Positions 1-64,000 of a stretch of 64,000 nt of DNA are shown one piece after another. The translations under genes and the position numbers were made by a program. Origin of the DNA: Bradyrhizobium sp. 1(2017) (lineage in GTDB: Bacteria; Pseudomonadota; Alphaproteobacteria; Rhizobiales; Xanthobacteraceae); the NCBI RefSeq assembly GCF_011602485.2, contig NZ_CP050022.2, positions 6,902,001 through 6,966,000 on the forward strand. The letters are read 5' to 3'. The notes beneath the pieces were generated by a model that saw only the letters and a program-made list of their open reading frames with translations, ran no database searches and was not told the origin of the DNA. Numbering within the stretch: position 1 is the stretch's first letter; each line of letters begins with the position of its first letter.

Positions 1-1
1 C

Positions 2-883
2 ATCTACGCCAAGGGCATTCCGATCACCAAGACGATCATCGACGCGCTCGAGGGCTGCAAGGTCATCACGCTCGGCTCGGTCGGCGTCGACAGCGTCGAC
101 GTCAAGGCTGCCACCGCCCGCGGCATTCCCGTCACAAATATCCCCGACACATTCATCGAGGAGGTCGCCGACCACGCCATGATGCTGCTGCTCGCGGGCT
201 TCCGCCGCCTGGTCGAGCAGGACCGCATGGTGCGTGACGGCCGCTGGGCCGAGGGCCGGCCGGCACTGCTCAAGGTTCCCCGGCTGATGGGCCAGACGCT
301 CGGCTTCATCTCGTTCGGCCGTGTCGCGCGTGCGGTCGCGAAACGTGCGGCGCCCTTCGGCCTGCGCATGATGGCCTATGATCCCTTCATCCAGGAAACG
401 CTGATGTACGACCACGGCGTGGTTCCGGCGACGCTGAACGAGGTGCTGTCGCAATCCGACTTCGTCTCGATGCACGCCCCTGCAAGGCCCGAGGTGCATC
501 ACATGCTGACCGAGAAGCACTTCCGGCAGATGAAGAAAGGCTCGATCTTCATCAACACCGGCCGCGGCGCCACGGTGGACGAGGAGAGCCTGATCAAGGC
601 GTTGCAGGAGGGCTGGATCGCGCATGCCGCCCTGGACGTGCTGGAGAAGGAACCGCCCTCGCACAACAATCCGCTGCTCGGCATGGAAAACGTGACCCTG
701 ACCGCCCACGTCGCCTCGGCCTCGGCACGGTTCGACGAGGCGCGCAAGCGCCGCGTGGGCTACGAATTGTCACTGGTGCTTCAGGGCATGTGGCCGGTAA
801 GCTGCGTCAATCCGTCGGTGCTGCAAAGCACCGCGCTCCGCCGCTGGCAGCCTGTCAGCATGGATCGCGGGCCGAACAGCTAG
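2..883 (+). CDS. D-isomer-specific 2-hydroxyacid dehydrogenase family protein (5' end outside window)
   Basis: The reading frame is open from base 2 to the TAG at 881-883 (293 visible residues), so the start lies upstream. The C-terminal two thirds has the NAD-dependent 2-hydroxyacid dehydrogenase fold. The family's catalytic Arg (NTGRGATVDE), Glu (LDVLEKEPP) and His (LTAHVASAS) are all present. The dinucleotide-binding glycine loop is altered: the usual GFGRIG stretch reads SFGRVA, so two of the three glycines are replaced. It lies 85 bases upstream of a sugar-type ABC operon on the same strand and may act on the imported compound; this is inference. Family assignment is firm; the substrate cannot be told. 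Confidence 0.85.
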   Translation: MYAKGIPITKTIIDALEGCKVITLGSVGVDSVDVKAATARGIPVTNIPDTFIEEVADHAMMLLLAGFRRLVEQDRMVRDGRWAEGRPALLKVPRLMGQTLGFISFGRVARAVAKRAAPFGLRMMAYDPFIQETLMYDHGVVPATLNEVLSQSDFVSMHAPARPEVHHMLTEKHFRQMKKGSIFINTGRGATVDEESLIKALQEGWIAHAALDVLEKEPPSHNNPLLGMENVTLTAHVASASARFDEARKRRVGYELSLVLQGMWPVSCVNPSVLQSTALRRWQPVSMDRGPNS

Positions 884-968
884 ACGGGCCGGCGCGAACG
901 CGTCAAAGACCGAAACGGCCCTTCACCGGCGATCAACGCCGGGAAGGGAGACATCAAGGGAGGAACTG

Positions 969-2315
969 ATGAGGAACGACATCACCCGTCGTGATGCCTT
1001 GGCGCTGGGCCTATCCGCTGCAACGCTCGCGGCCACTGGTGCTGCAGCGCAAACGTCATCGACGATCAAAGCGGCCGATGTGGCGGCGCCCAAGCGCGAC
1101 ATCGAGAAGGGCGCATCCTTGCGCATGCTGCGCCCGGTGCGCTTCGTCCAGGCCGACGAGGACGTGTTCCGCGCCAATGTGGCAAAGTTCACCAAGGAGA
1201 CCGGGGTCGAGGTCAAGGTCGACTTCGTCGGCTGGGAAGACATCAACCAGCAGACCGCGGTGACCTCGAATTCCGGCGCCGGCCCCGACATCATCATCGG
1301 CTTCTCCGATGCCCCGCACATCTATGTCGACAAGCTGGTCGAGCTCACCGACGTCGCCGACTATCTCGGCAAGAAGTACGGCGGCTGGCAGAATCTTGCC
1401 AAAGCCTACGGCAAGAAGGCCAAGAGCGAGACCTGGATCGGGCTACCGTTCGGCGCCACCGCCGGCCCCCTGATCTATCGCAAGTCCGTGCTCAAATCCG
1501 TCGGGTTCGACAAGGCGCCGGACGACCTTCCCGGCTTCATGGACCTCTGCAAGAAGCTGCACAAGGCTGGCAAGCCCGCAGGCTTTGCACTGGGCAATGC
1601 CGTCGGCGACGGCAACGGCTTTGCGGACTGGATGATGTGGGCGCACAACGCCGCATTGCTGGATGAGGAAGGCAATGTCACCATCAACAGCAAGGAGACG
1701 ATCGCCGCGCTCAACTACGTGAAGGAGCTTTATCCGACCTTCATTGCCGGCACGCCCTCCTGGAACGACGTCAGCAACAACCGCGCGTATTCCTCGCAGG
1801 AAATCGGGCTGACGGCGAACGGCGTCTCGCTGTATTTCTCGCTGAAGAATGATCCCGCGACCGCCGCCATCGCCGAAGATTCCGAACATCAGCTGCTGCC
1901 GAAGGGTCTTGCGGCGGCCGCGCCGATGTCGGGACTGACGCTGAATGCCATGGTGTTCAAGCACAGCCAGTATCCGAATGCCGCGAAGGCGCTCCTGCAA
2001 TACATGCTGGAAAAGGACCAGTACGAGCCCTGGCTCAACGCCAATAGCGGATATTGGTCGCAGCCGCTGGCCGCCTATGCCGATGCAGCCGTCTGGAAGG
2101 GCGATCCCAAGGTGGCGATCTTCAAGGACACCATGAACAGCAAGTATTATGCCGGCTACAAGGGGCCGATCTCGACTGCGACGGGTGCAGTTCGCGCGGA
2201 TTATGTGACGGTGCAGATGTTCGCTTCGGTGGCGACCGGTGCGGCAACACCCGAAGCCGCGGCTGCGGAGGCGGAGCAGCGCTGCAAGCGATACTTCCGG
2301 CGGCAAAACCGGTAA
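969..2315 (+). CDS. ABC transporter substrate-binding protein, sugar type (family 1)
   Basis: A 448-residue periplasmic solute-binding protein. The N-terminus has a twin-arginine-like signal (ITRRDALALGLSAATLA) followed by AAAQ cleavage-type residues, so export through Tat is likely. The body resembles carbohydrate-binding proteins of the MalE/UgpB class, with the typical stretch GAGPDIIIGFSDAPHIY near residue 95. The ATG has a good ribosome site (GGGAGGAAC) just upstream. Two permease genes follow on the same strand, separated by a palindromic repeat. The ligand is not identifiable. No ATPase gene is visible next to the set. Confidence 0.88.
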   Translation: MRNDITRRDALALGLSAATLAATGAAAQTSSTIKAADVAAPKRDIEKGASLRMLRPVRFVQADEDVFRANVAKFTKETGVEVKVDFVGWEDINQQTAVTSNSGAGPDIIIGFSDAPHIYVDKLVELTDVADYLGKKYGGWQNLAKAYGKKAKSETWIGLPFGATAGPLIYRKSVLKSVGFDKAPDDLPGFMDLCKKLHKAGKPAGFALGNAVGDGNGFADWMMWAHNAALLDEEGNVTINSKETIAALNYVKELYPTFIAGTPSWNDVSNNRAYSSQEIGLTANGVSLYFSLKNDPATAAIAEDSEHQLLPKGLAAAAPMSGLTLNAMVFKHSQYPNAAKALLQYMLEKDQYEPWLNANSGYWSQPLAAYADAAVWKGDPKVAIFKDTMNSKYYAGYKGPISTATGAVRADYVTVQMFASVATGAATPEAAAAEAEQRCKRYFRRQNR

Positions 2316-2330
2316 GCATCGACAACGCCG

Positions 2331-2417
2331 CCGTCATAGCGAGGAGAACTTGCGACGAAGCAATCCAGACTGTCCGCACAGCCAGACTGGATTGCTTCGT
2401 TCCGTTCGCAATGACGG
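2331..2417. repeat. Palindromic intergenic repeat
   Basis: The ends are CCGTCAT and ATGACGG. Inner arms GAAGCAATCCAG (left) and CTGGATTGCTTC (right) are perfect inverted copies. It has the form of a REP-like element common in Bradyrhizobium and Rhodopseudomonas intergenic DNA. It sits between the binding-protein gene and its permeases and could form a strong hairpin in the mRNA, which would lower permease relative to binding-protein levels; that role is inferred. Confidence 0.85.
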
Positions 2418-2450
2418 TGTAGAGACCTTCAACGACAGGACAACGCCCTG

Positions 2451-3407
2451 ATGTCCGTGACGACCTTCTCTCCTACGGCCCTCGCGCACCGGCAACCGAG
2501 CTGGCTGGTACGGCTGTTCGACTACAAGCCGTTCCTGATCGTGATGTGCCTTGCACCCGCGATCGGGCTGCTCGCCGTCTTCCTCACCTACCCGCTCGGT
2601 CTCGGCATCTGGCTGGCCTTCACCGACACCACGATCGGCCGGCGCGGCATCTTCATCGGGCTGGAAAATTTCCAGTACCTGCTCACCGATCCTCTGTGGT
2701 GGGGTGCGGTGTTCTACAGCGTGTTCTACACGGCGATCGCAACCTTCGGGAAATTTGCGCTCGGCTTCTGGCTCGCGCTGCTGCTCAACAACCATTTTCC
2801 GTTCAAGAGCCTGCTCCGCGCCATCGTGCTGCTGCCATGGATCGTGCCGACGGTTCTCTCGGCACTGGCGTTCTGGTGGATTTACGATCCGCAATTCTCG
2901 ATCATCTCCTATCTCCTGGTCGACGTGCTGCACTGGCGCGACAGCAATATCGACTTCCTCGGCTCGCCCTGGCCGGCGCGGTTCTCGCTGATCGCGGCCA
3001 ATATCTGGCGCGGCATCCCCTTCGTCGCGATCTCGCTGCTGGCGGGGCTTCAGACCATCTCGCCCTCGCTCTACGAGGCCGCGATGCTCGACGGCGCCAG
3101 CGCCTGGCAGCGCTTCCGCTACATCACCTTCCCGATGATGATGCCGATCCTCGCCATCGTCATGACCTTCTCGATCATCTTCACCTTCACCGATTTCCAG
3201 CTGGTCTATGCCATCACCCGCGGTGGCCCCGTGAACTCGACTCACCTGTTGGCGACGCTTGCCTTCCAGCGCGGCATCGCCGGCGGCGAGCTCGGCGAGG
3301 GTGCCGCGATCGCGGTGTCGATGATCCCGTTCCTGGTGTTCGCGACGCTGTTCTCATATTTCGGCCTGGCGCGCCGCAAATGGCAGCAGGGAGAGAGCAA
3401 TGACTGA
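2451..3407 (+). CDS. ABC transporter permease, MalF-type
   Basis: A 318-residue inner-membrane permease with about six hydrophobic segments. The EAA loop that docks the ATPase is clear (YEAAMLDGASAWQRF, about residue 205). It pairs with the permease that starts 8 bases before its stop codon, forming the heterodimeric channel for the binding protein encoded upstream. The overlap shows translational coupling. The ATPase partner is not encoded here, so it lies upstream of the window or is shared with another system. The ligand is probably a sugar or polyol, judged from the family only. Confidence 0.9.
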   Translation: MSVTTFSPTALAHRQPSWLVRLFDYKPFLIVMCLAPAIGLLAVFLTYPLGLGIWLAFTDTTIGRRGIFIGLENFQYLLTDPLWWGAVFYSVFYTAIATFGKFALGFWLALLLNNHFPFKSLLRAIVLLPWIVPTVLSALAFWWIYDPQFSIISYLLVDVLHWRDSNIDFLGSPWPARFSLIAANIWRGIPFVAISLLAGLQTISPSLYEAAMLDGASAWQRFRYITFPMMMPILAIVMTFSIIFTFTDFQLVYAITRGGPVNSTHLLATLAFQRGIAGGELGEGAAIAVSMIPFLVFATLFSYFGLARRKWQQGESND

Positions 3408-4299
3408 TACCGTCGCTCAACCGGCTGTCGCGGACGCCAAGGCCGCGCCCGACACCATGGCCTGGGACTCCGGGCTGCGGCGGCTGATGATGATCTATCT
3501 GCCGCTCGGCTGCTTCGTGATCATCCTGCTGTTCCCGTTCTACTGGATGGCGATCACCTCGTTCAAGCCGAACGCGGAACTATTGAACTACAAGGACCAC
3601 AATCCGTTCTGGATCTCCTCGCCGACGCTGGCGCACATCAAGCACCTCCTGTTCAACACCGCCTATCCGCGCTGGCTGTGGACCACGATGCTGGTTGCGA
3701 TCGGATCGACGACGCTGTCGCTGATCGCGAGCACGCTGGCCGCCTATGCCATCGAACGCCTGCGCTTCCGCGGCAGTCCTTATGTCGGTCTCGGCATCTA
3801 TCTGGCATATCTGGTGCCGCCGTCGATCCTGTTCATTCCGCTCGCCACCGTCGTGGTGCAGTTCGGCCTGTTCGACTCGCCGATGGCGCTGATCCTGGTC
3901 TATCCGACCTTCCTGGTGCCGTTCTGCACCTGGCTTCTGATCGGCTATTTCAAGTCGATCCCCTACGAGCTCGAGGAATGCGCGCTGGTCGACGGCGCCA
4001 CACGGCTACAGATCCTGCGGCGGATCACGCTGCCGCTGGCGGTGCCCGGGCTGATCTCGGCCGGCATCTTCTCCTTCACGCTATCCTGGAACGAGTTCAT
4101 CTACGCGCTCGCCTTCATCCAGAGCGGCGCCAACAAGACCGTGCCGGTCGCCATCCTGACCGAGCTCGTCACCGGTGACGTCTATCAGTGGGGAGCACTG
4201 ATGGCGGGATCGCTGCTCGGCTCACTGCCGGTTGCGGTGTTCTACTCGCTGTTCGTCGACTATTACGTGTCCTCGCTGACGGGCGCGGTAAAGGAGTAG
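3400..4299 (+). CDS. ABC transporter permease, MalG-type
   Basis: A 299-residue inner-membrane permease, second half of the channel with the preceding MalF-type protein. It starts inside the previous gene (ATG at 3400, previous stop at 3405-3407) with GGGAGAG upstream. The EAA loop reads LEECALVDGATRLQI (about residue 190). A hydrophobic segment near residue 25 and the final segment ending FVDYYVSSLTGAVKE are typical of MalG-type proteins. It closes the visible operon; the next gene begins 85 bases later and belongs to an unrelated family. Confidence 0.9.
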   Translation: MTDTVAQPAVADAKAAPDTMAWDSGLRRLMMIYLPLGCFVIILLFPFYWMAITSFKPNAELLNYKDHNPFWISSPTLAHIKHLLFNTAYPRWLWTTMLVAIGSTTLSLIASTLAAYAIERLRFRGSPYVGLGIYLAYLVPPSILFIPLATVVVQFGLFDSPMALILVYPTFLVPFCTWLLIGYFKSIPYELEECALVDGATRLQILRRITLPLAVPGLISAGIFSFTLSWNEFIYALAFIQSGANKTVPVAILTELVTGDVYQWGALMAGSLLGSLPVAVFYSLFVDYYVSSLTGAVKE

Positions 4300-4384
4300 A
4301 TGGCGGCTGCGGCCTTTTGGCCCAGCTTCACAAAACTGCAACACGCGATCCGCATAAGGCGTCGTCCGCCAACAGGAGACGCAC

Positions 4385-5740
4385 ATGCGCGCCACTTTTC
4401 TCAGCACCGTCGCAACGATCATTCTCACCGCGAGCTCGGCTCTCGCGCAGAGCGAAGGTGAATTCCCGGCCAAGCTTGCCGGTCACGTGGTGATGCCGGC
4501 CGCGACCTTCATCGACGCACCGGCTGACGCGCCCGCTGACCTCAAGACCTCGGGCAAATACACCACGGGCAAGCGCGTCGACGCGCTCGGCACCGTGATG
4601 GGCAAGTCCTACGAACGGGCGACCGGGGTGTCGCTGCCGTTCAAGGGCCAGCCGCTGCAGGGCCATTCCGGCATCAAGACCATGCCCGACGGCACCTTCT
4701 GGGTGATCACCGACAACGGCATGGGCGCCCGCGCCAACTCGCCGGACTCGATGCTCTACCTGAACCGCTACAAGATGGACTGGGCGAGCGGCAAGATCGA
4801 GCGGCAGGAGACCATCTTCCTGCACGATCCCGACAAGAAGGTGCCCTTCCGCATCGTGCACGAGGACACGCAGAAGCGTTACCTCACGGGCTCGGATTTC
4901 GACACCGAGGGCTTCCAGATCATCGGCGACACCTTCTGGATCGGCGACGAGTTCGGCCCCTACATCTTGAAGGCCGACAAGACCGGCAAGATCCTCGGCG
5001 TGTTCGATACGGTCGCCGACGGCAAGCCGGTGCGCTCGCCCGACAACTGGGCCGTGGGAACGCCGGCCGCGCCGGGGGCGACCTACACCAATGTCAACCT
5101 TCGCCGCTCCAAGGGCTATGAGGGCTTTGCTTCGTCCAAGGACGGGAAATTCCTCTACGGCCTGCTCGAAGGACCGCTGTGGGACGCCGACAAGAAGGAC
5201 TGGGAGAAGGTCGACGGCAAGGAATCCGCCCGCATTCTCGAATTCGACGTCGCCGCCGAGAAATTCACCGGCCGCTACTGGCAATATGTGTTCGAGCAGA
5301 ACGGCAATGCCATCGGCGACTTCAACATGATCGATCAGGCCTCCGGCCTCATCATCGAGCGTGACAACGGCGAAGGCACCGCCGACAAGGCCTGCCCGCA
5401 AGGCACCCGCGGCGACAACTGCTTCCCCGACCTTGCCAAGTTCAAGCGCGTCTACAAGATCGAGCTCACCGACGCCAATGTCGGCAAGCCCGTCCGCAAG
5501 ATTGGCTATATCGACCTCATGAAGATCAAGGATCCCGACAAGAAGGCGAGGAAGCCGCTCAACGACGGCGTCTACACCTTCCCGTTCTTCACCATCGAGA
5601 ACGTCGATCGCGTCGACGACACCCACATCATCGTCGGCAACGACAACAACCTGCCGTTCTCGTCCAGCCGCGATCCCAACAAGGCCGATGACGACGAGTT
5701 CATGCTGCTCGAGGTCGCGGACTTCCTGAAGGCGAAGTAA
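4385..5740 (+). CDS. Secreted esterase-like protein of the phytase-like family
   Basis: A 451-residue protein with a clear Sec signal peptide (hydrophobic STVATIILTASSALAQ, cleavage after ALA). The remainder matches the 'esterase-like activity of phytase' domain family: early HSGIKTMPDGTFWVITDNG, then GSDFDTEGFQIIGDTFW, and a C-terminal IVGNDNNLPFSSSRDP, as expected for a beta-propeller fold. A periplasmic or extracellular phosphoester hydrolase is likely; the substrate is unknown. The ATG follows AGGAGACGCAC, a strong ribosome site. It is convergent with tonB, with a hairpin between them. Confidence 0.8.
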   Translation: MRATFLSTVATIILTASSALAQSEGEFPAKLAGHVVMPAATFIDAPADAPADLKTSGKYTTGKRVDALGTVMGKSYERATGVSLPFKGQPLQGHSGIKTMPDGTFWVITDNGMGARANSPDSMLYLNRYKMDWASGKIERQETIFLHDPDKKVPFRIVHEDTQKRYLTGSDFDTEGFQIIGDTFWIGDEFGPYILKADKTGKILGVFDTVADGKPVRSPDNWAVGTPAAPGATYTNVNLRRSKGYEGFASSKDGKFLYGLLEGPLWDADKKDWEKVDGKESARILEFDVAAEKFTGRYWQYVFEQNGNAIGDFNMIDQASGLIIERDNGEGTADKACPQGTRGDNCFPDLAKFKRVYKIELTDANVGKPVRKIGYIDLMKIKDPDKKARKPLNDGVYTFPFFTIENVDRVDDTHIIVGNDNNLPFSSSRDPNKADDDEFMLLEVADFLKAK

Positions 5741-5760
5741 GTCCCGGTCCGGCTTTGCCG

Positions 5761-5791
5761 TCTCCTCTCCTGCGTCGCGCGGGAGAGGAGA
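5761..5791. terminator. Hairpin between convergent genes, likely bidirectional terminator
   Basis: Left arm 5761-5774 (TCTCCTCTCCTGCG) pairs with 5778-5791 over 14 positions with one G-T pair and a 3-base loop. There is no long T-tract on either side. It lies between the convergent phytase-like gene and tonB. It resembles the CTCTCC/GGAGAG hairpins at 14552 and 33213. Confidence 0.55.
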
Positions 5792-5801
5792 TCCTCGCCA
5801 A

Positions 5802-6635
5802 TCACCGATCCCCGAACTTCACCCCGACCTTGATGTTCATCGTCGCATAGGTGATCTCGGCTGGCACCGGTGGGAATGGCTGGGCCTGGCGCACCATGGC
5901 CATGGCCTGAGCATCGAGGACCGCCACGCCCGAAGAGCCGCCGATGCGGCTGGACAAGACCTGCCCAGCGCGACCGAGGGTGAGGTTCAGCGTGACCACG
6001 CCCTTCTGTCCGTTGGCGCTCGCCGGGTACTGGTGGAAGCGCATGAGATGCGCTCGGACGCGCTGATTGTAGGTCGCCATCGTCGATGCCACCGAGCCCG
6101 CATTCACGGCCGATGCCAGCGGCGCTTCGCGCTCCGCCCGCGGCGGTGCGCTGGTGCGGGGCGCGGGAGGCGCATCCGACGGCTTCCGGGCGTCGGGCCG
6201 CACTACCTTGGGCTTCTCCGGAGCAGGCTTCTGCACCGGCGCAGTTTTCGCGGGCTCGGGCTTCGGCGGGCTCGGCTCGAGCTTCTGCTCCGGTGGAGCG
6301 ACGACGTCCGGCTTCTCCTGCGGCGGCGTCGGCGGAATCATCTCCTCGACGGCTTGCTGCTGCTCCGGCTCGGGCGGCGACGCATCCGCCTGCTGCATCA
6401 GGGGTCCCGGCGCGATGTCGAGCGGCGTCGACTGCGGCGCCGACGTCTCCGGCGTCATGTCGATCAGGATGGCCGGCATGTTGACGCCCTCGTCCGGCAC
6501 CTGCTTCAGCCAATTCGTCGCGAGCAGTGCGGCGGCAATGTGCAACGCCACGATCACCGCCGCCGAGGCGCTCCAGCGCGCGGTCTCCGCCTCGCCGAGC
6601 GGCTGGTGCAGGGCAAACGCGTTAGCGGCGGCCAT
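5802..6635 (-). CDS. tonB: TonB energy-transducing protein
   Basis: A 277-residue protein with one N-terminal membrane segment (about residues 24-42, SAAVIVALHIAAALLATNW). A long Pro/Glu/Lys-rich periplasmic linker (about 70-165) follows, then a TonB C-terminal domain (MRFHQYPASANGQKGVVTL to the end). It passes proton-motive force energy from ExbB/ExbD to the haem receptor HmuR. The ATG overlaps the exbD stop by one base (TGATG), so the two are coupled. It ends the leftward hmu operon and is expected to be iron-repressed with the rest. Confidence 0.93.
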   Translation of the reverse strand: MAAANAFALHQPLGEAETARWSASAAVIVALHIAAALLATNWLKQVPDEGVNMPAILIDMTPETSAPQSTPLDIAPGPLMQQADASPPEPEQQQAVEEMIPPTPPQEKPDVVAPPEQKLEPSPPKPEPAKTAPVQKPAPEKPKVVRPDARKPSDAPPAPRTSAPPRAEREAPLASAVNAGSVASTMATYNQRVRAHLMRFHQYPASANGQKGVVTLNLTLGRAGQVLSSRIGGSSGVAVLDAQAMAMVRQAQPFPPVPAEITYATMNIKVGVKFGDR

Positions 6636-7075
6636 CAGCTGCGTCCGTCGAGGCCGACGAGGGCGACCTTGAGATAGCCGGCATTGCGCAGGCTGTTCAT
6701 CACCTCCATCAAGTCGCCATAGGAGACGGCCTTGTCGGCGCGCAGATAGATGCGCTCGTCCTTGCGGCCCTTGGTGGCGGCGGTGAGCGAGGTGCCGAGC
6801 GCATCGCGGGCCACGGTCTCCTCGCCAATCGCGATCGAAAGATCCGACTTCACGGTGACGAAGACCGGCTTGTCCGGCCGCGGCGCGGGCTCGGCGGCGG
6901 TCGCCGGCAGATCGACGCCGATGTCGACCGTGGCGAGCGGTGCGGCCACCATGAAGATGATCAGAAGCACCAGCATTACATCGATGAACGGCGTGACGTT
7001 GATCTCGTGGGTGACGTCGAGATCGCTCGCGTCGCCGCGCGAGCCGAGCTTCGATGCGCCGAGCTTTGCGGCCAT
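6635..7075 (-). CDS. exbD: ExbD, biopolymer transport subunit
   Basis: A 146-residue protein of normal ExbD size. A cytoplasmic N-terminus leads into the single membrane segment with the functional aspartate (INVTPFIDVMLVLLIIFMV), followed by a periplasmic domain ending GYLKVALVGLDGRS. With ExbB it forms the proton-driven motor for TonB. It lies 4 bases after the exbB stop and overlaps tonB by one base, so exbB-exbD-tonB is a tightly coupled unit serving haem uptake. Confidence 0.95.
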   Translation of the reverse strand: MAAKLGASKLGSRGDASDLDVTHEINVTPFIDVMLVLLIIFMVAAPLATVDIGVDLPATAAEPAPRPDKPVFVTVKSDLSIAIGEETVARDALGTSLTAATKGRKDERIYLRADKAVSYGDLMEVMNSLRNAGYLKVALVGLDGRS

Positions 7076-7079
7076 GGCC

Positions 7080-7856
7080 CTACTCCGCCGCCCGCGCCAA
7101 GCGGAATCCCCTGTGGTCGCGCTGGCGGCTCACCAGCAGCATGAGTTGCGCCGAGGCGTCGCCGAGCAGCGCGCGGTAATTGGCAATGCCGCGGACGAGG
7201 TGATTGTAGATCACGACCGCCGGGATCGCGGCGACGAGCCCGAGCGCGGTGGCGAGCAGCGCCTCCGCGATGCCGGGCGCGACGACGGCAAGGCTGGTGG
7301 TATGGCTCTCGGAGATGCCGATGAAGGAATTCATGATGCCCCAGACGGTGCCGAACAGGCCGACGAACGGCGCGGTGGCGCCGATGGTCGCGAGCACGCC
7401 GGTGCCGCGCGCGATCTGCCTCGACATCGCCGCCTCGACCCGCTCGAGCCGCAGCGCGACGCGCTCCTGCAGGCCGTCGTCGAGGACGCCACCGGAGAGC
7501 TCGGCTTCCCTGGCGCAGGACTGGATGAGCTGGGCAACCGCATCATGCGCCTCTCCGGTCCGCGCCGCGGCGTCAGCGAGTGTCATGTTGGCTTCGAGCG
7601 CCCGCGTTCGCTGCAAGGCGAGCGCGCCCTTGCGGCGGAGCTCGATGGTCTTGGCGAGCCACACCGTCCAGGTCACCAGCGAGGCGACGGCAAGGCCGAC
7701 CATCACCGTCTTCACGATGATGTCCGCGCCGACGAACATGCCCCAGGGCGACAGATTGCGCGGCAACAGCGCTTCGTCGAGCGCGAAGGCCGGTGCCGGT
7801 GCGAACGCCAACGCGATAGCTGGGATCACATGCCGAAGCCCACGAATGCCCTGCAT
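7080..7856 (-). CDS. exbB: ExbB, proton channel of the TonB system
   Basis: A 258-residue MotA/TolQ/ExbB-family protein. I take the ATG at 7856 (MQGIRG), which gives a signal-like N-terminus (AIALAFAPAPAFA) and normal ExbB length; a longer upstream frame runs through hutX on another frame and is not credible. Membrane segments are visible around IIVKTVMVGLAVASLV, GVLATIGATAPFVGLFGTV and GIAEALLATALGLVAAIPA. It forms the pentameric channel around ExbD. It lies 26 bases after hutX in the haem operon. Confidence 0.92.
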   Translation of the reverse strand: MQGIRGLRHVIPAIALAFAPAPAFALDEALLPRNLSPWGMFVGADIIVKTVMVGLAVASLVTWTVWLAKTIELRRKGALALQRTRALEANMTLADAAARTGEAHDAVAQLIQSCAREAELSGGVLDDGLQERVALRLERVEAAMSRQIARGTGVLATIGATAPFVGLFGTVWGIMNSFIGISESHTTSLAVVAPGIAEALLATALGLVAAIPAVVIYNHLVRGIANYRALLGDASAQLMLLVSRQRDHRGFRLARAAE

Positions 7857-7882
7857 CTTGATTCCTGACAGACAGAAAGAAG

Positions 7883-8398
7883 CTATGCGGTGGGCTGCGC
7901 CGCGATCCGGTGCGCGAGCTGCCGAAACCGCGCCAACTGGTCCGCGCGCAGCGCCCGGGTCTCGTCCCGGCCGACGAACACCTTGAACATGATGCCGCCG
8001 TCGGCATTGACGAAGGCAACGAAGGCCGACGCCTTGCCCATGAAGGGACGCTCGACGAACGCAACGCCCGCGCACCGTTCGTGGCGCAGGTGGCCGTGCA
8101 ATCCTTTCGGCTGCATCAGGTTGAAATAGCCGCGGCTGATCTCGCCCGCGGGAATGACGCCCGTGAATTCGAAGATCGCGTCGTCGGTATGCACGATCAG
8201 CGTGACCTCGCCCCATTCGGCGATGTCCCGCATGGCAGCGGCGAAATGCTCGCCGCCGCCGACGAGCACCATCGATGGCGGCAGCGCCTCGATCACCGCG
8301 CGTGGGGTGACCTTCCGCTCTCGCGCGACATCCTCGATGACCGCGCCGGGATTGTCGACCATATACGCCTTGAGACCGGCGAGATCGGTATTCAGCAT
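7883..8398 (-). CDS. hutX: HutX-type intracellular haem-handling protein
   Basis: A 171-residue cytosolic protein of the HutX/HuvX family, which binds haem and passes it to the degrading enzyme. Recognisable parts are PPSMVLVGGGEHF, EWGEVTLIVHTDDAIFEFTG, GYFNLMQPKGLHGHL and the C-terminal FVNADGGIMFKVFVGRDE. The start at 8398 is supported by GGAG nine bases upstream. It sits between the haem oxygenase gene hmuQ and exbB, which fits a role directly after import. All members of this run are on the minus strand with gaps under 30 bases. Confidence 0.9.
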   Translation of the reverse strand: MLNTDLAGLKAYMVDNPGAVIEDVARERKVTPRAVIEALPPSMVLVGGGEHFAAAMRDIAEWGEVTLIVHTDDAIFEFTGVIPAGEISRGYFNLMQPKGLHGHLRHERCAGVAFVERPFMGKASAFVAFVNADGGIMFKVFVGRDETRALRADQLARFRQLAHRIAAQPTA

Positions 8399-8421
8399 AT
8401 CCGGCTCCTTAGCTTGCCACC

Positions 8422-8757
8422 TCAGGCGGCCGCGTTCGCCTTGCGCTCGGTCATGATGACCTCGAACCCTTCGAACTTGGGATGGCCGAGATAGAGGCTT
8501 TCGCCGGTCTTGTTGTCGGCACGCGCATGCGCGCGGCGGAATTCCTCCGAGCGCGTCCAGGCTTCGAAAGCAGCCTTGTCGACCCACACCGTGTGCGAGG
8601 AATACAGCGTATGGTCCTCGAGCACCGGTCCTTTGAGCAGATGGAATTCAATGAAGCCGGCCATGCTACCGAGATAGGACTCCCGGGTGCGCCAGACGGT
8701 CTCGAACGCGGCTTCGGAACCGAGCTTCACCTGAAAACGATTCATTGCGATGAACAT
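8422..8757 (-). CDS. hmuQ: IsdG-family haem-degrading monooxygenase, HmuQ-type
   Basis: A 111-residue antibiotic-biosynthesis-monooxygenase (ABM) fold protein of IsdG size. The N-terminus NRFQVKLGSEAAFETVW and the WVDKAAFEAWTRSEEFRRAHA segment are typical; the His in RRAHA is the likely proximal haem ligand and the Trp in HTVWVDK a candidate active-site residue. It opens the haem ring to release iron. B. japonicum has two such enzymes, HmuQ and HmuD; the gene inside the hmu cluster is HmuQ. The start at 8757 has AGGAG eight bases upstream; an in-frame ATG at 8745 is the alternative. Confidence 0.87.
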   Translation of the reverse strand: MFIAMNRFQVKLGSEAAFETVWRTRESYLGSMAGFIEFHLLKGPVLEDHTLYSSHTVWVDKAAFEAWTRSEEFRRAHARADNKTGESLYLGHPKFEGFEVIMTERKANAAA

Positions 8758-8796
8758 GAAAGTTTCTCCTTCTGATCAAGACGAAAACGCGCCGAA

Positions 8797-8820
8797 GCCG
8801 CGCTGGAGCATCAGCGCGGC
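8797..8820 (-). terminator. Hairpin between hmuR and hmuQ
   Basis: A perfect 9-bp stem (GCCGCGCTG / CAGCGCGGC) with a 6-base loop lies in the 98-base gap after hmuR. In the direction of transcription it is followed by a short T-run (GCGTTTTCG) about ten bases on, not directly. It may reduce read-through from the receptor gene or protect the hmuR mRNA end. Confidence 0.4.
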
Positions 8821-8855
8821 CCGGCGGATATGGCTCGTGCTATGTGCCTCTCGGC

Positions 8856-11207
8856 CTACGCACCTCCAAAGTGGATCCTCATGCCGGCCTTGTAGACCCT
8901 GCCCGGCCCAGGGCTCGTCCAGAGCACGTCGTTCTGCGAGGTGCCGTCGGTCGAACTGCCGGGAATGGCGTAAGGCCGGTAGTACTGGTTCAAGAGATTG
9001 TCGATCGAGGCCGTGAAGACGATGTCCCTGGTCGCGTTGTAAGTCATATAGAGATTGACCAGATCGTAGCCGGTCGCCCGGATATAGTTGGCGGGCACGT
9101 CGTTGTTGGGACCGTACGAGGCCCACTGCGCCGACAGGATCAGCGTGCGATCGAGCAGGCGAACACCACCGGTCGTGACGACCTTGGTCGGCGTGATGGT
9201 CGCCAGCCCAATGTTGGTCTGGACGTTCTTGCCCTGGATGTAGTGGCCAGCGACGCCGATGAACCAATCGCCGGCGTCGTACATCGTCTCCGCCTCGAAG
9301 CCCTGAATGCGGGCATTGGCGATGTTCTGATACTGATAGTACTGGCTGAACGAGCCGAACGGCGGCACCGGGACGGGCGCCGAGGCGACCAGGTCGATAT
9401 AGTCGCTGACGTCGTTGCGGAACAGGTTGATCTTGCCGCGGAACGAGTCGTTGGCGCTGAAGATGCTGTCGTATTTCAGGTTGAAGCCGACTTCCTTGTT
9501 CTTGCCGACTTCAGGACGAAGGTTCGGATTGGGCAGGAAGCAGAACAGGCCCACCGTGCCATCGGGACAGGGGAAGAAGGCCGGTCCGCCACCGGTCGCG
9601 TGCGCACCGGAGATCACCGTCTCGGTGATCGACGGGGCGCGATAGCCTTCCGCGTAACTGACATAGGGCTGGAAGCCCGCGACGGGGGTGACGCCGAGCG
9701 TGATCTTCGGCGAGAAGCGGTCTCCGCCGGCGCTGGTCCTGCCGGAATCGAGGTCGTAGCGGTCATAGCGGATCGCGCTCACCGCCTCGAACCAGGTGCT
9801 GTAGTTCTGCTTCAACTGAACGAAACCGCCCGAGACGGTACGGATGCCGCTCGGCGTGGTGATGTTGGAGTTGCCGCGGCTGTCCGTCGTGTTCACGTCG
9901 TCCTGGAACGCGTCGACACCCCAGGTGACGGCATTGCGCCAGTCGCCGACGTTGAAGCGCGTGGTGTTGTTGACGTCGATTCCGAAGGTATTGAGGACAT
10001 AGCCGCGCTTGTCGCCGACGCAGCCGGAGATGTTGTTGCCGAAATTGCCGGCGCCACAAAGGGCCCCGCCTGCGGTCGAATAGTGGTAGGTCTTGGTCTG
10101 GTCGTTGTCGACGCGGTTGCCGTAGACCGACATCTGCCAGTCGAACAGATTGTCGCTCGGCAGCGAGTATTTCCAGGTGATGGTGCCGGTGTAGTTCTTG
10201 ACGTCGGACGCATAGACCGACGAACCCTGATATAGCGCGCGCTGGGCCGCCGTTACCACCGGGCCGCGGTTGAACTGGCCGATGTCGTATTGATAATCCT
10301 GGAACACGGCGCCGAACTTGACCTCGTGACCGAGCGCCGGCCGCACCGTGAGCTTCATCAGCCCGGCTTCGACCTGGTTGCCGGTGTTGCCGATCTCGGT
10401 GCCGTTGCCATCCTTGTAATTGCCCTGCGTGCGATAGACTGCGCCACCGAAGATGTCGACGTCGGGCGTTGCGCGTACGCCGCCGAACACGGAGCCGAGG
10501 CCGCGATTGTTGTTGGATCCGTAAGAGCCTGAGAGATCGACACCCCAACGCTCGCCGGGGCGCAGCACGTCGTTGATGTCCTTGGTGCGGAACGAGACCA
10601 CGCCGCCGATCGCGCCGGAGCCGTAGATGTTCGCGGTGGGACCGCGCACCACATCGACGCCGCCGATCAATTCAGGGTCGAGGAAGAAGGAGCCGTTGGC
10701 ATTGTGGCCGGTACGCTGGTAGTTCTGCCGCGCGCCGTCGACGACGACCGCGACACGGCCGAAATCCTGCAAGCCGCGGATGTTGATGACGGTCGCAGGG
10801 TCGTCGCCGCGCTCCTGAAACGACACGCCGGGTACGGCATAGAAGATATCGGACAACCGGTTCGGCTGAAGCCCCTGGATCTGGTCGAGCGAAATCGAGC
10901 TGACCGGGGCCAGCGCATCGATGGCCCGCTCCGGGGTCTTGGTCGCGGCGACCGTGATGGTGTCGAGCGTTTGCACAGGCGACGCGCCGCCCGACTGAGC
11001 GCGGGCGTTCATCACCTCGGGCGTTGCCGGCTGCGCGACTTGCGGCTTTGCCGGCTTGCGCTTGGCCTGCTTCGGCCTTTCCGGCGACGCACTTTCGAGT
11101 TGCGGCGATCCGGTCTGCGCGAGACCACGCTCCGCCGTCATTGCCGCGATTGAAACCACCGACGCGCCTAAAATCAGGGCGCGCGAATACCTAGCCCCGT
11201 CAGCCAT
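8856..11207 (-). CDS. hmuR: TonB-dependent haem receptor HmuR
   Basis: A 783-residue outer-membrane receptor. A signal peptide (ALILGASVVSIAAMTAERGLAQ) is followed by a TonB box (TITVAATK), a plug domain (about 120-230) and a 22-strand barrel ending KAGMRIHFGGA. The haem-receptor boxes YRAP and NPNL are present with a His between them (SGAHATGG), the usual haem ligand. I chose MADGARYS (11207) because it gives a clean signal peptide; the frame is open further upstream. It heads the operon hmuR-hmuQ-hutX-exbB-exbD-tonB and diverges from hmuP. Confidence 0.95.
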   Translation of the reverse strand: MADGARYSRALILGASVVSIAAMTAERGLAQTGSPQLESASPERPKQAKRKPAKPQVAQPATPEVMNARAQSGGASPVQTLDTITVAATKTPERAIDALAPVSSISLDQIQGLQPNRLSDIFYAVPGVSFQERGDDPATVINIRGLQDFGRVAVVVDGARQNYQRTGHNANGSFFLDPELIGGVDVVRGPTANIYGSGAIGGVVSFRTKDINDVLRPGERWGVDLSGSYGSNNNRGLGSVFGGVRATPDVDIFGGAVYRTQGNYKDGNGTEIGNTGNQVEAGLMKLTVRPALGHEVKFGAVFQDYQYDIGQFNRGPVVTAAQRALYQGSSVYASDVKNYTGTITWKYSLPSDNLFDWQMSVYGNRVDNDQTKTYHYSTAGGALCGAGNFGNNISGCVGDKRGYVLNTFGIDVNNTTRFNVGDWRNAVTWGVDAFQDDVNTTDSRGNSNITTPSGIRTVSGGFVQLKQNYSTWFEAVSAIRYDRYDLDSGRTSAGGDRFSPKITLGVTPVAGFQPYVSYAEGYRAPSITETVISGAHATGGGPAFFPCPDGTVGLFCFLPNPNLRPEVGKNKEVGFNLKYDSIFSANDSFRGKINLFRNDVSDYIDLVASAPVPVPPFGSFSQYYQYQNIANARIQGFEAETMYDAGDWFIGVAGHYIQGKNVQTNIGLATITPTKVVTTGGVRLLDRTLILSAQWASYGPNNDVPANYIRATGYDLVNLYMTYNATRDIVFTASIDNLLNQYYRPYAIPGSSTDGTSQNDVLWTSPGPGRVYKAGMRIHFGGA

Positions 11208-11371
11208 ATCAGCCCCAGCCTGCACTTCACTTTGATTTGGGAGTCTTTGGCTGGCGTGCGCTCGCAACGCGAACGACTGGCTGGCTTGTTTTCTCGAAAC
11301 GCGGGACGTCACCCCGCTGCCACAATTGGTTACGTGGCAACACTCTGACGGTCAATGACATCGCGTTGCAG

Positions 11372-11388
11372 TTTATATCGATTGTAAA
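11372..11388. promoter_or_regulatory. Candidate iron control element (Irr/HmuP-controlled) between hmuR and hmuP
   Basis: The 17-base TTTATATCGATTGTAAA matches the rhizobial ICE pattern TTTRGAAYNRTTCYAAA at 14 of 17 positions (consensus quoted from memory), and the outer TTTA/TAAA arms are inverted copies. It lies in the 260-base divergent region, about 80 bases from the hmuP start and 165 from hmuR. In B. japonicum, Irr and HmuP act at hmu promoters. No other close match is visible in this gap. Confidence 0.55.
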
Positions 11389-11467
11389 TTGCTGCCGTTG
11401 GAATGCGCCTCGCGCCGCCTGTACAAAGCAGACGCATCTGAAATTTCGAAAGTGCATTCACATTACA

Positions 11468-11674
11468 ATGTCAGCAACATCCGGAGACAGCGGCAGCGTC
11501 GCGGCAGGGCCGGCAGGAAGTTCTTCTGCCACAACGAGAACCCTCACCATGCGAGGGAGCCGGATCGACAGCCGTGAGCTGTTTGCGGCCGAGCGCGAGA
11601 TCATCATCGCACATGGCGAAGACAGCTATCGCTTGCGCCTGACGTCGCAGAACAAGCTGATCCTGACGAAGTAA
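11468..11674 (+). CDS. hmuP: HmuP/HemP-family haem-uptake regulator
   Basis: A small protein (68 residues from the ATG at 11468) with the conserved HemP core RIDSRELFAAEREIIIAHG, then YRLRLTSQNKLILTK. In B. japonicum HmuP is a co-activator needed with Irr for haem-utilisation gene expression. The first ~27 residues are Ser/Gly/Ala-rich and a shorter start (MRGSRI, at 11549) is possible. The frame is open further 5' but that stretch is the hmuR/hmuP control region. It lies 6 bases ahead of hmuT, so it leads the importer operon. Confidence 0.88.
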   Translation: MSATSGDSGSVAAGPAGSSSATTRTLTMRGSRIDSRELFAAEREIIIAHGEDSYRLRLTSQNKLILTK

Positions 11675-11680
11675 ATCGCA

Positions 11681-12634
11681 ATGACATTTTGTCGCAGCCT
11701 TGCAAGTCTTCTGCTCTCCGGCACATTCGCGCTCGCGTCCGGTGCGCATGCCGCCGGTATCATCGTGCATGATGCGCGCAATCGCGACATCGCCGTCACC
11801 GACTTCGCGCGCACGGTCTCGATCGGCGGTGCCATCACCGAGATCCTCTATGCGCTCGGGCTGGAAAGCAGGCTGGTCGGCGTCGACACGACGAGCCTCT
11901 ATCCGCCGGCGGCGCTGCATGACAAGCCCAATGTCGGCTACATGCGCCAGATTTCGGCCGAAGGCGTGCTCGGCCTCAACCCCACGCTGATCCTGGCGAT
12001 CCAGGGATCGGGCCCGCGCGAGACGATGGACATCCTGGAAACGGCGAAGGTGCCGCTGGTGCTGGTGCCCGAGTCCTTCTCGGAGGACGGCCTGATCGAG
12101 AAGATCAAGCTGGTCGGTCACGCCATGGGCGTCGACGCGCGCGCCGAATGCCTGAGCGCTGCGGTCGGCGCCGATCTCGCGCAGCTCCGCGCACTGCGTG
12201 CCAAGGTGACGAAGCCGGTGCGCGTGATGTTCGTGATGTCGCTGCAGAACGGACGCGCCATGGTCGCCGGCCACAAGACTGCGGCTGACGAGATCATCCA
12301 GCTCTCCGGCGCGGCCAATGCCGTCGACGATTACGACGGCTACAAGATCATCGGCGACGAGGCGATCGTGGCGGCAAGACCCGATGTCGTGCTGTCGATC
12401 GAGCGCGGCAAGGATTCGCTCCAGGCCGACGCGGTCTATGCCCATCCCGGCTTTGCGCTGACGCCCGTCGCGACCAACAAGAGCTTCATCACCATGGACG
12501 GGCTCTATCTGCTCGGCTTCGGTCCGCGCACGGCCGCGGCGGCGCGCGATCTCTCGGTCAAGCTCTATCCGGCGCTGGCCGATGGCAGTGGCGCCTTCAC
12601 GTCGGCTCTGTCGGCGGCGAACTGCCGGCAATGA
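11681..12634 (+). CDS. hmuT: Haem ABC transporter periplasmic binding protein HmuT
   Basis: A 317-residue class III (TroA-like) binding protein. The signal peptide is SLASLLLSGTFALASGAHA. Two lobes joined by a rigid helix are expected: TVSIGGAITEILYALGL and VGVDTTSLYPPAAL in the N lobe, MVAGHKTAADEIIQLSGA and PDVVLSIERG in the C lobe. The Tyr in TTSLYP is the likely haem ligand of this family. The gene overlaps hmuU by 4 bases (ATGA). It receives haem from HmuR and feeds HmuUV. Confidence 0.93.
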   Translation: MTFCRSLASLLLSGTFALASGAHAAGIIVHDARNRDIAVTDFARTVSIGGAITEILYALGLESRLVGVDTTSLYPPAALHDKPNVGYMRQISAEGVLGLNPTLILAIQGSGPRETMDILETAKVPLVLVPESFSEDGLIEKIKLVGHAMGVDARAECLSAAVGADLAQLRALRAKVTKPVRVMFVMSLQNGRAMVAGHKTAADEIIQLSGAANAVDDYDGYKIIGDEAIVAARPDVVLSIERGKDSLQADAVYAHPGFALTPVATNKSFITMDGLYLLGFGPRTAAAARDLSVKLYPALADGSGAFTSALSAANCRQ

Positions 12635-13725
12635 GCGTGACGGTCGGGGCGCACACGCCGGGTGCGCGGCAAGCTGGCGCCGGACGACGATTTGCGTCGA
12701 TTGCCCTCCCTGTCCTCTTCGTCATGCTCGTGGCGATCGCGGTCATCGCGCTGACGGTCGGTGCAGCCGGCATTCCCCTCTCTCGTCTGCCTACCGCGCT
12801 CGGCCTTGCCGGCAACGCGAGTGCAGAGGCCATGACCGCCCGCGACCAACTCGTGCTCTGGTCGATCCGCATCCCCAGGATCGCGGCGACAGCGATGGTG
12901 GGCGGCCTGCTCGCGGCCGCCGGCGCGATCATGCAGGGACTGTTTCGCAATCCGCTCGCCGATCCCGCGCTGGTCGGCGTCTCCAGCGGCGGCGCGCTCG
13001 CGGCGGCAAGCGCGATCGTCTTCACCGATTCACGCTTCGGCGAAGCGCTCCGCTTCCTCCAGACCGAGCTGTTGCCGCTCGCGGCCTTTGCAGGCTCGCT
13101 GCTCACCACCGCGATCCTCTACGGCATCTCCAGCCGCGCGGGGCGAACCTCGATCACGATCTTCCTGCTCGCCGGCGTCGCCATCACCGCCATCGCCAAT
13201 GCCGGCATCGGGCTCCTGGTGTTCATCGCCGACGACCGCCAGCTCCGCGACATCACGTTCTGGCTGCTCGGATCGATGAGCGGCGCGACCTGGACCAAGG
13301 CCGCCGTGCTCGTGCCGATCCTCGTCATCGGACTTGTGGTTTGCGTCTTCATCGCGCGCGGGCTCGATCTGCTGGTGCTCGGCGAGGCCGACGCCTTTCA
13401 CGGCGGGGGCGACGTCGAGCGCCTGAAGCGGATCTCGATCATCATGGTCTCCGCCATGACCGGCGTCGCAGTCTCGATCAGCGGTGTCATCGGCTTCGTC
13501 GGCATCCTCGTGCCGCATCTGTTGCGTCTCGTCATCGGACCGGCGCATCGCCTGCTGCTGCCAGCCTCGGTGCTGCTCGGTGCGATCCTGATGGTCGGCG
13601 CCGACACGCTGGCGCGCACCATCGTGGCGCCGGCGGAGATGCCGATCGGCATCCTGACCGCGGCCGTCGGCGCACCGGTTTTCCTCGGGATCCTGCTGCG
13701 GCAGCGCGGGCTCGCTTCGCTATGA
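12631..13725 (+). CDS. hmuU: Haem ABC transporter permease HmuU
   Basis: A 364-residue FecCD/BtuC-type permease with about ten membrane segments. Characteristic parts are LWSIRIPRIAATAMVGGLL near residue 75, GLFRNPLADPALVGVSSG, TFWLLGSMSGATW, and GVIGFVGILVPHLLRLVIG near the C-terminus. It forms the haem channel with HmuV. It is coupled to hmuT and hmuV by 4-base ATGA overlaps at both ends. Confidence 0.95.
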   Translation: MSVTVGAHTPGARQAGAGRRFASIALPVLFVMLVAIAVIALTVGAAGIPLSRLPTALGLAGNASAEAMTARDQLVLWSIRIPRIAATAMVGGLLAAAGAIMQGLFRNPLADPALVGVSSGGALAAASAIVFTDSRFGEALRFLQTELLPLAAFAGSLLTTAILYGISSRAGRTSITIFLLAGVAITAIANAGIGLLVFIADDRQLRDITFWLLGSMSGATWTKAAVLVPILVIGLVVCVFIARGLDLLVLGEADAFHGGGDVERLKRISIIMVSAMTGVAVSISGVIGFVGILVPHLLRLVIGPAHRLLLPASVLLGAILMVGADTLARTIVAPAEMPIGILTAAVGAPVFLGILLRQRGLASL

Positions 13726-14519
13726 CCGCGGTGATCGAGGCGCACAGCCTGGTCAAGCGCGCCGGCCGCGCGACGCTGCTCGACGGCGTTGGCCTGACTG
13801 TCGCGGCTGGCGAGATGATCGCCATCATCGGCCCGAACGGCGCCGGCAAGTCGACGCTGCTGCGACTGCTCTCCGGCGATCTCCGCCCGAACGCGGGCGA
13901 CGTGCGGCTGAAGCAACGCGACATCGGCAGCTATACGCCGCGCGAGCTCGCCGCGCACCGCGCCGTGCTGTCCCAGCACATCAACGTCACCTTTCCGTTC
14001 ACGGTCGAGGAAATCGTGCTGATGGGCGCGGGCGATCGCAGCTTGCGCGAAGCGGGCGCGCTCGTGGATGCCGCGCTGGACGAGGTCGGCCTCACCCATT
14101 TCAAAGACCGGCAATTGCCGACGCTGTCAGGCGGCGAGCAGCAGCGCGTCCATTTCGCCCGCGTGCTGGTGCAGCTCGCCTGTGGCGAGGCCCAGCATGG
14201 TCCGGGACTTCTGCTGCTGGACGAGCCGACCTCGAGCCTCGACCTGCGCCACCAGATCGACCTCGTCGAAACCGCACGCCGCCGTGCGTTAGGCGGCACG
14301 GCCGTGATGGCGATCCTGCACGACCTCAACCTCGCGATCCGCTTTGCCGATCGCCTCATCGTGCTGAACGGCGGCAGGCTCGCCGCCGACGGCCCGCGAA
14401 CGGAGGTCGTGACGCCCGAGATCATCCGCGATATCTTCGAAATCGATGCCGTGGTCCACAAGGGCGATGACGAGGTGCCCTACGTGCTGCCGCAATCGAT
14501 GCGCGCGGTGTCGAGATGA
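13722..14519 (+). CDS. hmuV: Haem ABC transporter ATPase HmuV
   Basis: A 265-residue ABC ATPase. Walker A is GPNGAGKST (about residue 38), the signature LSGGEQQRVHFARVL, Walker B LLLLDEPTSSLD, followed by the switch His in AILHDLNLA. The ATG at 13722 overlaps the hmuU stop by 4 bases; a much longer open frame upstream is only the shadow of hmuU. It powers haem import through HmuU and ends the rightward operon ahead of a strong hairpin. Confidence 0.95.
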   Translation: MTAVIEAHSLVKRAGRATLLDGVGLTVAAGEMIAIIGPNGAGKSTLLRLLSGDLRPNAGDVRLKQRDIGSYTPRELAAHRAVLSQHINVTFPFTVEEIVLMGAGDRSLREAGALVDAALDEVGLTHFKDRQLPTLSGGEQQRVHFARVLVQLACGEAQHGPGLLLLDEPTSSLDLRHQIDLVETARRRALGGTAVMAILHDLNLAIRFADRLIVLNGGRLAADGPRTEVVTPEIIRDIFEIDAVVHKGDDEVPYVLPQSMRAVSR

Positions 14520-14551
14520 TGAGGCCCATTTGATCACTTGCGCTCGCGGCG

Positions 14552-14584
14552 CGCTTCACCTCTCCCCAGCGGAGAGGTGAAGCG
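14552..14584. terminator. Perfect 14-bp hairpin between hmuV and the DUF4139 gene
   Basis: Arms CGCTTCACCTCTCC (14552-14565) and its exact reverse complement (14571-14584) flank a 5-base loop. It lies in the 78-base gap between two convergent genes, so a bidirectional terminator is likely although no T-tract follows. It belongs with the hairpins at 5761 and 33213, which share the CTCTCC/GGAGAG core. Confidence 0.6.
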
Positions 14585-14597
14585 AAAGCTGCTCTCC

Positions 14598-16274
14598 CTA
14601 GCCGGACGGCACGATCACCATGCCCTTGTCCTTCGGCCAGCGGATGCGCCAGGCGAAATTGATGTCCTTGGCCTCGCCGGGCTTGGCGTCGAACGACCAT
14701 TCCAGCACGCCGCGCTTGTCGCGGATGTTGCTCGCGGTCGGTGGCGTGGTCGCCGGCAGCATCTCGACGACGATGTCCTCGTTCTCGCTGACCGGCAACT
14801 GGTCCTCGATCGCAACCTTGATCGGGAAGTCGTGGCCGTTGCGGACCGTGGTCTTGAACGAACGCTCGTCCGTCTTCGACGTCGTGACGAGGAGGCCCGC
14901 CGAACCCTCGTTGCGCTTGAGCACCGCGCGCTCGATTCGGACCTTGTCGTCGGCGCCGAAGCCGAGTCGCACGATGTCGTCCTTGGCCGACGCCGTGATC
15001 TTGCCGCGACCGACGAAGACACCGTCACGGTAGATCGCGACTTTCCCGGGCAACAATGCCGTGTCGTCGGGCTGCTTGAAGCTGGCTTCGAGGAAGGCGG
15101 TGGGGTCCATGACCGGCGCGGCGCGCACCGCCAGATCGGCGGGCACGGTCGTTGCCGCGATCTTCAGGCTCTTGGCACCCTCGGCGGCGCCGAGACTGAC
15201 GCGGCCGGGAATCCTGAAGGTGGCCTGGAAGTCGCCGATCTCGGCGACCGCCTGCTGTTCCTCGGCGCGTTCACGCGGCTCGGCCGATTCCGCAATCTTC
15301 GCCATCGCTGGCGATTGTGCCTGACGCGTCATCGGCGCAGGCCGCGCCAGATCGGAGGCCGCGCCGAGGGCCATTGGCCTCTGCGGTTGCGGATATTGCG
15401 CCACGAGCGAGCCCAGCTCCGGCGCACTGCCGCCGCGGCTGATGCGGACCGTGGAGACGCCGAGCGTGACGTTGGACCAGTCCTCGCCGGTCGATTGCGT
15501 GATCTCGGCGCGACGGACCAGCTCCAGCTGCGGCTTGCGGTCCTTGGCGCCGGTGTCGAGGCGGGCGTCGTAGAGCGGCAGCCAGCGCGCATTGCGCACA
15601 TTGTAAGTGACCCTCAGCGTCGCCTTGGTCGCAGCCGGCGCGGCAACGTCCATGCGGACCTCGAGCTTGCTCGGCGGCTTGGCCTTGCGCTCGGCTTCGA
15701 GCTGAGCGATCTGGCGATCGATCTCACGCAACTTGCGCGTCGCATCACGGATGGCGGTATCGGCACTCGCAATTTCCTCACCGACCGCCGCAAAGGCCGT
15801 GCGCCATTCGGCGATCGGACGCGCCTCGCCCTTCTCACCGATGCCAACGGGCGATGCTTCTGCAAAGTGCTCCGCGAACTTGCGGCGCGCATTGGCCGAG
15901 TCGATCGCCCCTTGCAGATCGGCGCGCTGGTCGTTCAGGGCTTCGATCCGCTTTTCCAGCTCGGGCATGTTGACCGGTGCCGCGCGCGGCGACCGCGCAT
16001 CGATCGTGCCGATGGTCAGCCTGGCGCCGCCTTCACCCTCGACCCGGATGGAGGACGTATCGAGGGCCAGCGGAAAGTCCCTGGCGACCAGCGTCGCATC
16101 CCCGGACGGCAGGTCGACATTGATGATGCGGGTGACGGTGGCGCCGTCCGGATAGACCGTGACGGTGTCGATGGCCGACGTCGCGTCCACATCGGCGCCC
16201 CATGACGGCGATGCCACCGCCATGGCGATGAGAACCAGGCTCGTCGTTGTCAGATAGCTTGCGGTGATGCGCAT
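14598..16274 (-). CDS. DUF4139 domain protein (mucoidy inhibitor MuiA-like)
   Basis: A 558-residue exported protein with signal peptide (TTTSLVLIAMAVASPSWGAD). The N-terminal DUF4140 part (about 30-130) contains VTVYPDGATVTR. A coiled-coil region (about 130-240, KRIEALNDQRADLQG and REIDRQIAQLEAERKA) leads into the DUF4139 part (from about 255, RVTYNVRNARWLPLYDARLDT), which ends in a beta-rich GKITASAKDDIVRLGFG/FDAKPGEAKDINFAWRI region. The family is linked by name to mucoidy in other bacteria but has no firm biochemical role. It is convergent with hmuV. Confidence 0.85.
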   Translation of the reverse strand: MRITASYLTTTSLVLIAMAVASPSWGADVDATSAIDTVTVYPDGATVTRIINVDLPSGDATLVARDFPLALDTSSIRVEGEGGARLTIGTIDARSPRAAPVNMPELEKRIEALNDQRADLQGAIDSANARRKFAEHFAEASPVGIGEKGEARPIAEWRTAFAAVGEEIASADTAIRDATRKLREIDRQIAQLEAERKAKPPSKLEVRMDVAAPAATKATLRVTYNVRNARWLPLYDARLDTGAKDRKPQLELVRRAEITQSTGEDWSNVTLGVSTVRISRGGSAPELGSLVAQYPQPQRPMALGAASDLARPAPMTRQAQSPAMAKIAESAEPRERAEEQQAVAEIGDFQATFRIPGRVSLGAAEGAKSLKIAATTVPADLAVRAAPVMDPTAFLEASFKQPDDTALLPGKVAIYRDGVFVGRGKITASAKDDIVRLGFGADDKVRIERAVLKRNEGSAGLLVTTSKTDERSFKTTVRNGHDFPIKVAIEDQLPVSENEDIVVEMLPATTPPTASNIRDKRGVLEWSFDAKPGEAKDINFAWRIRWPKDKGMVIVPSG

Positions 16275-16470
16275 AAAGTCCCTCCTGCCGGTATCGCCGC
16301 GCCGCCAGCCGGACGCGTGCGATCAGATGCCTCGCCATCGTGGTTGGACGCGGCAGGGAAGGAACTGGTTCGATTGGGGTTTCCGTGGGGCGCCGCCGCG
16401 GCGGCACGGTGGCCCCGGAGCGCATCATGTCCCGCGGCGGAGTCGTTAGGGGGCGAACTCGGGCTCGGCC

Positions 16471-17094
16471 TCAGATCTGGGCAGGCGAGCCCTGACCGAA
16501 GATGCGGCGGAGCAGATCGGTCACGTTGCGCGCGCCGGCCTTCCTCAGAACGCTGGCGCGGTAGCCCTCGACCGTCCGCGCGCTCAGATGCATGCGCCGG
16601 GCGATCTCCTTGTTGGTGAGGCCGGCAGCGAGATGTTCGAGCACGGCGGCTTCGCGCCCGGTCAAGGCTTCGCAGCCGGGCAGCCAGCGCCGCCGGTTCG
16701 AGCCGGGCTGCGCGAACTCGTCGATCGCGGCATCGACGCGATCGACGATGTCGCGGGTGCGGAACGGCTTTTCGATGAAGTCGGCCGCGCCGCCCTTGAT
16801 GGCGTCGACCGCCATGGAAATGCTGCCATTGGCCGAGGTCACCAGGACCGGCGCCATGCAGTTCTCCTCGCGCAGCCGCTTGAGCACGTCGAGGCCGGAG
16901 CGATCCGGCGGCATCTCGAGCAGCACACAGGCCGGCATTCGCGCTCTTGCCTCCGACAGCAGCGAGGCGCCGTCGGCGAAGCAGATCACGTCGTAGGCGC
17001 TCTGTTGGAGCGCGGTCGAGAGTTGTTCGCGGGCGGTCGCGTCAGTTTCAATGACGAATACCTCACCCTTGGAAAGCGTGTTCCCCGGCATCAT
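16471..17094 (-). CDS. FixJ-like response regulator without the phosphoacceptor aspartate
   Basis: A 207-residue protein: receiver domain (about 10-125) plus LuxR-type HTH (about 143-200, LTGREAAVLEHLAAGLTNKEIARRMHLS in part). The receiver is atypical. The usual (D)xRMPG stretch reads ACVLLEMPPDRSG, so the phosphorylated Asp is replaced by Glu (one-residue gap) or Leu (gapless), and the acidic pair near the start reads IETD. The conserved Thr (LVTSANG) and Lys (IEKPF) remain. No sensor kinase is adjacent. It may be active without phosphorylation. It diverges from the AraC-type gene. Confidence 0.88.
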   Translation of the reverse strand: MMPGNTLSKGEVFVIETDATAREQLSTALQQSAYDVICFADGASLLSEARARMPACVLLEMPPDRSGLDVLKRLREENCMAPVLVTSANGSISMAVDAIKGGAADFIEKPFRTRDIVDRVDAAIDEFAQPGSNRRRWLPGCEALTGREAAVLEHLAAGLTNKEIARRMHLSARTVEGYRASVLRKAGARNVTDLLRRIFGQGSPAQI

Positions 17095-17235
17095 CCCGAT
17101 CCAGCAATGTCTTGGTCAAATGGCCCGAGACGACCGCGGGCCCCGTCGCCCAGCCGCGCCGTTGTGAGCACGGCATTCACGCCAGTGCTTCGGTTCTCCT
17201 TATGTATGTTCCGCGCTGTTCCCGGATTTGACGGA

Positions 17236-17264
17236 TCGGGACAGAAACTTTACATTTCGGGACA
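17236..17264 (+). promoter_or_regulatory. Direct repeat upstream of the AraC-type gene, possible operator
   Basis: Two copies of TCGGGACA (17236-17243 and 17257-17264) are spaced 21 bases apart, two helical turns, and end 30 bases before the AraC-type start codon. Same-orientation half-sites at this spacing are the usual AraC-family operator layout. No binding data; autoregulation is inferred. Confidence 0.4.
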
Positions 17265-17294
17265 CTGCGGGAATGGCCGACAGGAACGGGTCGC

Positions 17295-18332
17295 ATGACC
17301 GACCTCATTCGCAGCGCAGGCTTGAGCTATTATCCGGAGGTCGCCCGGTCGGTCGGGCTCGACCCCAGGCAGATGATGCGCAAGGTGCGCCTGCCGCCGA
17401 CCTGTCTCGACAAGCCCGATACGCCCATCGCCGTCGCCGGCCTGCGCCGCCTGCTCGAATTGTCGGCCGAGGCATCCGGCGCCGAAGATTTCGGTCTACG
17501 CCTCGCCGAGCGGGGCGGCCTGACCAATTTCGGCGCGGTCGGCTTGATCGTGCGCGAGCAGGCGACCGTCGGCGAGGCCATCGAAGCCTTCTCGCGCTTC
17601 ATTCATGTCCATCATGACGGCATGCGGCTCGACGTCGTGCGTGCAAAGCGTACGGTGACGATCACGCTGCATCTGCGCGGCCGGCGGCCGACCGCGCCGC
17701 GCCAGGCGATCGACATGGCGCTCGGCAGCGTCCACCGCATCATCCAATCGCTGTTCAGCAGCGCTTGGCGGCCGCTGGAGGTGCACCTGCATTATCCGCC
17801 GCCCCGCGACCGCAAGCGCTATCGCGAGTTCTTCGGCTGCCGCGTGACCTTCAACGCGGATGGTGATGCAATCGTGCTGTCGGCGCACGACATGGAGCGG
17901 CGGGTCCCGAGCGCGCATCCGCTGATCGCGAGCTATCTGCGCAAGCGAATCGAGGCGATCGAGACGCGCCCCTCAAGCTGGGAGGCCAAGGTCGACGAGG
18001 TCGTGCGCATCCTGCTCGCCAGCGGCGACTGCACGGTCGAGCGCGTGGCAGAGCATCTCGCCTGCACGCGCCGCACCGTCCACCGCCACCTTGCCGCATC
18101 AGGCACGAGCTTCTCGGCCATCCTCGATGCGCAGCGCGCCGATCTCGTCACTCAGTTGATCGACGATCCCGGACGGCCGCTGGCCGACGTCGCCGTGCAG
18201 CTCGGCTTCTCCGCCCAGAGCGCCATGGCGCGCTGGTTCCGCGGACGCTTTGGCTGCACCATCTCCGCATGGCGCAAGGGCGCGCGGCCGCGGACGCCGC
18301 TGACCGGCGGGCCGGCGGCCACCGCGGCGTAG
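17295..18332 (+). CDS. AraC-family transcriptional regulator
   Basis: A 345-residue regulator: an N-terminal 'arabinose-binding' type domain of the OruR/ArgR-like class (about 15-200, with SYYPEVARSVGLDP and LTNFGAVGLIVREQATVGEA), then a C-terminal double HTH (about 235-330, VERVAEHLACTRRTVHRHLA and LADVAVQLGFSAQSAMARWF). The start has AGGAA nine bases upstream. The effector is not predictable. It diverges from the FixJ-like gene and ends two bases from the convergent nnrS stop. Confidence 0.88.
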   Translation: MTDLIRSAGLSYYPEVARSVGLDPRQMMRKVRLPPTCLDKPDTPIAVAGLRRLLELSAEASGAEDFGLRLAERGGLTNFGAVGLIVREQATVGEAIEAFSRFIHVHHDGMRLDVVRAKRTVTITLHLRGRRPTAPRQAIDMALGSVHRIIQSLFSSAWRPLEVHLHYPPPRDRKRYREFFGCRVTFNADGDAIVLSAHDMERRVPSAHPLIASYLRKRIEAIETRPSSWEAKVDEVVRILLASGDCTVERVAEHLACTRRTVHRHLAASGTSFSAILDAQRADLVTQLIDDPGRPLADVAVQLGFSAQSAMARWFRGRFGCTISAWRKGARPRTPLTGGPAATAA

Positions 18333-18334
18333 AT

Positions 18335-19546
18335 TCAGCGCGCCGGGGCGGCCATTCCCATGATGGCAAGTGCGCGTCGGCGGCTGCCAGCGAGCAGCGG
18401 ACCGAACGCGATCGCAAATCCGAGGAACGCGACCACCCAGCCGCAGGCCGCAATGTGCAGCAGCGCATTGCCATAAGCGGGCAACGCCACCGCGGCGACG
18501 CGCGCCAGCGCCGCGATGATGATCGCGAGATAGATCCCTTGTGTCGCCGGCGAGGCCGTCAGCGCCTGTCCGGTGTGGCCGAGGCTTGCGCGGGTCATCA
18601 CCGCAAGCGTCATGATTCCGGCCGCGCCCGTCATCCAGGCGTGAATGCCCGCGCTCGGCGCCAGCACGCCGAAGCCCGCCAACGCATTCAGGAGAAAGCC
18701 GAGCGGCACGAAGACGTACCCGACATGGAGGATCAGGATCAGCCGCTCGCGCGTGGTGCGGTCGCCGGCCCAGCGCGCAAGCCGCGCCAGATGCAGCCCG
18801 CCGACGAGCGCCATCGCGACGCCGGTGACGGCATTCAATGGCGCCACGATCCAGGAGATGAGTGCGAGCGCGCTGCACCCGATCACCGCGCCGTCGAAGC
18901 GTCCGAACGGTACCGGCAGGCGGCCGGGATTGAACTTGACCAGCCAGTTGCGGGTGAAGCTCGGGATGATGCGACCGCCGATCAGCGCAATCAACAGTAC
19001 GACCACGCCGATGCCGGCGCGGATACCGACATCGGCCGTCCCTTCGAAATGCGTTTCGAGGTGAAAGGCGATGTTGCCGGCAAGCAGCACCAGCACGAGC
19101 GCCACCACGGGCAGATTGCGCCAGTTGCCGCCTGCGATGATCTCACGCGTGGCGGCGGCAACGACCAGCGCCAGGAAGGCGGCATCGACGAGGAGCGCGA
19201 ACATCCAGCCGATGTCGGCAGACAGCGTCACCGCGACGCGCCCGGCAATCCAGACCACCAGCAGCGCAGCCAGCGAGGTGCCCTGGATCGGCAGCCGTCC
19301 GGTCCAGTTCGGGATCGCCGTGAACAGAAATCCGGTGATGACCGCAGGCAGGAAGCCGTAGAGCATCTCGTGGACATGCCAGTCGCGGGGGGCAAAGGCT
19401 GACGTCACCGACAGCTCGCCATAGAACATCGGCAGCCAGACCAGGATCGACAGGGCGGCCTGGATCGCGGCGAACAGGAAAAAGGGCCGAAAGCTGTTCG
19501 CAAACAGCGGCCAGCCCTCAAATTTGCGGGATCGGGCGCCAGCCAT
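18335..19546 (-). CDS. nnrS: NnrS family protein
   Basis: A 403-residue inner-membrane protein with about twelve hydrophobic segments. Recognisable NnrS features are PLFANSFRPFFLFAA at the N-terminus, RDWHVHEMLYGFLPAVITGFLFTAIPNWTGR in the first loop (cited in part), and RIIPSFTRNW mid-protein. NnrS proteins bind haem and copper and counter nitrosative stress during denitrification. The start has GGAG seven bases upstream. A palindromic TTG-N8-CAA box lies between it and the divergent nnrR, so both are likely under Crp/Fnr-type control. Confidence 0.92.
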   Translation of the reverse strand: MAGARSRKFEGWPLFANSFRPFFLFAAIQAALSILVWLPMFYGELSVTSAFAPRDWHVHEMLYGFLPAVITGFLFTAIPNWTGRLPIQGTSLAALLVVWIAGRVAVTLSADIGWMFALLVDAAFLALVVAAATREIIAGGNWRNLPVVALVLVLLAGNIAFHLETHFEGTADVGIRAGIGVVVLLIALIGGRIIPSFTRNWLVKFNPGRLPVPFGRFDGAVIGCSALALISWIVAPLNAVTGVAMALVGGLHLARLARWAGDRTTRERLILILHVGYVFVPLGFLLNALAGFGVLAPSAGIHAWMTGAAGIMTLAVMTRASLGHTGQALTASPATQGIYLAIIIAALARVAAVALPAYGNALLHIAACGWVVAFLGFAIAFGPLLAGSRRRALAIMGMAAPAR

Positions 19547-19608
19547 GGGTTCACTCCTGAAAATTCAAACCGGTGCCTGGAAAAATACTGCCGTCAGGCC
19601 GGCCCGTT

Positions 19609-19622
19609 TTGCGCTATCGCAA
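19609..19622. promoter_or_regulatory. FixK2/NnrR-type box between nnrS and nnrR
   Basis: TTGCGCTATCGCAA has perfect 5-bp inverted half-sites and fully matches the Bradyrhizobium FixK2 pattern TTG(A/C)-N6-(T/G)CAA. Its centre is about 60 bases from the nnrR start and 70 from the nnrS start, so it could serve either or both. The site is read directly; regulator identity is inferred. Confidence 0.75.
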
Positions 19623-19674
19623 ACTGCCCGACGATTGCAGGTGCCATCACACTCCCGAGCGCCAAGGAGACAGA

Positions 19675-20385
19675 ATGGCCAAGGTCGACACATCGCTGGT
19701 TGCGCATTTGCCGCTGTTCGGGGGCCTCAAGCCGGAGGACCTCGAGGAAATCCTGCGCGAGGCCCGCTCGGCCCGTTACCCCAAGAACAGCGCCATTTTC
19801 GAGCAGGGGGCGGACGCGCAGTCCTTCTTCCTGCTGCTGCACGGCCACGTCCGCGCCGCCAAGACCACGCCGACCGGCGAGCAGATCGTCGTGCGTTATG
19901 TCGCGCCCGGCGAGACCTTCGGGCTCGCGATGGCAATCGGAGCCAACCGCTACCCCGCGACCGCGATGGCGGTCGACGACAGCGTGGTGCTGGTCTGGCC
20001 GAATTCGGCCTGGCCGCGTCTGGTCGAACGGTTTCCCTCGCTCGCCGTCAACACCATGCAGACCGTGGGCATGCGGCTGCAGGAGAGCCACACCCGCATC
20101 CTGGAGATGTCGACCCAGCAGGTCGAGCAGCGCGTCGCGCATGTGCTGCTGCGACTCGCCAAGCAGTCCGGCAAGAAGCTCGATCACGGCATCGAGATCG
20201 ACTTCCCGATCAGTCGCCAGGACATCGCACAGATGACCGGCACCACGCTGCACACCGTCAGCCGCATCTTAAGCGGCTGGGAGAGCCAAGGCCTCGTCGA
20301 GAGCGGCCGTCAGCGCATCATCCTGCGTGAACCGCACAGGATCGTCGTGCTGGCGGAGCGGAGCCCCGACAGCGGCGCGGCATGA
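19675..20385 (+). CDS. nnrR: Crp/Fnr-family regulator, NnrR-type
   Basis: A 236-residue regulator: cyclic-nucleotide-like sensory domain (about 15-130) and a Crp-type HTH (about 165-225). It lacks the N-terminal cysteine cluster of oxygen-sensing FNR. In the recognition helix TLHTVSRILSG, His replaces the FNR specificity glutamate while Ser-Arg is kept. This fits an NO-responsive NnrR/Dnr-type activator. The start at 19675 follows AAGGAGA; 34 extra in-frame codons upstream overlap the box region. Placement beside nnrS and nirK supports the name. Confidence 0.85.
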   Translation: MAKVDTSLVAHLPLFGGLKPEDLEEILREARSARYPKNSAIFEQGADAQSFFLLLHGHVRAAKTTPTGEQIVVRYVAPGETFGLAMAIGANRYPATAMAVDDSVVLVWPNSAWPRLVERFPSLAVNTMQTVGMRLQESHTRILEMSTQQVEQRVAHVLLRLAKQSGKKLDHGIEIDFPISRQDIAQMTGTTLHTVSRILSGWESQGLVESGRQRIILREPHRIVVLAERSPDSGAA

Positions 20386-20420
20386 GAGAGGCGCCAGGAC
20401 GTTTTTTGCTCGGGGTGGGA

Positions 20421-20460
20421 GCGAGGGGGCGCTCCGCTTACGGCGAAAGCGCGCCCTCGC
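20421..20460. terminator. Hairpin between convergent nnrR and the DUF1858 gene
   Basis: Arms GCGAGGGGGCGCT (20421-20433) and AGCGCGCCCTCGC (20448-20460) pair at 12 of 13 positions around a 14-base loop, in the gap between convergent genes. There is a T-run (GTTTTTTG) just before it on the plus strand. A shared terminator is plausible. Confidence 0.45.
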
Positions 20461-20500
20461 CCGGGAACTCGCGCGCGTCCGGCGCGAATTCCGAAACCCG

Positions 20501-20698
20501 TCACGCCGGCACGCAGTCGCACAGCGCGGCGAGGAATTTCTCGCGGTCGACCCCATGCTCGCGGCAGGCGTCGTCTACCGTGTGGAACATCGCGATCGGA
20601 CAGCCGACACACGCCATTCTGAAAGCGAGAAACACGCGGATCGTGTGCGGCGCGGTGCGCATGATGTCGTCGACCAGATCGTCGGATCGGAAAGACAT
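20501..20698 (-). CDS. DUF1858 small redox protein
   Basis: A 65-residue cytosolic protein of the DUF1858 / 'hybrid-cluster-associated redox disulfide' family. Family features are SDDLVDDIMRTAPHTIRVF and the CxxC in ACVGCPIAMFHTVDDAC, plus FLAAL near the end. It has four clearly placed cysteines: the CxxC pair, one in DDAC, and a terminal CDC. The start at 20698 follows GGAG at good spacing; a longer frame upstream is not credible. A TTG-N8-CAA box 50-62 bases upstream suggests FixK2/NnrR control. The role is unknown; context suggests redox or NO-related work during denitrification. Confidence 0.82.
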   Translation of the reverse strand: MSFRSDDLVDDIMRTAPHTIRVFLAFRMACVGCPIAMFHTVDDACREHGVDREKFLAALCDCVPA

Positions 20699-20746
20699 GG
20701 ACAACTCCGTTCCGAAACGACGATAGCGGAGCGGTTGGGAGGATCT

Positions 20747-20760
20747 TTGTTGAGGCGCAA
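20747..20760 (-). promoter_or_regulatory. FixK2/NnrR-type box upstream of the DUF1858 gene
   Basis: TTGTTGAGGCGCAA has the TTG-N8-CAA frame; only the fourth base departs from TTG(A/C)-N6-(T/G)CAA. The centre is about 55 bases from the start codon at 20698, a normal activator distance. It has the same form as the site before nirK. Confidence 0.6.
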
Positions 20761-20781
20761 GCTGTTGCCAGTTCCTCAGCT

Positions 20782-20888
20782 CGTCATTCCGGGGCGCGCC
20801 GCCATCCAAGTCGGCTCGCCGACTTGGATCTTCGTATCTGCCGAACTCGGGTAAACCCGAGTTCGGGTGGCGCGAGCCCGGAATGACG
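20782..20888. repeat. Composite palindromic repeat with cloverleaf-like folding
   Basis: The outer arms begin CGTCATTCCGGG and end CCCGGAATGACG. Between them are two separate hairpins: 20804-20829 (12-bp arms ATCCAAGTCGGC and its complement, 2-base centre) and 20841-20866 (11-bp stem CCGAACTCGGG, TAAA loop). The whole could fold as a three-way junction. It lies between the DUF1858 promoter and the hemN stop. The outer sequence is a familiar Bradyrhizobium intergenic repeat. Confidence 0.85.
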
Positions 20889-20894
20889 GAGAGA

Positions 20895-22247
20895 CTACAC
20901 CGCCCGGCTGTGAAGCTGCTTGCCCGGATCCAGATGCGCGTCGAACGCCGCCGCGACGCTGCGGACCAGGAAGCGCGAATCCCTTGCGACCGCGAGCCGG
21001 TCGCCCTCCAGCCTGACGACACCGTCGGAGATCAGCGGCTTCAGACGCGATGCCGATTTCAACGTCGCCTCGGGATCCGCGCCATGACGGGCGCAGATGC
21101 CGCCGACATCGGCGCCGAACTCGCACATGATGCGCTCGATGATGTCGGCGCGCAACCGGTCGTCGTCAGTCAGCCCATAGCCCTTCGCGGTGGCGAGGCG
21201 CCCGGCACCGATGCTCTGCGCGTAGGCGCCGATCTGCACCTCGTTCTGGACGTAGCCCTGCGGCAAATGTCCGATCGCGCTTGCGCCGAAACCGAGCAGG
21301 ACCTCACCCTTGTCGGTGGTGTAGCCCTGGAAATTGCGCCGCAGCGTCCGCTCCTCAAAGGCCACGGCCATCGAATCGGCGGGTCGCGCGAAATGATCGA
21401 GCCCGACCTGCACGTAGCCGGCCTCTTTCAGCGCATTCGCGATCGCGCAACCCTGGTCGTGACGCGCAGGACCGTCGGGCAGGACGGCCTCGTTGATCAT
21501 GCGCTGGTGCTTCTTGAAATCAGGCACATGGGCATAGCCAAACACCGAGAAGCGGTCGGGCGCGAGCGCGAGCGCGCGCCGGACCGTGTCCAGGCACGAG
21601 GCGACGGTCTGATGCGGCAGCCCGTAGATCAGGTCGAAATTGACTCCCGCGATATCGGCACGCCGGAGCATGTCGACGACGGACGCCGTCTGCTCGAAAC
21701 TCTGCACGCGGTTGATCGCGCGTTGCACGACGGGATCGAAGCTCTGAACCCCGAGGCTCGCGCGATTGACGCCGGAAAGGCGCATTGCCTCCACCATGTC
21801 GGCGGTCAGCGTCCGTGGATCGATCTCGACCGCGATTTCCGCCGTCGGCAACACGAAGAATGCGCGACGCATCACGGCCATCAACTCGACGAGAGCTTCC
21901 GGCGCCATGATCGTCGGCGTGCCGCCGCCGAAGTGAATGTGCTCGACCTTGATGCGGCGGCCGATGGTGTCGGCCACCTGCTCGATCTCGCTGCGCAACG
22001 TCCGCTGATAGGCCGCGATCAGGTCGTCGCGGCGGACGATCTGGGTATGGCAGCCGCAATACCAGCACATCTCGCGGCAGAACGGCACATGCAGATAGAG
22101 CGACGCGCTGGCGCCTGCCGGGAGTTCGGCGAGCCAGCCCGCATAGGTGTCTCCACCGATCGCGGGCGAAAAGTGGGGGGCGGTCGGATAGCTCGTATAC
22201 CGCGGCAATCTCTCTTCGCCGTAGCGCGCCGCAAGATCGACTCTCAT
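20895..22247 (-). CDS. hemN: Oxygen-independent coproporphyrinogen III oxidase
   Basis: A 450-residue radical-SAM enzyme that decarboxylates coproporphyrinogen III to protoporphyrinogen IX without oxygen, in the cytoplasm. Visible features are the N-terminal LPRYTSYPTAPHF, the iron-sulfur motif CREMCWYCGC (about residue 58-67), HIHFGGGTPT, and the C-terminal HemN domain with QGYTTDKGEVLLGFGASAIG. It supplies haem under low oxygen, fitting the nearby nitrite respiration genes. A perfect FixK2-type box is centred 89 bases upstream. In B. japonicum hemN2 is FixK2-dependent. Confidence 0.95.
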   Translation of the reverse strand: MRVDLAARYGEERLPRYTSYPTAPHFSPAIGGDTYAGWLAELPAGASASLYLHVPFCREMCWYCGCHTQIVRRDDLIAAYQRTLRSEIEQVADTIGRRIKVEHIHFGGGTPTIMAPEALVELMAVMRRAFFVLPTAEIAVEIDPRTLTADMVEAMRLSGVNRASLGVQSFDPVVQRAINRVQSFEQTASVVDMLRRADIAGVNFDLIYGLPHQTVASCLDTVRRALALAPDRFSVFGYAHVPDFKKHQRMINEAVLPDGPARHDQGCAIANALKEAGYVQVGLDHFARPADSMAVAFEERTLRRNFQGYTTDKGEVLLGFGASAIGHLPQGYVQNEVQIGAYAQSIGAGRLATAKGYGLTDDDRLRADIIERIMCEFGADVGGICARHGADPEATLKSASRLKPLISDGVVRLEGDRLAVARDSRFLVRSVAAAFDAHLDPGKQLHSRAV

Positions 22248-22329
22248 GTCTTACCCATTCGTAGATCGGTGCCGCGCGTCGCGGCAAATCCCGGATGGCA
22301 TTAGATTACCCGTTCCCGGACGAGCGACC

Positions 22330-22343
22330 TTGCGCTCGCTCAA
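22330..22343. promoter_or_regulatory. FixK2-type box between hemN and the small membrane protein gene
   Basis: TTGCGCTCGCTCAA fully matches TTG(A/C)-N6-(T/G)CAA. It lies 83 bases from the hemN start and 61 bases from the divergent start at 22404, so one box may drive both. No other close match is seen in this gap. Confidence 0.75.
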
Positions 22344-22403
22344 AGTCCGATCGCCGGATTTGGCTAACGATGGCGTTTGATCATCGTTATCTGGAGATAG
22401 GCC

Positions 22404-22610
22404 ATGGCGTCGTACGCGCTCGATCTCGTTCTCTGGCTTGCCGGCATCCGCGGCCACATCCCGCGCTTCGACGATTTCCGTCCTGTTCCTGCGGCGCCCG
22501 CAACCGGCGCAAATTATCTGATGCGCGTCCTGGCCATCATGGCCAGCGTGTTTGCCGCGCTGTCGCTCGCGGTCTGGGGCACAGTCTGGATGGCAATACG
22601 CCTGCTCTGA
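22404..22610 (+). CDS. Small membrane protein, FixK2-boxed, unknown function
   Basis: A 68-residue protein. The N-terminal half is soluble (GIRGHIPRFDDFRPVP), the C-terminal half is one hydrophobic helix (about residues 40-66, VLAIMASVFAALSLAVWGTVWMAI). The ATG follows CTGGAGATAGGCC, an acceptable ribosome site. It diverges from hemN and shares the FixK2-type box. A small FixK2-regulated gene occupies this position in B. diazoefficiens as I recall. Function unknown; it may accompany a haem or nitrite-respiration membrane complex. Confidence 0.7.
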   Translation: MASYALDLVLWLAGIRGHIPRFDDFRPVPAAPATGANYLMRVLAIMASVFAALSLAVWGTVWMAIRLL

Positions 22611-22758
22611 TCGAGCCTGGGTTGGCGGCCGAATGCAATTCAACATGCGAACGATTTGCCGCTTGCGCGCCTGATGCCGCGACATCGGCTGTTCTCATCG
22701 TCGACGTCGCCCCGGGCGCCCCCTTAAGGAATTCACCGGAGGCAAATCCGGCAGAAGG

Positions 22759-22772
22759 TTGTTGCAGCGCAA
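22759..22772 (+). promoter_or_regulatory. FixK2/NnrR-type box upstream of nirK
   Basis: TTGTTGCAGCGCAA has TTG-N8-CAA; 13 of 14 positions fit TTG(A/C)-N6-(T/G)CAA. The centre is about 75 bases before the nirK start, which allows a box at about -41 with a short leader. Confidence 0.65.
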
Positions 22773-22840
22773 ATCATCTTGCCGTGATCGGCGCAGACTG
22801 CATCCGTCATCAAAATCACTTCAGATGAAGGATGCTTCCG

Positions 22841-23965
22841 ATGTTCACCCGCAGAGCCGCACTGATCAGCGCCGCCGCGACAGCTCTGATGCTCGCGACA
22901 CCCGCCTTCGCTGCCAGCGATCTCAAGCTGCCGCGGCAGAAGGTCGAACTGGTCGCACCGCCCTTCGTGCATGCGCACGAACAGGCCACGACACAAGGCC
23001 CCAAGATCGTCGAGTTCAAGCTCAACATCGAAGAGAAGAAGGTCGTCATCGACGACAAGGGCACCACGTTCCAGGCCATGACCTTCAACGGTTCGATGCC
23101 GGGCCCGATGATGGTCGTCCATGAAGGCGACTATGTCGAAGTGACGCTGGTCAATCCATCGACCAACACCATGCCGCACAATATCGACTTCCACTCCGCG
23201 ACCGGTGCGCTCGGTGGCGGCGAGCTGACCCTGGTCAATCCCGGCGAGCAGGTCGTGCTGCGCTGGAAGGCAACGCGGACCGGCGTTTTCGTGTATCACT
23301 GCGCCCCGGGCGGTCCGATGATCCCCTGGCACGTCGTCTCCGGCATGAACGGCGCGGTGATGGTGCTGCCGCGCGAGGGCCTCAACGACGGCAAGGGCCA
23401 CGCGCTGAAATACGACAAGGTCTACTATGTCGGCGAGCAGGACATGTATGTGCCGCGCGACGAGAAGGGCAACTTCAAATCCTACGATTCGCCGGGCGAA
23501 GCCTTCACCGAGACCGAAGAGGTGATGAAGAAGCTGATTCCCACGCACGTCGTGTTCAACGGCAAGGTCGGCGCGCTGACCGGCAAGAACGCGCTGACGG
23601 CGAAGGTCGGCGAGAACGTGCTGATCGTGCATTCGCAGGCCAACCGCGACAGCCGTCCGCATCTGATCGGCGGCCACGGCGACTATGTCTGGGAGACCGG
23701 CAAGTTCTCCAACGCGCCTGAGACGGATCTCGAGACCTGGTTCATCCGCGGCGGTTCTGCGGGAGCGGCGCTGTACAAGTTCCTGCAGCCCGGCATCTAC
23801 GCCTATGTCACGCATAACCTGATCGAAGCCGCAAACCTCGGCGCCACCGCGCACTTCAAGGTGGAAGGCAACTGGGACGATGACCTGATGACCCAGGTGA
23901 AGGCGCCGGCGGAAATCCCGCCGCGGACACAAGGCGCCCTTCAGACCGGTCGCAAGATCAACTGA
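22841..23965 (+). CDS. nirK: Copper-containing nitrite reductase (NO-forming)
   Basis: A 374-residue periplasmic two-cupredoxin enzyme that reduces nitrite to NO. The signal has a Tat-like start ([23 protein letters not shown]). Type 1 copper ligands are His in MPHNIDFH, then Cys, His and Met in [18 protein letters not shown]. Type 2 copper ligands are His in DFH, His in YHC and His in VTHNLIEA. The catalytic Asp (NIDFH) and His (LIGGHGD) are present. I prefer the ATG at 22841 because AAGGA is 8 bases upstream; the ATG at 22832 would place AAGG against the codon. Confidence 0.97.
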
Positions 23966-23973
23966 CGAACCAG

Positions 23974-24004
23974 AAGGGGCCGGGAACAACCGGCCCCTTT
24001 TTCT
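23974..24004 (+). terminator. Rho-independent terminator between nirK and nirV
   Basis: A 10-bp stem (AAGGGGCCGG with CCGGCCCCTT) around a 6-base loop is followed directly by a T-rich tract (TTTTTCTTT). This is the clearest intrinsic terminator in the window. The nirV ATG is only 15 bases further, so nirV is probably expressed by partial read-through. Confidence 0.9.
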
Positions 24005-24018
24005 TTCGGGGGATCATC

Positions 24019-24897
24019 ATGCTGATCGCGTTCAAGCTGAAATTGGCGCTGGCCTGCGCGGCCGGACTCGCGGGACCGCTGGCGGTCGCGCCGCTCGTCT
24101 CCGAGATAGCGACGCACACGGCAGGTGGCGAGCCGGCGATCGTCGAGATCGCCGCGGGCAGCTTCCTCTATCGCGAGGCCGGCGATTTCACGCGCGCCGG
24201 ACAGCAGGCCGAAGCACCGCTGCGAATGATTCGCTTCAACAGGCCGCTCCGCATCATGCGTGACCAGGTTTCCTCGGCCGACTTCCAGCTCTGCGTGCAG
24301 GATGGCGCATGCCGCGCGCTGGGCCGCGACGTCGCCGTCGCGCCGGATCGCCCTGCGGTGCAGGTGAGCTGGTACGACGCCGAAGCCTATGCGGGCTGGC
24401 TGTCGCGCAAGACCGGCAGGCATTATCGTCTGCCGAGCGACGAGGAATGGGCATTTGCCGCCGGCAGCCGCTTCAAGGATGACGGCGCGCCGGTCGACTC
24501 ACGCGATCCTTCGAAGCGCTGGATCAGCCGTTACGAGCGCGAGTCCGAGCGCGGCTCCTCCGACACGACCGTTTATCCGTTCGGCAAATTCGGCCTGAAC
24601 GAGCACGGCCTCGAGGACGTCTCCGGCAATGTCTGGGAATGGACATCGACCTGCTTCGTCCGCTCGCGGGTCGACGAGAGCGGCAATGCGATCCGCCCCA
24701 CCGTGAATTGCGGCGTGCGCGTCGCGGAAGGCGTTCACCGTGCCTATGTCACCGATTTCATCCGCCACGCCCGCGCCGGCGGCTGCGCGCAAGGCGTGCC
24801 GCCCGCCAATCTCGGCTTCCGCCTGGTGCGGGAGGAGACGTCGTGGTTGGTCAGCGTGTCGCAGCGCCGGAGTAAGACGTGGCCGGTAAGATCATAG
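24019..24897 (+). CDS. nirV: NirV, formylglycine-generating-enzyme-like protein
   Basis: A 292-residue SUMF1/FGE-fold protein with an N-terminal hydrophobic export segment (LALACAAGLAGPLAVAP). Family motifs are ITEVS-equivalent VSSADFQLCVQDG, PAVQVSWYDAEAYAGWLSRKTG, YRLPSDEEWAFAAG, HGLEDVSGNVWEWTS and the terminal NLGFRLVRE. NirV accompanies nirK in many denitrifiers; its role is not established, with maturation of nitrite reductase as the usual proposal. It follows nirK by 53 bases, with a terminator between. Confidence 0.9.
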   Translation: MLIAFKLKLALACAAGLAGPLAVAPLVSEIATHTAGGEPAIVEIAAGSFLYREAGDFTRAGQQAEAPLRMIRFNRPLRIMRDQVSSADFQLCVQDGACRALGRDVAVAPDRPAVQVSWYDAEAYAGWLSRKTGRHYRLPSDEEWAFAAGSRFKDDGAPVDSRDPSKRWISRYERESERGSSDTTVYPFGKFGLNEHGLEDVSGNVWEWTSTCFVRSRVDESGNAIRPTVNCGVRVAEGVHRAYVTDFIRHARAGGCAQGVPPANLGFRLVREETSWLVSVSQRRSKTWPVRS

Positions 24898-24936
24898 CGG
24901 CACGCATCATTTTCCCATGGACGTCTCGGTGCGCTA

Positions 24937-24953
24937 CTTAGAATGAATCTAAA
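24937..24953 (+). promoter_or_regulatory. Candidate iron control element 1, upstream of ferric-iron importer
   Basis: CTTAGAATGAATCTAAA fits TTTRGAAYNRTTCYAAA at 15 of 17 positions; its core TTAGA-N5-TCTAA is a perfect inverted repeat. It lies 114 bases before the start codon at 25067. Control by Irr or a Fur-family regulator is inferred. Confidence 0.7.
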
Positions 24954-24958
24954 TTGTA

Positions 24959-24975
24959 TTTGGAATCCCTCTAAG
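24959..24975 (+). promoter_or_regulatory. Candidate iron control element 2, tandem with the first
   Basis: TTTGGAATCCCTCTAAG fits the same 17-base pattern at 14 positions; core TTGGA-N5-TCTAA. Its centre is 22 bases from that of the first site, two helical turns, so two regulator dimers could bind on the same face. Confidence 0.6.
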
Positions 24976-25066
24976 TCATGTCCCTCGCGACATCGCGTCG
25001 CTGACTTCGCCGCAGCGGCTGCGCTACTCAATCGAACTTTCAATCGCGCGCCTGGGAGCAGCCCTC

Positions 25067-26092
25067 ATGATCAATCTTCGCGTCCTCGCCGCGTCAGCGG
25101 CGGTGCTGAGCCTGACCTCGTCCTTCGTATCGAGCGCAGCCGCCAATGGCGAGGTCAACGTCTATACGTATCGCGAGACCAAGCTGATCCAGCCGCTGTT
25201 CGACGCCTTCAGCAAGGATACTGGCATCAAGGTCAATGTCGTGTCCGCAAGCTCCGGTCTGGAGCAGCGCATGAAGGCGGAAGGCGCCAACAGCCCGGCC
25301 GATGTGCTGCTGACAGTGGACATCGGCCGCATCGATGAGGCCGTGCAGGCGGGCGTGACCCAGCCGATCAAGTCGGAGGCGGTCGACAAGGTCGTGCCGG
25401 CGCAGTATCGCGATCCGGACGGACACTGGGCCGGCATCTCCATGCGCGCGCGCGTGATCTATGCCTCAAAGGATCGCGTCAAGCAGGACAAGATCACCTA
25501 TGAGGAGCTTGCCGATCCCAAGTGGAAAGGCAAGATCTGCATTCGCTCGGGCCAACACATCTACAACAACGCGCTGTTCGCGGCCTATGCCGCCAAGTAC
25601 GGCGAGGCAAAGGCCGAGGAATGGCTGCGCGGCGTGAAGGCCAATCTCGCGCAGAAGCCATCGGGCGGCGATCGCGAAGCCGCGCGTGACGTTGCGGCCG
25701 GCAAGTGCGACATCGGCATCGGCAACACCTATTACTGGGCGCTGATGATGAACAACGATCCCGAGAAGAAACCGTGGGCGGAGGCGACCCGCGTCATCCT
25801 GCCGACCTTCGAAGGCGGCGGCACCCACGTCAACCTCTCCGGCGTGCTGCTGGCCAAGCACGCCCCCAACAAGGCCAACGGCATCAAGCTGATCGAGTGG
25901 CTCGTCAGCGAGCAGGCGCAGCAGATGTACGCCGACCAGAATTACGAATATCCGGTTCGGTCCGGGGTCGCCATCAACTCCACCATCGCGGGCTATGGCA
26001 AACTCGGCCCAGATCCGTCGCCGATCGCAAAGATCGCCGCCAACCGCAAGGCTGCGGCCTCGCTGGTGGACAAGGTCGGCTTTGACAACTGA
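25067..26092 (+). CDS. Ferric-iron ABC transporter binding protein (FutA/FbpA-type)
   Basis: A 341-residue periplasmic iron-binding protein. The signal peptide ends SSFVSSAAANGE. The mature start VNVYTYRETKLIQPLFDAF and the tandem tyrosines in IGIGNTYYWAL, which bind Fe(III) in this family, support the call, as does SSGLEQRMKAEGANSPADV. The start has GGAG about 10 bases upstream. Two tandem iron-control-like motifs precede it. It hands iron to the large permease encoded directly downstream. Confidence 0.93.
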   Translation: MINLRVLAASAAVLSLTSSFVSSAAANGEVNVYTYRETKLIQPLFDAFSKDTGIKVNVVSASSGLEQRMKAEGANSPADVLLTVDIGRIDEAVQAGVTQPIKSEAVDKVVPAQYRDPDGHWAGISMRARVIYASKDRVKQDKITYEELADPKWKGKICIRSGQHIYNNALFAAYAAKYGEAKAEEWLRGVKANLAQKPSGGDREAARDVAAGKCDIGIGNTYYWALMMNNDPEKKPWAEATRVILPTFEGGGTHVNLSGVLLAKHAPNKANGIKLIEWLVSEQAQQMYADQNYEYPVRSGVAINSTIAGYGKLGPDPSPIAKIAANRKAAASLVDKVGFDN

Positions 26093-27794
26093 TCTCTGGC
26101 GGCCGTCGTCTCTCAAATTGTCAGAAGCTAAGGGCGCACGGCCTCGCTTGAGAGGCCGTGCCCACGCCGGGCGCGCCGCAACAGCCATCGCGATCGCAAC
26201 CGCGATCCTGGTCGCGGCGCCGGTGATCTCGATCGTTTCGCTGGCTTTGCAGCCGGCGCCCGATGTGTGGCACGATCTGATCAACTACGTGCTGCCGGCC
26301 GCCCTCCTGGATACTGCGCTGCTGCTCGTCGGAGTCGGCGCTCTCACACTTCTGACCGGCGCCGGCACCGCGTGGGTGATGTCGCGCCACGATTTTCCCG
26401 GCCGGGGCATGCTCTTGTGGCTGATGCCGTTGCCGCTGGCGATTCCGACCTATCTTGCGGCTTACGTTTATGCCGACCTGTTCGAACCGCTCGGCCTGGT
26501 GCATCGCACTTTGGCGATCTGGCTGCCGCTGCGCGATGCCCTCGGCCATCTCCCCAACCTGCGCTCGCTGCCGGGCGCCATCTTCGTGATCGGGCTGGTG
26601 CTCTACCCTTACGTCTATCTGTCGGCGCGCGCGACGTTCCAGGTTCAGTCTGCCGAATTCGCCGAGGCGGCCAAGACGCTGGGCGCCGGCCGATGGACCG
26701 TTTTCTGGCGCGTTTCACTGCCGATGGCGCGGCCGGCGCTTGCGGTCGGCGTGGCGCTGGTCGCGCTGGAAACGCTCAACGACATCGGCGCCAGCGAGTA
26801 TCTCGGCATCCGCACGCTGACGGTCTCGATCTTCACCACCTGGCTCAACCGCGGCAGCCTTGCCGGTGCGGCGCAACTCGCATGCCTGATGCTTGCGATC
26901 GTCGCCGGCCTGATCGCGATGGAGCGTTACGGCCGTCGCAATGCCAACATCGAATTCTCGGCCGAAAGCCCGCATGTGAGGCAGCGGACGCCGCTCTCAG
27001 GCGCAAGAGCGTGGATCGCGATCGCGGTCTGCGTGCTGCCTGTGCTGATCGGCTTCGTCGTGCCGCTGTGCTATCTGGCGCATCAGGCTCTCGGTCGCGG
27101 ACTGCTTGCAAATTTCGACCCGCTGCTGTGGCGCCACACCTTCCATTCGTTTGCCTTTGCAGCGCTCGCGACGCTCTTGGCGCTGATGCTTGCGCTCGCC
27201 ACGACGATCGCGCACCGCTTTCGGCCCGATCCTCTGCAATATCTGGCGATGAGCATCGCGCAGACCGGATACGCGCTGCCGGGTCTCGTGATTGCCCTCG
27301 GCCTGCTGACCCCGGTTCTGGCGGTCGATAACGCGATGAGCGTGGTCGCCGCCTGGACCGGACATTCGCTGCCCGGGCTGATCCTGGTCGGCTCCGGGAT
27401 GGCCGTCGTCATCGCCTATACGATCCGTTTTCTTGCCGTGCCCATCGGCATGATCAAGGCCGGGTTCGACAGCATCCCGCACGACTATGACGAGAGTGCA
27501 CGCACGGTCGGCGCTGGCCAGGCAGTCATGTTGCGGCAGATCTATCTGCCGTTGCTCCGGCCCGCGATGCTTGGCGCCGTCATCATCATGTTCGTCGACT
27601 GCCTGAAGGAACTCCCGGCAACGCTGCTCCTGCGTCCCCTGAATGTCGAAACACTGTCGACGTCGATCTACCAGTTCGCAAGCCGCGGCAATTTCGAGGA
27701 CGGCGCGCTCGCGGCACTCCTGATCATCGCCGCCAGCATCGGCCCGGTCGCCTGGCTGACCCGATTCTCCGAGGTGCCGAGCGGCCCCGCTTGA
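26082..27794 (+). CDS. Ferric-iron ABC transporter permease, fused double-domain (FbpB/SfuB-type)
   Basis: About 570 residues with two homologous permease halves (about 12 membrane segments). Each half has its EAA loop: EFAEAAKTLGAGRW and DYDESARTVGAGQ. The start is uncertain. I chose the TTG at 26082, inside the end of the binding-protein gene, because AAGG sits 7 bases upstream. TTG codons at 26118 and 26148 are alternatives; no in-frame ATG suits. The longer frame to 25995 lies wholly within the upstream gene. No ATPase gene follows. Confidence 0.85.
   Translation: MTTDLWRPSSLKLSEAKGARPRLRGRAHAGRAATAIAIATAILVAAPVISIVSLALQPAPDVWHDLINYVLPAALLDTALLLVGVGALTLLTGAGTAWVMSRHDFPGRGMLLWLMPLPLAIPTYLAAYVYADLFEPLGLVHRTLAIWLPLRDALGHLPNLRSLPGAIFVIGLVLYPYVYLSARATFQVQSAEFAEAAKTLGAGRWTVFWRVSLPMARPALAVGVALVALETLNDIGASEYLGIRTLTVSIFTTWLNRGSLAGAAQLACLMLAIVAGLIAMERYGRRNANIEFSAESPHVRQRTPLSGARAWIAIAVCVLPVLIGFVVPLCYLAHQALGRGLLANFDPLLWRHTFHSFAFAALATLLALMLALATTIAHRFRPDPLQYLAMSIAQTGYALPGLVIALGLLTPVLAVDNAMSVVAAWTGHSLPGLILVGSGMAVVIAYTIRFLAVPIGMIKAGFDSIPHDYDESARTVGAGQAVMLRQIYLPLLRPAMLGAVIIMFVDCLKELPATLLLRPLNVETLSTSIYQFASRGNFEDGALAALLIIAASIGPVAWLTRFSEVPSGPA
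26136..26161 (+). other. Hairpin in the 5' region of the iron permease gene
   Basis: A perfect 10-bp stem (GCACGGCCTC / GAGGCCGTGC) with a 6-base loop lies 44 bases after the binding-protein stop. It sits in the first codons of the permease frame, around one candidate TTG start. It may slow read-through or translation; the effect is inferred. Confidence 0.35.
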
Positions 27795-27847
27795 AGACAG
27801 GGGCACTTCATCCGCACATCCATGGCGCCTCGACCGATCGAGTTCGC

Positions 27848-27869
27848 ATCGCGCGACTGATCGCGCGAT
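27848..27869 (+). terminator. Hairpin after the iron importer
   Basis: ATCGCGCGA and its exact complement TCGCGCGAT form a 9-bp stem with a CTGA loop, 54 bases after the permease stop. No T-tract. The rest of the 200-base gap to the convergent scoB gene shows nothing recognisable. Confidence 0.4.
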
Positions 27870-28000
27870 CCCGTACTTCAGAGACATTCGTGCTTGATCG
27901 AGCGGCCACCATTGTCCGTCTTCACGAGGAATAGCGGCGCTCAGCCAAGATCGTGAGGACGCACAGACCGTATCGTGGTGTGCGCCCCAGCGTGTCTCGC

Positions 28001-28651
28001 TTACGTGTTCTTCAGCGCGACGCGGAATTCGGCGTCGGTCTTGGCCTTGACCTCGTCGAGCGAGACGCCGTCGGCGAGTTCGATCAGGGCCATGCCGCCG
28101 TTGCCGTGCTTGTCGATGGTGAAGACGGCGAGATCGGTGACGACCATGTCGACGACGCGCTCACCGGTCAGCGGCAGGTTGCACTGCTTCAGCAGCTTCG
28201 GACCGTCCTTGGCCGAATGCTCCATCACCACGACGACACGCTTGACGCCCGCGACGAGGTCCATCGCGCCGCCCATGCCCTTGACCATCTTGCCGGGGAT
28301 CATCCAGTTGGCGAGATCGCCGTTCTGGGCCACCTGCATGGCGCCGAGGATCGACAGATCCATGTGGCCGCCGCGGATCATGCCGAAGGAATCGGCGCTC
28401 GAGAAATAGGACGTCGAGGGCAGCTCGCTCACGGTCTGCTTGCCGGCGTTGATCAGGTCCGCGTCCACCTCGTCTTCATATGGGAACGGGCCCATGCCGA
28501 GCATGCCGTTCTCGCTCTGAAGGCTGACGTCGATGCCGTCGGGGATGTAATTCGAGACCAGCGTCGGGATGCCGATGCCGAGATTGACGTAATAGCCGTC
28601 GCGCAATTCCTTCGCGGCGCGCGCGGCCATCTGTTCACGGGTCCAGGCCAT
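28001..28651 (-). CDS. scoB: 3-oxoacid CoA-transferase subunit B
   Basis: A 216-residue family I CoA-transferase beta subunit. The catalytic glutamate lies in [10 protein letters not shown] (about residue 47). [17 protein letters not shown] and [15 protein letters not shown] are typical. With subunit A it moves CoA from succinyl-CoA or a similar donor to a 3-oxo acid such as acetoacetate (or 3-oxoadipate), in the cytoplasm. It follows scoA across a 68-base gap mostly filled by a palindromic repeat. Substrate choice cannot be fixed from sequence. Confidence 0.9.
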
Positions 28652-28678
28652 TGTTGAGCTCCAGTCGATTCTTTAGTG

Positions 28679-28727
28679 GCGCATGATCTGATCGGAAAAC
28701 CGGTGTCCACTTTTCCGGATCATGCGC
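28679..28727. repeat. Palindromic repeat overlapping the scoA stop codon
   Basis: Ends are GCGCATGATC and GATCATGCGC, with GGAAAACCGG and CTTTTCCGG inside. This is a common rhizobial intergenic palindrome. It covers most of the scoA-scoB gap, and its right arm provides the last alanine codon and the TGA of scoA. A shorter relative lies at 45285. Confidence 0.8.
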
Positions 28728-29427
28728 TCGTGCGCGGGCGGGTGTTGCGGAATTCGATGCGCTTCTTGGCCGTGCCGACCTCGACGATGCGCTTCACGAA
28801 GATGCCGGGCGTGTGGATGTGGTCGGGATTGAGTTCGCCGGCCGGAACCAGATGCTCGACCTCGGCCACCGTGACCTTGGCGGCGGTCGCCATCATCGGG
28901 TTAAAGTTGCGCGCGGTCTTGCGGTAGATGAGGTTGCCGGCGGTGTCGCCCTTCCAGGCATGCACGATGGCGAGGTCGGCGAACAGGCCGCGCTCCATCA
29001 GATATTTCTCGCCATCGAACTCCTTCACTTCCTTGCCTTCGGCGATCAGCGTGCCGACGCCGGTCTTGGTGTAGAAGGCCGGGATGCCGGCGCCGCCGGC
29101 GCGGATGCGCTCGGCCAGCGTGCCCTGCGGATTGAATTCGAGTTCCAGCTCGCCGGCGAGGAATTGCTGGGCGAACAGCTTGTTCTCGCCGACATAGGAC
29201 GAGATCATCTTCTTGATCTGCCGGGTTTCGAGCAGCCGGCTGAGCCCGATGCCGTCGACGCCGGCATTGTTGGAGACCACCGTCAGACCCTTGACGCCGG
29301 ACTCGCGGATCGCGTCCGACAGCTCCTCGGCGATGCCGCAGAGGCCGAAGCCGCCCGACATGATCATCATGTTGTCTTTCAGAATGCCGTCGAGAGCCGA
29401 CTTGGCGTCGGGATAGACCTTGTTCAT
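28720..29427 (-). CDS. scoA: 3-oxoacid CoA-transferase subunit A
   Basis: A 235-residue alpha subunit of a family I CoA-transferase. Typical features are the N-terminal NKVYPDAKSALDGIL, the CoA-binding loop MSGGFGLCGIAEELSDAI, VSNNAGVDGIGLSRLLE, and AERIRAGGAGIPAFYTKTGVGT. It pairs with the downstream beta subunit. The last codons (RTSA-stop) are formed by the right arm of a palindromic repeat, which suggests the repeat inserted at or trimmed the 3' end. Confidence 0.92.
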   Translation of the reverse strand: MNKVYPDAKSALDGILKDNMMIMSGGFGLCGIAEELSDAIRESGVKGLTVVSNNAGVDGIGLSRLLETRQIKKMISSYVGENKLFAQQFLAGELELEFNPQGTLAERIRAGGAGIPAFYTKTGVGTLIAEGKEVKEFDGEKYLMERGLFADLAIVHAWKGDTAGNLIYRKTARNFNPMMATAAKVTVAEVEHLVPAGELNPDHIHTPGIFVKRIVEVGTAKKRIEFRNTRPRTSA

Positions 29428-29553
29428 GCAAATGACCTTCGACTGAACCTTCGGCTTGCGGGCGTCGCGCCTTGTTGGCGGCGATTATTAGGCGAAATCC
29501 TCCAAAGCCGTCAATGATACGGGGTTCTCCGTTCCGCCCCCGGGTGATAGAAG

Positions 29554-29572
29554 CTGCCCACGCCGTGGGCAG
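29554..29572. promoter_or_regulatory. Inverted repeat in the scoA/AsmA divergent region
   Basis: CTGCCCACGCCGTGGGCAG is a perfect palindrome with 9-base arms and one central base. It lies 127 bases from the scoA start and about 130 from the AsmA-like start. It could be an operator; no regulator family is suggested by sequence alone. The rest of this 260-base gap has no other clear signal. Confidence 0.35.
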
Positions 29573-29699
29573 AATCGTCCGCGGCCTTGAAAGCGACAAG
29601 AAAACCCATCAAGTTGCGGGGGTTGGGCGTGGGCGCGCAGGTTTCCCGACCCGCCCTTCTGGCTCCAACGACCAACCCGATCAGGACATGCCATTGACC

Positions 29700-31592
29700 A
29701 TGGCCCAAGGAATGAAGCGCCTCGGGACGCCGATCGCGGCGCTGCTCGGCGTGGCGCTGATCGCCCTGATCGCGACCTCCTGGCTCATCAACCGTGACGC
29801 GCTGCGCAGGGCGGTGGAAGCGCAGATCCGCGACGTGACCGGGCTCGAGCTCAGTGTCGCGGGCGCGATCGACATCTCGGTGCTGCCGGCGAGCTACATC
29901 TCCTTCCACGACGTCGGTCTCAAGGGCGGCGGCGCCAACGATCCCGCGCTCCATGTCGACGTGCTCACCGCTAACCTGCGGCTGCTGCCGCTGCTGCTGC
30001 AACGCTTCGAGATCGCCGACCTGACGCTGCTGCGGCCGCGCATCCATGTCAGCCTGAAGCCGGACGGCGAGAGCAACTGGACGCCCTTCATCCAGACCAT
30101 TGCACGGACCATGAAGCCCGGCGCCGACAACCAGGTCTCGTTCTCCGAGATCAGGATCCAGGACGGCGTGCTCAATTACGAGGACGCTGCCACGCGCGGC
30201 ACCGAGAAATTCGAGGATATCGACCTGTCGCTGGCCTGGCCCTCGATCTCGCGCTCCTTCGCCGCGACCGGGCAGTTCGACTGGCGCGGCGAGCGCGTCG
30301 ACGGCACGATCAGCTTTTCCGATTTCCTCGCCGCCCTCTCCGGCGAGCGCTCGGGGTTGAAGGCGCGGATCGCGAGCGCACCGCTCAAGCTCGCCTTCGA
30401 CGGCAGCGTCGCCAACCGCACCAGCCCGATGATGGAAGGCACGCTCACCATCGACAGCCCGTCCCTGCGCAACGCGCTGCGCTGGACCGGTCAGCCGCAG
30501 CCCGCCAGCGGCGGCTTCGGCCGCTTCGCGCTGAAGGCGCGTGCCAACGTCGTGGGCCCCTCGATCGCGCTCACCAACGTCAATGTCGAGCTCGACGGCA
30601 ACACCGCCGAGGGCGTGATGACTTACGCCAATAACGGCCGGCAGACGCTGCAAGCAACCCTCGCCGCCGACGCACTCGACTTCACGCCCTATATCTCGAC
30701 CTTCCGCCTGCTCACGAGCGGAGCGCGCGACTGGAACAGGCAGCTGTTCGATCTCAACGGATTGTCGACCACCGATCTCGACATGCGACTGTCGGCAGCA
30801 AAGCTGACGGTCGGACCCTCCAAGCTCGGCCGCACGGCGATCGGCGCGAATTTGCGCAACGGCGCGCTGGCGCTCTCGGTGGGCGAGGCCCAGATCTATG
30901 GCGGCATCGCCAAGGGCTCGTTCGGCATCACACGCGCCGACAACGTCGCCGACATCAAGGCGCAATTCCAGTTCACCGACGTCGACCTGCAGGCCTGCGC
31001 CTCCGAACTGTTCGGCCTCAACAAGCTGTCCGGCCGCGGCAACATCGGCGTCTCCCTGTTCGCCTCCGGCTCGAGCCCGTTCGGCCTCGTGCAGTCGCTC
31101 GACGGCAGCGCCACGGTCACCGGACATAACGGCGCGATCTCGGGCTTCAATGTCGAGCAGTTGCTCAAGCGCCTGGAGCGACGGCCGCTGTCGGGCGGCG
31201 GCAATTTCCGCAACGGCTCGACGCCCTATGACAGCCTCACCATCGCGGTGAAATTCTCCGACGGGATCGCCACCGCCGAGGACATCCGCATCGAAGGACC
31301 GGCCGCGAAGATCACGCTGACCGGCACCGCCTCCGTGCCGACGCGCGAATACGACATGAAGGGCGTGGCGAGCCTCAACACGACATCCGGCTTTCAATTG
31401 CCCTTCATGGTGCAGGGTCCGTGGGATGATCCCTTGATCTTCCCCGATCCCGAAAGCCTGATCCGACAGTCGCCTGCGGCGTCTCCCTTCCTCGATCTCC
31501 TGAAGCAACGCATTACCGGTGGCGGAAAGCGCCCCGCACAGGATGGATCGCCGACGGCTGAGAATGCCAAAGAAGGCGCCAAATCGAACTGA
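29700..31592 (+). CDS. AsmA-family membrane-anchored protein
   Basis: About 630 residues. One N-terminal membrane helix (TPIAALLGVALIALIATSWL) is followed by AsmA-type repeats: LRRAVEAQIRDVTGLELSVAGAIDISVLP at the start (cited in part), SNWTPFIQTI, SFSEIRIQDGVLNYED, and a C-terminal AsmA_2 part with SGFNVEQLLKRLERR and PFMVQGPWDDPLIFPDPESL. AsmA-like proteins are periplasm-spanning and thought to move phospholipids or assist outer-membrane assembly. The start is uncertain: ATG at 29700 is preferred, 29688 possible; AGGA lies at 29683-29686. Confidence 0.85.
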   Translation: MAQGMKRLGTPIAALLGVALIALIATSWLINRDALRRAVEAQIRDVTGLELSVAGAIDISVLPASYISFHDVGLKGGGANDPALHVDVLTANLRLLPLLLQRFEIADLTLLRPRIHVSLKPDGESNWTPFIQTIARTMKPGADNQVSFSEIRIQDGVLNYEDAATRGTEKFEDIDLSLAWPSISRSFAATGQFDWRGERVDGTISFSDFLAALSGERSGLKARIASAPLKLAFDGSVANRTSPMMEGTLTIDSPSLRNALRWTGQPQPASGGFGRFALKARANVVGPSIALTNVNVELDGNTAEGVMTYANNGRQTLQATLAADALDFTPYISTFRLLTSGARDWNRQLFDLNGLSTTDLDMRLSAAKLTVGPSKLGRTAIGANLRNGALALSVGEAQIYGGIAKGSFGITRADNVADIKAQFQFTDVDLQACASELFGLNKLSGRGNIGVSLFASGSSPFGLVQSLDGSATVTGHNGAISGFNVEQLLKRLERRPLSGGGNFRNGSTPYDSLTIAVKFSDGIATAEDIRIEGPAAKITLTGTASVPTREYDMKGVASLNTTSGFQLPFMVQGPWDDPLIFPDPESLIRQSPAASPFLDLLKQRITGGGKRPAQDGSPTAENAKEGAKSN

Positions 31593-31815
31593 GATTACGA
31601 AGTGAGGGTTCGACCTGAGGATCGCGTCCGCCGAGCGGCGCGAATTGATCAGGGCGAATTGATGCGGCGATTGGATCGATGCGCGCATCAAACATCGCGA
31701 TTGGTCCGACATTTCGCGACCTTCGTCTGACAAGATGGCGCTAGATCGGACTCCCGCCATGCGCTAGTGTTTTATACGACCGGTTAAAAACACCGGCCGT
31801 TTGAGGGAGAAAAAC

Positions 31816-33201
31816 GTGAGATCCAAGGTTATTGGCGCAGTATCATTGGCGGTCGCTGCGGCTGGGCTTTTCGCCGCCACTGCACCCGCCTTTGCGCAGC
31901 AGAAGACGATTACGGTCTGGTGGGGCAAGGGCTTCTATCGCTCCGAAGACGACGCGCTGATCGAGACGATCAAGAAGTTTGAAGCCAAGACCGGCATCAA
32001 GGTCGAATTGTCGCAGTACGCGATCCAGGACATGATTCCGAAGACGGTCGCCGCGCTCGATGCCGGCACCGTGCCCGATGTCGCCTATTCCGACTCTTAT
32101 GACGTGCAGGCGCAGGGCAAGTGGGCCTATGAGGGCAAGCTCGAGGACCTCACGGACATCATGGATCCGATCAAGGGCCGGTTCGTGCAGAACACGCTCG
32201 ATGCGTCGATCCTCTACAACGACGTCGCGAAGAAGAAGGCCTATTACGGCTTCCCGCTGAAGCAGCAGAGCATGCATGTCGAGATCTGGAACGACATGCT
32301 GGAGAAGGCCGGCTTCAAGCTTGCCGATATTCCCAACGACTGGGCCGGCTACTGGACGTTCTGGTGCGACAAGGTGCAGCCGGCCATCCGTAAAGCCAGT
32401 GGCCAGCGCATCTACGGTGTCGGCCAGCCGATGGGCGTTGAATCCACCGACGCCTTCCAGTCGTTCTACACCTTCATGGACGCCTACCACGTCAAGCTGG
32501 TCGACGACGACGGCAAGCTCACGGTCGACGATCCCAAGGTTCGTGAGAACCTGATCCACGCCCTGAAGGACTATACCGACACCTATATCAAGGGCTGCTC
32601 GCCGCCCTCTTCCACGACCTGGAAGGACCCGGACAACAACGTCGCCTTCCACAACAAGACCATCGTGATGACCCACAACTTCACGATCTCGATTGCGGCG
32701 AAGTGGTTCGAAGACTCGCAGAACCAGGCCCTCACCCAGGAGCAGCGCGACGCCGGCAAGAAGGCCTATGAGCAGGACATCGTCACGGCGTCCTTCCCGA
32801 AGGCCCCCGATGGTTCGACCATCCGCTACCGCTCCGACGTCAAGACCGGGCTGATCTTCACCGCGGCCAAGAACAAGGCCGAGGGCAAGCAGTTCATCAG
32901 CTTCCTGCTCCAGGAAGAGAACATCCGTCCCTACATCGAGGGTGCGCTCGGCCGCTGGTTCCCGGTGACGAAGGAAAGCCAGGAGAGCCCGTTCTGGCAG
33001 GCTGACAAGCACCGCAAGGCCGTCTACACGCAGTTCAAGGGCGGCACCGCCGCGTTCGACTTCACCAAGAACTGGAAGTTCACGATCCTCAACAACGAGA
33101 ACGTGTGGGCGAAGGCGATGAATCGCGTCGTCAGCGAGAAGGTTCCGGTCGACAAGGCCGTCGACGAACTGATCGCCCGCATCAAGCAGGTCGCGGGTTA
33201 A
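31816..33201 (+). CDS. ABC transporter substrate-binding protein, sugar type
   Basis: A 461-residue exported family 1 solute-binding protein. It starts at GTG 31816, with GGGAG eight bases upstream; a TTG 15 bases earlier overlaps that ribosome site and is unlikely. The signal peptide is VIGAVSLAVAAAGLFAATAPAFAQ in part. ITVWWGKGFYRSEDDALIETI begins the mature protein (cited in part). It is followed by two hairpins and then two permease genes. The ligand is unknown. The 223-base gap upstream holds no gene; CCGGT/ACCGG arms at 31780-31796 lie near the start. Confidence 0.9.
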   Translation: MRSKVIGAVSLAVAAAGLFAATAPAFAQQKTITVWWGKGFYRSEDDALIETIKKFEAKTGIKVELSQYAIQDMIPKTVAALDAGTVPDVAYSDSYDVQAQGKWAYEGKLEDLTDIMDPIKGRFVQNTLDASILYNDVAKKKAYYGFPLKQQSMHVEIWNDMLEKAGFKLADIPNDWAGYWTFWCDKVQPAIRKASGQRIYGVGQPMGVESTDAFQSFYTFMDAYHVKLVDDDGKLTVDDPKVRENLIHALKDYTDTYIKGCSPPSSTTWKDPDNNVAFHNKTIVMTHNFTISIAAKWFEDSQNQALTQEQRDAGKKAYEQDIVTASFPKAPDGSTIRYRSDVKTGLIFTAAKNKAEGKQFISFLLQEENIRPYIEGALGRWFPVTKESQESPFWQADKHRKAVYTQFKGGTAAFDFTKNWKFTILNNENVWAKAMNRVVSEKVPVDKAVDELIARIKQVAG

Positions 33202-33212
33202 GTCATCCGCTC

Positions 33213-33237
33213 CCTCTCCCCGCCTCGCGGGGAGAGG
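33213..33237 (+). terminator. Hairpin 1 between binding protein and permeases
   Basis: CCTCTCCCCGC and its exact complement form an 11-bp stem with a CTC loop, 11 bases after the stop codon. It belongs to the CTCTCC/GGAGAG hairpin group also seen at 5761 and 14552. Confidence 0.55.
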
Positions 33238-33250
33238 TGTAAGAACAACA

Positions 33251-33280
33251 CCGGCCGCGTTTCGCGGCCGGCTTCTCTTT
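33251..33280 (+). terminator. Hairpin 2 with T-rich tail before the permease gene
   Basis: CCGGCCGCG and CGCGGCCGG form a perfect 9-bp stem with a TTT loop, followed by CTTCTCTTT. It is a moderate intrinsic terminator that would give less permease than binding protein. Confidence 0.6.
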
Positions 33281-33296
33281 GAAGAGTCCGAAAAGA

Positions 33297-34169
33297 ATGG
33301 CGATCACGCTTTCAGGCGATCAGGCACTTCCCGGCCCGCCACTGTCCTCGCGGCTGACCACGGCGCAGGCCTGGGGCATTGTGCTGCTCGCACCCTATTT
33401 GCTCGTTTTCCTCGCCTTCGTCGTCTATCCCGTCTGCTATGGACTGTGGCTGGCCCGCGCGCCGGAAAACTACGTCGCGCTCTATCACGACCCGATCTTC
33501 GCGCGCGCCGCGATCAACACGCTGATCTTCCTGGTCATCGGCATCAACATCAAGATGATGATCGCGCTGTTCCTGTCCGGCTTCTTCGCCATGCAGCGCA
33601 CCTGGATCAAATGGCTGTCGGTGATCTTCATCCTGCCCTGGGCGGTGCCGTCGATCCCGACCATCCTGTCGGTGCGCTTCATGCTCAATCCCGAATGGGG
33701 CGTGATCAACCACCTGATCTTCTCCTTCACCGGCGATGACGGCCCGAACTGGCTGAACGATCCGACCGTGGCGCTGAGCATGGCGATCGGCGTGCACATC
33801 TGGAAGTCGCTGCCGTTCTGGACGCTGATCCTGATCACCGGCCGTCTTGCGATCTCGCACGACCTGTTCGAGGCCGCCGAGGTGGATGGTGCGAGCTGGT
33901 GGCAGAAATTCCGCTTCATCACCTGGCCGTCGATGCAGACGCTCTACGTCACCTGCACCCTGCTCTCGATGATCTGGACGCTCGGCGATTTCAACAGCGT
34001 CTATCTGCTCACCGGCGGGGGACCTGCCGACCTCACGCACGTGCTCGCGACGCTCGGCATCCGCTATCTCCGGCTCGACCAGCTCTCGCTGGCCATGGCG
34101 TCCATCGTCTGCGCGATGCCGTTCGTCCTGCCGCTCGTGTACTTCATGATGAAACGGTTGTCGCGATGA
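33297..34169 (+). CDS. ABC transporter permease, MalF-type
   Basis: A 290-residue inner-membrane permease. The EAA loop is LFEAAEVDGASWWQKF. Membrane segments include GIVLLAPYLLVFLAFVVYP and WLSVIFILPWAVPSIPTI. I use the ATG at 33297; a TTG at 33279 in the tail of the preceding hairpin is the alternative. The stop overlaps the next gene by 4 bases (ATGA). It forms the channel for the binding protein at 31816 with the next permease. Confidence 0.9.
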   Translation: MAITLSGDQALPGPPLSSRLTTAQAWGIVLLAPYLLVFLAFVVYPVCYGLWLARAPENYVALYHDPIFARAAINTLIFLVIGINIKMMIALFLSGFFAMQRTWIKWLSVIFILPWAVPSIPTILSVRFMLNPEWGVINHLIFSFTGDDGPNWLNDPTVALSMAIGVHIWKSLPFWTLILITGRLAISHDLFEAAEVDGASWWQKFRFITWPSMQTLYVTCTLLSMIWTLGDFNSVYLLTGGGPADLTHVLATLGIRYLRLDQLSLAMASIVCAMPFVLPLVYFMMKRLSR

Positions 34170-35017
34170 AGCTCCCCTCCCTGCGCGAAGTCGGCACCGA
34201 AGCGCGGCTGCTGCTGATCGGCATCCCCGTCTTCCTGTGGACGATGATCCCGATCTATCACATGTTCCTGTTCGCGATCTCCCCGAAGGAAGACGCGTTC
34301 TCGGGCAAGCTGTGGCCGGATCATCCGACGCTGCACAACTTCGAGATCGTGTTCAAGCAGCAGCATTATTTCCTGCGCGACTTCTACATCCAGTTCTGGA
34401 ATTCGACGGTGATCGCCGTCTCCGTCGGCGTGCTGACGCTGTTCATCGCGACCTCCGCGGCGTTCGCGATCTCGCGATTGAAGGTGCCGGGCGGACGCGC
34501 CGTGCTGAACCTCGCGCTCTTCACCTATTTCATCCCCGCGGCGTTCCTCGCCGTGCCGATGTACCGCACAATGGGCAATTACGGCCTGCTCAACAATCAC
34601 TGGTCGCTGATCCTGGCCATGGTGACGATCGCCAGCCCCTATGCGATCTGGGTGCTCAAGCAGGCCTCCGACAAGCTGCCGGTCGAGCTGGACGAGGCCG
34701 CCGTGATGGACGGCGCGACAACGCTCCAGATCTTCCGCCTGGTCTATTTGCCGCTGATGATGCCATCGCTGGTCGCGATCGGCACCTATGCGGTGCTGCT
34801 GGCCTGGAACGAATATCTGTACGCGTTCCTGCTGCTCTCCAACGACCGAGAGATCACGCTGCCCGTCGCACTCGGCAACTTCCTCGCCGCCGACGATTCG
34901 CCCTGGGAGCTGCTGATGACGACCGGTTTCATCTACGCGCTGCCGCCGGCCGCGGTCTACTACGCCTTCCGCCGCTACATGGTGGGCGGGCTCACGGCGG
35001 GCGCGGTGAAGTCGTAG
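34166..35017 (+). CDS. ABC transporter permease, MalG-type
   Basis: A 283-residue inner-membrane permease, coupled to the previous gene by ATGA. The EAA loop is LDEAAVMDGATTLQIF. PIYHMFLFAISPKEDAF and the terminal MVGGLTAGAVKS are typical of MalG-type proteins. A longer open frame reaching back to 33899 is a shadow of the upstream permease. The last 43 bases overlap the convergent DUF6622 gene. No ATPase gene is adjacent. Confidence 0.9.
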   Translation: MKLPSLREVGTEARLLLIGIPVFLWTMIPIYHMFLFAISPKEDAFSGKLWPDHPTLHNFEIVFKQQHYFLRDFYIQFWNSTVIAVSVGVLTLFIATSAAFAISRLKVPGGRAVLNLALFTYFIPAAFLAVPMYRTMGNYGLLNNHWSLILAMVTIASPYAIWVLKQASDKLPVELDEAAVMDGATTLQIFRLVYLPLMMPSLVAIGTYAVLLAWNEYLYAFLLLSNDREITLPVALGNFLAADDSPWELLMTTGFIYALPPAAVYYAFRRYMVGGLTAGAVKS

Positions 35018-35514
35018 GCATCGGCTGTGCGCTTCCTGCGATAGGCGAGCAGGAGCGCGATCATCGAGCCGATGAAATAGCCAGCGGTCGCGCCCGAGAT
35101 GGCGCGGCCGACGATGATGGCCACAGCACGGTCGCCCGCATCGATAGCCGCGATCACGCCAGCGGCGTATTGCAGAGAGAACACGACCAGGTTGCGGATC
35201 AGCGCGAACGCGCTGCCGAGGCGGATGATCTCACCTGTCTTGTGATCGACGTCGAAAGGGCGCGGCGTCAGCACGCCGAGCGGCAGCAGCGCCAGTGCGG
35301 CGGCCATCCAGGCTGCCAGCGGCCACGCGCTGTCCTGGTGTCCAAAGCCGATCCGCGAAACGCCCCAGACGATGAACACGATCGGCACGATCAGCGCACG
35401 CCAGAGCGGCGATCGGCGCGGCTGCATCGCCTTGATGCCCTGCCACACCAGATAGGCGAGCAGTGCAAAGACCCAGAGCGGTGTGTGGATCAGGACCTGG
35501 TAGGCCATCGTCAT
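34975..35514 (-). CDS. DUF6622-like membrane protein
   Basis: A 179-residue inner-membrane protein with about five hydrophobic segments (PLWVFALLAYLVWQGI, LIVPIVFIVWGV, AAWMAAALALLPLGVL, IVGRAISGATAGYFIGSMIALLLA). The start at 35514 follows GGAGAGG. It begins 14 bases after potI on the same strand and probably rides on the pot mRNA. Its 3' end overlaps the convergent permease gene by 43 bases, so its last ~14 codons also encode the other strand's product. Function unknown; DUF assignment from memory. Confidence 0.75.
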   Translation of the reverse strand: MTMAYQVLIHTPLWVFALLAYLVWQGIKAMQPRRSPLWRALIVPIVFIVWGVSRIGFGHQDSAWPLAAWMAAALALLPLGVLTPRPFDVDHKTGEIIRLGSAFALIRNLVVFSLQYAAGVIAAIDAGDRAVAIIVGRAISGATAGYFIGSMIALLLAYRRKRTADAYDFTAPAVSPPTM

Positions 35515-35528
35515 TGTCGCCTCTCCTC

Positions 35529-36341
35529 TCACAGCGGTGCTGCGCTCTCGCCCTGCGAGCTCGACAGCTTCGAAGCCAGCGAAGCAATCACGATCACCAC
35601 CGCAATCAGCGCGATCACCAGCGTGCAGATCGCGTTGATCTCGGGCTTCACGCCGAGCCGCACCTCGGAGTAGATCCGGATCGGCAGCGTCGCCGAGCCG
35701 GGGCCGGTGGTGAAGCTGGCGATCACGAGATCGTCCAGCGACAGCGTGAAGGCCAGCATCCAGCCGGCGACGATGGCCGGCGCGATCAGCGGCAGCGTCA
35801 CAGCCACGAACGCGCGGACGGGGTCGCAGCCGAGGTCCATCGCGGCCTCCTCCAGCGAGCGATCGAGCGAGCCGAGGCGGGACTGCACGACCACGGCGAC
35901 GAAGCACATCGTCAGCGTGGTATGGGCAATCGTCACGGTCCAGAAGCCGCGCTCGGCGTTCAGCGCTACGAACAGCAGCAGCAGCGACAATCCGGCGATC
36001 ACCTCCGGCATCACCAGCGGCGCATAGAGCATGCCGGAGAACAGCGTGCGGCCGCGAAAGCGTTCGCCGCGCGACAATGCGACCGCGGCGAGCGTGCCGA
36101 GCAGCGTGGCGATGGTCGCGGACGCGACCGCGACCCGCAGGCTCATCCAGGCCGCCTCGATCATGGCGCGGTCATTGAAGAACTCGTGATACCAGCGCAG
36201 CGACCAGCCGCCCCACACCGTCACCAGGCGCGAGGCGTTGAAGGAGTAGATGACGAGGATTAGGATCGGCAGGTAGAGGAACGCCAGCCCCAGCGCGAGC
36301 GAGGCAATGTTGAAGCGCGAGAGACGTGAGAGCTTGCGCAT
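35529..36341 (-). CDS. potI: Polyamine-type ABC permease PotI
   Basis: A 270-residue permease. The N-terminal segment FNIASLALGLAFLYLPILILVIYSFN and the EAA loop LEEAAMDLGCDPVRAF are typical of PotI/PotC. It pairs with PotH to move putrescine or another polyamine, energised by PotG. It begins 4 bases after potH. Confidence 0.9.
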   Translation of the reverse strand: MRKLSRLSRFNIASLALGLAFLYLPILILVIYSFNASRLVTVWGGWSLRWYHEFFNDRAMIEAAWMSLRVAVASATIATLLGTLAAVALSRGERFRGRTLFSGMLYAPLVMPEVIAGLSLLLLFVALNAERGFWTVTIAHTTLTMCFVAVVVQSRLGSLDRSLEEAAMDLGCDPVRAFVAVTLPLIAPAIVAGWMLAFTLSLDDLVIASFTTGPGSATLPIRIYSEVRLGVKPEINAICTLVIALIAVVIVIASLASKLSSSQGESAAPL

Positions 36342-36345
36342 CGTC

Positions 36346-37260
36346 TCAGCGCCCCTGTTCCAGCTGCCGCTTCTGCAGCCGCTCGTACAACAGCAGGGGC
36401 ACCAGCAGCACCACGAGCAGCACGATGGCCGCCGCAGACGCGACCGGCCAGTCCTTGTTGGTGAAGAATTCGAGCCAGAGGGTCTGGCCGATCATCAGGG
36501 AATTGGAGCCGGCCAGAAGATCCGGAATGACGAATTCGCCGACGATCGGGATGAAGCACAGCAATACGCCGGCGCCGACGCCGGGCAGCGACAGCGGAAA
36601 GGTGACGAGCCAGAACACCTGCCAGGGCGGCGCGCCGAGGTCACCGGCCGCCTCCTCCAGCGCCGGCTCCATCTTGGCGAGCGTGGCGTAGAGCGGCAGG
36701 ATCATGAACGGCAGATAGGAATAGACGATGCCGATATACATCGCGCTGTCGGTGGAGAGCCACACCACGGGCTGGCTGACCAGATGCAGCGCCAGCAGGA
36801 TCTTGTTGAGCAGGCCGTCGTGCTGGAGGATGTTGATCCAGGCATAGATGCGGATCAGAAACGAGGTCCAGAACGGCACGATCACCAGCACCATCGCCAC
36901 CGCCTGCCAGCGCTTCGGCAGCCGCGCCATGCCATAGGCGATGGGGTAGCCGATCAGCAGCAGGAGCGCAGTCGCCGTGACGGCGACGGTGAGGCTGCGC
37001 AAATAAGCGAATACATAAAGGTCGTCGGAGATCAGCAGCCTGAAATTGTCGATCGACAACGCAGCAAAGGCCGTCTTCAGCGCGTCCCATCCCGCCGTCA
37101 GCTCGAAGATCGGCTCGTAAGGCGGCTGCGCGATCGCCGTCTGCGACAGGCTGATCTTCAGCACGAAGGCGAACGGCACCAGGAAGAACAGCACCATCCA
37201 GACGTAAGGCGCGATCGCGGCAAAGCGCGCCGGTCGCGCGAAGATACGACGGGAGCTCAT
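36346..37260 (-). CDS. potH: Polyamine-type ABC permease PotH
   Basis: A 304-residue permease. I start it at 37260 (MSSRRIFARP), where ATG overlaps the potG stop (ATGA); 12 further in-frame codons upstream lie inside potG. Segments such as APYVWMVLFFLVPFAFVLKI and the EAA loop LEEAAGDLGAPPWQVF are visible. It is the first channel half of the polyamine importer. Confidence 0.92.
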   Translation of the reverse strand: MSSRRIFARPARFAAIAPYVWMVLFFLVPFAFVLKISLSQTAIAQPPYEPIFELTAGWDALKTAFAALSIDNFRLLISDDLYVFAYLRSLTVAVTATALLLLIGYPIAYGMARLPKRWQAVAMVLVIVPFWTSFLIRIYAWINILQHDGLLNKILLALHLVSQPVVWLSTDSAMYIGIVYSYLPFMILPLYATLAKMEPALEEAAGDLGAPPWQVFWLVTFPLSLPGVGAGVLLCFIPIVGEFVIPDLLAGSNSLMIGQTLWLEFFTNKDWPVASAAAIVLLVVLLVPLLLYERLQKRQLEQGR

Positions 37261-38426
37261 GGCGGCAACACCACGCAGTCGTCGGGCGTGAACCACGCGA
37301 CGACGTTCTGGTTCACGCTGTAGGCATCGGTCTCGAGGCGCGCGCTGTTGACGACTGCAGCTTGCACCGTTCCGCCGGCATCGAGCTTCACCTTGTAGGT
37401 GGTGGTGCCGCCGAGATAGCAGATGTCGGCGATCACGCCCTCCAGAGTGTTGATCGCCGCTTCACGGCCGGCCTCGGACACCGGCCCGCGGCGCGAGAGC
37501 TTGACCTTCTCGGGCCGGATCGCGACCGACAATGTCGTCTCGCCCACCGGCTCGCGCGGCTCCGCCGCCACCAGCGTGCCCGCTTCACGCGTCGCAATCA
37601 CCAGACGATGGCCATCGCGCAGCTTGAATTCGCCGTCGAACAGATTGACGTCGCCGACGAACTCGGCGATCCAGCGCGACCGCGGCGCCTCATAGAGCTC
37701 GCGCGGAGCGGCGACCTGCGCCAGTTTGCCGGCCTTCATCACGCCGATCCGGCTCGCCATCGTCATCGCCTCCTCCTGGTCGTGGGTGACGATGATGAAG
37801 GTCATGCCGAGCCGGCGCTGCAGCTCCATCAGCTCGGCTTGCGTGCCCTCGCGCAATTTCTTGTCCAGCGCTGCGAGCGGCTCGTCGAGCAGCAGGAGCT
37901 GCGGACGGCGCGCCAACGCCCGCGCCAGTGCCACGCGCTGGCGCTGGCCGCCGGAGAGCTGGTCGGGCTTGCGCTTCTCCATTCCTTCGAGCTTCACCAG
38001 AGCAACCATCTCCGCAACACGCATGGCAATGTCGGGCCGCGCCATGCCGGCGCGCTTCAGGCCGAAGGCGATGTTGTCGCGCACCGACAGATGCGGAAAC
38101 AGCGCGTAGTTCTGGAACATCATGTTGATTGGCCGCTCATGCGGCAGCGCCTGCGCGATGTCCTTGCCGCCGAGCAGGATGCGCCCCTCGTCCGGCGCCT
38201 CGAAGCCGGCGAGCATGCGCAGCAGCGTGGTCTTGCCGCAGCCGCTGGGCCCAAGCAGCGCGAAGAACTCCCCGGCCTTGATGTCGAGCGACACGCCGTC
38301 CACCGCACGGAAGGTCCCGAACGTCTTGGCGACGCCCTCGATGCGCAAGAGCGGCTGCCCCGCCGGATATTGATCTCCGCGGACCGCGTCGGCCGCGGCG
38401 TCTGCTCTGGGCAATTCGTCCGTCAT
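37257..38426 (-). CDS. potG: Polyamine-type ABC ATPase PotG
   Basis: A 389-residue ATPase with the C-terminal TOBE domain of the MalK/PotA class. Walker A is GPSGCGKTT (about residue 55), signature LSGGQRQRVALARAL, Walker B LLLLDEPLAALD, switch His in IIVTHDQEEAMTM. The ATG at 38426 (MTDEL) is preferred over a TTG four codons earlier; AGGG is 4 bases upstream of it. No periplasmic polyamine-binding protein (PotF) gene lies next to the operon, so it must be elsewhere. Confidence 0.93.
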   Translation of the reverse strand: MTDELPRADAAADAVRGDQYPAGQPLLRIEGVAKTFGTFRAVDGVSLDIKAGEFFALLGPSGCGKTTLLRMLAGFEAPDEGRILLGGKDIAQALPHERPINMMFQNYALFPHLSVRDNIAFGLKRAGMARPDIAMRVAEMVALVKLEGMEKRKPDQLSGGQRQRVALARALARRPQLLLLDEPLAALDKKLREGTQAELMELQRRLGMTFIIVTHDQEEAMTMASRIGVMKAGKLAQVAAPRELYEAPRSRWIAEFVGDVNLFDGEFKLRDGHRLVIATREAGTLVAAEPREPVGETTLSVAIRPEKVKLSRRGPVSEAGREAAINTLEGVIADICYLGGTTTYKVKLDAGGTVQAAVVNSARLETDAYSVNQNVVAWFTPDDCVVLPP

Positions 38427-38478
38427 GGTCCCTGCCAACCCCGAATCCGCCGCACGCTAGCGGCCGATCGCCCTTTGC

Positions 38479-39957
38479 TCAACCGGTTCCAAGCTGCTCG
38501 TTCACACCCGACATGAACGCGGCCAGCGCATCACGATCTGCCGCGGGCATGGTCAGGCCGAGCTTGGAACGGCGCCAGAGGATGTCGTCGGGGAAGCGCG
38601 CCCATTCATGGCTCATGAGATAGCGCACCTCGGCGGCGGTCAGTTCGGGACCGAAGGCGGGACCAAGATCGTCTCTGGTCTTCGCTCCACCCAGCACTGC
38701 CCCCAATCGCGAGCCATAGGCGGCGACGAGGCGCTGGGCCTGCGTCTCCCCGAGGAACCGCCAGCGGTCGCGGGCGAGGTCCACCTCCGTGTCGAAACGA
38801 TCCCAGGCAAAATCGCCGCCCGGCAGCGCTGCGCCGGCGGTCCAGGGCGGCGACATCGGATAGAACGGTGTCAGCCGCGTCACCGCCCGCTCCGCGCGCA
38901 GACGCGAGGTGGTGACGTCGCCGCCGAACATCGTGATCAGCGGCGCCTTGCGTCGGCGCGCATGGAACAGGGTCGTGCCGTCACGTCGCCGTGCGGACGC
39001 CAACGTCAGGTTGACGCCGGAGACCGTCCGGACCACGTCGGTTGGCGTGACGCGTTCGCGGAAATAGCGGCTGGCCGCTTCGCAGAGATAGCTGACGTCG
39101 GCCCCACGCATCGCCACGATCGCGGGATCGCCGGTGAAATCATGCGTGACCGTGCCGACCAGGGTGAAGTCGCGTTCGAAGGGCCGGGCAAAGATCAGGC
39201 GCCCGTCGTTGTTCTGGAAGACGTAGACATTATCGCTGTCGTACAGCCGCGGCACGATGATCTGGCTCATCTGCGTCGCTGCCATTGGGGCTTGCTGATG
39301 CCGCAGCACGGTCTCCGCGACCATTGGCGTCCAGGCCCCCGTGGCGTTGGCGAGGGCCCGGGCCGTGATCGTGCGGCGGTGGCCGCGATCGACCACCGCA
39401 AGCCGCCAGGTGTCGGTTCGATCGGCGCGGACGCAGCGCGCCCCGGTCCGGATCACGGCGCCACGTTCGGCGGCATCGAGCGCCGTGAGCACCACCAGGC
39501 GGGAATCATCGACGACGCAGTCCGAATAAGCGAACGCCGTGCCGAACGGGCGCTTCAGCGCGTTGCCGACCGGATGATGCGTGATGTCGAGCGTCGTCGC
39601 CACGGGCAGGCCGCTCCGGCTGGAGAGGTTATCATAAAGAAACAGGCCTGCGCGCAGCAGCCATGGCGGACGTTCCTCGGAATGGGCGGGGATCACGAAC
39701 TGCATCGGCCGGACCAGATGCGGGGCGATCCTAAGCCAGGTCCGGCGCTCCGCCAGCGCCCGGCGCACCCGCCAGAAGCCGCGTCGTTCCAGAACCGAGA
39801 GATCGCCGTGGATCAGCCGCGGTGTCGCGGACGACGCCGCGCCGCCGAGGTCGCTCTGCTCGAACAGGATGACCCGCAAGTCACGGCCGGCCGCATCGCG
39901 CGCGAGGCTGACACCGTTCAGGCCGCCGCCGATGATCGCAAGGTCGTAATCCGCCAT
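38479..39957 (-). CDS. glpD: Aerobic glycerol-3-phosphate dehydrogenase
   Basis: A 492-residue FAD enzyme that oxidises glycerol-3-phosphate to dihydroxyacetone phosphate at the membrane, passing electrons to quinone. The N-terminus has the FAD loop IIGGGLNGVSLARDAAGR and the DLGGAASSATPRLIHGDL motif of GlpD. The C-terminal domain ends with LMSHEWARFPDDILWRRSKLGL (cited in part). No glpF or glpK lies nearby. No good ribosome site is visible before the ATG. The gap to potG is 52 bases. Confidence 0.92.
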   Translation of the reverse strand: MADYDLAIIGGGLNGVSLARDAAGRDLRVILFEQSDLGGAASSATPRLIHGDLSVLERRGFWRVRRALAERRTWLRIAPHLVRPMQFVIPAHSEERPPWLLRAGLFLYDNLSSRSGLPVATTLDITHHPVGNALKRPFGTAFAYSDCVVDDSRLVVLTALDAAERGAVIRTGARCVRADRTDTWRLAVVDRGHRRTITARALANATGAWTPMVAETVLRHQQAPMAATQMSQIIVPRLYDSDNVYVFQNNDGRLIFARPFERDFTLVGTVTHDFTGDPAIVAMRGADVSYLCEAASRYFRERVTPTDVVRTVSGVNLTLASARRRDGTTLFHARRRKAPLITMFGGDVTTSRLRAERAVTRLTPFYPMSPPWTAGAALPGGDFAWDRFDTEVDLARDRWRFLGETQAQRLVAAYGSRLGAVLGGAKTRDDLGPAFGPELTAAEVRYLMSHEWARFPDDILWRRSKLGLTMPAADRDALAAFMSGVNEQLGTG

Positions 39958-39993
39958 GAAGCCGTCGAGAAGGAGCGAAGCGCCCCGTCATCA

Positions 39994-42681
39994 CTAGCCG
40001 GTCTTGAGCGCAAGCTCCATGACTTCAGCGCGTCCGACGAGGCCGGCATATTTTCCGATCGGCAAGGGCTTGCCGAGCAGATAACCCTGCACGCCGTCGC
40101 AGCCTTCCTTGGCGAGGAAGGCGAGCTGGTCGATCGTCTCGACACCCTCGGCGACGATCGACATTTCGAGGCCGTGGCCGAGATCGATCACCGCGCGCAC
40201 GATCGCCGCCGATTGCGGGTTGCGGCCGAGATTGATGATGAAGGCGCGGTCGATCTTGATCTTGTCGAACGGGAACGCCTGGAGATAGCTCAGCGAGGAA
40301 TAGCCGCTGCCGAAATCGTCCATGGAGATGCGCACGCCGAGCGCCTTCAGCCGGCGCAGCAGCGCAAGGCCGCGGTCGAAGTCCTCGATCAGCACGCCCT
40401 CGGTGATTTCCAGCTCGAGCCGGCCGGGCGCAAGGCCGGTCTCGATCAGGATCGAATGGACCAGCCCGACCACGTCGCCGTGCATGAACTGCGCCGGCGA
40501 CAGATTGACCGCGACCTGCAGCGGGTTTGGCCAGGACGCCGCCTCGCGGCAGGCCTCGCGCAGGATCCACTCGCCCATCTCGACGATCAAGCCGCTCTCT
40601 TCCGCGATCGGGATGAATTCGGCCGGCGAGACCTGGCCGCGCACCGGATGCTGCCAGCGCGCCAATGCCTCGAAGCCGATGATCTCGCTCTCGGCGACGC
40701 TGTGGCCGGCGGCGCCTTGGGGCTGGAAGGCGAGCGAGAGCTCGCCGTTCTTGATCGCCATCGAGAGGTCCTGGTGCAGCACGCGGCGATCGCGGATCTG
40801 CTGGTCCATCTCCGGCTGGTAGAGGCTGATCGTGCCGCGTGACTTCTGCTTGGCGCGGAACAGCGCCGCACCGGCATTGGCGAGCAGCGAGGCGCCATCC
40901 GTGCCATTGTGCGGGAACACCGACATGCCGGTGGTGATACCGGCGCGGACCGGCCGGCCATCGATCTGGAATTCCCGGGCAACGGCTTCACCGATCTGCT
41001 GCGCCAGCGCCAGACCCGCCTCAGGCTGCTTGCCATCGATGATCAGGCCGAACTCGTCGCCGGACAGGCGCGCCACGACGCCGCCGCGCGCGGAGTCCTG
41101 GAGCCGCTGGGCCACCTCGATCAGGAGCTTGTCGCCGAGCGCATGACCGAAGACGTCGTTGACCTCCTTGAGGCCGTCGAGATCGACGCAGAGGACGGCG
41201 AACTCCTCGCCGGTGCCCTCGCAGGCCTCGATCATCTGGGTCAGCGCCTGGAGGAAGGCAGCGCGGTTCGGCAGGTCGGTGAGGCCGTCGTGATAGGCCA
41301 TGTGCGCCATGCGCGACTCGGTCTGCCGGCGATCGGTGACGTCCTCGTGGGTCTTGATCAGATATTGCGGCTCGCCGGCATCGCTCAGCACGGTGGCGCG
41401 ACGGGTCAGGAACAGGCGCAGGCCGTCCTTGGTGGAGATCGGATGCTCCTCGGTGATCATCCCGCGCTTCTTGATCGCGGCCTCGTCGCGGGCGATGATC
41501 AGCTTGGCTTCCTTGGGATTGAAGATATCGGCGGCGGTCAGGCCCGTGGCTTCCTCGCGCCTGCGGTTGAGGATCGTCTCGGCGCTGCGGTTGGCCAGCA
41601 GATAGCTGCCGTCCCTGACCTGCTCCACGATCAGCGCCACCGGGATGTTGTCGACCACGAGCTCGAGGAACTTCTTGGTGCTCTCCAGCTCCTGCGACAG
41701 CGAGCGACGGTCGGTGATGTCCTCGAACACCAGCAGCAGGAATCCGGGCCTGTTGCCTTCATTGCGGACCGCGATCCGGATCGAGGCGACCATGCGTCGC
41801 TCCCCGCCGCGCTCGACCTCGAATTCGTTGCGGAACTGGCCGTCCGGCGAATCGAGCGCCGCACGGTCGGCCGTCTCGATGGTCGCCGCCGACACCGGCG
41901 CGAACAGCTCGCGCGCATTCTTGCCGACGACATGGTCCCGCGAGAAGCCCCAGAAGCGCTCATAGGCCGTATTGGCGAAGATGTAGCGGCCGTCCTCGAT
42001 GTTCTTTGCGGCCACACAGGCCGGCACGTTGTCCAGCACCGTCTCCAGGAACTGCTTGGTGGAGGCGAGCTGTTGCGACAGCCTGCGCTGTTCGCTGACG
42101 TCGAGATGTGTCGCCACCGAGCCGCCATTCGGCAGCACAAAGAACTTCACTAGGATGGCCCGACCTTCCGGCAGTTCGGTGATCAAGCCGTTGATGCTTG
42201 CCGCCTTCTCGTAGAACTCGTCGTCGGTCGCGCCATCCAGCACGCCGCGCCTGCGGCGCAGCTCGAGGAGGTCGTGGCCGTTCATGTTCGGCCGGATATC
42301 GGACCGCGCCAGACCGTAGATCTCGAGATAGCGGTCGTTGCAGAAGATGACGCGCCGCTGCGCATCCGTCATCACCACGCCCTGGTTGAGATTGTTCATG
42401 GCGGAGGAGACGAAGGCGTTGCGCCGCAACTGCAGACGCCGGGTCCGGCGCAGCGAGGAATGGATCCACAGCGCGAGCGCGGCGAGGAACGAGCAGACGA
42501 CGATGCCCGCGATCAGGACTTCCCAGATCACGTTGGGTGCGAGCTTGGCGAGATCGCCAGGCGCGGGCAGGCCGTCCGACAGCGCAAAGGCGCGCGCAGG
42601 CGCGACCGCGCCGGCCAGGCACAGCACGGCCTGCACAGCAATCGGAAGCGTGCTGCCCACGTGCCAGTTCTTCTCAGCCAT
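39994..42681 (-). CDS. PAS-PAS-PAS-GGDEF-EAL cyclic-di-GMP protein
   Basis: An 895-residue inner-membrane protein. Two N-terminal hydrophobic segments (about 8-32 and 50-70) are followed by three PAS domains (about 80-200, 205-325, 330-450), GGDEF (about 460-620) and EAL (about 635-885). The GGDEF signature reads SGDEF and no RxxD inhibitory site precedes it, so cyclase activity is doubtful but possible. The EAL half looks active: FEALARW, NLSPAQF, ELEITEG, DDFGSGYSS and FDKIKID are present. It probably breaks down c-di-GMP in response to a PAS-sensed signal. Confidence 0.92.
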   Translation of the reverse strand: MAEKNWHVGSTLPIAVQAVLCLAGAVAPARAFALSDGLPAPGDLAKLAPNVIWEVLIAGIVVCSFLAALALWIHSSLRRTRRLQLRRNAFVSSAMNNLNQGVVMTDAQRRVIFCNDRYLEIYGLARSDIRPNMNGHDLLELRRRRGVLDGATDDEFYEKAASINGLITELPEGRAILVKFFVLPNGGSVATHLDVSEQRRLSQQLASTKQFLETVLDNVPACVAAKNIEDGRYIFANTAYERFWGFSRDHVVGKNARELFAPVSAATIETADRAALDSPDGQFRNEFEVERGGERRMVASIRIAVRNEGNRPGFLLLVFEDITDRRSLSQELESTKKFLELVVDNIPVALIVEQVRDGSYLLANRSAETILNRRREEATGLTAADIFNPKEAKLIIARDEAAIKKRGMITEEHPISTKDGLRLFLTRRATVLSDAGEPQYLIKTHEDVTDRRQTESRMAHMAYHDGLTDLPNRAAFLQALTQMIEACEGTGEEFAVLCVDLDGLKEVNDVFGHALGDKLLIEVAQRLQDSARGGVVARLSGDEFGLIIDGKQPEAGLALAQQIGEAVAREFQIDGRPVRAGITTGMSVFPHNGTDGASLLANAGAALFRAKQKSRGTISLYQPEMDQQIRDRRVLHQDLSMAIKNGELSLAFQPQGAAGHSVAESEIIGFEALARWQHPVRGQVSPAEFIPIAEESGLIVEMGEWILREACREAASWPNPLQVAVNLSPAQFMHGDVVGLVHSILIETGLAPGRLELEITEGVLIEDFDRGLALLRRLKALGVRISMDDFGSGYSSLSYLQAFPFDKIKIDRAFIINLGRNPQSAAIVRAVIDLGHGLEMSIVAEGVETIDQLAFLAKEGCDGVQGYLLGKPLPIGKYAGLVGRAEVMELALKTG

Positions 42682-42883
42682 CAGCCACCCGCGATTTCAA
42701 CGTCGGATTGTCTGGCTTCAGGGGTTTGGATCGGGTAAACGCCTGTATGTGCAACGGAAAAATGTGACGCGAAATACGGCAATTGCCCTGACATGATAAA
42801 TGTTTTCTTAATGGAAAAAGCCCGCGCAACCGCGCTTCCCGCCCCGCCGCCACCGGCGCTTCCAGCGGACGTCCTGCACAACC

Positions 42884-43987
42884 ATGGATAGGGTCGACTG
42901 CGTCGTCATCGGAGCCGGCGTGGTCGGGCTCGCGGTGGCTCGAAAGCTCGCGCAGGCCGGGCGCGAGGTCATCGTGCTCGAGGAAGCCGAGGCCATCGGC
43001 ACCATCACCTCCTCGCGCAACAGCGAGGTGATCCATGCCGGCATCTACTACCGCGCCGGCAGCTGGATGGCGCGCATGTGCGTCGACGGCAAGCACGCGC
43101 TCTATCGCTACTGCATCGAGCGCGGCATCCCGCACAAGAATTGCGGCAAGCTCATCGTCGCGACCAGCGCGAAGGAGACCGAGAAGCTGCAATCGATCAA
43201 GGCGCATGCCGAGGCCAACGGTGTGCTCGACATGCGGCTGCTTCCGGGCGAGGCCGCACGCGCGCTGGAGCCGGCGCTTGCCTGCGATGCCGCGCTGCTG
43301 TCGCCGTCGACCGGGATCATCGACAGCCACGCCTACATGCTTTCGCTGCGCGGCGAAGCCGAAGAGGCAGGCGCGGCGTTCGCTTTCCACACGCCGCTGG
43401 TGCGCGCCAAGGCGGAAGCCGGGATTATCGAGATCGAGGCTGGCGGCGAGGCGCCGATGACGCTGCAATGCAGCCTCCTCGTCAACGCCGCGGGGCTCGC
43501 GGCAACGCATCTGGCGCGCAACATCGAGGGCATGCCGCTGGATCGCATTCCGCCGGCCTATCTCGCCAAGGGAAACTATTTCAGCTGCAATGCCAGGGCG
43601 CCGTTCTCGCGCCTGATCTATCCGGTGCCGGAGCCCGGCGGGCTGGGGGTGCATCTGACGCTGGACATGGCAGGGCAGGCCCGCTTCGGCCCCGACGTCG
43701 AGTGGATCGAGACGATCGATTACGAGGTCGATCCATCACGCGCCGAGCGCTTCTACCCGGCGATCCGCAAATACTGGCCGACGCTGCCTGACGGCGCGTT
43801 GATGCCGAGCTATTCGGGCATCCGTCCGAAGATCGTGCCGCCGGCAGTGGCCACGCAGGATTTTCTGATGCAGGGCCCGCGCGATCATGGCGTTGCAGGC
43901 TTGATCAATTTGTTCGGTATCGAATCGCCGGGACTGACGTCGTCGCTCGCGATCGCCGATCACGTCGCCGAGCTCGCAAAGGTTTGA
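42884..43987 (+). CDS. FAD-dependent oxidoreductase, L-2-hydroxyglutarate oxidase-like
   Basis: A 367-residue DAO-family flavoprotein. The FAD loop is [17 protein letters not shown] near the N-terminus. [47 protein letters not shown] and the C-terminal [15 protein letters not shown] match the LhgO/L2HGDH branch, so oxidation of L-2-hydroxyglutarate or a related 2-hydroxyacid is likely. It is a lone gene: the c-di-GMP gene diverges upstream and a repeat follows. No strong ribosome site is visible. Confidence 0.85.
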
Positions 43988-43988
43988 A

Positions 43989-44033
43989 GCGTTTTCGAGC
44001 GACGTAGATTGTCGGGTCGCATCTAGAAAACGC
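43989..44033. repeat. Palindromic intergenic repeat
   Basis: GCGTTTTC and GAAAACGC bound a 45-base element with AGCGAC/GTCG-type inner arms. It starts 2 bases after the stop codon of the flavoprotein gene. The form is a common rhizobial intergenic palindrome and may stabilise or end the mRNA. Confidence 0.7.
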
Positions 44034-44159
44034 GTTCACCAAGAATCTACCCCGCGCAAATTAGCTCTGCGCGGGCATACCCTTGCAGCAGGGACGAGCA
44101 CAAAGACTCTCATCCCTGCGTGAAAGGGTTAGGGTCAACTCTACGCTGTTACGGGGGTA

Positions 44160-44342
44160 CTAGTGGAGCGTGTCGCCAGAGTGCTTCAGACGCTCGATCT
44201 GGTCCTTGACCATCAACTTTCGGCGCTTCAACTCAACAATTTGCAGGTCGTCTGTTGAAAGGTGCACGAGAGCTTCGTGCAATTCGTTTTCGAGAAGTTT
44301 GTGCTTCCGTTCCAATTCAACAAGATGTGCCTGAATTGTCAT
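44160..44342 (-). CDS. YdcH-family (DUF465) small coiled-coil protein
   Basis: A 60-residue, highly charged, all-helical protein: LVELERKHKLLENELHEAL then DLQIVELKRRKLMVKDQIERL, the hallmark DUF465 layout of two helices with a KRRKL core. A very strong ribosome site, AGGAGG, lies 7 bases before the ATG. The family has no known function. A second family member is divergently encoded at 44671. The 126 bases between its stop and the repeat at 43989-44033 hold no clear signal. Confidence 0.85.
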   Translation of the reverse strand: MTIQAHLVELERKHKLLENELHEALVHLSTDDLQIVELKRRKLMVKDQIERLKHSGDTLH

Positions 44343-44670
44343 TCGAAACCTCCTCGGTAGGGCTGAACCTCAGGATTCGATCCGGACGGCGAAGTCTACA
44401 TCACCGATTCGTTCTGTCGATGGGTATCCGTCATTGCAGCTTCATTTTTGAAAATTCATATGTAACGAAGCGTGAGTACGGAACCGCTCGGGAAAAATCC
44501 ATGATATCAATGCGCTTGCGGAGCGCCGCGGCGACCCGCAGAAATATGTTGCGGGAGACCGGCGGACGAGAACCGCAGATCGCTTGCGGTCACGCCGCAC
44601 AAGGACGATAATTTCCACAGGGCATCCACAGCCCAGATCTCACGCCTACCGGTTTTCGGCCACCGCAGAC
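44343..44670. other. Non-coding gap between two divergent YdcH-family genes
   Basis: This 328-base stretch holds no credible gene. An AT-rich part around 44425-44510 is the likely divergent promoter zone. Two ATCCACA/TTCCACA-like words near 44610-44630 resemble DnaA boxes weakly but are isolated. No repeat or terminator is seen. Confidence 0.6.
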
Positions 44671-44877
44671 ATGACCAATGAAGACGAGCGTGAGCTCGAA
44701 ACGGAGCTCACCCGGTTGCAGCAGGAACACCGAGATCTCGATGCGGCGATCGATGCACTGCATCAATCGCCAGCCCCCGACCTATTGCGGTTACAGCGGC
44801 TGAAGAAGCGCAAGCTGTTGTTGCGCGATCGCATCGCGTTCATCGAAGACCAGATCACGCCCGACATCATTGCCTGA
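44671..44877 (+). CDS. YdcH-family (DUF465) small coiled-coil protein
   Basis: A 68-residue charged helical protein: ERELETELTRLQQEHRDLD, a short linker with APDLLRLQRLKKRKLLLRD (the conserved KKRKL element), and a C-terminal FIEDQITPDIIA. I take the ATG at 44671; a longer frame upstream is Arg-rich and unlikely. The ribosome site is weak. It diverges from the other YdcH gene at 44160; the two may be an old duplication. Function unknown. Confidence 0.8.
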   Translation: MTNEDERELETELTRLQQEHRDLDAAIDALHQSPAPDLLRLQRLKKRKLLLRDRIAFIEDQITPDIIA

Positions 44878-44916
44878 GCCAAGTCTTTCGCGGCGGCTCG
44901 CCACATCCGAATCCGC

Positions 44917-44943
44917 TTGACTCGAAAAGAACAAAATAGGAAC
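44917..44943 (+). promoter_or_regulatory. LexA-type (SOS) box overlapping a -35-like element
   Basis: GAACAAAATAGGAAC (44929-44943) is an exact GAAC-N7-GAAC direct repeat, the alphaproteobacterial LexA operator. A TTGACT -35-like hexamer lies at 44917-44922, so LexA binding would cover the promoter. The start of the next gene is 84 bases downstream. Confidence 0.7.
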
Positions 44944-45026
44944 ATTCGTGACATCCCGGCGCCCAGAAAAACGCCAGCGGAAGCGCCAACGGGCAACCAC
45001 CGATACAAGCCAGAAGGACAACGCAG

Positions 45027-45245
45027 ATGTCAGCCACCGCCCTTCTCGACAACAGCCATTATGAACAAGCCTGCGATCAGGCTATCGCGATGTGCGACGG
45101 CAATCTGCGCAGCACCATCAAGGCGCTGATCATGGCCAACGAATATCTGGAAGCCGAACTGGAGGAGTTGCAGGCGGCGATATCGGCCGGCTGCATTCCG
45201 GAGACCTCGCACAGCAAGATGCGGAGCAAGAGCAGCGCCGCCTGA
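45027..45245 (+). CDS. Small protein of unknown function behind a LexA-type box
   Basis: A 72-residue acidic helical protein: YEQACDQAIAMCDGNLRSTIKAL then ANEYLEAELEELQAAISAG (each cited in part), with three cysteines and a basic Ser/Lys tail. AAGGA lies 8 bases before the ATG. I do not recognise a named family; the layout recalls small conserved rhizobial proteins. An exact GAAC-N7-GAAC box upstream suggests DNA-damage control. Another small gene follows after 82 bases containing a palindrome. Confidence 0.75.
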   Translation: MSATALLDNSHYEQACDQAIAMCDGNLRSTIKALIMANEYLEAELEELQAAISAGCIPETSHSKMRSKSSAA

Positions 45246-45284
45246 GCTCTCAAACGCAAATCGCGCTGAGGTTGCCGTTTGACC

Positions 45285-45306
45285 ATGATCCGGAAAGCCG
45301 GATCAT
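45285..45306. repeat. Short palindrome related to the 28679 repeat
   Basis: ATGATCCGG-AAAG-CCGGATCAT, a perfect 9-bp stem with a 4-base loop, shares the GATCCGGAAA core with the repeat at 28679-28727. It lies between two small genes and may separate their expression. Confidence 0.65.
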
Positions 45307-45327
45307 ACCCCCACCCGGAGCAACGCC

Positions 45328-45579
45328 ATGTCCGATGTGACCTATTACGTTGCAATGCCTTTTCTGATCGATGCAGATGGCTCGCCTGTCGCGGGCACCG
45401 CCGAGGAGTGCCAGAGCTCGACGGCCGCGTTGCGGCGCGCCGAGATCTTGTCGCGCGGCGCGGGCAACATCGGCGCGGTGGCGTTCAGCCGCAGCGGCGA
45501 TCCCATGACTGGCGAGTTCGGCGACGCCACGCTGCTGCGCAAATTCGGCAACGTGCCGGACGATCTCGCCACGCTGTAG
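45328..45579 (+). CDS. Small conserved-type hypothetical protein
   Basis: An 83-residue soluble protein: VTYYVAMPFLIDADGSPVAG, STAALRRAEILSRGAGNIGAVAFSRSG (cited in part) and a C-terminal LLRKFGNVPDD. No signal, membrane segment or known motif. GGAG lies 8 bases before the ATG. Base composition and codon use look native. It is convergent with the diguanylate cyclase gene, two bases apart. Function not recognised. Confidence 0.75.
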   Translation: MSDVTYYVAMPFLIDADGSPVAGTAEECQSSTAALRRAEILSRGAGNIGAVAFSRSGDPMTGEFGDATLLRKFGNVPDDLATL

Positions 45580-45581
45580 GT

Positions 45582-46346
45582 TCAGTCGCCAACCAGCCTG
45601 ATCCGCGGCTCGTGCCGCCGGTGCGCCTTGCGCACATACATGGCGGCATCGGCCTCCTCCAGGGCGCGACCCGCGTCGGACTGCGCTCCCAGCAGCGCGA
45701 CGCCGGCGGAGGCGCCCGCCGTCACCCGGTGGTCCCGAAAGGTGAAAGACAAGTCGTCGATGGCCTGCTCGAAGATGGCGGCTTTCGCCTTGGCATCGGT
45801 CTCGCTGAGATTCCACAGCAGCAGCGCGAACTCGTCGCCGCCAAGACGGCCGACCACGTCCGAGGCGCGGACCTGCCGCATCAGCGTCGCAGCAATCGCC
45901 TTGAGCACCTCGTCGCCGGCGGCATGTCCAAAGGAATCGTTGATCGGCTTCAGCCGATCGACGTCGAGCACGATCAGCGCGCCGCTGGCGCGGTAGCGCT
46001 TCATGTAGGCGATGGCGCGGCTGAGCTCGCGCTCGAAACCGCGCCGGTTCGGAATCTCGAGCAGGAAATCGGTGTCGGCGGCCGCCTCGAGTTCCGCGAC
46101 CCGCCGCTCTGCCGCCTTCAGCTTGCTCCGCAAGCCGCGGATCGTCGCCTTGAGCGTGTCGGTCGCGCCATCGGCCGGCGTACGGCGCTGCCGCGGCCTG
46201 GCGGGACGCTTGGGGCCGGCTTCGGGACGCCTGGCGCTGGTCTTCCGGCCCATTTTGGCCTTCGCAGCACGCGCCCTTTTTGGTTTCTTCATGGGCATCC
46301 TGCTCAATGAAGGCTTGCGGGGATTCACCAAGACAGGATAGTGCAT
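45582..46346 (-). CDS. Diguanylate cyclase (GGDEF) with basic N-terminal tail
   Basis: A 254-residue soluble protein. Residues 1-60 are rich in Lys, Arg, Ala and Pro; a short coiled coil (about 65-90, RSKLKAAERRVAELEAA) leads into a GGDEF domain (about 92-245). The domain is complete: DTDFLLEIPNRRGF, LDVDRLKPINDSFGHAAGDEVL, RASD (the RxxD product-inhibition site) and GGDEFALLL. It should make c-di-GMP with feedback control. AAGGAG seven bases upstream fixes the start at 46346. The basic tail might bind nucleic acid or membrane; inferred. Confidence 0.9.
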   Translation of the reverse strand: MHYPVLVNPRKPSLSRMPMKKPKRARAAKAKMGRKTSARRPEAGPKRPARPRQRRTPADGATDTLKATIRGLRSKLKAAERRVAELEAAADTDFLLEIPNRRGFERELSRAIAYMKRYRASGALIVLDVDRLKPINDSFGHAAGDEVLKAIAATLMRQVRASDVVGRLGGDEFALLLWNLSETDAKAKAAIFEQAIDDLSFTFRDHRVTAGASAGVALLGAQSDAGRALEEADAAMYVRKAHRRHEPRIRLVGD

Positions 46347-46433
46347 TCCCTTCTCCTTGCCACCGCCTTGCGAGCCACCGGCCGGAACCGTTAATCTGGC
46401 CTATCTTTCTGTTTTCCGAGCACAATTGACGTC

Positions 46434-46922
46434 ATGACCGCGCCGATCGCCATCATCATGGGAAGCCAGTCGGACTGGGACACGATGCGGCATGCCGCCG
46501 ATACGCTTGCCGCGCTCGGCGTTGCCGCCGACACCCGCATCGTTTCGGCCCACCGCACCCCCGACCGCCTGTTCGCCTTCGCCAAGGGCGCCAAGGCGGC
46601 CGGTTACAAGGTCATCATCGCCGGCGCCGGCGGCGCCGCGCATCTGCCAGGCATGGCGGCGGCGCTGACGGAACTGCCGGTGTTCGGCGTGCCCGTCGAA
46701 TCGAAGACCCTCAAGGGGCTCGATTCGCTGTATTCGATCGTCCAGATGCCCGCAGGCATCCCGGTCGGCACCCTCGCCATCGGCAAGGCCGGCGCCACCA
46801 ACGCGGCGCTGCTGGCAGCGTCCGTGCTGGCGCTGTCCGACCCCGCGCTGTCGAATCGGCTTGCCGCCTGGCGCAAGGCGCAGACCGAGGCGGTTGCTGA
46901 ACGTCCGGAGGACAAGGCGTGA
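46434..46922 (+). CDS. purE: N5-carboxyaminoimidazole ribonucleotide mutase
   Basis: A 162-residue class I Pur[17 protein letters not shown] at the N-terminus, SAHRTPDRL carrying the catalytic His, [11 protein letters not shown], and [19 protein letters not shown]. It converts N5-CAIR to CAIR in purine synthesis. It overlaps purK by 4 bases (GTGA), so the two enzymes of the step are made together. Confidence 0.97.
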
Positions 46923-48025
46923 GCGACGCCAAGCAGGTGACGCTGAAGCCCGGTGACACCATCGGAATCCTCGGCGGCGGACAACTCGGCCGGATGCTGG
47001 CGATGGCCGCGGCGCGGCTCGGGCTGCGCTGCCAGGTGTTCTCGCCCGATCCGGATTCGCCGGCCTTCGACGTGGTCTTGAACGCGACCTGCGCCGAATA
47101 TGCCGATGTCGAGGCGCTCGAGCTGTTCGCCAATGACGTCGACGTCATCACCTACGAATTCGAGAACGTGCCGGCGGCCGCCGCGATGGTGCTGGATGCG
47201 CGCCGCCCTGTGCTGCCCAACCGCAAGATCCTCGAGACCACCCAGGACCGGCTCGCCGAAAAGGATTTTGTGACGAAGCTCGGCATCGGCACCGCCGCCT
47301 ATGCGGACGTGACGTCGGTCGCGTCGTTGCGCGAGGCGATCGTCAGGATCGGCCTTCCGGCCGTGCTGAAAACCCGCCGCTTCGGCTATGACGGCAAGGG
47401 CCAGGCCATCATCCGCGAGGGCGACGACATCGCCAAGGTGTGGACCAGCCTCGCCACCAAATCGGCGATCCTGGAAGCCTTCGTGCCCTATGAGCGCGAG
47501 ATTTCGGTGATCGCCGCACGCTCGGCCGCGGGCCAGGTCGAGTGCTTCGACGTCACCGAGAACGAGCACCGCGACCACATCCTGAAGATATCGCGCGCAC
47601 CCGCGCAGATCCCCGATTCGCTTGACGAGGACGCGCGCAGCATCGCGGGCAAGATCGCGAGCGCGCTCGACTATGTCGGCGTGCTCGCCGTCGAGATGTT
47701 CGTGCTCGCCAACGGCACCGGGCCGAAGGTGCTGGTCAACGAGATCGCCCCGCGCGTGCACAATTCCGGACACTGGACGCTGGACGGCGCCTCGGTCTCG
47801 CAATTCGAGCAGCATATCCGCGCCATCGCCGGCTGGCCGCTCGGCAAGCCCGTGCGCCACGGTGATGTCGTCACCATGACCAATTTGATCGGCGATGAGA
47901 TCAACGACTACGGCAAGTGGCTGACCGTCCCCGGCGCCACGGTGCACATCTACGGCAAGGGCACGCCGCGCCCCGGCCGCAAGATGGGCCATGTCACCGA
48001 AGTCAGGCCGACCGGGAGCAAGTGA
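46919..48025 (+). CDS. purK: N5-carboxyaminoimidazole ribonucleotide synthase
   Basis: A 368-residue ATP-grasp enzyme making N5-CAIR from AIR, bicarbonate and ATP. Features: [48 protein letters not shown], and [16 protein letters not shown]. It starts with GTG at 46919 inside the purE stop (GTGA). It supplies the substrate of PurE. Confidence 0.97.
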
Positions 48026-48064
48026 GGGGACCGCAGCCGCCGCGATCCCGCTTCGCTCGAAACG

Positions 48065-48787
48065 CTACGCCGTCTTCGCGCCCGCGACGACGCCTGTGGG
48101 CTCCTCGCTGAGCCAGCGATAGATCACCCCGCCCAGCGCACCACCGATCAGCGGTGCGACCCAGAACAGCCAGAGCTGCGCCGTCGCCCAGCCGCCGACG
48201 AACAGCGCGGGACCGGTGCTGCGCGCCGGGTTCACCGAGGTGTTGGTGACGGGAATGCTGACCAGGTGGATCATCACCAGCGCGAGCCCGATCGCAAGCG
48301 GCGCGAAGCCCGCAGGCGCACGGCCATGGGTGGCGCCCATGATGATGAACAGGAACATCATGGTCATCACCACCTCGGTGAGGAAGCACACCATCATGCT
48401 GTATTGGCCGGGCGAATGCGCGTCATAGCCATTGGACGCGAAGCCCTTGGTGACGTCGAATCCCGGCGCCCCGCTCGCGATGACATAGAGCAGCCACGCA
48501 CCCACGATCGCGCCGGCGACCTGGGCGATGACGTAGGGCAGGATCTGGCCGGCCGGAAAGCGGCCACCGGCGGCAAGACCGACGGTGACGGCCGGATTGA
48601 GGTGGCAACCCGAGACGTGCCCGATCGCATAGGCCATGGTGACGACGCTCAGGCCGAATGCGAGGGAAACACCGACCAGGCCGATGCCGACCTGGGGGAA
48701 ACCGGCTGCGATCACCGCGCTGCCGCAACCTGCGAATGTGAGCCAAAAGGTGCCGATGGCTTCGGCTGCGTATTTTTTCATGTCCAT
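48065..48787 (-). CDS. aqpZ: Aquaporin Z
   Basis: A 240-residue water channel with six membrane helices. Both NPA boxes are intact ([10 protein letters not shown] and [10 protein letters not shown]), and Arg after the second NPA is the selectivity-filter residue. [19 protein letters not shown] at the N-terminus and the extra loop [19 protein letters not shown] are typical of AqpZ. It is convergent with purK; the 39-base gap shows no terminator. The 260-base gap on its 5' side, toward rpsU, shows no gene or repeat. Confidence 0.95.
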
Positions 48788-49048
48788 GTGGCGTCTCCCC
48801 TGATTTCAGCTCCGGATCAACTTCCGGAAAACGGCCGGCCTTTTGGCGTCAAATCACCCAAATTGCGACCGCACGGGGGTATTTTCGCCGCATTTAATGG
48901 CCGAACTTGGCCCAAAACCTCGCTTGGCCGGTGGACATCCAGGGTTTTGTCTGATACATCCGCGCGCTCAAGGTTAAGGGCTTGCGCGTTTCGCCATCCC
49001 CTTTGACTTACCAGAATTCAAATCCGATCCACCTGAAGAGGATGCCGC

Positions 49049-49345
49049 GTGCAGGTTCTCGTTCGCGATAACAATGTCGACCAAGCCCTCAAGGCGCTGA
49101 AGAAGAAGATGCAGCGCGAGGGAATTTTCCGCGAGATGAAGCTCCGCGGTCATTACGAGAAGCCCTCCGAGAAGAAGGCCCGTGAAAAGGCCGAAGCCGT
49201 GCGCCGCGCACGCAAGCTGGCCCGCAAGAAGCTTCAGCGCGAAGGCCTGTTGCCGATGAAGCCCAAGCCGGTGTTCGGCGCCGGTCCCGGCGGTGATCGC
49301 GGTGGCCGTGGCGGCCCCGGTGCAGGTCCGCGCGGACCGCGCTGA
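49049..49345 (+). CDS. rpsU: 30S ribosomal protein S21
   Basis: A 98-residue S21: [19 protein letters not shown], then [20 protein letters not shown] and an Arg/Lys-rich helix. The C-terminal tail (about 75-98) is Gly/Pro/Arg-rich, longer than in E. coli, as usual in this group. It starts with GTG at 49049 with AGAGGA 7 bases upstream. A good intrinsic terminator follows 36 bases after the stop. Confidence 0.96.
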
Positions 49346-49381
49346 GATCGACCGCATTTAGCAAGACTTCAGTTCTCGATG

Positions 49382-49411
49382 ACGCGGGCCCCTGGCCCGC
49401 GTTATTGTTTT
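49382..49411 (+). terminator. Rho-independent terminator of rpsU
   Basis: ACGCGGGCC and GGCCCGCGT form a perfect 9-bp stem with a CCT loop, followed by TATTGTTTT. It lies 36 bases after the rpsU stop. Confidence 0.85.
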
Positions 49412-49537
49412 GCGGGCGGTGCCGTCCGGGACGGGGCACCACGGATGCGGCACTCGGGCGCGATGATTGGATTGAAGCGTCATTGCGCTCTGGCGCCGCT
49501 GTCACGTTCCGGATGCTCTAGCGCGAGCGAAGCGTAG

Positions 49538-50191
49538 ATGGCCTCCCCTTTTCCCGAGCGCGGCTTGGCGCGGCTACGCCAGATCTGGCAGCGGCCGTTC
49601 GCGCTGGTTTTGATGGGGACTGCACTGTGCAGTTGCTCCTTCGATCTGGGATCGCTGATGCCGGAGAAGGAGAAGCCTCAGGAGGCGCCGAAGGCGACGG
49701 CGACCGCTGACACCAGCGCGGTCAGTGCCGGCAATGTCAGCGAAGCCCAGGCCCATGCAGCAAAGGCCCAGTCCCTGGCGAAGTCGGGCGCGACCGCAGC
49801 TGCGCTCGACGAGTTCAATCGCGCGATCGGGCTCGATCCCTACAACGCGCAGGCGCTCTATGGCCGCGCCTTGATCTATCAGGGCAATAACCAGCACGAT
49901 TTCGCAATCGCCGATTTCAGCGCGGCCAGCGGGCTCAACCCGCAGAAGGTCGAGCCGCTGCTCGGCCGCGCCGCCAGCTATCTCGCGCTCGGCAAGGTCA
50001 AGGAGGCCGCGGCCGACCTGGACGAGGCCTCCGAGGCCGATCCGCACAACGCCCAGGTCTGGACGGCCCGCGGACAGGCCTACGAGCGGCTGGGCGACCG
50101 GGCAAAGGCAGTGGCGTCCTACACCAAGGCCGTCGCGCTGCGTCCACGCGACGACGCCGCCCGCAGCGGCCTTGCCCGCGTCGGCGGCTGA
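49538..50191 (+). CDS. TPR-repeat lipoprotein
   Basis: A 217-residue protein. A hydrophobic export segment (FALVLMGTALCSC) ends in a lipobox-like LCSC near residue 33. A low-complexity Ala/Lys/Thr stretch (about 40-70) precedes three to four TPR units (about 72-210), such as GATAAALDEFNRAIGLDPYNA and GDRAKAVASYTKAVALRPRD (cited in part). Likely an outer-membrane or periplasmic scaffold protein. It is convergent with the next gene. Confidence 0.85.
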   Translation: MASPFPERGLARLRQIWQRPFALVLMGTALCSCSFDLGSLMPEKEKPQEAPKATATADTSAVSAGNVSEAQAHAAKAQSLAKSGATAAALDEFNRAIGLDPYNAQALYGRALIYQGNNQHDFAIADFSAASGLNPQKVEPLLGRAASYLALGKVKEAAADLDEASEADPHNAQVWTARGQAYERLGDRAKAVASYTKAVALRPRDDAARSGLARVGG

Positions 50192-50212
50192 CAGCGCGGC
50201 TCAGACGTCGCT

Positions 50213-51160
50213 CTAGTCGGGGGTGGCGCCCTTCGGCAGAACGGCATGGAACATCGACTTCATGCCGGACAGCATCTCATCGGCGACAGTGGTCTTCGGC
50301 CGCCGCACGGGCGTGGTCACGCTGGCGTCCGCTCGCAGGTCGAGGGGCGGTGCGATCACCGGCACCGGAATGTCGGCCGGCGGCGTCACCCGATTCGGGT
50401 CGTCATTGCCGACCGAAGCCGTGTAAGGCGGATTGGCCGACGACGAGCCGCCATTGCCAAAGGCCGCCTCGGGCGAGGGCGTCGAGACCGTGATCGGCGG
50501 CGGCAACGGGCGCACCGTCGACGGCTCCGCAGTGATGACCCGCGGGGCCTCCGGGGTGCGGGCGGCTTCCCGCAACCCAGGCTCGGCCGGTCTCTCGGCG
50601 GATTTGATGTCGGAAGACTTGTCGGAAGATTTGGCTTCGGCGGCCTTGCCCTCAGGCGACTTGCGCAGGCGCTCGATCGCGGCGCGCACGAGATCGTTGG
50701 CATCTTGGGCAGGGGCTGCTGCAGCCGGCGCGGAGTTGGCCTCCACCACCGGAGCGGCGGCGGCAGGAGCGGTGGCCGCCGGAGCGGACTTGGCGACGGC
50801 CTTCTCGCGCGCCGGAGGCCGGCCACGTGGGCTGGTCTCGGCGGGAGCAACGTCTGCGGCCTTGGTCTCGGCGGAAGGCTGATGATGATCGGCAGGCTTC
50901 TCGGCCGCGGCCCTGTCCGCCGCGCTCTTCTCGGAAATGCTCTTCTCGGAGACACCCTTGGCCTTAACGCCCGGCGCAGGAAGGTTGGCAGTGTCCGTCG
51001 GCTTGCCCTCGCTGCCAGCCTGGGCAGGCGCTACCGCGGCCGCAGGGGCATCGGGCGCGGGCTTGGCATTGATGTAGTGGTTAACGATGTAAGCCCCGAT
51101 GATCGTCGCGAGCACCGAGGGGAAAATATCCATCGAGATTTTAGCGAGGTATTTCAGCAT
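50213..51160 (-). CDS. Membrane-anchored low-complexity protein of unknown function
   Basis: A 315-residue protein. One N-terminal hydrophobic helix (about 11-30, DIFPSVLATIIGAYIVNHYI) is followed by a long Ala/Pro/Lys/Ser-rich region that looks disordered (about 33-260), and a short, more ordered C-terminus (RRPKTTVADEMLSGMKSMFHAVLP). No enzyme motif. The codon pattern supports a real gene. The disordered part probably spans periplasm or cytoplasm; sidedness is not certain. Function unknown. Confidence 0.7.
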   Translation of the reverse strand: MLKYLAKISMDIFPSVLATIIGAYIVNHYINAKPAPDAPAAAVAPAQAGSEGKPTDTANLPAPGVKAKGVSEKSISEKSAADRAAAEKPADHHQPSAETKAADVAPAETSPRGRPPAREKAVAKSAPAATAPAAAAPVVEANSAPAAAAPAQDANDLVRAAIERLRKSPEGKAAEAKSSDKSSDIKSAERPAEPGLREAARTPEAPRVITAEPSTVRPLPPPITVSTPSPEAAFGNGGSSSANPPYTASVGNDDPNRVTPPADIPVPVIAPPLDLRADASVTTPVRRPKTTVADEMLSGMKSMFHAVLPKGATPD

Positions 51161-51253
51161 TTCTCGGCCACTCCCCGCGCGATCTGATGCGGGAACTTTA
51201 GGGCATTGTGAGGGATCAACTGCGACGGATCGATGGCAGACAATTGCGCCAAC

Positions 51254-51538
51254 TTACGGTTTCAGCTCGATTTCAAGGAACACGATCTCGGTTGAGGTTT
51301 CGTTAAGCACGTCATGCTGGACCCCGGCCTTGCGGAAATAGGATTTGCCGGCCGCAAGCTGCGCATTGGACCGCTCCCCATTCGGGGCCACGATGGTCAT
51401 CTCCCCCGCCACCACGGGAACAATCACATAGTCCATGCCGTGGGTGTGATGTCCGGTGGCGCTGCCGGGCGCAAGCCGCCATTCGGTCACCCGGACCTCT
51501 TCGTTGTCGACCTGAACCTCGGACCTGGCGGCAAGCAT
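51254..51538 (-). CDS. Small cupin-domain protein
   Basis: A 94-residue single-domain cupin. The first cupin motif is ATGHHTHGMDYVIVPVVAGEM and the second YFRKAGVQHDVLNETST (first cited in part), with His residues suited to metal binding. The ATG at 51538 is chosen because GGGGGAG lies 5 bases upstream; 18 further in-frame codons upstream are unlikely. It follows chaA by 19 bases on the same strand. Enzyme or sensor role is unknown. Confidence 0.85.
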   Translation of the reverse strand: MLAARSEVQVDNEEVRVTEWRLAPGSATGHHTHGMDYVIVPVVAGEMTIVAPNGERSNAQLAAGKSYFRKAGVQHDVLNETSTEIVFLEIELKP

Positions 51539-51557
51539 CGGAACTCCCCCTATCGCT

Positions 51558-52655
51558 TCAGGGCACGAACACCATGAACACGTACACGGCAAATACCACC
51601 ATATGGACCAGTCCGAACAGGACGTTGGTCCTGCCCGTGCCGAAGGTCAACATGCTCAGAAAGAAGGTCAGGAGCAAAAGCACGCTGCCCTGGGCGCTGA
51701 GACCGAGCTCGAGCTCCTTGTCGAGCGCGTAGGTGGCCACGCCGACGGCCGGGATGGTCAGCCCGATGGTCGCGAGCGAGGAGCCAAGCGCAAGGTTGAT
51801 GCTCTTCTGCAGATCGTTCTTGCGGGCCGCCGAGACGGCCGCGACACCCTCCGGCATCAGGATCAGGAGCGCGACCAGCAGTCCGGCAAAGGCCGGCGGC
51901 GCGCCGATCTTGGCCGCGACGGCGTCGACCACCAGCGAGAATTTCTTCGCGAGCAGCACGACCGCCAGCAGCGCAATCAGCAGCAGCACGACGCTGAGCG
52001 CCAACGTCTTGCCGGACAGATGCGCCTCGCCGCTGCCGCCGCCCGCCCGTTCGTGAACGAAATAGTCCTTGTGCAGGACGGTCTGGGTGTAGAGAAACAC
52101 CCCGTACAGCGCGAGCGTGACCACATCGACGAAACCGAGCTGAACCGCCGAATAGACCGGCCCGGGCGTGGTGGTCGTGTAGTTCGGCATGACCAACGTG
52201 ATGGTCGCCAGCGCGAACAGGACGCTGAGATAGACGTTGGCGCCGGAGAGCTGAAAACCCTGCTCGCGATAGCGCAGGCCGCCGATGAAGATGCAAAGCC
52301 CGACGAGGCCGTTGCAGACGATCATGACCACGGCGAACACGGTGTCGCGCGCCAGTGCCGGCGCGGGCTTGTCGCCCAGCATGATCGTGGTGATCAGCGC
52401 CACCTCGATGATGGTCACCGAGAGCGTCAGCACCAGCGTGCCGTAGGGTTCGCCGACCCGTTCCGCGATCACCTCGGCATGGTGAACCGCCGCGAACACC
52501 GTGCCGAACAGGATGACCAGAAGGACGACCGCAAAGACGAGCCCGCCCAGCGACAGCGTGAACACGTAGTCCGTCGCGGTGACGGCTGCGAACAACAGCA
52601 CGGCGAGCGCCGGGAAGATCCAGGCCGACCGGGGCATCGGATTATGCGCGCTCAT
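51558..52655 (-). CDS. chaA: Calcium/proton (cation) antiporter, ChaA-type
   Basis: A 365-residue inner-membrane protein with about eleven hydrophobic segments and two sodium/calcium-exchanger repeats. The acidic alpha motifs are visible: AERVGEPYGTLVLTLSVTIIE in the first half (cited in part) and LMPEGVAAVSAARKNDLQ with NLALGSSLATIGL in the second. It expels Ca2+ or Na+/K+ in exchange for protons. Same strand as the NhaD-like antiporter upstream, 49 bases away. Confidence 0.88.
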   Translation of the reverse strand: MSAHNPMPRSAWIFPALAVLLFAAVTATDYVFTLSLGGLVFAVVLLVILFGTVFAAVHHAEVIAERVGEPYGTLVLTLSVTIIEVALITTIMLGDKPAPALARDTVFAVVMIVCNGLVGLCIFIGGLRYREQGFQLSGANVYLSVLFALATITLVMPNYTTTTPGPVYSAVQLGFVDVVTLALYGVFLYTQTVLHKDYFVHERAGGGSGEAHLSGKTLALSVVLLLIALLAVVLLAKKFSLVVDAVAAKIGAPPAFAGLLVALLILMPEGVAAVSAARKNDLQKSINLALGSSLATIGLTIPAVGVATYALDKELELGLSAQGSVLLLLTFFLSMLTFGTGRTNVLFGLVHMVVFAVYVFMVFVP

Positions 52656-52704
52656 CCACCGATTCCATTTGCTGGAATGAGCAGTATCAAATCAGGCGCG
52701 AGAT

Positions 52705-54177
52705 TCAATGCCAGTGCAGGATCGGCGCCACCGGCAGCAGCGTCAGCAGCAGGAACAGCGGGATCAGCACGGCGCCGGCCCGCAGGAGATAGCCGAAGAA
52801 GCTCGGCATTTTGATGCCGTTCTCGCTGGCGATGCTGCTCACCATGAAGTTCGGCGCATTGCCGATATAGGTGAGCGCCCCCATGTAGACGGCCCCCATG
52901 GAGATCGAGGCCAGCGTGCCCGAGAGCTCATGCATCAGCACTTGCGGGTCGCCGCCGGCGAGCTCGAAGAACAGCAGATAGGTCGGCGCATTGTCGAGGA
53001 ACGCGGACATCAGGCCGGTGAACCAGAAATAGGCGACCTCGCGCGGCGCGCCGTCCGGCGCCGTCACCGCCGACAACAGCCAGGCAAAGGCGCCGTGATG
53101 TCCGGCATTGAGCATGGCAATGACCGGGATGATGGCGACGAAGATGGCCGCGAACAGCTTTGCGACCTCGCGGATCGGCTCCCAGGTGAAGCCGTTGGCC
53201 TGCCTGTGCTCGTCGGGCGTCAGCCACACCGACAGGGCCGCGATGGCCAGCAGCGCCAGATTGCGGGCGACATCCTCCAATTCCAGCTTGGTACCGAGAA
53301 TGTCGAAGGCAATGCCCGGCTTCCACATCGCGGAGGCGAGAAGGCTCGCGACGATGGCCGCGATCAGCACCAGATTGACGAGGCCGCGGATGCGCGGGGG
53401 CTCCCCGCGGCCGGGGTCGACGGGCGGCGGCTCGCTGCGGAAGCGCCAAACGTCGACGGCGACGAAGATCGCGAGCAGCAATCCGGCCACGATCGTGGTC
53501 TGCAGCCAGATGGTCCGCGTGGTCCAGAAGAAGTCGACACCATGCAGGAAGCCGACGAAGAGCGGGGGATCGCCGAGCGGGCTCAGCGCGCCGCCGACAT
53601 TGGCGACCAGGATGATGAAGAAGATGATGACATGGGCGTTGTGACGCCGCGGCCGGTTGGCGCGGATCAGCGGACGGATCAGGATCATCGCGGCACCCGT
53701 GGTGCCGACGATGCTCGCCCCAAACGTGCCGAGCGCGAGGATGCCGGCATTGACGGCCGGCGTGGCCTTGATGTCGCCGGTGATGAGGATGCCACCGGCC
53801 ACGACATAGAGCGAGAACAGCAGCACGATGAAGCCGAGATATTCGGCGAGCATGGCGTGAACGAGCGCCGCCAGCGTTGCCATGCCCCCGGCAAAGATGA
53901 CGAGGGCAATGAGCGCCAGCAGCGACCAGGCCGCGGCGATCTTGCCGTAGTGATGATGCCAGATCCTTGGCAACAGCAGCGGCCCCAGTGCGATCGACAG
54001 CAGCAGGCCGGCAAAGGGCAGCGCATGGGGCCAGTGCATCGCCGCGCCGTCGAGCCCGGTGGCCGCAGACGCGTCCTGCGGCAAAAACGTCAAGGAGAGG
54101 ACAGCGAGCGTGGAACCGCAACGTGCAAGCAAACTGTCAGCCGCCAATGAAATCCCTCGCCGTTTCGATCGCGCCAT
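52705..54177 (-). CDS. Sodium/proton antiporter, NhaD-like (ion transporter superfamily)
   Basis: About 490 residues with an N-terminal export segment (STLAVLSLTFLPQDASA) and about twelve membrane segments. SPLGDPPLFVGFLHGVDFFW, GTTGAAMILIRPLI, SAFLDNAPTYLLFF and TYIGNAPNFMVSS are the typical motifs of the NhaD/UIT group. The start at 54177 overlaps the 3' end of the alpha/beta hydrolase gene by 41 bases; no strong ribosome site is seen, so the start is uncertain. It likely exports Na+ for protons. Confidence 0.82.
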   Translation of the reverse strand: MARSKRRGISLAADSLLARCGSTLAVLSLTFLPQDASAATGLDGAAMHWPHALPFAGLLLSIALGPLLLPRIWHHHYGKIAAAWSLLALIALVIFAGGMATLAALVHAMLAEYLGFIVLLFSLYVVAGGILITGDIKATPAVNAGILALGTFGASIVGTTGAAMILIRPLIRANRPRRHNAHVIIFFIILVANVGGALSPLGDPPLFVGFLHGVDFFWTTRTIWLQTTIVAGLLLAIFVAVDVWRFRSEPPPVDPGRGEPPRIRGLVNLVLIAAIVASLLASAMWKPGIAFDILGTKLELEDVARNLALLAIAALSVWLTPDEHRQANGFTWEPIREVAKLFAAIFVAIIPVIAMLNAGHHGAFAWLLSAVTAPDGAPREVAYFWFTGLMSAFLDNAPTYLLFFELAGGDPQVLMHELSGTLASISMGAVYMGALTYIGNAPNFMVSSIASENGIKMPSFFGYLLRAGAVLIPLFLLLTLLPVAPILHWH

Positions 54178-54934
54178 AACGATCGAGATCTTCGTGTCCG
54201 CCGCCCGCCATGCGAACGAACCGCTTGGGATCATGGGCGAGCGCGAACAGACGCTCTCCGAACGCAATCGGAATGACAAGATCATTGGTGCCATGCATCA
54301 CGAGGAGCGGCACAGTGACGCGCGCGATGCGCTGGTCCGAATGAAACGGATCACGCATCAGAAGCCGGACCGGAACGAACCAGAACGATGAAGCCGCAAT
54401 ATCGGCCGTCGACGTATAGGGCGCCTCCAGGATGAGTTTTCCAACGCGATGCTGCGAGGCCACGGCGACCGCCACGCCCGTCCCGAGTGAAAAGCCCCAG
54501 GGGACGATCCGTTCCGCCTGATAGCGCGCGGTCGTGAACGCATAGGCGGCTGCGGCATCGCGCAGCAGGCCCTGCTCGCTTGGGGCACCGCTGGAGCCGG
54601 CATAGCCGCGATAGGACAGCGCGACGAGGCCGGTGCCGTCAGCGGTCATCGCCTTGAAGCGGCTGACGAGACCGGCAAGAAAATCGCCGTTACCGGGAAA
54701 ATAGAGGATCACGGAACGGCCGGGCTTCGCCGGCACGTGCCAGAGGATGACCTTCTCGCCGTCCGATGTCGTCAGGACATGCTCTTCCGCCTCGGGAAGG
54801 CCCGCGGCATCGGGCGCGGTGCGACCGACGGGCGGGATCGGAAACAGCATCTCGCGCTGCCGGACATACAGCACGAGGAGACCGGCGCAATAGACGGTCA
54901 CCAGCAGGATGGCGATCCATTTGACGATGGTCAT
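54137..54934 (-). CDS. Membrane-anchored alpha/beta hydrolase
   Basis: A 265-residue protein with an N-terminal membrane helix (WIAILLVTVYCAGLLVLYV) and an alpha/beta hydrolase domain of the ABHD13/BEM46 type. The nucleophile Ser lies in GFSLGTG, the acid Asp in HGTNDLVIP and the His in GGGHEDL. ILYFPGNGDF carries the oxyanion-hole region. Probably a serine esterase facing the periplasm; substrate unknown. It follows the 56-residue protein gene by 22 bases. Confidence 0.88.
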   Translation of the reverse strand: MTIVKWIAILLVTVYCAGLLVLYVRQREMLFPIPPVGRTAPDAAGLPEAEEHVLTTSDGEKVILWHVPAKPGRSVILYFPGNGDFLAGLVSRFKAMTADGTGLVALSYRGYAGSSGAPSEQGLLRDAAAAYAFTTARYQAERIVPWGFSLGTGVAVAVASQHRVGKLILEAPYTSTADIAASSFWFVPVRLLMRDPFHSDQRIARVTVPLLVMHGTNDLVIPIAFGERLFALAHDPKRFVRMAGGGHEDLDRYGAIETARDFIGG

Positions 54935-54956
54935 GATACACGGCCGGCCTTTCGGC

Positions 54957-55127
54957 TCACGGCTTGGGGCGGCTCCGCAGCAATTTGATGACTTCGGGCC
55001 GGAGGCTTGCCGGAATGTCGCGGCAGCTGCACGCCGCCTTGTGGGCGGCGTGCCATGCGATGCGCTGCTCGCGCGTCGCCTTCAGTGGCATGCGATGGGA
55101 CCGGTGCCATTCCTTGTTGATGGCCAC
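54957..55127 (-). CDS. 56-residue protein of unknown function
   Basis: A short open frame from GTG at 55127 to TGA at 54957-54959. The protein begins MAINKEWHRSHRMPLKAT and has EQRIAWHAAHKAACSCRDIP in the middle (19-20 residues each), with Trp/His pairs and a CxC that suggest metal or redox binding. AGGGAAG lies about 7 bases before the GTG. It fits exactly between pntB (18 bases) and the hydrolase gene (22 bases). Similar small proteins occur in rhizobia as I recall. Function unknown. Confidence 0.75.
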   Translation of the reverse strand: MAINKEWHRSHRMPLKATREQRIAWHAAHKAACSCRDIPASLRPEVIKLLRSRPKP

Positions 55128-55145
55128 GATCCGCTTCCCTTCTCG

Positions 55146-56543
55146 CTACATCGCCTTGACGATGTTCTCGGTGACCTTCTTGGCGTCGCCGAGCAGCATC
55201 ATGGTGTTGTCGCGGTAGAACAGCGGATTGTCGATGCCGGCATAGCCGGAGGCAAGCGAGCGCTTGATGAACATCACGGTGCCGGCCTTCCAGACCTGGA
55301 GCACGGGCATGCCGTAGATCGGCGAGGTCTTGTCCTCTTCGGCGGCCGGGTTGGTGACGTCGTTGGCGCCGATCACGAAGGCGATGTCGGCCTGTGCGAA
55401 TTCGGAGTTGATGTCCTCGAGCTCGAACACCTCGTCATAGGGCACGTTGGCCTCGGCCAAGAGCACGTTCATGTGGCCGGGCATGCGGCCCGCGACCGGG
55501 TGAATGGCGTACTTCACCTCGACGCCTTCCTTCTTCAGGATGTCGGCCATCTCGCGCAGCGCGTGCTGGGCCTGCGCCACCGCCATGCCGTAGCCGGGCA
55601 CGATGATGACCTTGGAGGCGTTCTTCATGATGAAGGCCGCATCGTCCGCCGAGCCGAGCTTGGCGGGCTTCTGCTCGCCCGTACCGCCGCCGGCGGCAGC
55701 GGTCTCGCCGCCGAAGCCGCCGAGGATGACCGAGATGAAGGACCGGTTCATCGCGTGGCACATGATGTAGGACAGGATCGCGCCCGAGGAGCCGACCAGG
55801 GCGCCGGTGATGATCAGCGCGGAATTGCCGAGCGTGAAGCCGATGCCGGCGGCGGCCCAGCCGGAATAGGAGTTCAGCATCGAAATCACGACCGGCATGT
55901 CGGCGCCGCCGATCGGGATGATCATCAGCACGCCGAGCGCCAGCGCCAGGATGACGATCATCCAGAAGTCGAACGCGCCGCCGGTGAGCACGAGGCGGAC
56001 GATGAAGAACACCAGCGCGAGCGCCAGCGCGATGTTGATGCCGTGGCGGAACGGCAGGATGATTGGCGCGCCGCTCATACGCGCCGACAGCTTCAGGAAC
56101 GCGATCACCGAACCGGTGAAGGTCAGCGCGCCGATGGCGACGCCGAGCGACATCTCGACCAGGCTCTGCGGATGGATGTTGCCGGGGGTGCCGATATCGA
56201 AGGCTTCGGGCGCATAGAACGCGCCGGCAGCGACCAGCACCGCGGCCATGCCGACCAGCGAGTGGAAGGCAGCGACCAGCTCCGGCATCGAGGTCATCGG
56301 CACGCGGCGGGCGATCACCGCGCCGATGCCGCCGCCGATGGCGATGCCGACGATCACGAGCACCCAGGCGAGACCGTCTGCCGGCGGATGGTTGGCCAGC
56401 GTGGTGGCGACCGCGATCGCCATGCCGATCATGCCGAACAGATTGCCCTGGCGCGACGAAGCCGGGCTCGACAGCCCGCGCAGCGACAGGATGAACAGCA
56501 CCCCCGCCACGAGATACAAGAATGCAGAGAGGTTGGCGCTCAT
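55146..56543 (-). CDS. pntB: NAD(P) transhydrogenase beta subunit
   Basis: A 465-residue subunit: about nine membrane segments, then the NADP(H)-binding domain (about 290-465) with IIVPGYGMAVAQAQHAL, AIHPVAGRMPGHMNVLLAEA, VIGANDVTNPAA and a terminal DAKKVTENIVKAM. With the two alpha parts it couples hydride transfer between NADH and NADP+ to proton entry, supplying NADPH. It is the third gene of the operon, 39 bases after the second alpha part. Confidence 0.96.
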   Translation of the reverse strand: MSANLSAFLYLVAGVLFILSLRGLSSPASSRQGNLFGMIGMAIAVATTLANHPPADGLAWVLVIVGIAIGGGIGAVIARRVPMTSMPELVAAFHSLVGMAAVLVAAGAFYAPEAFDIGTPGNIHPQSLVEMSLGVAIGALTFTGSVIAFLKLSARMSGAPIILPFRHGINIALALALVFFIVRLVLTGGAFDFWMIVILALALGVLMIIPIGGADMPVVISMLNSYSGWAAAGIGFTLGNSALIITGALVGSSGAILSYIMCHAMNRSFISVILGGFGGETAAAGGGTGEQKPAKLGSADDAAFIMKNASKVIIVPGYGMAVAQAQHALREMADILKKEGVEVKYAIHPVAGRMPGHMNVLLAEANVPYDEVFELEDINSEFAQADIAFVIGANDVTNPAAEEDKTSPIYGMPVLQVWKAGTVMFIKRSLASGYAGIDNPLFYRDNTMMLLGDAKKVTENIVKAM

Positions 56544-56582
56544 CTCAGGTCCCCATTGATCCCATCAGCCCGAGGTGGCCGC

Positions 56583-56900
56583 TTATTTCGACTTCTTCTT
56601 GTACATCGCCAGCATGCGCTGGGTGACAAGGAAGCCGCCAAAGATGTTCACGCAGGCGAAGATCAGCGCGATGAAGCCGAAGGCGCGGGCCCAGCCCGAA
56701 CCGCTCGAGACATTCGCGACGCCGCCGGCGAGCAGAGCGCCGACCACGATCACCGAGGAGATCGCGTTGGTCACGCTCATCAGCGGCGTGTGCAGCGCCG
56801 GCGTCACCGACCACACCACGAAATAACCGACGAAGACCGCGAGGACGAAGATCGACAGCCGGAAGATGAAGGGGTCGACGACCTGTGCAGCATGCTCCAT
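56583..56900 (-). CDS. pntAB: NAD(P) transhydrogenase alpha subunit part 2 (membrane part)
   Basis: A 105-residue membrane protein with three hydrophobic segments: [36 protein letters not shown] and [20 protein letters not shown]. It is the membrane domain that in E. coli is fused to the NAD domain; the split form is usual in alphaproteobacteria. It lies 11 bases after the part 1 gene. Confidence 0.95.
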
Positions 56901-56911
56901 GGCGGGTCTCC

Positions 56912-58039
56912 TTAAGCCTTCGGCTGGAAGTTCGGGTGGATGACGGCGCCGTCTTTCGTGAGCGCAGTGGCCTTGACGAGTTCGTCGTCCCAGTTGACGG
57001 CGAGCTTCTTCTCCTTCTTGTCGACCATGGTCTCGATGAAGGAGAACAGATTGCGTGCGTAGAGGCTGGAGGCCGAGGCCGCGACGCGGCCGGCGACGTT
57101 GGTGTAGCCGACGATCTTGATGCCATCGAGGTCGACGACCTCGCCGGCCCTGGCACCCTCGACATTGCCGCCGCGCTCGACGGCGAGATCGACCAGCACC
57201 GAGCCCGGCTTCATCGACTTGACCATCTCGGCACTGACGAGCTTCGGCGCGGGCCGGCCCGGAATCAGCGCGGTGGTGATCACGATGTCCTGCTTCTTGA
57301 TGTGCTCGGCGGTGAGCGCGGCCTGCTTGGCCTGGTATTCCCTCGACATCTCCTTGGCGTAGCCGCCGGCGGTCTGCGCGTTCTTGAACTCCTCGTCCTC
57401 GACGGCGAGGAATTTCGCACCGAGCGATTCCACCTGCTCCTTGGTCGCGGGGCGAACGTCGGTTGCGGTGACCACGGCGCCGAGACGGCGCGCGGTCGCG
57501 ATCGCCTGCAGACCGGCGACGCCGACGCCCATCACGAACACCTTGGCGGCGGGCACGGTGCCGGCCGCGGTCATCATCATCGGGAAGGCGCGGCCGAAGG
57601 CCTCGGCCCCCTCGATCACGGCGCGGTAGCCGGCGAGGTTCGCCTGCGAGGACAGCACGTCCATCACCTGGGCGCGCGTGATGCGCGGCATCAATTCCAT
57701 CGCGAAGGCGGAGACGCCGGCATCGGCGATCGTCTTCAGCGCGGCCTCGTTGCCATAGGGATCCATGATGGCGATGACCAGCGCGCCGCGCTTGTACTGC
57801 GAAAGCTCGGATGGCTCGGGGCGCTTCACCTTGATGACGATATCGGCATCCTTCAGCGCGTCGGCACTGACGGTGGCGCCCACGGCGGTGAATTCGGAAT
57901 CCGGCAGGCCTGATTTGAGGCCGGCGCCCGGTTCGACCGCGATCTCGGCGCCCAGCGCCTTGAACTTCTTCACCGTATCGGGCGAAGCGGCAACGCGCGG
58001 CTCCGACGGATCGATTTCCTTGGCAACGGCGATCTTCAT
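56912..58039 (-). CDS. pntAA: NAD(P) transhydrogenase alpha subunit part 1 (NAD-binding)
   Basis: A 375-residue soluble domain of the alanine-dehydrogenase/PNT family. [22 protein letters not shown] opens it (cited in part); [20 protein letters not shown] is the NAD loop; [26 protein letters not shown] closes the NAD site (cited in part). It binds NAD(H) and docks on PntAB-part 2 and PntB. The GC-rich gap upstream to the small oxidase subunit gene shows no repeat. Confidence 0.95.
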
Positions 58040-58183
58040 AGGCCCTCCGGCGGCGCGGGACGGCGCACGCGCAAAACTAAGCGTTTACTCCCGCGGCGTT
58101 CGTTACCGGTTTTGTGACCGGCTTTGATGCAAATATTGTGAGCAGCTGCTGCCGCTGGTATGTGCAGCCGCCGATAGATCGGC

Positions 58184-58336
58184 TTAGGTCAGGAAGATCG
58201 CCATCAGGATCACGATGAGCGCGACCGCGGCGGTGCCGTACTTTACCAGCTTGATGAAGCCCTCGTAGGTCTGCTCGTGGGCAACGTAGTCGTTGCCGTC
58301 GGCGGTGGTGTACGCCACTTCGCTATGGTCAGCCAT
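58184..58336 (-). CDS. aa3-type cytochrome c oxidase subunit IV
   Basis: A 50-residue protein: soluble ADHSEVAYTTADGNDY, then YEGFIKLVKYG leading into a single membrane helix (TAAVALIVILMAIFLT). This is the layout of the small alphaproteobacterial aa3 oxidase subunit IV. The ATG is at 58336 and the TAA at 58184-58186. It lies alone between pntAA and pepF, away from any cox operon, as often in rhizobia. The 237 bases upstream, to pepF, hold no other gene I can support. Confidence 0.85.
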   Translation of the reverse strand: MADHSEVAYTTADGNDYVAHEQTYEGFIKLVKYGTAAVALIVILMAIFLT

Positions 58337-58573
58337 GGAATGTCCCCAGTCGAAAGTCGAATTCTTGGGCTGGGATACCGCAAACTTTCGGGCAGGGCAA
58401 CGGCACGCGGGCGGGGTTTTGCCGCAAATGGGGGCATTTGGAATTCCGATTGCCGGGAAACCGGCTCCCGCGCCGCTCAGCCGTGATCGATCACCGCGTC
58501 GACGCTCGCGATGCGTCGCTGCAGCACCGAAAGACCGAGCGGCCTACGGACCCTGTCGAATGCCGGCTCCGCC

Positions 58574-60517
58574 TCAGCCCATCGCCTCCAGCTCGTCGAT
58601 CATCCCGGCGATGACGCTCAAGCCCCCGTCCCAGAATTTGGGGTCCTTGGCGTCCAGCCCGAACGGACGCAGCAGCTCGGAATAATGCTTGGTTCCCCCT
58701 GCGGCGAGCATGTCGAGATAGCGCCCGGCAAAGCCCTCGGCCGCGTGCTCGTAGACCGCATAGAGCGAGTTCACGAGACAATCGCCGAAGGCATAGGCGT
58801 AGACGTAGAACGGCGAATGAATGAAGTGCGGGATGTACATCCAGTAGCTCTCGTAGCCCGCCTTGATCTCGATCGCCGGCCCCAGGCTCTCGCCCTGCAC
58901 CGACAGCCAGATCTCGCCGAGCCGCGCGGCGGTGAGCTCGCCGTTCTTGCGCTCGGTGTGGACCGCGCGCTCGAACGAGTAGAACGCGATCTGCCGCACC
59001 ACGGTGTTGATCATGTCCTCGACCTTGCCGGCGAGCAGCGCCTGGCGCTGCTTTGCGCTCTTGGTCTGCGCCAGCAGCCGCCGGAACGTCAGCATCTCGC
59101 CGAACACGCTCGCGGTCTCCGCCAGCGTCAGGGGCGTCGGCGCCATCAGCGCACCGTTCTTCGCCGCCAGCACCTGATGCACGCCATGGCCGAGCTCATG
59201 CGCGAGCGTCATGACGTCGCGCGGCTTGCCCTGGTAGTTCATCAGCACGTAAGGATGCGCCGACGGCGTGGTGGGATGCGAGAACGCGCCCGGCACCTTG
59301 CCTGGACGCACCGGCGCGTCGATCCAGCGGTCGGTGAAGAAGCGTTCGGCGATGTCGGCCATTTCAGGCGAGAAGCCGCGATAGGCGGTCAGCACCATGT
59401 TGCGAGCATCGGGCCAGCCGATGACGTCGGTCGCGGCAAAGGGCAGCGGCGCGTTGCGATCCCAATAGGCCAGCCGCTTCTTGCCGAACCACCTCGCCTT
59501 CAGCGCGTAATAGCGATGCGACAGCTTCGGATAGGCCGCGCGCACGGAAGCGACCAGCGCATCCACCACCTCGCGCTCGACGCGGTTGTTGAGGTGCCGG
59601 GAATCCGCGACATCCTGGAAGCCGCGCCAGCGGTCGGAGATGTCCTTGTCCTTGGCGAGCGTGTTGGTGATCAGCGCGAAAGTGCGCTCATTGGCCTTGA
59701 AGGTCTTGGCCAGCGCCTCCGCGGCGGCCTTGCGCTTGGCACCGTCGCGGTCCTGCAACAGATTGAGCGTCGGCTCGATCGCGAGTTCCTTGGAGCCGAC
59801 CTTGAAGCGCAGGCCCGAGATGGTCTGATCGAACAGCCGATTGAAGGCGGAATAGCCGGTCTGCGCCTTCTCCAGGAAGAGCTGCTCGAGCCTGTCGTCG
59901 AGCTGGTACGGCTTCTCCTTGCGTAGATCCTCGATCCACGGACGGTAATGCGCCAGCTCCGGCGCCTGCAGCGCGCGGGTCAAAATATCGTCATCGATCC
60001 GATTGAGCTCGAGCGCGAAGAACAAAAGATGGGTCGACGCCGCCGTCAGGCGCTCGGAGACGTCGCCGTAAAACTTTGAAATCTTGGGATCAACGCTGTC
60101 GCCGGCATGGACGAGGCCGGCATAGGAGGCGAGACGGCCGGCGAGATCGTCGATCGCCTCGTAGCGCCGCACCGCCTCGGCGAGCCATTTTCCGCCATCT
60201 TCATTTGCTGTCCCTGTCGCGAGCTTGCCCTTGTAGTCGGACTCGAACGCGACGCAATCGGCATCCATCTGTTCGAGATCGCGCGCCACTTCCGGTGCAT
60301 CGATCCCGGAATAGAGATCGGCCAGGTTCCACTCCGGAAGCTTGCCGGTCTTGCTCGCGGGCTTTGCGAGCGAAGATTTGGAGGGCTTTGCTTTGGCGAC
60401 AGACTTCTTGGCGACAGACTTCTTGGCGACAGACTTCTTGGCGGCGGATTTCTGGGTGGCGGGCTTGCGGAGTGCAGTCTTTGCAACAGCAGTCTTTGCA
60501 AGGGAGCGCGAAGTCAT
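58574..60517 (-). CDS. pepF: Oligoendopeptidase F with histone-like N-terminal tail
   Basis: A 647-residue M3 metallopeptidase. The zinc motif is LAHELGHGVHQ (about residue 420); downstream are ENTVRQ-region SFERAVHTER and GYESYWMYIPHFIHSPFYVYAY (cited in part). It cuts peptides of about 7-17 residues in the cytoplasm. The enzyme proper starts near KLPEWNLADLYSG; the first ~60 residues are Lys/Ala/Ser-rich and include KKSVA three times from a 15-base tandem repeat. The tail looks like a DNA- or ribosome-binding extension. The ribosome site is weak. Confidence 0.92.
   Translation of the reverse strand: MTSRSLAKTAVAKTALRKPATQKSAAKKSVAKKSVAKKSVAKAKPSKSSLAKPASKTGKLPEWNLADLYSGIDAPEVARDLEQMDADCVAFESDYKGKLATGTANEDGGKWLAEAVRRYEAIDDLAGRLASYAGLVHAGDSVDPKISKFYGDVSERLTAASTHLLFFALELNRIDDDILTRALQAPELAHYRPWIEDLRKEKPYQLDDRLEQLFLEKAQTGYSAFNRLFDQTISGLRFKVGSKELAIEPTLNLLQDRDGAKRKAAAEALAKTFKANERTFALITNTLAKDKDISDRWRGFQDVADSRHLNNRVEREVVDALVASVRAAYPKLSHRYYALKARWFGKKRLAYWDRNAPLPFAATDVIGWPDARNMVLTAYRGFSPEMADIAERFFTDRWIDAPVRPGKVPGAFSHPTTPSAHPYVLMNYQGKPRDVMTLAHELGHGVHQVLAAKNGALMAPTPLTLAETASVFGEMLTFRRLLAQTKSAKQRQALLAGKVEDMINTVVRQIAFYSFERAVHTERKNGELTAARLGEIWLSVQGESLGPAIEIKAGYESYWMYIPHFIHSPFYVYAYAFGDCLVNSLYAVYEHAAEGFAGRYLDMLAAGGTKHYSELLRPFGLDAKDPKFWDGGLSVIAGMIDELEAMG
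60395..60439 (-). repeat. Three exact 15-base tandem repeats inside pepF
   Basis: The unit GGCGACAGACTTCTT is repeated three times (60395, 60410, 60425) with a decayed fourth copy after. It encodes KKSVA in frame on the minus strand. Copy number may vary between strains. Confidence 0.9.
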
Positions 60518-60644
60518 TGTGTGGGAAACCTGTGTTCAACAGTCGCGACGGCGGGCGGGGGCATCAAGGTTTAAGAGTGCGTTAATCGGCTTCGGCCAGA
60601 GTGCCCCGATTCGAGACAGATAGTAGTAGCGTGCGGGGAACACC

Positions 60645-62144
<1,500 letters not shown>

Positions 62145-62488
62145 GCCTGATGCGAACAAGGGGTGCGTGCCTCCGCGGGACAGCTCTAAGCCGTTCGCTT
62201 GGCGAGAGATTTGGCTGCGACTTGAACCGTGACTTGGAAGTGACAGACACAGGGAAAAGCGCGCCGCAGAAGCGCACAATCCGTTGCCAAGAGGCTGCCT
62301 TGAAGTCAGTTTGTCGTGAGTTGCCCCGTGTAGCGCTGGCTGCGAATTCGGGGCCTGTATATCGTCTACGTGGGAATCGTTGCGTGCAGGCGTGCAACTT
62401 TCGAGGGGCCGGCGCGATTTAGCCGAAACTCAATTGGCGATAACGAAGCTGTTCCACGAGGGACAGTTCACCCAAGGGGTGCGACACA
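62145..62488. other. Non-coding gap before the L,D-transpeptidase gene
   Basis: This 344-base stretch has no credible gene on either strand. It is less GC-rich than the flanking genes and likely holds the transpeptidase promoter and leader. No strong hairpin, T-tract or repeat family was seen. Confidence 0.6.
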
Positions 62489-64000
62489 ATGCGTGACTGT
62501 TTGAACCACCGTGCAGGCTTTGACCGTGTCTTGATGACGGTCGCGGCAACCTTCCTCACGGTGTCGGCCGGCTCAGCCCTGGCGCAGGATCAGGGGCGCA
62601 GCAGCGCCGCAGAGCTTGCGATCGAAGCCGCGATCCCGCGCCCCGAACCGGCCAACGTGCCGCCCCCGACCGCATCCGACATCAAGCTCGACACCACCGC
62701 GACGCTTCAGGACGCGACCAAGGAACCTGCGAAGACCGGGGCCGCACCATCGGTCGACAAGGTCGAGCCGAAGCCTTCCGACGTCGCCACCACGCCTGCC
62801 ACCGAGGCGCCGAAGGGCGAGGTGGCCAAGACAGAATCTGCGACAGAACCTGCGAAGACAGAACCCGCCCAGAGCGAGCCCGCCAAAGCTGACACCGCGA
62901 CCACCACGCCGGCTGCGCCTGCGGCGCCCGCCGCGGCGGCGCCGGCCGCCGAGCCGGTGAAGGCCGCGAGCAACGTTCCCGCTGCCGACCAGCCGGTTGC
63001 CGACAGGCTCAAGGACATCATCGGCGCCAAGACGTCGCGTCATTTCGACCGCAAGAACGAGCGTGCGGCGATCGAGAAGTTTTACGATGCCCGCGGCTTC
63101 GCGCCGGTCTGGACGCAAGGCGGCAGCCTGACCCCGGCGGCCAAGGGCGTGATCGCACGGCTCAAGGATGCGGCCTCCGACGGCCTCAATCCGTCCGACT
63201 ATCCGGTGCCGGATTTCGCCGCCGCGACGACCCCCGATGCGCTCGCCGATGCCGAGCTCAAGCTCACCGCCAGCATGTTCGACTATGCGCGCCAGGCCCA
63301 GAGCGGCCGCATGCACTGGTCGCAGGTCAGTGGCGACATCCTCTACCCCGAGCACCCGGTCGATCCGAACGATGTGCTCGCCAAGGTCACGACCGCGACG
63401 GACTCCTCCGCGGCGCTCGACAGCTACAACCCGCCGCACAAGCTCTACAAGGAGCTGAAGGCCAAGCTCGCGGAGCTGCGCGGCCTGGGCAACGGCCCGG
63501 TGATCGAGATCGCCGACGGTCCGACGCTGAAATACACGCCGGCCGGCAAGAAGCAGGCCGAGATCGTCGTGGAAGATTCGCGCGTGCCGCAGCTGCGCGC
63601 CAAGCTCGGCATCGCCGAGAACGCGAACGACACCCGCTACGACGCCGCGGTCGCCGACGCCGTGCGCAAATTCCAGAGCGGCGCCGAGATGAAGGCGACC
63701 GGCATCCTCGACGACAAGACCGTCAAGGCGCTCAACACGCCCAAGCGCGACAAGCAGATCGACGTGGTGCTGGTGAACATGGAGCGCTGGCGCTGGCTGC
63801 CGCGCGACCTCGGCGCGCCCGCGCTGGGCGACGCCTACGTCATCCTCAACATTCCCGACTACACGCTGAAGGTGATGCAGCGCGGCCAGCAGGTCTGGAC
63901 CACCCGCGTCGTCACCGGCAAGCCGGGCTCGCACGCGACGCCGCTGCTCACCGAGACGATGAAGTACATCACGGTCAATCCGACCTGGAACGTGCCGCCG
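62489..64000 (+). CDS. L,D-transpeptidase, YcbB-like (3' end outside window)
   Basis: Open from ATG 62489 to the window end (504 visible codons). The signal peptide is VLMTVAATFLTVSAGSALAQ. Residues about 40-165 are an Ala/Pro/Glu/Lys-rich linker; then the YcbB-type N-domain (RHFDRKNERAAIEKFYDARGF in part), a peptidoglycan-binding domain (about 370-415, AVADAVRKFQSGAEMKATGIL in part), and the start of the YkuD catalytic domain (DAYVILNIPDYTLKVMQ). The catalytic Cys lies beyond the window. It cross-links peptidoglycan in the periplasm. AAGGGG lies 9 bases before the ATG. Confidence 0.9.
   Translation, partial: MRDCLNHRAGFDRVLMTVAATFLTVSAGSALAQDQGRSSAAELAIEAAIPRPEPANVPPPTASDIKLDTTATLQDATKEPAKTGAAPSVDKVEPKPSDVATTPATEAPKGEVAKTESATEPAKTEPAQSEPAKADTATTTPAAPAAPAAAAPAAEPVKAASNVPAADQPVADRLKDIIGAKTSRHFDRKNERAAIEKFYDARGFAPVWTQGGSLTPAAKGVIARLKDAASDGLNPSDYPVPDFAAATTPDALADAELKLTASMFDYARQAQSGRMHWSQVSGDILYPEHPVDPNDVLAKVTTATDSSAALDSYNPPHKLYKELKAKLAELRGLGNGPVIEIADGPTLKYTPAGKKQAEIVVEDSRVPQLRAKLGIAENANDTRYDAAVADAVRKFQSGAEMKATGILDDKTVKALNTPKRDKQIDVVLVNMERWRWLPRDLGAPALGDAYVILNIPDYTLKVMQRGQQVWTTRVVTGKPGSHATPLLTETMKYITVNPTWNVPP

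Follow-up and report, generated by a model that had tools for sequence, protein, structure and literature searches.

The LexA operator of Caulobacter is given as GTTCN7GTTC in PMC9578287 and PMC12700426, and PMC3091678 records the alphaproteobacterial operator in both orientations, as GTTCN7GTTC and as GAACN7GAAC. The Caulobacter proteins SidA (SOS) and DidA (SOS-independent) are small division inhibitors induced by DNA damage (PMC13384398, PMC4211646). The proteins described here are likewise very small and expected mainly after DNA damage, and they possibly share the logic of that role. SOS regulons beyond those of a few models contain unnamed small genes. Among the best-ranking matches of a literature search we recognised no description of the LexA regulon of Bradyrhizobium or of the proteins dealt with below; Erill 2004 may name some. 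As the following comparison indicates, the operator type of this locus is already known, and it precedes two protein families that have no Pfam or NCBIfam model.

The locus lies in the window, by which we mean the whole 64,000-nucleotide stretch of Bradyrhizobium sp. 1(2017) DNA that was analysed. An exact GAAC-N7-GAAC box, a TTGACT hexamer and an ORF of 72 residues had been picked out here by an earlier, sequence-only reading, and all three were found, at 44929–44943, 44917–44922 and 45027–45245, respectively. The features of the locus are the following:

44160..44342, reverse strand: second DUF465 gene (PF04325, E 2e-10)
44671..44877, forward strand: DUF465 (YdcH-type) gene (PF04325, E 7.9e-15, scanned from 44584; the start at 44671 is our own reading)
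44917..44922, forward strand: −35-like hexamer TTGACT, at the same distance to the box in 81/81 sequences (window included)
44929..44943, forward strand: predicted LexA operator (SOS box) GAACAAAATAGGAAC, an exact direct repeat GAAC-N7-GAAC
44940..44945, forward strand: inferred −10 position GAACAT, 17 bp after TTGACT and overlapping the second half-site of the box (spacing as counted in the sequence)
45027..45245, forward strand: gene of the 72-aa protein, first of the probable operon; product acidic, probably a helical hairpin
45237..45242, forward strand: terminal Ala-Ala codons, possible ClpXP-type degron
45285..45306, forward strand: 9-bp hairpin ATGATCCGG-AAAG-CCGGATCAT in the 82-bp gap between both operon genes
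45328..45579, forward strand: p83, gene of an 83-aa alpha/beta protein, second of the probable operon; downstream on the same strand in 80/80 loci

Compared with the alphaproteobacterial LexA operators, the half-sites and the spacing of GAACAAAATAGGAAC are exact, the box has a fixed place by a −35-like hexamer (its start lies 12 bp downstream of that of TTGACT), and the motif is common to the lexA and recA genes of the genus. Conservation of the box upstream of orthologues, which had been set beforehand as a test of the claim that this is the SOS operator of alphaproteobacteria, was assessed in the best 80 of 186 relatives confirmed by tblastn, which belong to Bradyrhizobium or its kin (mostly Bradyrhizobium, one locus labelled Frankia and a few alphaproteobacterial bins). 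Exact GAACN7GAAC was present 46–112 bp upstream of the matched start in 80/80 of these loci, which are all close relatives and therefore not independent of each other. In an alignment of these sequences and that of the window, anchored at the box, no variation was seen in the eight columns of the half-sites or the six of the TTGACT hexamer, the core of the box started with AAA in 81/81 and an ‘AT’ followed the box in 78/81 sequences. The flanks drift, as the majority base averages 49% (range 32–77%) in columns 22–45 before the box and 53% (range 36–79%) in the distal columns after it. Conservation is high, too, in the nine columns directly before TTGACT (majority base 65–98%), thus the entire promoter is conserved and not the box alone. 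This column conservation points to selection for a promoter-like stretch whose spacer and −10 position are covered by the repeat. The inferred −10 position was not called by a consensus promoter scan because GAACAT is a poor −10 hexamer, and an operator doubling as the −10 would presumably give such a poor hexamer. The scan instead called a promoter-like site at 45279–45306, in the intergenic gap.

GAACN7GAAC was found upstream of lexA in 30/30 and of recA in 30/30 loci from 31 genomes of Bradyrhizobium. The box cores of lexA are GAACACATATCGAAC (15 loci), GAACATGTATCGAAC (13 loci) and GAACACATATGGAAC (2 loci), and the core of recA is GAACATATTGCGAAC in 30/30 loci; such cores, e.g., GAACACATATCGAAC and GAACATATTGCGAAC, differ from the AAA-type core shared by the 81 sequences of the window type. 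The genome has a single LexA match, in which both PF01726 (DNA-binding) and PF00717 (S24 peptidase) score over the cut-off. The A-rich-core pattern GAACAWAHNNNGAAC has 17 sites in the genome versus one for the reversed control, but the pattern was picked only after the sites had been inspected, so that these numbers are a description and not a test. Apart from the locus studied, A-rich boxes precede recA (TIGR02012), an SSB gene (PF00436), a radical SAM gene of the PA0069 type (NF033668) and an ImuA-like gene with which a polymerase-IV-like ORF overlaps (the last two matches are below cut-off, and the name ‘ImuA-like’ is weak because RecA itself scores about equally on the ImuA model), while several of the 17 sites fall within ORFs or are without an evident SOS gene. 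Four more small ORFs (45–106 codons; L013, L015, L016 and L017) lie directly behind A-rich boxes with a TTGACT-like hexamer nearby. The products of L013 and L015 resemble each other and share MDNRINEIRR close to the amino end. None of the four gave a Pfam match over cut-off in the stretches scanned, two of which were truncated, and these ORFs may be further unnamed SOS genes.

The 72-aa protein had been regarded as uncharacterised. It is indeed unnamed, but it does not stand isolated: as judged from profile searches, it is a member of a wider unnamed family of the Hyphomicrobiales, whose core consists of a helix, a conserved C-x-G-D/N turn and a long helix. Profile A1, made from the genus members (some of its rows are offset from the true start codon in either direction), detected the family in 21/297 Hyphomicrobiales genomes, and profile A2, which includes distant members, in 67/397. 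In the GTDB family, 57/119 genomes contain it, and across the class profile search gave 3/385, of which two are Bradyrhizobium and one is a weak match. The genome surveys of both protein families scored only candidates from a loose first look, which makes the absences weak. The 65 non-redundant family loci (L107–L135 and L138–L192 without L139, i.e., 83 loci less 18 duplicates) include 12 that are orthologous to the focal gene. The search for exact boxes covered both orientations and extended from 350 bp before the domain to its first 60 bp. A box was found in 43/65 of these loci and, without the 12 orthologues, in 31/53, while the remaining 22/65 have no exact box. Three permutations, each searched in both orientations (six control motifs), occurred in 0–1/65 loci, and the 150 genome sites would lead one to expect about 0.5 of 65 loci with a box within 410 bp by chance. 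Four family loci (L117, L180, L187 and L191) carry the box in the opposite orientation, GTTCN7GTTC. In a rough family tree with few columns and many open forks, which counts only boxes within 250 bp (42/66 rows including the window; L168 and L192 drop out), the box label changes 8 times versus 19.8 times for shuffled labels, and one clade of 12 rows with an SH-aLRT of 90 is boxless. This clade contains the second family copy of the genome (L134, C1:1428531-1428698), which ends in -LH. Among L106–L135 and the database relatives, clades end in distinct short motifs (-AA, -DWYD, -YSG, -LH) after variable linkers, as if each clade had its own end signal.

Two other explanations of the box have to be considered. 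GAACN7GAAC might be a meaningless match, as one or two are expected by chance in such a window: the bare pattern was found twice versus 1.63 expected, which is chance level, and the genome, in which the window belongs to a 7.86-Mb chromosome, contains 67 + 83 (150) sites versus 70 + 91 (161) for the reversed pattern. The other exact repeat of the window, GAACTGATGAGGAAC at 963–977, has no A-rich core and was attributed to coincidence. For the box at 44929–44943, coincidence is refuted by its retention at all 80 orthologous loci and by the 43 boxes at 65 family loci, where about 0.5 would be accidental, and we regard it as practically inconceivable. Conservation alone does not identify the binding protein, and the box is embedded in a promoter that is kept in its entirety; accordingly, the repeat could be the operator of some other regulator or merely part of a strong promoter. 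The occurrence of an equally spaced, identical direct repeat upstream of lexA and of recA, in 30/30 loci each, speaks against this, and the opposite orientation in L117, L180, L187 and L191 is more readily expected of an operator than of a promoter element, which renders another regulator or a bare promoter element improbable. Judged from these comparisons, the box is very probably a LexA operator controlling this promoter.

The product of the first gene conforms to its description as a small, acidic, helical protein with three cysteines and no named family. Its pI is 4.7, the cysteines at positions 16, 23 and 56 are present in 80/80 loci, and no Pfam or NCBIfam model matched it over the cut-off. 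The AF2 model, which is of middling confidence (mean pLDDT 72, pTM 0.41), predicts helices at residues 9–22 and 26–53, with 10-residue blocks over pLDDT 90 in the second helix only, and no significant fold match was obtained with this predicted structure. Pooled dN/dS was 0.067 over a 46-codon core of the gene in 81 sequences. No membrane segment was detected, the highest 19-residue Kyte–Doolittle mean being 0.91. The carboxy end is -AA in 78/81 sequences though the preceding tail varies in both length and sequence, and in 100/107 close database relatives among those listed. A C-terminal Ala-Ala follows the rule for ClpXP-type degrons, and by analogy the Ala-Ala end of the 72-aa protein suggests such a degron.

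According to the sequence-only reading, this small gene was the only one that the box can serve. This proved to be wrong, since the 83-aa gene p83 (45328–45579) follows in 80/80 loci; the box is conserved before the orthologues, as the operator reading demands, but the lone-gene unit probably has to be replaced by a two-gene operon. In the 80 other loci, the two genes are separated by a median of 22 bp, and 64 of these gaps do not exceed 60 bp, while the gap is 82 bp in the window. As p83 follows in all 80 loci, usually at about 22 bp, the two genes probably form an SOS operon, a conclusion drawn from their arrangement. The promoter-like call in the gap indicates that p83 is possibly partly uncoupled in this strain. 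In 11/81 sequences, the 130 bp that follow the stop codon of the 72-aa gene contain a perfect stem of at least 7 bp, and the intergenic hairpin of the window may be a small repeat element.

The AF2 model of p83 reached a mean pLDDT of 89 and a pTM of 0.74, with long strands at 4–14, 47–58 and 63–74 and one helix at 31–42. This predicted structure gave no significant structural match, the fold of the phage antitoxin Dmd being among the candidates weighed, and no Pfam or NCBIfam model matched either protein family over the cut-off in the members scanned. The p83 family was found in 80/397 Hyphomicrobiales genomes. Boxes were counted at the best 30 p83 loci, not at all places found, and 28/30 have one within 400 bp. 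In 15 of these 30 loci, the order is 72-aa family gene followed by p83, and 14/15 have the box, while in the fifteenth (L255) it lies at 411 bp. The two genes are divergent with one box between them in 3/3 further loci (L269, L270 and L276; the family match of L276 is weak), and where no 72-aa family gene was found within 1.5 kb on either side, p83 still has the box in 11/12. At the loci of p83 relatives outside the Hyphomicrobiales (6/322 genomes) no box was found, and inside the order the p83 locus L287 is without one. The locus L263 belongs to a different genus within the same family; here p83 has no 72-aa relative and the box lies 52 bp before it, and p83 is flanked by a gene end like that of 42884–43987 and by purE, as in Bradyrhizobium. 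This arrangement suggests that the switch was possibly in place already when the 72-aa gene behind it was acquired or lost. A conserved promoter and three gene arrangements in this way connect two families without models to LexA-type boxes, and the order in which they occur comprises Bradyrhizobium with its crop symbionts.

Plasmids carry copies too, and some of these are broken. Eighteen plasmid records match p83, and each of the four examined (L292, L293, L294 and L295) has an exact box upstream. In L293, a conjugative plasmid, the box is followed by a family ORF and then by p83, and this is the sole normal-looking family ORF of the four. The plasmid L295 has the same order with a family ORF that is short at the amino end. 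L292 (NZ_CP088101.1), a conjugative Bradyrhizobium plasmid, retains unannotated remains of a 72-aa family gene over two frames, and the Methylocystis plasmid L294 has a box identical to that of the window and no 72-aa family match. In L292, a Ku gene lies beside p83 on the other strand.

The operator, its conserved promoter, the pairing of the genes and the link of both families to boxes are supported by the sequence comparisons, while LexA binding, induction and a joint transcript are what we infer, the first two from the established SOS pathway. LexA bound at 44929–44943 would block a promoter composed of the −35 hexamer TTGACT and a −10 position overlapping the second half-site. After DNA damage, RecA would trigger the self-cleavage of LexA and RNA polymerase could transcribe the 72-aa gene, and the same transcription would then reach p83, which most relatives have at a distance of about 22 bp. 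Both products could tentatively be regarded as small soluble effectors acting through protein contact in the damage response, which might perhaps pause division or replication or assist repair, and the 72-aa protein might afterwards be cleared through its Ala-Ala end. The recurrence of the same switch before relatives very likely places both families among the components of the damage response that await exploration, and what has been annotated as ‘hypothetical protein’ turns into a direct question: what role do both proteins play after DNA damage?

With respect to function, the pair may form a damage checkpoint effector, which would delay division or replication until repair, in a role like that of SidA and DidA. 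The LexA-type control, the tiny size and the constrained core (dN/dS 0.067) are in line with this, and the terminal -AA would suit fast removal. SidA is an inner-membrane protein, whereas the hydropathy maximum of 0.91 gives the 72-aa protein no membrane segment, in which it differs from SidA/DidA; we know of no sequence relation between SidA or DidA and either the 72-aa protein or p83. The checkpoint role is a tentative proposal. The pair could equally assist a repair or translesion complex as accessory factors, since recA and ssb are among the genes behind A-rich boxes in this genome, one plasmid copy is beside a Ku gene and p83 of L281 is near an ORF that we take to be SRAP/YedK-like. The Ku and SRAP/YedK-like neighbours are single cases, no repair domain was found, and the chromosomal neighbours here are DUF465, GGDEF and purE genes. 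An accessory role in repair is likewise a tentative proposal. A toxin–antitoxin-like or mobile-element accessory pair under SOS control seems unlikely. With low confidence, the checkpoint and the repair-accessory roles may be placed about level and the toxin–antitoxin-like role lower. As a speculative synthesis, which we hold to be possible rather than probable, the Hyphomicrobiales would have a two-protein damage module, both chromosomal and plasmid-borne, with the LexA box in operon, divergent and p83-alone arrangements; the helical hairpin with its clade-specific ends and p83 would together carry out a checkpoint or repair step different from the ones known in E. coli or Caulobacter, and proteolysis would switch it off.

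The surroundings of the pair are constant among the close relatives: tblastn around the 72-aa gene detected the DUF465 gene on the reverse strand, the DUF465 gene on the forward strand, p83, a GGDEF gene (reverse strand) and purE in 79–80 of the 80 loci, the two DUF465 neighbours being matched in 79 and 80 of them. The two YdcH-type neighbours to which the sequence-only reading had drawn attention are thus present and kept in relatives, but no link extends beyond the close ones, as neither DUF465 protein had a tblastn match within about 1.5 kb on each side of the 53 other family loci. The DUF465/YdcH proteins and the 72-aa protein are both small and their genes adjoin, but the latter gave no DUF465 (PF04325) match at E up to 1. 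The DUF465 neighbours are conserved but look incidental, lying outside the unit. This genome also has a second, shortened p83 copy (L290, C1:6797587-6797778) with no box nearby, which is perhaps a decaying p83 paralogue.
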